Shown: piece by piece, positions 1 through 20,801 of the stretch
Position numbering within the stretch: position 1 is the first letter of the stretch
How the letters are laid out: each line of letters starts with the position of its first letter
Virus record (IMG/VR): IMGVR_UViG_3300047557_003115
Coordinates: 1 to 20,801 of that record
Strand: one strand, 5' to 3'
DNA from: a virus
Length of the DNA stretch: 20,801 nt
Notes under the pieces: generated by a model
What the model was told of the DNA's origin: nothing
Database searches by the model: none
What the model saw: the letters and a program-made list of their open reading frames with translations, nothing else
Position numbers and translations under genes: made by a program

Positions 1-1407
1 GCTCTTGACGCGCAGCGTGCTGTATACCTGGTTGGTCTGCGCCTCCTGCACCCGGTCGCGGGTTTCCACGCTGGGGGGCACCACCTGGATTTCCACCGCA
101 TCCAGCACGTTGGGGGGCAGCTGCCCCGCCATGGCCGCATTCTGCAGGGCCGCCCGCATGACGCGCAAAAACGGCCGCTTCACAGCTTCCTGGAGGGCCA
201 GGCAGTTGCGCAGGAATGGCGATTCAGCCGTCAGGCTGCTGGCGTAGTTGTTGTTGGCGGCATTGCTGCTGACCAGCCACTCGGGGGCGTTGTGCCGGTT
301 GCCGGCGCTCCGCAGCAGGCTCTGGAAAACTTCCAGGTGGGCGGCTGCGCTGGCGGCTGCGGGTGGTGTGATGTAGTTCATGCCCTTGGGAATATCGAGG
401 AAACTGCCGGAACGTAGCTGCTGGAAATCCTGCTGCTTTCCAGTGAGGGCGTCGTACTGCGTGTAATCCACCTGCCCTTGCAGGAAGGTATCCACCTGCT
501 GGCTGCTGGCCGCATCGTACTGGCGGATGCCGGCAATGGCCGCCTGCACCGCGCTGCCCTCGCCCAGGTTCTGCCGCAGCTTGCTGGCAATGTTGAAGGC
601 GTCCAGGGTGTCGTAGCTGAAATCCGGCAGGCCCCGTTTGATGGCCCTTTTCACGTTGGCTTTCAGGTGGATCATGTTTTCCGCTTCCACCTCCTCACCC
701 ATCACCGGCACGTCTCCACCCTTGCCGCCTGGGGCGGCATAGCTGACGAAATATGCCTCGATCTGGAAAACGTCATCCACCTCCGTCTTGATGCCGTAGC
801 TCCACTCCGCCAGCTGGCTATCGGGCGGCTGGAACACCTGCTCGGGCTCCACCGTGCGGATCATTAGCCGGCCGGATTTCTGCGGGAATAGGCGCAAAAA
901 GGCGTCACCATCCTCCCGCCAGCGCCAGAACAGCTCCCGCTCCATTTCCGGCCATGCGTTTTCGTAGGCGAAATCATCCACCACCTGCTGGGCCTGCTCC
1001 AGCAGGTCGGCGGAAACCTCGATGCCCTTTTTGGCGGCCACCCGGTAGCTGAAACCGTTGCCGATAACGTAGCTGGCCAGCCCGTTCAAGAGGCCGTAGG
1101 CGTTGGGGTTCATCGTGGTGCACAGCCGGCTGGCGGCCCGCAGGATGGACAGCTGCTGTTCGCTGTACCAGAACGGGTAGTTTCCGCCGTAGCGCCGGTC
1201 GGTGGGCTGGCTGACCGGGTAGGCGAACTGCCCGCCGTCCCGGTAGCGGTTCAGCAGATCGGCGTAGCCCTGAAGCCAATAGTCCTGGTCCAGGTAGCCT
1301 TCCAGCAGCTTTTGCTTGCGCTGGAGCTGCTTCACCCGCAGGCTTTCCTCGAGTTCCACCCGCTGGCGTTGTACCCTGCTTCCGAATAGCCGTTCCCACA
1401 GTGTCAT
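1..1407 (-). CDS. Phage portal protein (3' end beyond window)
   Basis: One frame stays open without a stop from the ATG at 1407 to base 1, giving at least 469 codons. It overlaps the large terminase stop as ATGA. The portal forms the dodecameric ring at the capsid vertex through which DNA is packaged and ejected. Recognisable features are the basic, coiled-coil-prone N-terminus (MTLWERLFGS), a stretch reading NPNAYGLLNGLASYVIGNG near residue 110, an acidic and aromatic core (WREDGDAFLRLF) and a late segment near ANNNYASSLTAESPF, all typical of portal proteins of siphovirus type. The position directly after the large terminase is the canonical one. The C-terminus is missing, so length cannot be judged. 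Confidence 0.9.
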   Translation of the reverse strand, partial: MTLWERLFGSRVQRQRVELEESLRVKQLQRKQKLLEGYLDQDYWLQGYADLLNRYRDGGQFAYPVSQPTDRRYGGNYPFWYSEQQLSILRAASRLCTTMNPNAYGLLNGLASYVIGNGFSYRVAAKKGIEVSADLLEQAQQVVDDFAYENAWPEMERELFWRWREDGDAFLRLFPQKSGRLMIRTVEPEQVFQPPDSQLAEWSYGIKTEVDDVFQIEAYFVSYAAPGGKGGDVPVMGEEVEAENMIHLKANVKRAIKRGLPDFSYDTLDAFNIASKLRQNLGEGSAVQAAIAGIRQYDAASSQQVDTFLQGQVDYTQYDALTGKQQDFQQLRSGSFLDIPKGMNYITPPAAASAAAHLEVFQSLLRSAGNRHNAPEWLVSSNAANNNYASSLTAESPFLRNCLALQEAVKRPFLRVMRAALQNAAMAGQLPPNVLDAVEIQVVPPSVETRDRVQEAQTNQVYSTLRVKS

Positions 1408-2897
1408 ACCAGTAGCCTCCTGACGGGGGGCCGTTTCGCCACGCGCCCGTTGTGCAGGTCAATCATACACCGGAGGGCCATTTCCAGCCCGTCAGGGCCG
1501 TCGTCATGGCTGGCCACCGGAAAGTCCCGCAGCTGCTCCAGCAGCAGCCGGGTGCCCGGGCTGTTGGCCTTGAAACGTATTTGCCGGCCTTCCAGGTAGG
1601 GGCCCAGGCGGCGGATGCGGGTCAGCTTGCTGACGGTGTTGTTGATCTGCACCAGGGGCAGCATCATGCCCATGGCCCGGGCCTTGGCCGCCATCAGGTT
1701 GGCCAGCAGCTCCTGGAACTGGTTCACCTCGACGGCGAAGGCGTCCGGCTTGAAATCGGCCGCCTGTTCCAGGGCATCCTCGATGATCTGCTCACTGGAG
1801 CGCCGTTCCAGATCAGCCTGGCAGTACAGGGTGCCGTCGGTTCCCCTGCCCAGCTTGATGATGGCGCTATAGTCGCCATGCCGGCCGTCCCGGCCCTTGC
1901 TGGGGTCCACCGCCATGGTCCGCAGGGGGCACACTGGCCATTCATCGAACAGCAGGTCCCGCCCCTCCGTGTAGCCTGCGGGCCATTCCACGCCACCGCC
2001 GGCACGGGGTTGCTGCTGGTACAGGGCGGACCAGTCATACACGCCAATGCTGGCCCGGATACGGTTCAGGTCATCCGCTGAAAACATTTCCGGCCATAGG
2101 GGCTCCCCTGGCTGCCGGTGGTCGTGCTCGCTTGGGGCATCCTCCGCCAGGGCCGGGAAGTTGATCACCTCCCACTGGTCCGCCCCTGGCTCATCCTGCG
2201 CCACCTTCACCAGCCTGCCGGCCAGATCGTCACTGTGCCAGCGGGTCATCACCAGCAGGATACGGGCACCTGGGGCCTGCCTGGTGTACAGGGTACTGGT
2301 GTACCAGTCCCAGACGTTTTCCCGCACGGTAGGACTGTCGGCCTCCTCCCGGTTTTTCAGGGGGTCGTCAATAATCAGCCACTTGGCCCCCATGCCCGTG
2401 ATGCCGCCACCCACGCCCGCGCTGCGGTAGGTGCCCGGCTGCCCCACCACCTCGAAAACATCGCTATTGCGCAGCCAGCTGCCGGATACCGTGCGGCTGT
2501 TGCTGTCGTTCAGCCGGGTGGCCGGGAATAGCGCCTTGTATTGCGTGCTGTCGATAATGCGCTGGATGTCACGGTTCAGCCTGCTGGCCAGGTCCGCGCT
2601 ATAGCTGGTGCCAATGATGGTGGTGGATGGGTCAATGCCCAGCAGGTAGGCGGGCAGCCGGCGGCTGATCAGTTCACTTTTCCCATGCCTGGGGGGCATG
2701 CTGAGGATCAGCCTGCGCAGGTTCCCGTCCACCATCCGGTGGAGGGCTGCCGCTATGGCCTGGTGGTGCCAGCCCGGCTTGTAATCGGGCATGGTGTACC
2801 GGCAGAAATCAAGCAGGTCCCGGCGGGCTCGCCTGCGGCTCAGCAGCTCGGCCGCCGCCTCCTGTGGCCCCAGCTGCGATGGCTGCCAGCTGTTCAT
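1404..2897 (-). CDS. terL: Terminase large subunit (packaging ATPase/nuclease)
   Basis: This is the motor ATPase and endonuclease that cuts concatemers and pumps DNA through the portal. The 497 residues match the usual length. The N-terminal ATPase has a Walker A motif at about residues 67-74 (MPPRHGKS) and a Walker B strand at 173-178 (WLIIDD). The C-terminal RNase H-like nuclease has acidic residues at D331 (in VDPSKG), E390 and D465, D466 or D469 (in HDDGPDG). The start ATG at 2897 has a GGAG ribosome site and lies 89 bases inside the small terminase frame. The gene ends in an ATGA overlap with the portal. The family is clear; the packaging type (cos or headful) cannot be told from this sequence. 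Confidence 0.96.
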   Translation of the reverse strand: MNSWQPSQLGPQEAAAELLSRRRARRDLLDFCRYTMPDYKPGWHHQAIAAALHRMVDGNLRRLILSMPPRHGKSELISRRLPAYLLGIDPSTTIIGTSYSADLASRLNRDIQRIIDSTQYKALFPATRLNDSNSRTVSGSWLRNSDVFEVVGQPGTYRSAGVGGGITGMGAKWLIIDDPLKNREEADSPTVRENVWDWYTSTLYTRQAPGARILLVMTRWHSDDLAGRLVKVAQDEPGADQWEVINFPALAEDAPSEHDHRQPGEPLWPEMFSADDLNRIRASIGVYDWSALYQQQPRAGGGVEWPAGYTEGRDLLFDEWPVCPLRTMAVDPSKGRDGRHGDYSAIIKLGRGTDGTLYCQADLERRSSEQIIEDALEQAADFKPDAFAVEVNQFQELLANLMAAKARAMGMMLPLVQINNTVSKLTRIRRLGPYLEGRQIRFKANSPGTRLLLEQLRDFPVASHDDGPDGLEMALRCMIDLHNGRVAKRPPVRRLLV

Positions 2898-3240
2898 CAG
2901 TTAGCTCTCCAGGGTTCAGCGTCACCTGCACCCGGCCCTCCTGCTGGATTTCCTGGCGCTCAACGTAGCCCCTACCCTTGCCCTGCGTTTTCAGGGTAAA
3001 GCACACCGCCCAGCCCTCCCCCTGCGTGACTGCCCGGTGCAGGGCGCTTTCGGCGTTGTCCACCATGCCCTCCCGGGCATCGTGCAGGATAGTTTTCAGG
3101 GTTTCGCTTTTGGCAATGCGGTCAAACAGGCCGGAGCGTTCCACCCCTAGGTTCCGGGCAGCCTGCGCGACGTTGCCCAGGGCCGCCTTCAGGGCGTCCG
3201 CCACCGCTTTCTCGCTGAGATAGCCTCTTTTACGTGCCAT
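2809..3240 (-). CDS. terS: Putative terminase small subunit
   Basis: A 143-residue protein just before the large terminase. It should recognise the packaging site and recruit TerL. The N-terminal 50 residues read as a helix-turn-helix (ADALKAALGNVAQAARNLGV, then RSGLFDRI). A helical middle (about residues 55-95) fits the oligomerisation region, and the tail is rich in Gly, Pro and Ala. Nothing resembling an SD sequence lies upstream of the ATG at 3240, in contrast to most genes here. The last 89 bases overlap the TerL start region in another frame. Assignment rests on HTH content, size and position, since small terminases are poorly conserved. Confidence 0.75.
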   Translation of the reverse strand: MARKRGYLSEKAVADALKAALGNVAQAARNLGVERSGLFDRIAKSETLKTILHDAREGMVDNAESALHRAVTQGEGWAVCFTLKTQGKGRGYVERQEIQQEGRVQVTLNPGELTDEQLAAIAAGATGGGGRAAEPQASPPGPA

Positions 3241-3275
3241 GGTTTTTATGCGTCCAGTATCGTGGCAGGATTATA

Positions 3276-4145
3276 TCACTTTTTATTCTTTGCGTTCAGC
3301 TTCATGTTTGCGTTTTTTCCACTCCTGCCATATTCCTGGGCCGCTTGGCTGCGGAATTCCTGCTCCAGTTTTGTCCTGTGCCGCTTGATGTTCTCCAATT
3401 GCTCAGCATACGGGTAGCAGTTTCGGAACTGGTCCAGGGCGTACAGCACGACAGAGCAACGGTAGCCGCCGGCCTGCGTGGCAATGGGGGTGACGCCGTG
3501 CATCACTTTCTGCCCGTCAAATATGATTATGGCCCCATCAACCTGGGTCAATGCCGCCCTGTACTCCGGCAGCACCAGCAGGCCGCCCTTGCTGTTTTTG
3601 CGCAGGATAATCACGTTCGACCAAACGCCCTTCTGGTTGGCCGCGTCTCGGTGGTGCTTAATGGCGTGGTTCACGTTGAAATTGATGGTGGTGAACGGTG
3701 TACCCGGCACCACCCAGTCCGGCACGATTTCGCTGTTGGTTTGCCGGGTGTGCCTCTCGTATTCCTCAGGCAGCCATTTTTCGTAAAGGGTGCAAATATG
3801 GCCGGCGAACTCTTTCGCCAGCTCCCAGATTTCCGGGTGTTCATTGGTGTCGGCGCTCAGCCGGCAGTAGTTATGCCGCAGTGGCACTCGAGGAAGGCTG
3901 CCCAGAATGGTGGACTTGGTGGGCAGGCCCTGTGTGCGGGTGTTCTTTTTCGGTTTCACCTGGCGGGTTATTTGGTGGCCCTTTTCAGCCAGCCACGCCG
4001 GCAGTGACGCGTACACGCCAACACAGCGGCCCTGTGAAACCAGCCTGGCCGGCGGGTTGATTATTCTTTCAAATTCAGCAGCAGCCGGCACGTTACCCAG
4101 CAGGTGGTCACACGGTATAGGTGGCCCAAGGTCAATTGTCTTCAT
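3276..4145 (-). CDS. TET/JBP-type 2OG-Fe(II) dioxygenase, probable DNA base hydroxylase
   Basis: A 289-residue protein whose C-terminal half carries the signature of 2-oxoglutarate/Fe(II) dioxygenases of the TET/JBP group, which oxidise the methyl group of thymine or 5-methylcytosine in DNA. Visible residues: the HxD iron ligands H165-R166-D167 (in NHAIKHHRDAAN), the strand motif GGLLVLPEY at 187-195, the distal iron ligand H216 (in VMHGVTP) and R229 (in GGYRCSVVLY), which would bind 2-oxoglutarate. The HRDA and GG-x4-PEY pattern is what points to TET/JBP rather than a generic dioxygenase. The start at 4145 has a GAGG site and overlaps the ParB-like gene by 14 bases. Base composition is visibly less GC-rich than flanking genes. 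No DNA methyltransferase or glycosyltransferase is visible in the window, so the substrate base is unknown. Confidence 0.82.
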   Translation of the reverse strand: MKTIDLGPPIPCDHLLGNVPAAAEFERIINPPARLVSQGRCVGVYASLPAWLAEKGHQITRQVKPKKNTRTQGLPTKSTILGSLPRVPLRHNYCRLSADTNEHPEIWELAKEFAGHICTLYEKWLPEEYERHTRQTNSEIVPDWVVPGTPFTTINFNVNHAIKHHRDAANQKGVWSNVIILRKNSKGGLLVLPEYRAALTQVDGAIIIFDGQKVMHGVTPIATQAGGYRCSVVLYALDQFRNCYPYAEQLENIKRHRTKLEQEFRSQAAQEYGRSGKNANMKLNAKNKK

Positions 4146-4776
4146 GGTAGCGCCTCAGCACCCATAGAATGGCGTCGCTGTTATTCTCCGTTTTTGATTT
4201 TTTGCGGGCATATTCAATGTCACTTTTTACCGTCTCGAATTCGTCCATGGTGCAGAAAAACTCGAACTTTTTCACCTTGCTTTCCAGAAACCTTTCGGTG
4301 TCGTGATTGTTGTATTCCTCTTTTTCGGCCTCTTTTTCCTGCTCGCTTTTTGGCTCCTCAGGTGGAAGCCAGGGGATGTTGTTGTCAGCCAATGTTGTGA
4401 GCATATCCGCCAGCGCCTGGCTGCCGGTTTGCACATCCCGCAGCAGGGCGTCCAATGCGTTGCCGTCAGCCTCCGCCATGGCTGCCAAGGGGTCCAAGGT
4501 GGCCAGCAGCTTGGCCGCCTCCGCGTCATCCACATCCAGCACCAGCACCGGCACCTCCGTGTCCGGTGTGGTGGTTGCCCGCAGGTGCCCGTCGATCAGT
4601 TTCAGGCCGCTGGGCGTCTCGTAGGCCAGCAGGGCTCCGGCGTAGCCGATCTCCGCCAGCACGCCCTGGAGGGCCTCCTGCTGGGCCTTGGGGTGCTTGC
4701 GCCAATTGCGCTCGTTCGGTAGCAGCTCTCCAGCCCGTACCCTGCGCAGCTCTTTCACCCGGTCCCGTATTTTCAT
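4132..4776 (-). CDS. ParB-like nuclease-fold domain protein
   Basis: A 214-residue protein. Residues about 10-85 match the ParB/sulfiredoxin fold seen in many phages: an N-terminal ELLPNERNWRKHP strand and loop, a helix with QQEALQGVLAEIGYAG, then the phosphate-binding LIDGHLRA motif at 60-67. In phages such domains act as nucleases or NTPases and often sit beside DNA-modifying enzymes; here the next gene is a TET/JBP-type dioxygenase. The C-terminal 75 residues are charged, poor in GC and unlike the N-terminal part in codon use (see findings). I chose ATG 4776 over the in-frame ATG at 4785 because it makes an ATGA overlap with the upstream stop and leaves AAGGA at a workable distance. Confidence 0.8.
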   Translation of the reverse strand: MKIRDRVKELRRVRAGELLPNERNWRKHPKAQQEALQGVLAEIGYAGALLAYETPSGLKLIDGHLRATTTPDTEVPVLVLDVDDAEAAKLLATLDPLAAMAEADGNALDALLRDVQTGSQALADMLTTLADNNIPWLPPEEPKSEQEKEAEKEEYNNHDTERFLESKVKKFEFFCTMDEFETVKSDIEYARKKSKTENNSDAILWVLRRYHEDN

Positions 4777-5009
4777 TTTTCCCATTCCTTTTTCTGTTCT
4801 TTCACGTCGGCCCTTTCGTTATCGTGGGCCTTGTTCAATTGGCACAGGGTATACCAGGCCAGCTGGTCGGCGGCCTTGAACCGGTTCTCACCTTCGGCGT
4901 TTTTCGCCATATCAGCCAGCACCGTCAATGCTAGGTGGTGCAGCCGTTGCAATTCATGGTGGTCCATTCCGCTAGGGTGCGCCACCATTTCCCCGCCTTC
5001 TAGCCCCAC
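4773..5009 (-). CDS. Small helical phage protein of unknown function
   Basis: A 78-residue protein with no recognised domain. The middle is helical and His-rich (MDHHELQRLHHLAL) and the C-terminus is charged (ADVKEQKKEWEK). The GTG start at 5009 is chosen because a GAGGAG site lies 8 bases upstream; ATG codons at 4988 and 4967 have weaker sites. The gene overlaps the preceding stop by 10 bases and the ParB-like start by 4, so it is translated within the same operon. Confidence 0.65.
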   Translation of the reverse strand: MGLEGGEMVAHPSGMDHHELQRLHHLALTVLADMAKNAEGENRFKAADQLAWYTLCQLNKAHDNERADVKEQKKEWEK

Positions 5010-5320
5010 AGGCCCAGCTCCTCATCTTCCACCGGTTCCGGCACACAATCGGGCCGGAGGTCCCGGGTATTCCTGCGCATATCCTGCGGGTGGAAAACGG
5101 CCTGCCCCGCCTTGGCCCTGCGCTGCATGGTCAGAATCTTTTCCTCGCTGCCGGGATCCGCCTGCGTGGCCTTGCCCGGCTGCTGCGGTTCCCCGAACCA
5201 TTCCGGCATCAGCCGGCAGCATAACAGGGCCCACCGGTCTGGTGACAGGTCCATGTCTGCGGAAACCTTTTCCAGGCGTTCCACCAGCACCCACAGGCTG
5301 ACCGTCTGGCGGTGGTTCAT
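5000..5320 (-). CDS. Small phage protein of unknown function
   Basis: A 106-residue protein tied to RusA by an ATGA overlap at 5317-5320. The N-terminal 45 residues are helical and amphipathic (LWVLVERLEKVSADM, then RWALLCCRLMPEWFG); the rest looks loosely structured and ends in an acidic tail. Residues 90-96 (PDCVPEP) recur exactly in the linker of the primase-helicase at 8330-10444. No known family recognised. Confidence 0.65.
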   Translation of the reverse strand: MNHRQTVSLWVLVERLEKVSADMDLSPDRWALLCCRLMPEWFGEPQQPGKATQADPGSEEKILTMQRRAKAGQAVFHPQDMRRNTRDLRPDCVPEPVEDEELGLWG

Positions 5321-5751
5321 GCGGGCTGGACCACCACGTCCACGTAGGATTTGTCAGCCGGTTTTCCTGGTGGCGTGAACCGTATGTAAATGCTGTTCAC
5401 CACCTCAGCACAATCGTCCGTGATAGCCCCGATGTGCTGCAGGAAATCCATCAGCGGTTTCAGCACGTTGTCAATGTCGCGCCCCTTGCGCCAGCCCTTA
5501 CCGCCGTTGATGGTGACGGAAACGTGCACGGGCCCGTCCACCTGGCGCACCTGGCGGCCGGTGTGGAACAGGTTGCGGGTGATCCATGTCTGGTAGCTGC
5601 GGCTGCGGTAGACCTTCCCGCCCCTGCCCCTGTTCCAGATATGGTTGACGGAGGGCGGCGGCGATAGCCGCAGAAATAGATGACCGGTGCCTCCGGTTGG
5701 GGCACTTTCGACGTTTCCGAAATTATCACCGGGTATATGGCCTGCTGTCAA
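5317..5751 (-). CDS. rusA: RusA-family Holliday junction resolvase
   Basis: A dimeric endonuclease that cuts four-way DNA junctions formed during phage recombination and replication, clearing branches before packaging. The 144-residue length fits. The N-terminal part has PPPSVNHIWNR and a basic patch (GKVYRSRSYQTW). The catalytic signature is present: D92 and D94 in GRDIDN, K98, D102 and the D112-D113 pair in GAITDD. The TTG codon at 5751 is taken as the start because GGAGGG lies 7 bases before it and it overlaps the upstream stop as TTGA. No ATG lies near the N-terminus. Confidence 0.92.
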   Translation of the reverse strand: MTAGHIPGDNFGNVESAPTGGTGHLFLRLSPPPSVNHIWNRGRGGKVYRSRSYQTWITRNLFHTGRQVRQVDGPVHVSVTINGGKGWRKGRDIDNVLKPLMDFLQHIGAITDDCAEVVNSIYIRFTPPGKPADKSYVDVVVQPA

Positions 5752-5933
5752 TTCCGGCCCTCCAGATCGGCCTGGATGATGTCACTGGCGGTGCGCAGGT
5801 GCTTGCGGGCCCTTTTCAGCCAGGCCAGGGCGGTGCGGGGTTTGGCGGTGCAAACCAGCTCGGGCACCTCGCTGAGGATGTGGGTCACCTCCTCCAGCAG
5901 GGTGACCATCGTCTCGTAGTCTTCATGTCCCAT
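5748..5933 (-). CDS. Small helical phage protein of unknown function
   Basis: A 61-residue, mostly helical protein with two probable helices (YETMVTLLEEVTHILSEV and RTALAWLKRARKHLRTASD). The ATG at 5933 follows GGAGGG at a good distance, and the stop overlaps the RusA start by 4 bases. No known family recognised; tight linkage to rusA suggests co-expression only. Confidence 0.7.
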   Translation of the reverse strand: MGHEDYETMVTLLEEVTHILSEVPELVCTAKPRTALAWLKRARKHLRTASDIIQADLEGRN

Positions 5934-5958
5934 GGTGTGCCCTCCATGGTGCCATATT

Positions 5959-6150
5959 CTACCAGCGGGCCACCTCCTGGCGGTCCCGCTCGATCTGCAG
6001 CAGGTCCACCGTATCCTTCAGGCGTTGCAATTCCGTCTGGATGCGGTCCATGCGAACCTTCATGGCCAGCCCCGCAAGGCGCTCCATGGCCAGCTCACCT
6101 TTCAGCAGGTGCACCTGGTCCCTCAGGGTAGGGTTTCCATTCTGCCCCAT
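5959..6150 (-). CDS. Small coiled-coil phage protein
   Basis: A 63-residue protein that is almost entirely heptad-like helix (MDRIQTELQRLKDTVDLLQI). The ATG at 6150 has a strong GGAGGGG site 7 bases upstream. The first 56 bases lie inside the end of the preceding gene in another frame. Function unknown; an oligomerising accessory protein is likely from the coiled coil. Confidence 0.65.
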   Translation of the reverse strand: MGQNGNPTLRDQVHLLKGELAMERLAGLAMKVRMDRIQTELQRLKDTVDLLQIERDRQEVARW

Positions 6151-6415
6151 CGCGTTCCCCTCCTAGAAACTCGAAACGGATCGGCAGGGGCAGCTGGACG
6201 AACCGGCTGAAGTAACCCGACTGCCGCTTCCTGTCCTCATCCATCCAGTGCCGCAGCACCAGTTCACCTTCCGGGTTGGTCATCAGCTGGAGGGCCTGCC
6301 CTGTGGCGATGTTCACCCATTGCAGCCGGTGCCATTCCCGGCCCTGGCCATCCAGCACCCGCACGCTGGTGCGGCCCTCGCCGTCGGGTGGCACATCCTC
6401 CGGCGTGACGATCAT
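6095..6415 (-). CDS. Hypothetical phage protein, probable beta-rich fold
   Basis: A 106-residue protein starting at ATG 6415, which overlaps the previous stop as ATGA. A longer in-frame reading from 6487 would run back through the upstream gene and is not favoured. The sequence alternates hydrophobic strands (RTSVRVLDGQG, RLQWVNIATGQALQLM) and ends in a Pro-rich tail. No family recognised. Its last 56 bases overlap the following coiled-coil gene. Confidence 0.6.
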   Translation of the reverse strand: MIVTPEDVPPDGEGRTSVRVLDGQGREWHRLQWVNIATGQALQLMTNPEGELVLRHWMDEDRKRQSGYFSRFVQLPLPIRFEFLGGERDGAEWKPYPEGPGAPAER

Positions 6416-6939
6416 ACACCGGCCCCCGCCATGGCTGAAGGTTTCCGGCCCTGGGGGCCGTGCAGGCGCTCCTTCGGCACGCACCACAGCCCGGGCCGGC
6501 CGTTGCCCAGCTCGGTCCAGAACTCCGGCTGTTTTGCATCACTGCCCAAGTACCACCCGTGCAGGGTCATGCGCGGGGCAAACCCGGATACCAGCACGTA
6601 CATGCGCTCCGGGCTGTCATCATGCCGTATTTTCAGGTCATAGCGCATTTGGCTGATCCACCGCACCTCGATGCCTGGCGGGTGTTGCCGGCATGGAATA
6701 TCCGGCTCAGCCCTGAAGGTGCCCACGCTGCCGGGCCAGAACAGGGCCAGCGCCTTGGCCACAGCCAGCTCAGCCGCTGCCCCGTTCAGGTGCATCGTCC
6801 AGGGGTCCAGGTTGCTTAGGCCGTGCTTGGTGCCAGGGCTGCCGGCTGACTGCAGCTGGCGCTCCGCCCCCACCATGGCGGCCATCCGCATTTCCATGTC
6901 CGTCAGGTTCACGGTTGTCCACGTTGTCAGCTCACTCAC
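6412..6939 (-). CDS. PD-(D/E)XK-like phage protein, putative nuclease
   Basis: A 175-residue protein of a type common in phage replication regions. The pattern fits a PD-(D/E)XK nuclease core: E57 in a helix (NGAAAELAVAKAL), P79-D80 ending a strand, and E91-V-R93 where E-x-K is usual, followed by a hydrophobic strand (MYVLVSGF) and the motif GWYLGSDAK. The third catalytic residue is R rather than K, so activity is uncertain. The GTG start at 6939 overlaps the upstream stop by 8 bases. The stop overlaps the next start as ATGA. Family membership is inferred by eye. Confidence 0.5.
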   Translation of the reverse strand: MSELTTWTTVNLTDMEMRMAAMVGAERQLQSAGSPGTKHGLSNLDPWTMHLNGAAAELAVAKALALFWPGSVGTFRAEPDIPCRQHPPGIEVRWISQMRYDLKIRHDDSPERMYVLVSGFAPRMTLHGWYLGSDAKQPEFWTELGNGRPGLWCVPKERLHGPQGRKPSAMAGAGV

Positions 6940-7117
6940 CGGCTGCCCCCTTTGCCATGCGCAGGATGGTTACCTCGTTCCGCAGCACCTCCGCCTCACT
7001 GCGCAGGCGGTCCACATCCAGCCGCAGCTGGTGGCACGTGAAAGACCACTGCGTCACGGCCTGCAACAGGCGCTCGTTTTCATATTCCAGCTTTTCCAGC
7101 TCAGTGGGCCTTCTCAT
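6932..7117 (-). CDS. Small coiled-coil phage protein
   Basis: A 61-residue protein that is one long heptad-like helix (LEKLEYENERLLQAV, then LRSEAEVLRNEVTILRM). The ATG at 7117 shares its A with the upstream stop (TGATG) and is preceded by GGGAGGGGAG, which belongs to the 19-base repeat described separately. Similar in size and nature to the protein at 7920-8087; the two may once have been adjacent. Function unknown. Confidence 0.65.
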   Translation of the reverse strand: MRRPTELEKLEYENERLLQAVTQWSFTCHQLRLDVDRLRSEAEVLRNEVTILRMAKGAAGE

Positions 7118-7138
7118 CACTCCCCTCCCGGCAGCGGG
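7117..7138. repeat. Direct repeat copy A (22 bases; 19-base core)
   Basis: Read on the minus strand, the core is GCTGCCGGGAGGGGAGTGA. It encodes LPGGE-stop and at the same time provides the ribosome site for the gene at 6932-7117. It shares 22 bases with copy C (7920-7941), and 23 bases with copy B when extended to 7113. Confidence 0.9.
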
Positions 7139-7461
7139 TTACTAATTTTTTGGTTTAGGTATTGAACCCTAATGTCTTTGTTACTGAACACAAAAACCGC
7201 AGTAGTAAACAGAAAAAATGCAACAACAGCGAACAAGCACCAAGCCGCAAACTTCAGCCAGAACATCAATGACTTTTTCCAGCCTTCGATTGCGGTAACA
7301 CGCTTTCGCACCTCGTGCAATTCGTGATACCTGCGCTCGGCATCGCCGTAATAGTAATCCAAACGGCCTTTGCTTTCCGCAAGTTGAAACTGAACTTTCT
7401 TCCAGTCGTCAGCAGAGATACTCAAAGAATCACTAATCTGGACACGCTTCTCTTCACTCAT
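7117..7461 (-). CDS. Single-pass membrane protein with coiled-coil N-terminus, cassette gene
   Basis: A 114-residue protein. Residues 1-60 are charged and helical (SKGRLDYYYGDAERRYHELH, then VRKRVTAIEGW). Residues about 66-93 form a strong transmembrane helix (WLKFAAWCLFAVVAFFLFT). The last residues read NPLPGGE and come from the repeat at its end. The ATG at 7461 sits right after the same repeat, which supplies GGGAGGGGAG. The gene is distinctly less GC-rich than its surroundings, which suggests acquisition. Function unknown; a membrane role such as exclusion or lysis control is possible but not shown. Confidence 0.7.
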   Translation of the reverse strand: MSEEKRVQISDSLSISADDWKKVQFQLAESKGRLDYYYGDAERRYHELHEVRKRVTAIEGWKKSLMFWLKFAAWCLFAVVAFFLFTTAVFVFSNKDIRVQYLNQKISNPLPGGE

Positions 7462-7479
7462 CACTCCCCTCCCGGCAGC
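7457..7479. repeat. Direct repeat copy B (23 bases; 19-base core)
   Basis: Same 19-base core at 7461-7479, with 23 bases identical to copy A (7113-7135). It supplies the ribosome site and start codon for the gene at 7117-7461. On the upstream side an LPGGE-stop frame is visible but has no good start codon. It looks like the remnant of a gene end inside the 7462-7557 spacer. Confidence 0.9.
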
Positions 7480-7557
7480 TTTTCACCCAGTCGCCCATTG
7501 CATCCTCCCGCTGAACGCCCAGCCAGCCACAACGACTAGCTGGGCACAAACAACCGC

Positions 7558-7854
7558 TTAGCCACCAACTCTGCCGTTGTACCAAGCAGTCACAATCGAC
7601 ATCGCCGCTTGAATTGCAGCCTCAGCAACAGCGTCTGGCACATCGTAAAACTTGATGTTTTTGCCATTTTCGCCAGAAATCGCACCAACTTGCAGGGATG
7701 CCTTGTTGTCCTTGAACGAAAGGTACTTCAAGTACCCGTACCTGCTGCTGTCGCCGTTTGGCTCAGCAGCTAGTACAGGCATCCTCTGGTGGCTGTCGGA
7801 ATAAGCACAGCACGAACTAGTCCAGAAACCCGGAACACTTTTCTCTTCAGACAT
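7558..7854 (-). CDS. Hypothetical cassette protein
   Basis: A 98-residue protein starting at ATG 7854 with GGAGG upstream. It has no recognised family. It starts with MSEEKSVPGF, echoing the MSEEKRVQ start of the next gene. A Cys pair is present (SSCCAYSD) and beta-like stretches follow (YLKYLSFKDNKASLQVGAI), ending in a helix (AVAEAAIQAAMSIVTAW). The gene is less GC-rich than the phage average and lies between repeat copies B and C, so it looks like an inserted cassette. Confidence 0.6.
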   Translation of the reverse strand: MSEEKSVPGFWTSSCCAYSDSHQRMPVLAAEPNGDSSRYGYLKYLSFKDNKASLQVGAISGENGKNIKFYDVPDAVAEAAIQAAMSIVTAWYNGRVGG

Positions 7855-7919
7855 GATTAAACCTCCAAACATTCCATCTCTCTGGAGTCACACCACAGAA
7901 CGGCAGGTGTCGCCGTTGC

Positions 7920-7941
7920 TCACTCCCCTCCCGGCAGCGGG
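7920..7941. repeat. Direct repeat copy C (22 bases; 19-base core)
   Basis: 22 bases identical to copy A (7117-7138). Here the element ends the gene at 7920-8087 with PLPGGE-stop, but the following bases (GTGAGCAACGG) open only a short frame of about 11 codons, so its coupling function has lost its partner. Confidence 0.9.
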
Positions 7942-8087
7942 CCGATGCCGTTGTCTAGTTGCACGATGCGCTCCAGCAGTTTTGCCGCCATCCGCTTGTA
8001 CTCCATCACCACCTCCCGCAGCCGGTCGATTTCTGCTCGCGCCTCCTGCAGCTCGGCTAGGGTATGGCCCGCGTCTTTATCGCTCAT
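7920..8087 (-). CDS. Small coiled-coil phage protein (55 residues)
   Basis: Start ATG at 8087 with AAGGTGA upstream and an 11-base overlap with the previous gene; stop TGA at 7920-7922. The protein is a charged amphipathic helix (LAELQEARAEIDRLREVV, then MAAKLLERIVQL) ending in PLPGGE. It resembles the 61-residue coiled-coil protein at 6932-7117, from which it is separated by the two less GC-rich cassette genes. Function unknown. Confidence 0.7.
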   Translation of the reverse strand: MSDKDAGHTLAELQEARAEIDRLREVVMEYKRMAAKLLERIVQLDNGIGPLPGGE

Positions 8088-8421
8088 GTTTCACCTTCAC
8101 GCTTTTATGGTTCAGGCAGGTCTGGTATCCCGGCATGGCCCTGTACCGGCACAGCCCATGCTTGCAGATGCCGTCCGGTTTCACGATTTTTTTATTGTCG
8201 ATGAACGGCTCCCGCAGCTTTGCGTTGATGCGGTTCAGCCGCTTGTTTGTTTCCCGCAGGGCCAGGCGTGCCAGCTGGTCGTTCGGGTTGGCGGCCAGCT
8301 TTTGCATCAGGCTGCGTATGCGCCACCGTTCAACGGCCTGCCGCAGGTGGCCCGGGCACGCCTTGCGGCCCTTGGCCGGCTTGCGCTGGCAGCTCCGGCA
8401 TTTTCCAGAACTTCCTTCCAT
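8077..8421 (-). CDS. Small protein with two zinc-knuckle-like motifs
   Basis: A 114-residue basic protein. The N-terminus has C8-x2-C11 and C22-x2-H25; the C-terminus has C86-x-H88-x2-C91 and C102-x2-H105. These are two likely zinc-binding sites flanking a helical, Arg-rich middle (ALRETNKRLNRINAKL). Such proteins usually bind nucleic acid. The start at ATG 8421 has GGAG about 11 bases upstream and lies 92 bases inside the end of the primase-helicase frame, an unusually long overlap. No specific family recognised. Confidence 0.72.
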   Translation of the reverse strand: MEGSSGKCRSCQRKPAKGRKACPGHLRQAVERWRIRSLMQKLAANPNDQLARLALRETNKRLNRINAKLREPFIDNKKIVKPDGICKHGLCRYRAMPGYQTCLNHKSVKVKHER

Positions 8422-10444
8422 CGGCTAGAAACTCCTCACAGTAGCCCCTGCGCATGACAGCATACAACCGGTGCATGGTCAGCCCGCAGGCTTCACCTTC
8501 CTGGATCAGTGCAGAAACCCGTTTGGCCCCGAACGCCAGGCGCTCCTCCACCCACTTACGGTCTTCCTCGAGGTGGCTGGGCCTTCCCCGCCCCTTGGTG
8601 GCTGGCTGCTCCTCCGGCGGCACGGGCGGGTCGATGTCGTAGGTGTTCCCGGCCGGCCCCATGGAAATGCCCAGCGCCGGCGGTTTCTGGCTGTTGGTCT
8701 TGCTGACGCGCAGCCTGCGGCGGTTTTCCTCAGCCCCCTCCGGCTGGTCCAGCATGATCACCTGGCGCACCGCACCTATGATGCGGTTGCCCATCACCTG
8801 CCCGCCCCTGTTCAGGTGCGTCACCAGGATGATTGATGTACTGGTCCGGGTGGCGATTTCCGCCAATGGCTTGAAAAGCGCCTTTGCTTCCTCCGCCCTG
8901 CCCTGGTTGCGGTCGGTGGCGTTGCCAATGGTGTCAACGAACACCAGCGCCGGCTGCACCGCCCGGATGTTGCGCTCCAGCGTGGCAAGGTCCTCGAGGC
9001 TGTCCAGGTTGGTTCCGCTGTACGGGTTGCTGCGCCGGCCGTTCAGCACGATGGCCCGGCCCGGGAAACCGAAAGCGCCTGGCAGTGTGCCCAGCTCAGC
9101 CCACTGGCTATCGGCGGCCACCCACAAGACCCGGCTTTCCAGGGGCATGGTGGCAGCCTTGCCGTCGGGCCATTCCAGCCCATGCCAGATGCGCCGGGTA
9201 ATATCCGCGCACAGGCGTGTTTTGCCGATGCCCGGGTCACTGGCCAAACAGGTCAAGGTGCCCCGTTGAATCCAGCCTGGCCACGTCCACGTGATAGTAG
9301 CTTGCAGCTGCACCAGATCATCAGCGGTGGCGATAGGATCGTCCGGCTGTTCAGGCTCCGGCACGCAATCCGGCCCCGTGTACACCGCCTTGGTTTTTCC
9401 GGTTGCCTGCGATGTGCTGCCCGGCTGGCGTGCCAGGTGGCCCTTGTCCCGTATGTGCCGGGTAGCATCGTCCACCTTGTGCTCCAGCTCCCTGGGGCTC
9501 CAGGGTGGCTGGCAGGTGGTGTTCCATTCGCCCAGCAGCTGGAGGGCGGTTTCCCGGTCCAGCCCGAACCCCTCCACCAGTGTCATGGCCGCATGGTAGG
9601 TGTGCCCGTGCCCGTTCTGCCCACTGACTGCTGGGGCGATCTGGCGCAGGTAGGCCCGGGCCCTCCCGGCCAGCTCCGGCTCCTGCCTGCTGCCCTCCAT
9701 GGAAAGCAACAGCCGGTCCTGCCGGGCCCATGAATCCAGCAGCACCCCGCAGGCTGCGGTGTTCACGCCCTGCGCTGCCCCATCCGGCCTTCCATCAGCC
9801 ACCCAGCTGAGGCGGTGGGGGCGTTCATCGGTGGCCCGGCCCTTGCGGCTGGTAGTGCCGTACAGCTTCCAGATGCGGGCCGCATTGTAGGTGCGCACAT
9901 CGACGCGGGCGTGCTCACTGCTGCACCGGCGGTCCAGCCCGTGCAGGATGGCCCTGAACTGCTCACGCTGGGCCGCGTCGTTGGCGTGGTCCACCAGGTA
10001 GCTAAGGTGCCAGCCGTTTCCTGAACTGGCGATCACTGGGGCCTGGAACCCGGCAGCCTCGAGGCATGCCTGCACGTGGTTGGCCACCTGCCAGGCGTGC
10101 TGCCGTTCGGTTTCGCTGGCGGAGGTATCGGCCGGCCGCACAGGGTCCACATCCACCAGCAGCCAACGGCGTGCGGTTATATCGGCGTCGGTGGTGGTTT
10201 TCCCGGCGATCTGCACCCGGTTGGGGCTGCGTGCCAGCAGCTCGGGGTTCACCGGGTTGGGGATGAAATAGATGCCCCTGGTGCCCTTGCGCTCCAATTC
10301 GACGGCGGCCTGTGCCATGGCTGGCAGGTGTTCCCCGTCATACCAGCCGGCATAAATTTGGTCACCGAACGCCCGCAGCTCGGTCACCTGCCCTGGCTGA
10401 ATGAATAGCCGCAGGTAGCTGGTTATCCGTTCGACTGGCTCCAT
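8330..10444 (-). CDS. Primase-helicase fusion (AEP primase plus RecA-fold helicase)
   Basis: A 704-residue replication protein. The N-terminal 220 residues fit an archaeo-eukaryotic-type primase/polymerase: D98-V-D100 on a strand (RWLLVDVD), the SGNGWH motif ending at H146 and D182 in VDVRTYNAARIW. Residues about 280-335 resemble a PriCT primase linker (WNTTCQPPWSPREL). The C-terminal part is a RecA-like ATPase with Walker A at 403-409 (DPGIGKT), Walker B ending at D504 (ALVFVDT) and ILVTHLNRGGQVMG, followed by a winged-helix-like end. It would prime and unwind phage DNA. The start is ATG 10444 (or 10447), 7 bases after AGGAG; in-frame codons back to 10609 would enter the previous gene and are not used. 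Confidence 0.9.
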   Translation of the reverse strand: MEPVERITSYLRLFIQPGQVTELRAFGDQIYAGWYDGEHLPAMAQAAVELERKGTRGIYFIPNPVNPELLARSPNRVQIAGKTTTDADITARRWLLVDVDPVRPADTSASETERQHAWQVANHVQACLEAAGFQAPVIASSGNGWHLSYLVDHANDAAQREQFRAILHGLDRRCSSEHARVDVRTYNAARIWKLYGTTSRKGRATDERPHRLSWVADGRPDGAAQGVNTAACGVLLDSWARQDRLLLSMEGSRQEPELAGRARAYLRQIAPAVSGQNGHGHTYHAAMTLVEGFGLDRETALQLLGEWNTTCQPPWSPRELEHKVDDATRHIRDKGHLARQPGSTSQATGKTKAVYTGPDCVPEPEQPDDPIATADDLVQLQATITWTWPGWIQRGTLTCLASDPGIGKTRLCADITRRIWHGLEWPDGKAATMPLESRVLWVAADSQWAELGTLPGAFGFPGRAIVLNGRRSNPYSGTNLDSLEDLATLERNIRAVQPALVFVDTIGNATDRNQGRAEEAKALFKPLAEIATRTSTSIILVTHLNRGGQVMGNRIIGAVRQVIMLDQPEGAEENRRRLRVSKTNSQKPPALGISMGPAGNTYDIDPPVPPEEQPATKGRGRPSHLEEDRKWVEERLAFGAKRVSALIQEGEACGLTMHRLYAVMRRGYCEEFLADGRKFWKMPELPAQAGQGPQGVPGPPAAGR

Positions 10445-10501
10445 CATCCATCTCCTCAGGTGTGAGCGCCCATATTCCTCTAGGCTAGGCCGTTGTGCAA
10501 G

Positions 10502-10534
10502 CCCTGCCAGGCTGCGCCCAACAGCCCGGCAGGG
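10502..10534 (-). other. Strong hairpin in the spacer before the primase-helicase
   Basis: The minus strand forms a 13-bp stem, CCCTGCCGGGCTG paired with CAGCCTGGCAGGG (one G-T pair), with a 7-base loop. No T tract follows, so it is not a standard intrinsic terminator. It may stabilise the mRNA or pause transcription between the secreted-protein pair and the primase gene. Confidence 0.6.
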
Positions 10535-10553
10535 TTCAGGGCGGGGCCCTGTT

Positions 10554-10904
10554 CTAGTACCGGCAGCAGGCCACCCAGCTGCCCGATGCCATGCGGGCGT
10601 AGCCAACATCCCTGGGGGTCATGCGGCTACGGTAGCAGCAGTTGGCCTCAGCAGCCGCCGGCGTGCCACCCATGCCTATGCCCTCGTACCCGCCGGTGGG
10701 GTTGCCCCAGTGGCGAAAAATCCCGGTGCGGGCGATGCGGTTGGCGACGCCCTGAGCGCTGTACAGCTCGCCGGAGCTTTCCACCACCTGGCCCTGCGCC
10801 GGCTGTGCAGCCGGCTGGGCCTTCCGGCCGAACAGCCCGAACGGGCCGGCCAGGGCGGGCAGGGCCGCCAGGAAAACGGCGCTCAGCGCCGCTGCCCATT
10901 TCAT
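10554..10904 (-). CDS. Small secreted Cys-containing protein, planctomycete-like
   Basis: A 116-residue protein with a clear signal peptide (MKWAAALSAVFLAALPALAG, cleavage after ALA). The mature part has RIARTGIFRHWGNPTGGYEG followed by NCCYRSR and a C-terminal SWVACCRY. From memory this pattern of GYEG, a double-Cys motif and a CCRY end is characteristic of small exported proteins of planctomycetes, though I cannot check it here. The start overlaps the upstream stop as TAATG with AAAGGGGG before it. Its presence in a replication operon is odd; it is probably an accessory gene acting on the host envelope. Function unknown. Confidence 0.75.
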   Translation of the reverse strand: MKWAAALSAVFLAALPALAGPFGLFGRKAQPAAQPAQGQVVESSGELYSAQGVANRIARTGIFRHWGNPTGGYEGIGMGGTPAAAEANCCYRSRMTPRDVGYARMASGSWVACCRY

Positions 10905-11155
10905 TACTTGGCCCCCTTTGCGGGAACGGGCACCACCGTGATTTTTTCGCCCACCTTGCGGGTCTGATAGATGGTTTCCGTCTTGATGACGGCCGGCTGC
11001 TCGGTCACCACCTTGGTGGTGGAGGGCTGGGCGTGGCGTGCGGCCCTTGCTGCGGCCCTGCGTGCCAGGAAACCCTGCCGGCCCTCACAGTCGGGGCAGT
11101 CGCCGGCATAGGCGGTAGCGGTGGCCAGCAGGCCGAAAAGCGCGATGCGTCGCAT
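10904..11155 (-). CDS. Small secreted protein
   Basis: An 83-residue protein with a signal peptide (MRRIALFGLLATATAYA) and an early C-x2-C (GDCPDCEG). An Ala/Arg-rich stretch and a beta-like C-terminal region (TETIYQTRKVGEKITVVPV) follow. The ATG at 11155 is chosen over an in-frame upstream start at 11257 because it alone starts the signal peptide and has AAAGGA upstream. It is coupled to the next secreted protein by TAATG. No family recognised. Confidence 0.72.
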   Translation of the reverse strand: MRRIALFGLLATATAYAGDCPDCEGRQGFLARRAAARAARHAQPSTTKVVTEQPAVIKTETIYQTRKVGEKITVVPVPAKGAK

Positions 11156-11177
11156 GGTCAGAATCCTTTCCAAAACA

Positions 11178-11196
11178 GCCCGGCACCTCGCCGGGC
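11178..11196 (-). terminator. Terminator-like hairpin before the secreted-protein pair
   Basis: On the minus strand GCCCGGC, loop GAGGT, GCCGGGC is followed by TGTTTTGG. The 7-bp GC stem with a short T-rich run fits a weak intrinsic terminator or attenuator. It lies 23 bases upstream of the start at 11155 and its T run merges into the ribosome site, so it would affect expression of the two secreted proteins. Confidence 0.5.
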
Positions 11197-11199
11197 ATT

Positions 11200-11307
11200 T
11201 CACGGGGCCGGAATCGAACCAGCCATAATCCACCAGGCCGCGAACACCAAAATCCAAATTGCAAAGAAGAACTTTACCCGAACGAAAACCAAATTGAGAA
11301 GGCGCAG
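11200..11307 (-). other. Possible hydrophobic microprotein frame in the 11156-11381 spacer
   Basis: The 226-base spacer has one striking frame: 35 codons from a CTG at 11307 (TTG at 11292) to a TGA at 11200-11202. They read as a basic start followed by a strong membrane helix (KFFFAIWILVFAAWWIMAG). No ATG or GTG start fits; GGAGG lies 12 bases before the CTG. The T-rich composition makes hydrophobic codons likely by chance, so this is only a candidate. Confidence 0.25.
11206..11224 (-). other. tRNA T-arm-like sequence
   Basis: The minus strand reads GGCTGGTTCGATTCCGGCC. It contains the T-loop consensus GGTTCGATTCC inside a stem of six pairs, followed by CCCGTGA where an acceptor strand would lie. 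No D arm, anticodon arm or matching 5' acceptor strand is found upstream, so this is not a complete tRNA gene. Confidence 0.35.
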
Positions 11308-11335
11308 CCCTTTCTTATTCCTCCCGGCTATATTT

Positions 11336-11364
11336 CCCTGCGGCTGCGGGAGCGGGCCGCAGGG
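11336..11364. other. GC-rich hairpin after the SSB-like gene
   Basis: CCCTGCGGC and GCCGCAGGG form a 9-bp stem with an 11-base loop, 18 bases after the SSB-like stop. A TTTT run follows on the plus strand only. As all genes are on the minus strand, it is more likely an RNA-stabilising or weak terminating structure at the end of the SSB message. Confidence 0.5.
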
Positions 11365-11381
11365 TTTTCCACGACAGTGGC

Positions 11382-11867
11382 TCAGAATGGCAGCTGCTCA
11401 TCCGGCATCTGCAGGCCCTGCTGTTTCGGCATGGGCGGGGCTGCGGCGGCCCGGGATTTAATCCGCAGGTTATGGTAAACGCGGCCTGCCCTCTCGTAGC
11501 TGGATTTCGTGGCCAGCATGACCACGCCGGGCAGCTGGTTCACGGCCAGCGGCAGGGCCTGGCTGAAGGGCATGCCGGCAGGCGTGCCCCACGTATGCGT
11601 CGGGAAACCCAGCAGGGCCAGGTCTGCGCCCAGCATGTTGCAGGCCCGCACGTCGCGTAGCCAGGTTGTGTTCTCGATAACCTGCCCGGTACTGGTGCGG
11701 TACTGCCAGCGGACCACATCCACCTCGTTCCCGTCACGCTGCGTGACCACGTCCAGGCTGCAGGTGGTAACCGTCAGGGTGTAGTCACCATCCGCCAGGC
11801 TTTCCAGCCCGGCAGCCCGGCCCGTGTTGGCCACGTTGAAATCTTGGTCAAATTGCGAAAGCGCCAT
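11382..11867 (-). CDS. SSB-like single-strand DNA-binding protein
   Basis: A 161-residue protein with a beta-rich body (DGDYTLTVTTCSLDVVTQRDG, then RVYHNLRIKS) and a Pro/Gln-rich linker ending in MPDEQLPF. That acidic tip with terminal Pro-Phe is the hallmark tail by which SSB proteins recruit partners. Related phage proteins of this size (DUF669-like) serve as single-strand binding proteins next to Sak4-type ATPases. The ATG at 11867 has AGGAG 7 bases upstream. Placement beside Gp157 and the RecA-fold ATPase supports a recombination role. The fold assignment is by context and tail rather than by clear OB motifs. Confidence 0.68.
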   Translation of the reverse strand: MALSQFDQDFNVANTGRAAGLESLADGDYTLTVTTCSLDVVTQRDGNEVDVVRWQYRTSTGQVIENTTWLRDVRACNMLGADLALLGFPTHTWGTPAGMPFSQALPLAVNQLPGVVMLATKSSYERAGRVYHNLRIKSRAAAAPPMPKQQGLQMPDEQLPF

Positions 11868-11881
11868 CAGAAACTCCTTTT

Positions 11882-12391
11882 CTACTTGATCACGATGATG
11901 GTAGAACGGTCGGCCAGCTGGGCGAAGGGCAGTGTCTTGCCGCTTTCCAGGGCGGCACGTATGGCGGCCCTGTCCGGTGATTTCACTACGGCCATGAACT
12001 CGTCGGGAATGCTGAACTCATCCACCACCATGGGTTGGACCCCGCCGGCCTTCTGCAAGCGCACCTTATAGCGGGTGGTTTCCACCTTCTGGCGGTTCAG
12101 CCGCACCAGCACATCCCGCAGGACGGTTTTCATCCGGTTGGCTTTGTTCCTGGCCTCCTGCTCGAGGCCCGCCAGGCGTTGGGCCTCAGCCTTGCGGGCA
12201 TCCGCCAGGGCGGTCAGCTGGGCCATTAGCCCGCAGTAGCCCTCGACCTTCTGCTCGAAAGCGCCTTCGGATTCCTCGAGCCACCGAGCCAGCTGGTCGT
12301 TGATTTCCCCGTTTTCGTCCACGCTGGTTTCTTCGGCCAGCAGGGCCTCCAGGGCGGCCAGATCGCCCTCCAGTTGGAAAATGTTGCGCAT
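11882..12391 (-). CDS. Siphovirus Gp157-family protein
   Basis: A 169-residue protein with the Gp157 layout: an N-terminal segment ending in KVEGYCGLMAQL, a long coiled coil (ADARKAEAQRLAGLEQEARN), a second helix with LRDVLVRLNRQKVETTRYKV, and a C-terminal IPDEFM motif with a short KTLPF stretch. The family is common beside phage recombination genes and has been linked to phage resistance in streptococci; its biochemical role is unclear. The start overlaps the ATPase stop as TAATG. A 14-base gap separates it from the SSB-like gene. Confidence 0.85.
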   Translation of the reverse strand: MRNIFQLEGDLAALEALLAEETSVDENGEINDQLARWLEESEGAFEQKVEGYCGLMAQLTALADARKAEAQRLAGLEQEARNKANRMKTVLRDVLVRLNRQKVETTRYKVRLQKAGGVQPMVVDEFSIPDEFMAVVKSPDRAAIRAALESGKTLPFAQLADRSTIIVIK

Positions 12392-13341
12392 TAGTTGTGC
12401 CCCCCGATTTCCTTGATGGTGCGGATGATGTTGCCCACCTGGCCGCTGGTCAGGTCCCGGCTGTTGCTGATGTGGTACATTTCCCCGATCAATTGTTTCA
12501 GGCCCTGCGGGGCGAACCCCAGGCCCTCCGCGACGGCAAACATGTACTTCAGCTCATCAGGCTGAGCCGGCTTGTCATCCACCGGGTGGCTGGGGCTTTC
12601 CACTGCCACCGGCAACGCACCGGCGGTAGTCGAGGCAAGGTTGACTTGTGGGTGTGCCCCAGCCAACCAGGTGGCCAATTTCCGCCCGGTTTCCTCAGTG
12701 ATCCGCTGGGGATCACCGCCGAACATGCCGGAACGGTCCTTGCTGGCGGTTGCGTAGTGGCCGTCGTGCACCAAGTCCAAAACTGTGGTGAACTCGTACT
12801 CCGCCCCTTCTCTCTGTTCGCTTTTCATGCCCAGCTTTTTCACGGCCTTGCGCCCGTTTTCCTCCACCTGGGCGGTTTCCGTTTTGCTGCGCATGGTGGC
12901 GATGATGTGGCACTTGCTGGCCAGAATGGTATCCACGAACGCCCGGTGGCGTGGCGTGGTTTCATTCCAGGCGCTCCAGGTGTTGCCCCTGTACTTGGTT
13001 TTTGCGATCTCATCATTCAGCTCGAGGCAGCCGCCGGCACCGTTCCACTCGTGGCTGATGCTGTCGATGATCACCACGTCGTACCCTGCCGCCTCAGCCG
13101 ATTTAATGGCCTCGATGAAGCGCTCCGGCCGGTAGGGTGGCTGAAGGTTCAACACATCAAACTCCGCCAGGGTGTCGTACAGGGTGGAGCTGTTCTGCTC
13201 GGTGTCGATCACCGCCACCCGGCCCCCCAGGCCCTTGGATATCAGCAGGGCCCCATAGGTTTTCCCGCTGCCGCTGGGGCCCGCAATGGCCAGGCGCAGC
13301 TTGGCCTGGGATCGTTTCGCACGCTGAAATGTCATAGTCAT
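12391..13341 (-). CDS. RecA-fold AAA ATPase, Sak4-like recombinase
   Basis: A 316-residue protein with Walker A at residues 21-28 (GPSGSGKT), a conserved VIDTEQN at 44-50, Walker B ending at D93 (YDVVIIDSISHEW) and a sensor-like strand HIIATMRSKTE. This layout matches the phage AAA_24 family, which includes the Sak4 single-strand annealing proteins that work with a phage SSB. Here Gp157 and an SSB-like protein follow directly. The C-terminal 70 residues form a separate helical region (LKYMFAVAEGLGFAPQGLKQ). The ATG at 13341 overlaps the CsrA-like stop as ATGA, with AAGGAG upstream. Confidence 0.85.
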   Translation of the reverse strand: MTMTFQRAKRSQAKLRLAIAGPSGSGKTYGALLISKGLGGRVAVIDTEQNSSTLYDTLAEFDVLNLQPPYRPERFIEAIKSAEAAGYDVVIIDSISHEWNGAGGCLELNDEIAKTKYRGNTWSAWNETTPRHRAFVDTILASKCHIIATMRSKTETAQVEENGRKAVKKLGMKSEQREGAEYEFTTVLDLVHDGHYATASKDRSGMFGGDPQRITEETGRKLATWLAGAHPQVNLASTTAGALPVAVESPSHPVDDKPAQPDELKYMFAVAEGLGFAPQGLKQLIGEMYHISNSRDLTSGQVGNIIRTIKEIGGHN

Positions 13342-13553
13342 TTGCCGTTCTCCTTCTCCTCATCCTGCCGGCGGAGCACCTCACCCCGCCAGATTTGCAC
13401 GCCCGAATCCGCTATGATCCGCAGCTGTGCCCGGCCGCCACCGGCGGCCTCGACCACGATCAGGACCTCATAGTTCCCGGCCCTGATCACGATTTCCTCG
13501 CCGACCCGGCGGAACAGTACCAGTCCACCCCAGTCCGGCGCAAGCCTAGTCAT
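13338..13553 (-). CDS. csrA: CsrA-like RNA-binding regulator
   Basis: A 71-residue protein whose body fits CsrA strand by strand. Residues 11-23 read LVLFRRVGEEIVI, against the LILTRKVGE-x-IxI start of CsrA. A strand pair follows (YEVLIVVE, then AQLRIIA), and residues 52-59 read VQIWRGEV, matching VxVHREEI. R15 and R56 correspond to the two RNA-contacting arginines (R6 and R44 in E. coli numbering). CsrA dimers bind GGA motifs in mRNA leaders, especially SD regions. There is a 10-residue N-terminal extension and a charged tail. GGAGGTGA precedes the ATG at 13553. A phage copy could act on host or phage messages. Confidence 0.78.
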   Translation of the reverse strand: MTRLAPDWGGLVLFRRVGEEIVIRAGNYEVLIVVEAAGGGRAQLRIIADSGVQIWRGEVLRRQDEEKENGK

Positions 13554-13554
13554 G

Positions 13555-13890
13555 TCACCTCCAGCTCTGGACGGTAACCGCGCACGGCCCGTCCGTGTAT
13601 GTAACCGATACCTGCGTGCGCACGGCCTGCCCGCAGCCCGCCAGGGCCATGGCCAGAAGGGCCACCAGGCCTAACCGCTTGCGCATGATGTTCTGAAGGT
13701 CCGCGTACACGCCAGCCATCCACCGCAGCTTTCCGACGTGGTCCAGGTGGCTTGCCCACCTGGGCGGCTGCCAGCTTGCGCCGGCCTCCGCCACCCGTGC
13801 CAGGTGCGTCAGCTGTTGCAGCCTGCTTTCCACCTGTTCCAGGCTGGCCCGGCCCATGCGTTCCAGCTCCTCATTCGTGATGCTCGTCAT
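13555..13890 (-). CDS. ORF with helical N-terminus and in-frame lipoprotein-like C-terminus
   Basis: A 111-residue frame from ATG 13890 (GAGGAG upstream, ATGA overlap with the 28-residue gene). Residues 1-68 are a helical, soluble-looking domain (NEELERMGRASLEQVESRLQ). Residues 69-111 start with a Met and read as a complete lipoprotein: a basic start MRKR, a hydrophobic core and the lipobox LAGC with Cys86, then a 25-residue mature part (TQVSVTYTDGPCAVTVQSW). If translated as one chain it would be a membrane-anchored fusion. If an internal start at 13686 is used it gives a separate 43-residue lipoprotein, but that start has no clear ribosome site. Function unknown. Confidence 0.7.
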   Translation of the reverse strand: MTSITNEELERMGRASLEQVESRLQQLTHLARVAEAGASWQPPRWASHLDHVGKLRWMAGVYADLQNIMRKRLGLVALLAMALAGCGQAVRTQVSVTYTDGPCAVTVQSWR

Positions 13891-13973
13891 TTCCGTCTCC
13901 TCAGGTTCATCACCACAACCACCCAGCAGGTGGTGCCGGCCAGGGCGGCCAGCACCACAGCCTGCCAGCTCAC
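13887..13973 (-). CDS. 28-residue single-pass membrane microprotein
   Basis: GTG at 13971-13973 overlaps the upstream stop as GTGA, and the stop at 13887-13889 overlaps the next start as ATGA. The peptide starts with MSWQ, has one hydrophobic helix (AVVLAALAGTTCWVVVVM) and ends NLRRRK, giving an inside-positive C-terminus. Its last codons also carry the GAGGAG site for the next gene. Four-base overlaps at both ends plus a coherent membrane topology make it very likely a real gene. The role is unknown; a holin-like or membrane-anchor role is possible. Confidence 0.65.
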   Translation of the reverse strand: MSWQAVVLAALAGTTCWVVVVMNLRRRK

Positions 13974-14308
13974 CGCACCACCCGGCCGTGCTCCACCGTT
14001 AGCACACGATGCTCCCCTTCGTCCTCCTCCTCAGGGTTGACCAGCACGCTGGTAAACATGTCACCCGTGCAGCCGCTGGCGTGCAGGGCGGCAAATTCAT
14101 CCTCAGCCCGCGTCCACCGGTTGTAGCGGTTCACGTGGCTGCTGAACTGGTCCCCGCCATCCTGCGGCAGTTCCAGGCTGCAGGCCAGCAGGCCGATGCG
14201 CCTGGTGACCGTGCCGCCCACCGCCAGCTGCTCGATAATGACCCACCAGCCCTTGGCCCGGCGGGGTAACTTGGCCTTCCAGTTGAATGTGGTTTCCTGC
14301 GCTTTCAT
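13970..14308 (-). CDS. Hypothetical early phage protein
   Basis: A 112-residue protein starting at ATG 14308 with AAGGAG upstream. It opens with a basic stretch (FNWKAKLPRRAKGWWVIIEQ), continues with beta-like segments and has an acidic loop (NPEEEDEGEHRV) near the end. It is the first gene after the promoter at 14335-14363. No family recognised. Confidence 0.65.
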   Translation of the reverse strand: MKAQETTFNWKAKLPRRAKGWWVIIEQLAVGGTVTRRIGLLACSLELPQDGGDQFSSHVNRYNRWTRAEDEFAALHASGCTGDMFTSVLVNPEEEDEGEHRVLTVEHGRVVR

Positions 14309-14334
14309 CCTGAACTCCTTCTCCTCGAGGGGTA

Positions 14335-14363
14335 ACTATATGTTCGGAATTTCAGCCGTTCAA
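14335..14363 (-). promoter_or_regulatory. Leftward sigma-70-type promoter P3
   Basis: On the minus strand TTGAAC (14358-14363), a 17-base spacer and TATAGT (14335-14340). The -10 box matches the consensus at 5 of 6 positions. It lies in the 64-base gap between 14372 and 14309 and would start a message about 20 bases before the gene at 14308. CCGAACA directly precedes the -10 box and recurs in promoter P2. Confidence 0.6.
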
Positions 14364-14372
14364 CACCAGTTT

Positions 14373-14555
14373 TTACAGCGGGCTGGCTTCGGAAACCTCC
14401 AGCACCTCGTAGTCCTCATCCTGCTGCTGCCAGTCATCCTCGCCGGCCAGCTCCGGCCCCAGATCGGCGGCCTCGTTTTCATCATCCGCCACCACCTCCA
14501 CCACCTGCACGCACCGCACAACCCGTTCGACGCGCACCGCCCATACCTTGGCCAT
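14373..14555 (-). CDS. Small acidic early phage protein
   Basis: A 60-residue protein: a Val/Arg-rich beta-like N-terminus (VRVERVVRCVQVVEVVADD) followed by a strongly acidic C-terminal half with a Gln run (DDWQQQDEDYEVLE). The ATG at 14555 follows GGGAGGG. Acidic small early proteins of phages sometimes mimic DNA; that is speculation here. No family recognised. Confidence 0.65.
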   Translation of the reverse strand: MAKVWAVRVERVVRCVQVVEVVADDENEAADLGPELAGEDDWQQQDEDYEVLEVSEASPL

Positions 14556-14558
14556 TTT

Positions 14559-14768
14559 TTAGCCCTCCCCGCCATTGGCCAGGCGTTCCACCAGGGCGTT
14601 CAGCACCGCCATGCGTGCGATGCGCAGGGCCTCGTATTGGCGCACCAGAGATTCGTATTCTCGGTTATCGTAGCTGGCCCGGGCCTTTTGCTGGGCCTCG
14701 TAGTTGTGCCCCTCCATTTCGTTGAACACCTTGGAAATATCCGCAAACAGTAACAGCTGGCTTTTCAT
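14559..14768 (-). CDS. Small helical early phage protein
   Basis: A 69-residue protein made mainly of helix (ISKVFNEMEGHNYEAQQKAR and ESLVRQYEALRIARMAVLNA). ATG 14768 is preferred over a TTG at 14774 because GAGGAGG lies 8 bases upstream. It follows the Cys-rich gene with 2 bases between. No family recognised. Confidence 0.65.
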   Translation of the reverse strand: MKSQLLLFADISKVFNEMEGHNYEAQQKARASYDNREYESLVRQYEALRIARMAVLNALVERLANGGEG

Positions 14769-14770
14769 GG

Positions 14771-14947
14771 TCAAACCTCCTCCTCGATGGGCTCATCACA
14801 CTCGTACCCGCAGTCGGTCAGCACCTCCGGCCTGAATTCCGCCAGGCGCTCCGCCCGGCATTCATCGCACACCCGTGCCAGGTAAATCCCCCTGGCGTCC
14901 TTGACCTCCTCACTTGGCAAGCCCGATCCACACCTACACGGTCGCAT
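14771..14947 (-). CDS. Small zinc-ribbon-like phage protein (58 residues)
   Basis: Start ATG at 14947 with GGAG 8 bases upstream; stop TGA at 14771-14773. The protein has C4-x-C6, C27-x2-C30 and later Cys46 and Cys50, plus the stretch DARGIYLARVCDECRAERL, a form repeatedly seen in small phage proteins with Cys-x2-Cys motifs. It probably binds a zinc ion. It ends in an acidic tail (DEPIEEEV). Function unknown. Confidence 0.75.
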   Translation of the reverse strand: MRPCRCGSGLPSEEVKDARGIYLARVCDECRAERLAEFRPEVLTDCGYECDEPIEEEV

Positions 14948-14976
14948 GGTTCCATCTCCTTGTTTCTGGTTGAAGG

Positions 14977-14999
14977 GCCCCGCCCTGGCAGGGCGGGGC
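14977..14999. other. GC-rich hairpin between small early genes
   Basis: GCCCCGCCC and GGGCGGGGC form a perfect 9-bp stem with a 5-base loop, between the stop at 15012 and the start at 14947. No T tract follows on the minus strand. It is probably an mRNA-stabilising or pausing structure within the operon. Confidence 0.6.
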
Positions 15000-15011
15000 T
15001 GGTTGGGTTGG

Positions 15012-15191
15012 TCACTCGCTCCAGATGGGTTGGTGGCTTTCCAGCAGGCCGGCGGCCGCCAGAATCCGTTCGGCCTTGATCAGCTCAGCCCACTCGTGGC
15101 TTTCCAGGTAGCCCTTGCCGGTCAGGATGAACCGCTGGCGGCTCTTGGCTTCCAACTCGGCCCGGGTGGCTTGTGCTTGCTTGGTGGTCAT
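15012..15191 (-). CDS. Small helical early phage protein (59 residues)
   Basis: ATG at 15191 with GGAGAAGG upstream; stop TGA at 15012-15014. The protein starts MTTKQAQATRAELEAKSRQR, then FILTGKGYL, and continues as a helix (WAELIKAERILAAAGLL). It is the first gene after promoter P2 (15240-15268). No family recognised. Confidence 0.65.
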   Translation of the reverse strand: MTTKQAQATRAELEAKSRQRFILTGKGYLESHEWAELIKAERILAAAGLLESHQPIWSE

Positions 15192-15211
15192 TTTTCCTTC
15201 TCCTCGTTTTT

Positions 15212-15230
15212 CCGCTGATCCCTTCAGCGG
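15212..15230 (-). other. Hairpin in the 5' leader of the 59-residue gene
   Basis: CCGCTGA, loop AGGGA, TCAGCGG on the minus strand: a perfect 7-bp stem between promoter P2 and the ribosome site of the gene at 15012-15191. The loop carries GGG rather than the GGA preferred by CsrA. It may stabilise the leader. Confidence 0.45.
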
Positions 15231-15239
15231 TGTAACTGA

Positions 15240-15268
15240 ATACTATTCCATGTTCGGCATGGTTGCAA
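15240..15268 (-). promoter_or_regulatory. Leftward sigma-70-type promoter P2 with dyad in the spacer
   Basis: On the minus strand TTGCAA (15263-15268), a 17-base spacer and TAGTAT (15240-15245). The spacer holds the inverted repeat CCATG-CCGAA-CATGG (15248-15262), in a position where a bound repressor would block polymerase. Candidate regulators are the helix-turn-helix protein encoded just upstream or one outside the window. Confidence 0.55.
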
Positions 15269-15287
15269 GGGCACCTTAAAAATATTT

Positions 15288-15476
15288 TTATTTTTTCTTC
15301 GGTCGGCCCGGTTTGCGGTGCCATACGGCCATAATGCTGGCGCTTTCCACCACCTGCACGCCTGAGATTTTTTGCGCGGGCAGCCGGCCCGCCTTGATCA
15401 GCGCCAGCACCCGCCGGCGGCTGACGCCCAGTATCCGCCCCACTTCGGCCGTGCTGTACAGCGTTGGCTTGTTCAT
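15288..15476 (-). CDS. Helix-turn-helix DNA-binding protein with AT-hook-like tail
   Basis: A 62-residue protein with an excisionase/MerR-type HTH: YSTAEVGRILGVSRRRVLAL followed by the wing IKAGRLPAQKISGVQVV. It ends in RKPGRPKKK, which looks like an AT-hook (GRP core flanked by basic residues). The ATG at 15476 has GGAGG upstream and the gene follows promoter P1. In phages such proteins act as recombination directionality factors or transcription regulators. No integrase is seen nearby, so a regulator of the early promoters, or an accessory factor binding the adjacent AT-rich tract, fits best. Confidence 0.78.
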   Translation of the reverse strand: MNKPTLYSTAEVGRILGVSRRRVLALIKAGRLPAQKISGVQVVESASIMAVWHRKPGRPKKK

Positions 15477-15496
15477 TTCATGTCCTCCATGGCTGA

Positions 15497-15524
15497 ACTA
15501 TACCACGCATTGAATGGGCTGCAA
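15497..15524 (-). promoter_or_regulatory. Leftward extended -10 promoter P1
   Basis: On the minus strand TTGCAG (15519-15524), a 16-base spacer and TATAGT (15497-15502), preceded by TGG, which gives an extended -10 (TGnTATAGT). The start would fall near 15490, leaving a very short leader before GGAGG and the ATG at 15476. Confidence 0.55.
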
Positions 15525-15533
15525 TTGCTGGGG

Positions 15534-15553
15534 CCCCACCCGGCAGGGTGGGG
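15534..15553. other. GC-rich hairpin in the control region
   Basis: CCCCACCC, loop GGCA, GGGTGGGG: a perfect 8-bp stem about 10 bases upstream of the P1 -35 box. No T tract follows on the minus strand. It could end late transcription coming from the right or separate it from P1. Confidence 0.5.
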
Positions 15554-15584
15554 GTGTGGTTTTCCTGGCGGCGTAGCCGGTTGG

Positions 15585-15604
15585 AATAGGGCTCCTGCCC
15601 TATT
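15585..15604. other. Perfect inverted repeat in the control region
   Basis: AATAGGGC, loop TCCT, GCCCTATT: 8-bp perfect dyad. It may be an operator or an RNA hairpin. The symmetrical AT-containing arms make a protein-binding site plausible. Confidence 0.5.
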
Positions 15605-15762
15605 AAATGCGGGGGCCTTCCGGGCCTTGGGGTCCAGAATCATGCTGCTCATGGTAGGTCGTTTTCCCCGCATGTAAAGGGGCGGCAATCATTAGAATTC
15701 CTTCATGAATAATTCCAGAGGGGTAGGGGGTAGGTATTTTTTTATTTTTTTAACTTAATCTA

Positions 15763-15791
15763 GGCAAGATATTTGGAAGGCTGGGCAAGAT
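15763..15791. repeat. GGCAAGAT direct repeat pair
   Basis: Two copies of GGCAAGAT (15763-15770 and 15784-15791) spaced exactly 21 bases, two helical turns, directly beside an A/T tract. The arrangement resembles protein-binding iterons. Confidence 0.45.
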
Positions 15792-15796
15792 GCCGG

Positions 15797-16246
15797 TCAT
15801 GTTGATGGAGGGCGTGAAACCGCTATCAGCCACTGGTGGTAGGTGGCCCCCAGCCGGTCCACATCCCGCCAGGATTTCATCCAGGAGCGGGTGCCGCTGC
15901 GGCATGGCCCCTCGCTTGGGCACTGGTAGTGCACGGTTCCAGAAACTATTCCGCCGACTGTGACGTAGTGCCCGATGTTGGCCCGGGTGACCAAACAGAT
16001 GGCTGGCCTGGTGGTGGTGATGTGGTGCAGGTCGGCCAGAGTGAACGATCCGCTGGCCACCCATAGCCCCAGGCTGCGCAGCAGGCTCTCCATGGAACGG
16101 GGGTCGGTGCCGTCTATGGGGCTGGTGCCCAGCAGGGTTTCCAGATCGGCAGGGGGGCGCTTTTTGATGGCCCGCAGGGCGATACGGACGGCCACAGCGC
16201 CGCAGTCATGCTCCCGGGTTTGCCGCAGGTCCGGCAGGGGTATCAT
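15797..16246 (-). CDS. C39-like cysteine peptidase domain protein
   Basis: A 149-residue protein. The N-terminus reads LPDLRQTREHDCGAVAV, the C39 signature with oxyanion Q9 and nucleophile C15; H93 in GHYVTVGGI is the catalytic His. Where C39 enzymes usually have a DP motif, this protein has C109-P110 (HYQCPSEGP), so the third catalytic residue appears changed. C39 domains cleave leader peptides or other proteins. ATG 16246 is chosen because AGGAGG lies 7 bases upstream; an in-frame ATG at 16336 would run through the HNH gene. It overlaps the HNH gene by 41 bases. A role in lysis or envelope attack is inferred from its late position. Confidence 0.78.
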   Translation of the reverse strand: MIPLPDLRQTREHDCGAVAVRIALRAIKKRPPADLETLLGTSPIDGTDPRSMESLLRSLGLWVASGSFTLADLHHITTTRPAICLVTRANIGHYVTVGGIVSGTVHYQCPSEGPCRSGTRSWMKSWRDVDRLGATYHQWLIAVSRPPST

Positions 16247-16571
16247 GCGGCGGCCTCCTGCGTCGTTTTTCCATGTACTTTTCCGCGTCTGCCCGCACGT
16301 CGGTGTTCCAGCTGGCCCAGTCCCCAAGGTGCCCAAAAACGAAATGACAGGTCCGGCACAGGCTTATCAGGTTGCTTTCCACCAGCTCCAGCTGCCGGTC
16401 CTCTTGAAAGGGCACCACGTGGTGGGCCTCCAGGCTTTCGGTGCGCCCGCAGGCCGCACAATAGGGGTTGTGCCGGATGAATTTGTCCCGCAGGGCAGGC
16501 CAGCGCCCGCTGCGCTGGCTCTTGCCCCACCAATGGGCCGTAGCCCCCAGCAGTTCCCCCAGCCAGCTCAC
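16206..16571 (-). CDS. HNH endonuclease
   Basis: A 121-residue protein with a complete HNH core: zinc ligands C38-x2-C41, the catalytic pair H50-H51 (LEAHHVVPF), N67 (ESNLISLC), C72-x2-C75-H76 and H81. Phage HNH nucleases often help terminase cut DNA or act as free homing-type endonucleases; here it lies in the late region away from the terminase on this map. The GTG start at 16571 overlaps the upstream stop as GTGA, with no clear ribosome site, which suggests translational coupling. Confidence 0.9.
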   Translation of the reverse strand: MSWLGELLGATAHWWGKSQRSGRWPALRDKFIRHNPYCAACGRTESLEAHHVVPFQEDRQLELVESNLISLCRTCHFVFGHLGDWASWNTDVRADAEKYMEKRRRRPPHDTPAGPAANPGA

Positions 16572-16870
16572 AGCAGGTTCAGCGCCAATTTCAGGGCAAT
16601 ACGGGCCACCAGCACCCAGGGAATCAGGCCAACGCCCTTGGCCTCATCCTTGCCAGAATCCAGGGCGGCCTGCAGCACCTGTTCATCCGTCCAGCCTGCC
16701 GGCTCACCCGTCACGATGGGGCCGCCACCCATCACCTGCTTCATCGCGTAGCCCTGCACGCACCAGCCGGCGTGCAGCAGGTCAGCCAGGGGCACGTCCT
16801 TGCCGCGCACCTTGTCCAGCAGCAGCAGCAGGCCCTCGTTGGGGAATTGGTCGGGGTATGGAATCAGCAT
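16568..16870 (-). CDS. Hypothetical late protein with hydrophobic C-terminus
   Basis: A 100-residue protein. The N-terminus reads MLIPYPDQFPNEGLLLLLDK; the middle has GYAMKQVMGGGP and a helix (TDEQVLQAALDSGKDEAKG). The last 20 residues are hydrophobic with two positive charges (LIPWVLVARIALKLALNLL), perhaps a membrane-associating helix. ATG 16870 is chosen because GGAGGG lies 6 bases upstream; the in-frame start at 16888 lacks one. No family recognised. Confidence 0.65.
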   Translation of the reverse strand: MLIPYPDQFPNEGLLLLLDKVRGKDVPLADLLHAGWCVQGYAMKQVMGGGPIVTGEPAGWTDEQVLQAALDSGKDEAKGVGLIPWVLVARIALKLALNLL

Positions 16871-16884
16871 GGAAAGCCCTCCAG

Positions 16885-17790
16885 TCAAATGAACCAGGAA
16901 AACCGGCGTGCGGGAAATCCGCTCACCCCAGAATATGCCCAGCTGTCGCCCATGCCCAGCATTTTGCCCAGCACGTCAGCCTCAGCGTAGAATCCGCCCA
17001 CAGGGGGCTCACCCGGACCCAGCGGCCCGGTATGGGCCTGCGGGCCCCAGGAATTCATCACAAACCCGCATTCCTTGCCCTTGATGGTGGCGTAGCCAAT
17101 GATGGCCATTTGGTGCGCCCATTTGCCAGATGGAGGGCACACCCCGTTGGCGTCCCGCTGGTACCGAAAGCCCTGCGTGCTGGCCACGCTAACGGCGTAG
17201 CCCTGCGCCAGGGCCTGCTTGCAACTCTCCCAGGTTTTCACCAGCGTGACGGCTGCCACCGGGTATTTGCGGATGGCCGGCTCCAAGTCATCCGGCACGC
17301 CCTTGCCGGGTGCGCCCCACGCCCTGCACCGGGTTTCGCTGTACTGGCTCAGGTCATAGGTGCCATGCAAGCCGCGATCCAGCACCCCGTACCGCCGCAC
17401 GTATTCAGCCGCCCAGGCCCCAATGCTTCCATCGGAGGAAAACCGCCCATTGCCGATTTCCACGCGGCTGCCGGCGTAAACCACCTCCTGCACCAGGTCC
17501 CGGGATTCCTCAGCCTCGCCAGCCAGAATCTCACAGCAGGCCGTCACCTCGATGGCCGTACAGCACCCGAAGCTGACACAGCTGCCCACCTTGCCCTGCG
17601 AGCGGTTGGGGAATGGCACGGCCCGCACCTTCTCCCAGCTTTTCCACAGGAAAACCTCCGCTGGAAGGCTTTCCATGGGCACGCTGCCGGCAGGGGTCAG
17701 CCCCCAGAATGGCGTGGGTTGCTCCATGGCCACCAGCTCGACGGCTGACTGGTCATCCACCCAACCGGGCGTGTAGAAATCCTCAGCCAT
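16885..17790 (-). CDS. Papain-family (C1A) cysteine peptidase
   Basis: A 301-residue protein with the papain triad in order: oxyanion Q65 and nucleophile C71 in QGKVGSCVSFG, H226 in WAHQMAIIGY and N246 in FVMNSWGP. Spacing and the NSWG motif match C1A peptidases. There is no signal peptide, and the 60 residues before the catalytic Gln are too short for a standard inhibitory pro-domain. Its late position suggests a structural or lysis-related protease, for example one acting on envelope proteins at entry or exit. ATG 17790 has GGAGGG upstream and overlaps the previous stop by 8 bases; an upstream in-frame ATG at 17817 has no such site. Confidence 0.88.
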   Translation of the reverse strand: MAEDFYTPGWVDDQSAVELVAMEQPTPFWGLTPAGSVPMESLPAEVFLWKSWEKVRAVPFPNRSQGKVGSCVSFGCCTAIEVTACCEILAGEAEESRDLVQEVVYAGSRVEIGNGRFSSDGSIGAWAAEYVRRYGVLDRGLHGTYDLSQYSETRCRAWGAPGKGVPDDLEPAIRKYPVAAVTLVKTWESCKQALAQGYAVSVASTQGFRYQRDANGVCPPSGKWAHQMAIIGYATIKGKECGFVMNSWGPQAHTGPLGPGEPPVGGFYAEADVLGKMLGMGDSWAYSGVSGFPARRFSWFI

Positions 17791-18463
17791 TGCCCAGGCC
17801 CTCCAGCGCGGCGGCACAGCGTGAAAACTGCGCCTTTATCTTGCCCCGCAGCTCCGGCGTCAGCACGGTGTCCGCCTGCGTGGGCAGCTGGCCATCCAGC
17901 TCCTGATTCAGCCGGTCACGCACCGCCCGCAAGTCGCCATCGGCCAACACCTGCCGGCTCAGCTGGCGTACCAGCAGGTACAGCTCCCCTGTGGTGCGCA
18001 CCCGGGTATCGTCCACCATGGGCTCAGCCCTGCGGTATACCCCAGCCAGGGCCCGGCGCTTTTCATCCCTGCCGGGCTCCACATTGCCGCCGTAGATGGC
18101 CGCAATGGCTTCAGCCAGGGGGTCAGCCGGTTGTGGTGGCACCACAGGGTTGACCGGCTTGGGTGGGGCCGCACCGCCCACCACCACCGTGACAATGGAG
18201 GGCGCGCTGGGCACGCCTTCCAGGGCCGTGTAGGCCAGCACGCGGTACCGCCCGGGCTGCACCGCATTGGCCACCGTTGCCGTCTTGTCTGCCAGCAGGT
18301 CAGACGGGAAAAGGTTCAGGCCCAAGTCCAACGCCACAAACCGCACCACCTTGCCGTTGGTTTCCGGCTTGATGGTGATGAATTCCCCAGGCTGCCCGGT
18401 AATTTCCTGCGGCAGCTTCACAGCCGGGTCCACGCCCAGCACCAGAAGCAGAAAAATCATCAT
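17783..18463 (-). CDS. Secreted late protein with beta-sandwich-like domain
   Basis: A 226-residue protein. It starts with a short hydrophobic segment (MMIFLLLVLGVDP) that resembles a signal peptide but lacks basic residues. Residues about 17-95 form a beta-rich, Ig-like domain ending in GRYRVLAYTALEGVPSAPS, a pattern I associate with planctomycete exported proteins. A Pro-rich linker (PPKPVNPVVPPQP) leads to a helical C-terminal half (ELYLLVRQLSRQVLADGDL). The ATG overlaps the phosphoesterase stop as ATGA. Possibly an envelope or virion-associated protein; function unknown. Confidence 0.7.
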   Translation of the reverse strand: MMIFLLLVLGVDPAVKLPQEITGQPGEFITIKPETNGKVVRFVALDLGLNLFPSDLLADKTATVANAVQPGRYRVLAYTALEGVPSAPSIVTVVVGGAAPPKPVNPVVPPQPADPLAEAIAAIYGGNVEPGRDEKRRALAGVYRRAEPMVDDTRVRTTGELYLLVRQLSRQVLADGDLRAVRDRLNQELDGQLPTQADTVLTPELRGKIKAQFSRCAAALEGLGNG

Positions 18464-19320
18464 GTTGGCACCGCCTTGATGTTGATATTCAGGGTCTTGT
18501 GCTGGTTCCTACGGTCACCCGCCAGCTCCAGCCACCAGCCCCCCAGGGGCCGCGCGGCACGCCCCTGCTCCACGTGCCAGCCGCTGCCGGTGTCCTCCTG
18601 CTTGTAGGTAGAGCATCTCAGAAACAACTGCTCGCGCAAGACCACGCGGCCCTGACTGGTCAGCCGGGTGGAAACGTTTTCGTCGCAGTTCCTGCGGTGG
18701 ATGTGGCCGCTGACGTATATGTCCGCGTCGTAATCGCTGCGGGTGCGGCTGTGGTCGATCAGGCCTCTGGAAATCGGGCCACCCCCGCCGAATCCGTGAT
18801 GATAGTGCAGCGTCCGGGTCACCACCTGCGCCTGCCGTTTGCAGGCCAGGTTCACAAACCCCCAGTAGGTTCCCAGCTCCACCTTGCCCCCGCACAGGTT
18901 CAGCCCGGACACCAGGCGCTCGGTCAGGTTCACCTCGTGGCGCTTCGCGATGCTCGTTTCATGGTTGCCCGGGCTGATGAGCGCCAGGCTGCCGGCGTAC
19001 GGCTTGAACCATTCCACAGCCGTCTTCACCAGCAGGTCCAGGTAGCTGCCGTCCCTATGCTCCTCCCGCAGCGCATCACGCGAGGCGCGCGGGTCCCACC
19101 GCCCCTGCATTGCGCAGAACAGGTCGCCAAATACCATGACGGGCCAGCCGCCAGCCTTGGCCTGCTCCATGTGGCTGCGCAGCAGGTTCAGGTCACAGTG
19201 CGCATTGTCCCAGTGCAGGTCGGCCAGCAGCAGGATGCGCCAGGTGGTTGAACCGGAAAACGGCAGCTCCAGCCGGTGGGCGTTCCGGTCGGTGCGTGCG
19301 ATGGACCAGCCGGCGGGCAT
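18460..19320 (-). CDS. Calcineurin-like metallophosphoesterase
   Basis: A 286-residue protein with all the main motifs of the superfamily: D34-x-H36 (LLADLHWD), G65-D66 (VFGDLF), G118-N119-H120-E121 (SPGNHE), H172, H174 and H175 (LHYHHGFGG) and G205-H206-x-H208 (SGHIHRR). These bind two metal ions and hydrolyse phosphodiester or phosphomonoester bonds. The substrate cannot be told. Such enzymes occur in phage late regions and may act on nucleic acid, cyclic nucleotides or teichoic-like polymers. The start at 19320 has GGAGGG upstream. Confidence 0.9.
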   Translation of the reverse strand: MPAGWSIARTDRNAHRLELPFSGSTTWRILLLADLHWDNAHCDLNLLRSHMEQAKAGGWPVMVFGDLFCAMQGRWDPRASRDALREEHRDGSYLDLLVKTAVEWFKPYAGSLALISPGNHETSIAKRHEVNLTERLVSGLNLCGGKVELGTYWGFVNLACKRQAQVVTRTLHYHHGFGGGGPISRGLIDHSRTRSDYDADIYVSGHIHRRNCDENVSTRLTSQGRVVLREQLFLRCSTYKQEDTGSGWHVEQGRAARPLGGWWLELAGDRRNQHKTLNINIKAVPT

Positions 19321-19347
19321 GGGCAGCCCTCCATGGTTGGGTATAGG

Positions 19348-19842
19348 TCAGGAAATCATCCAGACTCGCCACTTGGAAAGCGTGGCATCATAGACAGCGA
19401 AAACGAGGTGCCCGGTTTGCATATTCAGGTTGCTGCCATTGTGCGAATACAGCTGATTGGCCGCCAGGCTGCCGGCGTCTTGGTGCCGCAGGCTCAGTGA
19501 GCTGGTGCCGGTGTTCACCAGCACCAGCAGCCTTCCATCAGCATGGGCCAGCCCGGCAGGTGGAGCGATGCCGGTCAGGTTGGAGCCAGCCGTGACGTTC
19601 AGCCGTTGCAGCGTGGCCGTTGATAGCGCCAGGTTGTCCGTGTTGGTGCTGATGCCTGTGGTCGCGCTGGTATATGCCAGGCTGGAAGGCGTCGGCAGGA
19701 TGGCGGCCTGCGTCAGCCCGGCAGCCACCACAGCCGCGACGGTACTTTTCCCAGCCGCACCACTGGAGGGCCCGCTTGTGGCCACCACGTCCGTGCTGCC
19801 AGGATTGCGGGCATCCAGGCTATAGATCAGCTTTCCAGCCAT
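19348..19842 (-). CDS. Tail-fibre-like protein
   Basis: A 164-residue protein, low in charge and rich in Ala, Ser, Thr and Gly. The C-terminal half (RLNVTAGSNLTGI, then GRLLVLVNTGTSSLSLRHQD and VFAVYDATLSKWRVWMI) resembles the beta-strand tip domains of phage fibres and receptor-binding proteins. ATG 19842 follows the previous stop (TAA) by one base, with AGGTGGG upstream. It is most likely part of the adsorption apparatus together with the partial gene at the right edge. Confidence 0.65.
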   Translation of the reverse strand: MAGKLIYSLDARNPGSTDVVATSGPSSGAAGKSTVAAVVAAGLTQAAILPTPSSLAYTSATTGISTNTDNLALSTATLQRLNVTAGSNLTGIAPPAGLAHADGRLLVLVNTGTSSLSLRHQDAGSLAANQLYSHNGSNLNMQTGHLVFAVYDATLSKWRVWMIS

Positions 19843-19843
19843 T

Positions 19844-20170
19844 TTACGCCCACCTCTGCTGGGGTTGAGTCGGATCGTCTGGATTACGCTCCACGATGAA
19901 TGGGAGGATTTCTGGTGGCAAATCCATATCCACCAGACTCCTGACCATGACCCAGTATTGGTTATCCGCTTTTAGAACCGGATTCCCTTCAGCATCTACT
20001 TCCACAGGGTCTGGATAGTAATGAACCCCGATAACGCAGATGGCTAGCGTCAATGTGGCTTGGGTCGTATTCCATGCTCCCGTTTCCGGATCACGGGTGG
20101 TATAGCCAAGCTGCTCACCGATTAGGCCAGCTTGTTCCTGTGAATCGAATTTCAACAACAGATCAATCAC
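19844..20170 (-). CDS. Hypothetical protein between the two tail-fibre-like genes
   Basis: A 108-residue protein starting at GTG 20170 with GAGGTGA upstream. It has a compact N-terminal region (MIDLLLKFDSQEQAGLIGEQ), a hydrophobic central stretch (LTLAICVIGVHYYPDPVEVD) and a Pro-rich end. Position suggests a tail accessory or chaperone role. No family recognised. Confidence 0.65.
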   Translation of the reverse strand: MIDLLLKFDSQEQAGLIGEQLGYTTRDPETGAWNTTQATLTLAICVIGVHYYPDPVEVDAEGNPVLKADNQYWVMVRSLVDMDLPPEILPFIVERNPDDPTQPQQRWA

Positions 20171-20178
20171 GGGTCACC

Positions 20179-20801
20179 TCATGTGGAGAGTTGTTGCAGC
20201 TTGGTATTGGTCAATCGTGCGGGGTAGTAGATGAGTTTGGCGATGTGGCCGTTGATAATTCTTCCAGAAACATCCGACATGAATCCAATTTCCATTCGAT
20301 TCACAGTTGGCACATTTCCTGTGGTATCCGTTAATGCGGACGCACCATTAAAAGATGCAGCAAAATCATTCAGCTTGTATGTCGATGCAATGCGTGTTGA
20401 AACACCAGCACCAAGTGCAGTTGCCGTTAGTGCAGCTTGGCTTGAACCGCTTTGATAAACATAGAATCCATCAGATGCCCCACTTTGCACCCACATTCCG
20501 TTGGTGTATGCGCCATCGCTGGCATACCAAACTCTTGGTGAGACACGATCCGCTGGTGCTGCCAAGAAATCAAATTCTGATGCTACACTCCCCTCCCCCT
20601 GATTCCACATTGATCCAAACGATGTCCCCGTGATCTGACAGACATCGGCTGAACGGACGACGGAGGTGGTGGTGGTTGGGATGTAGGAGGTGCTGAAGGC
20701 TCCAGACTCAAGCTGTGCGCCCCATGTGAAGAAATCGGCTGAAGCACCCGGTCCACCGACAACTGACCTCTGATCGAATCCCGCATAGAAATTCACTGGA
20801 T
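20179..20801 (-). CDS. Tail fibre/LamG-like protein, C-terminal part
   Basis: An open frame that enters from beyond the right edge; at least 207 codons are visible. The stretch FFTWGAQLESGAFSTSYIPT is widely found in phage tail and head-fibre proteins, just before concanavalin A/LamG-like domains. After it come strands WYASDGAYTNGMWV and GIKLIYYPARL-like ends (GHIAKLIYYPARLTNTKLQQ), typical of a LamG-like jelly roll. It is probably a receptor- or glycan-binding fibre. The DNA is clearly less GC-rich than most of the window, which suggests a horizontally exchanged adsorption module. Confidence 0.78.
   Translation of the reverse strand, partial: PVNFYAGFDQRSVVGGPGASADFFTWGAQLESGAFSTSYIPTTTTSVVRSADVCQITGTSFGSMWNQGEGSVASEFDFLAAPADRVSPRVWYASDGAYTNGMWVQSGASDGFYVYQSGSSQAALTATALGAGVSTRIASTYKLNDFAASFNGASALTDTTGNVPTVNRMEIGFMSDVSGRIINGHIAKLIYYPARLTNTKLQQLST

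Follow-up and report, generated by a model that had tools for sequence, protein, structure and literature searches.

CsrA in bacteria binds messenger RNA and controls translation. A small gene with CsrA-like features lies ahead of replication genes in the phage DNA studied here, and the question it raises is whether it encodes a member of the CsrA family and, if so, whether the product acts on messages of the phage or on those of the host. The window, meaning the whole stretch of DNA that was analysed, is the entire IMG/VR record of 20,801 bases; the record is classed as linear and is therefore probably a fragment. All genes discussed lie on its minus strand. Related and comparison contigs carry L numbers. 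The features needed for the argument are as follows.

13555 to 13686, minus strand: small lipoprotein-like gene of about 43 amino acids with lipobox LAGC, aligned with the same-place genes of L003 and L005
13557 to 13562, minus strand: GGAGGT Shine-Dalgarno sequence of the CsrA-like gene, 3 nt before its ATG and overlapping the end of the upstream gene (from the sequence)
13338 to 13553, minus strand: CsrA-like gene, 71 amino acids (Pfam PF02599, 31.6 bits; E. coli CsrA alignment; nine relatives)
13342 to 13386, minus strand: last part of the CsrA-like gene, up to the ATPase start; contains three GGA triplets and is a candidate autogenous-control site
12391 to 13341, minus strand: AAA_24 RecA-fold ATPase (PF13479, E 3.9e-27; phrog_1366, E 2e-94; weak Sak4-like match)
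11882 to 12391, minus strand: Siphovirus Gp157 family gene (PF05565, E 6e-34)
11382 to 11867, minus strand: DUF669-like gene, possibly SSB-like, about 40% identical to L005 7123-7605, which matches PF05037
8330 to 10609, minus strand: primase-helicase with ATPase domain AAA_25 (PF13481, E 3.5e-19)
CsrA-like protein, residues 1-9: N-terminal extension
CsrA-like protein, L13, R15, R16, I54, R56 and E58: RNA-contact positions, equivalent to E. coli L4, R6, R7, V42, R44 and E46

A divergent member of the CsrA family

The open reading frame runs from an ATG at 13553 to a TGA ending at 13338 (translation MTRLAPDWGGLVLFRRVGEEIVIRAGNYEVLIVVEAAGGGRAQLRIIADSGVQIWRGEVLRRQDEEKENGK), and its extent is as the original prediction had it; its Shine-Dalgarno sequence is a good one. 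Its ATG begins one base past the stop of the preceding gene, and its TGA shares the four bases ATGA (13341..13338) with the ATG of the ATPase gene, so that the proposed overlap between the two is real. This is not a chance reading frame, because it occupies the same place in nine other phages and because pairwise dN/dS among close copies is 0.03-0.15 (Nei-Gojobori). The gene is under strong purifying selection.

A profile search placed the protein in the CsrA family, as had been proposed. The match to PF02599 (E 1.6e-7, model positions 2-50 of 53) exceeds the gathering score of 27, a six-frame search of the record with the same Pfam model gave 5.5e-9, and PHROG 9500, “CsrA-like regulator”, was matched at E 1.7e-5. 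On a contig that carries terminase genes, the protein also falls within the phage homologues as defined in PMC8450108 (PF02599 E below 1e-4, at least 50% of the model, viral contig; this covers the first model of a scheme that also has a second model and a completeness filter). Equivalog models of NCBIfam gave a different picture, with 23.2 bits against a cut-off of 73 for NF002469 and 21.8 against 70.1 for TIGR00202, and comparison of the single sequence with the PDB reached only E 0.02; for these reasons we regard the protein as a divergent member. A profile built from phage relatives reached E. coli CsrA at 1.7e-13, helped by the canonical phage CsrA sequences that it includes.

Structure prediction pointed the same way. 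An AlphaFold2 model of the monomer (pLDDT 75, pTM 0.54) has three confident central strands, at residues 20-25, 28-38 and 41-48, whereas strands 1 and 5, which in CsrA pair between the two chains of the dimer, have no assignment in it. The best Foldseek matches of this model, 14 of 14, are CsrA/RsmA/RsmE chains, with modest scores (E 0.08 and above), and VIA-align scored 2bti and 1vpz at Z 5.3 and the highest unrelated row at 3.6. Of the CsrA strand pattern described earlier, the monomer model directly shows the central strands; for all five strands the support comes from alignment and fold match. Taken together, sequence profiles and fold matches identify the protein as a member of the CsrA family, not a CsrA equivalog, and we have very little doubt of the membership.

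Residues at RNA-contact positions

Alignment with E. coli CsrA equates L13, F14, R15 and R16 with L4, T5, R6 and R7, and residues I54, W55, R56, G57 and E58 with V42, H43, R44, E45 and E46. The two arginines singled out in the original prediction as RNA-contacting, R15 and R56, accordingly sit at the R6 and R44 positions. R56 is invariant in all 11 aligned phage sequences and R15 is kept in 10 of them; L13, R15, G18, E19 and E58 are nearly invariant across these 11 proteins. L4 and R44 of CsrA are particularly critical for RNA binding (PMC7652899), and both, together with R6, are present in the alignment as L13, R56 and R15. The kept positions support retained RNA binding, and binding to GGA is likely to have been preserved as well.

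Positions T5, H43 and E45 of CsrA are, on the other hand, replaced, which would fit a fold repurposed for another task, for example single-stranded DNA binding or a structural role in a replication or recombination complex. The gene sits among annealing, DUF669-like and primase genes, and in vitro the plasmid-borne homologue RsmQ also binds GGA when it is presented in hairpins of single-stranded DNA (PMC9928087). However, the two positions most important for RNA recognition are among those kept, and no computed result ties the protein to DNA, so we consider such a role improbable. About as doubtful is a product that works through the host protein, forming mixed dimers with host CsrA or occupying CsrA-titrating RNAs or FliW, and so altering host CsrA activity without regulating messages directly. 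CsrA does work as a dimer in which both chains contribute residues to each RNA site (PMC7652899), and the phage protein is divergent; but a pure protein-partner decoy would need no RNA-contact positions, and their retention makes it the less apt.

A small phage group with a constant gene and changing neighbours

Used as a query against IMG/VR, the CsrA-like protein recovered one contig, L002, and the primase-helicase, used as an anchor, recovered eleven. Of these 12 related records, the window included, 11 have a CsrA-like gene in the replication block; the twelfth, L004, starts inside the primase-helicase and is thus cut ahead of the CsrA-like position. Nine phages (L002, L003, L005-L010 and L013) have proteins 46-56% identical to that of the window and form a subfamily with it, marked by 8-9 residues ahead of strand 1 that include an invariant Gly-Gly. 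L011 and L012 carry a more divergent CsrA-like protein with weak family scores, at another position within the same block. An alignment-based rescan of IMG/VR returned the same nine contigs and no others; as far as these searches reach, the subfamily therefore occurs in this phage group only. When 50,697 phage records were searched by tblastn with the protein, no match appeared. A single query also collected 36 IMG/VR contigs with canonical CsrA (L191-L226), most of them without other similarity to genes of the window.

The order of transcription in the window is lipoprotein-like gene, CsrA-like gene, AAA_24 ATPase, Gp157, DUF669-like gene, two small genes and primase-helicase, and the main genes of L003 are ordered in the same way. 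L005-L010 have one gene without a family match in place of the ATPase and Gp157, the DUF669-like gene follows the CsrA-like gene directly in L002, and in L012 a RecT-like gene lies upstream. Throughout the subfamily the CsrA-like gene stands at the same place, with recombination, DUF669-like and primase-helicase genes after it, and whichever gene follows, its start overlaps the CsrA-like end in the window, L002, L003, L005 and L012. The pairing with the ATPase is therefore genuine in the window but not general, being limited within the subfamily to the window and L003. Since the ATPase and Gp157 are replaced or missing in other relatives, what stays constant is the CsrA-like gene and not the ATPase. 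The DUF669-like gene, which had no direct Pfam match in the window, is kept next to the CsrA-like gene in all relatives.

Proximity of CsrA genes to recombination genes recurs elsewhere. In six IMG/VR contigs (L014, L015, L028, L030, L085 and L194) a gene of the window's ATPase family is preceded, at about 200-230 nt, by a canonical CsrA gene, and in the P. aeruginosa phages phi297 and PP9W nuclease and RecT genes have a CsrA gene 0.8-2.1 kb upstream of them; these are examples, not counts set against chance.

Some details of the block deserve separate mention. The L005 gene that replaces ATPase and Gp157 (6380-7126) matched no Pfam family and a PHROG only weakly (E 0.027); judged by its position, it may encode an annealing protein whose family is not listed. 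Homology of the primase-helicase to its relatives begins near residue 53, and its true start may lie near 10447. The lipoprotein-like gene, listed in the window as a longer open reading frame (13555-13890), directly precedes the CsrA-like gene in the window, in L003 (7567-7782) and in the L005 group (L005 5933-6193), each time with a lipobox AGC followed by a short Gly-Pro region; the two genes may form a two-gene unit.

GGA sites across the genome and in the operon

The original prediction held that nearly every gene of this phage has a GGAGG-type site and drew from this a translation programme for phage messages. With genes called by a simple script, whose start sites consequently carry errors, GGAGG was found in 36% and GGA in 72% of window leaders within 20 nt before the start, and the frequency of such sites exceeds neither that in loci without CsrA nor the expected one. 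Three tests across genomes showed no enrichment. GGA occurred in leaders (-30..+5) at 84% in seven CsrA-bearing phages versus 78% in 40 loci without detected CsrA, the two groups being unmatched for composition. Hairpins with an ANGGA loop were found at 5/197 start sites (2.5%), as against 38/896 (4.2%) in loci without CsrA. By a CSRA_TARGET-like criterion adapted from PMC4066749, 26.4% of all genes qualified and 25.1% were expected from shuffled upstream sequence. The inference of a phage-wide programme from GGAGG sites accordingly fails.

Leaders within the operon gave a different signal. An excess of GGA sites was seen in 12/29 operon leaders versus 20/117 elsewhere (p 0.007, a post hoc comparison with one phage per group), and operon leaders averaged 3.21 sites where 2.16 were expected (also post hoc). 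Loci without CsrA have a weaker excess of the same kind around the ATPase (29/180 versus 63/623, p 0.02), and 2/8 operon leaders qualify in the window itself. We treat the operon excess as a lead and not a result, because several tests were tried, the phages are few and the leaders overlap one another. At the junction of the CsrA-like gene with the next gene, at least three GGA triplets are present in 8/9 phages, several of them close relatives.

Two further kinds of site were considered. In L006, L007 and L009 the start site is spanned by a hairpin, AACC-AUGGA-GGUU, which is absent from the window; it was set aside because the same stretch is also upstream coding sequence and Shine-Dalgarno. 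No Rfam match to a Csr-type decoy RNA was found in the window, a probable fragment, among the named Rfam families.

Other features of the record

Over much of the sequence that they have in common, L004 and the window are almost the same (several proteins at 99%), and an apparent insertion or deletion separates the two sequences, in that the minus-strand window genes 7117-7464 and 7558-7872 have no match in L004 (region 2018-2511). A gene with a Tet/JBP-type oxygenase domain, a domain family that includes base-modifying enzymes, lies at window 3276-4145 on the minus strand (PF12851, E 3.3e-14) and was found among the compared relatives only in L004. Two peptidase genes, papain-like (C1) at 16885-17817 and C39-like at 15797-16336, both on the minus strand, are also present; the C1 gene occurs in L002, L003, L007, L009 and L010. 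No tRNA was found in the window, and a plasmid search with a protease gene gave no match. In a GTDB scan (L102-L181), most of the best matches to the N-terminal part of the primase-helicase came from Methanomicrobiales archaea, at 37-50% identity across some 200 residues; the best phage match of the terminase was a Methanomicrobiales virus record (45%). A planctomycete host is not claimed.

Whose messages?

We interpret the product, on sequence grounds, as a phage CsrA-family RNA-binding protein. By analogy with its family it would form a strand-swapped dimer that binds GGA-containing sites and blocks or alters ribosome access. Its main job, at low confidence, would be early feedback on the phage's own replication operon, whose translation it would adjust like a valve, acting on the CsrA-like gene itself, the gene after it, the DUF669-like protein and the primase-helicase, with host messages as possible side targets. 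We give control of the own replication operon a probability of a little under one half (roughly 0.45). Counted in its favour are the PF02599 match, the CsrA/Rsm fold matches, the kept arginines, the low dN/dS, the fixed block, the overlaps and the operon GGA excess; distance from bacterial CsrA equivalogs makes a simple copy of host CsrA slightly less likely. Counted against it are the null genome-wide GGA tests, the post hoc nature of the operon excess with its few phages and overlapping leaders, and the behaviour of RsmQ, the one tested mobile-element homologue, which acts mainly on host proteins (PMC9928087).

That behaviour, together with the missing genome-wide enrichment, would fit a regulator made early and directed at the host, binding host messages and CsrA-titrating RNAs and shifting metabolism, motility or defence-gene translation in the phage's favour. 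Phage CsrA genes correlate with CsrA-bearing hosts, and RsmA represses cas genes (PMC8450108); host manipulation, including CRISPR-Cas repression, was proposed by Campa et al., who found many phage homologues in a GenBank and IMG/VR search that started from PF02599 (PMC8450108). Those homologues, however, were described as highly similar to bacterial CsrA, whereas the protein studied here is divergent, and its gene is core to the phage group and not patchy. Host control is a possible reading held more tentatively, and control of the own operon is favoured over it only slightly.

Phage and plasmid CsrA proteins are already known (PMC7366521, PMC8450108, PMC9928087). Sobrero and Valverde counted 30 csrA-bearing phages among 2517 (PMC7366521), and plasmid RsmQ, likewise a CsrA homologue carried by a mobile element, has been shown experimentally to bind GGA motifs (PMC9928087); unlike the gene described here it is plasmid-borne, close to host Rsm proteins and experimentally tested. 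The window protein resembles CsrA/RsmA/RsmE (PF02599) in profile, fold and the L4, R6, R44 and E46 positions, but differs in its extension, in a longer strand 2-3 region, in scores far below the equivalog cut-offs and in the VHRE motif, which reads IWRGE in the window and x-R-x-E in relatives. RsmM of P. aeruginosa phages (lists in PMC7366521 and PMC8450108) is also a phage CsrA, but it is close to bacterial Rsm and extended at the C terminus, where the window subfamily is extended at the N terminus; phi297 and PP9W share with the window a CsrA gene in a block ahead of nuclease and annealing genes. The six canonical genes upstream of the AAA_24 ATPase family belong to different phages, and their products start at strand 1 without an extension and score higher against the family (56-65 bits for L014, L015 and L028).

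What appears to be new is a divergent, N-terminally extended CsrA subfamily that is core to the replication block of one small phage group. That this phage-specific subfamily, with its own extension and altered motif, is a fixed autogenous regulator of the viral replication and recombination operon, staying in place as the recombination gene beside it changes, is a somewhat unlikely extension of the preferred reading. Phage CsrA genes have been catalogued, and their role in infection is, in the cited literature, a proposal and not the outcome of a test. A core, divergent copy under strong purifying selection, in translational overlap with replication genes, is a good case for deciding between a phage's own messages and those of its host.
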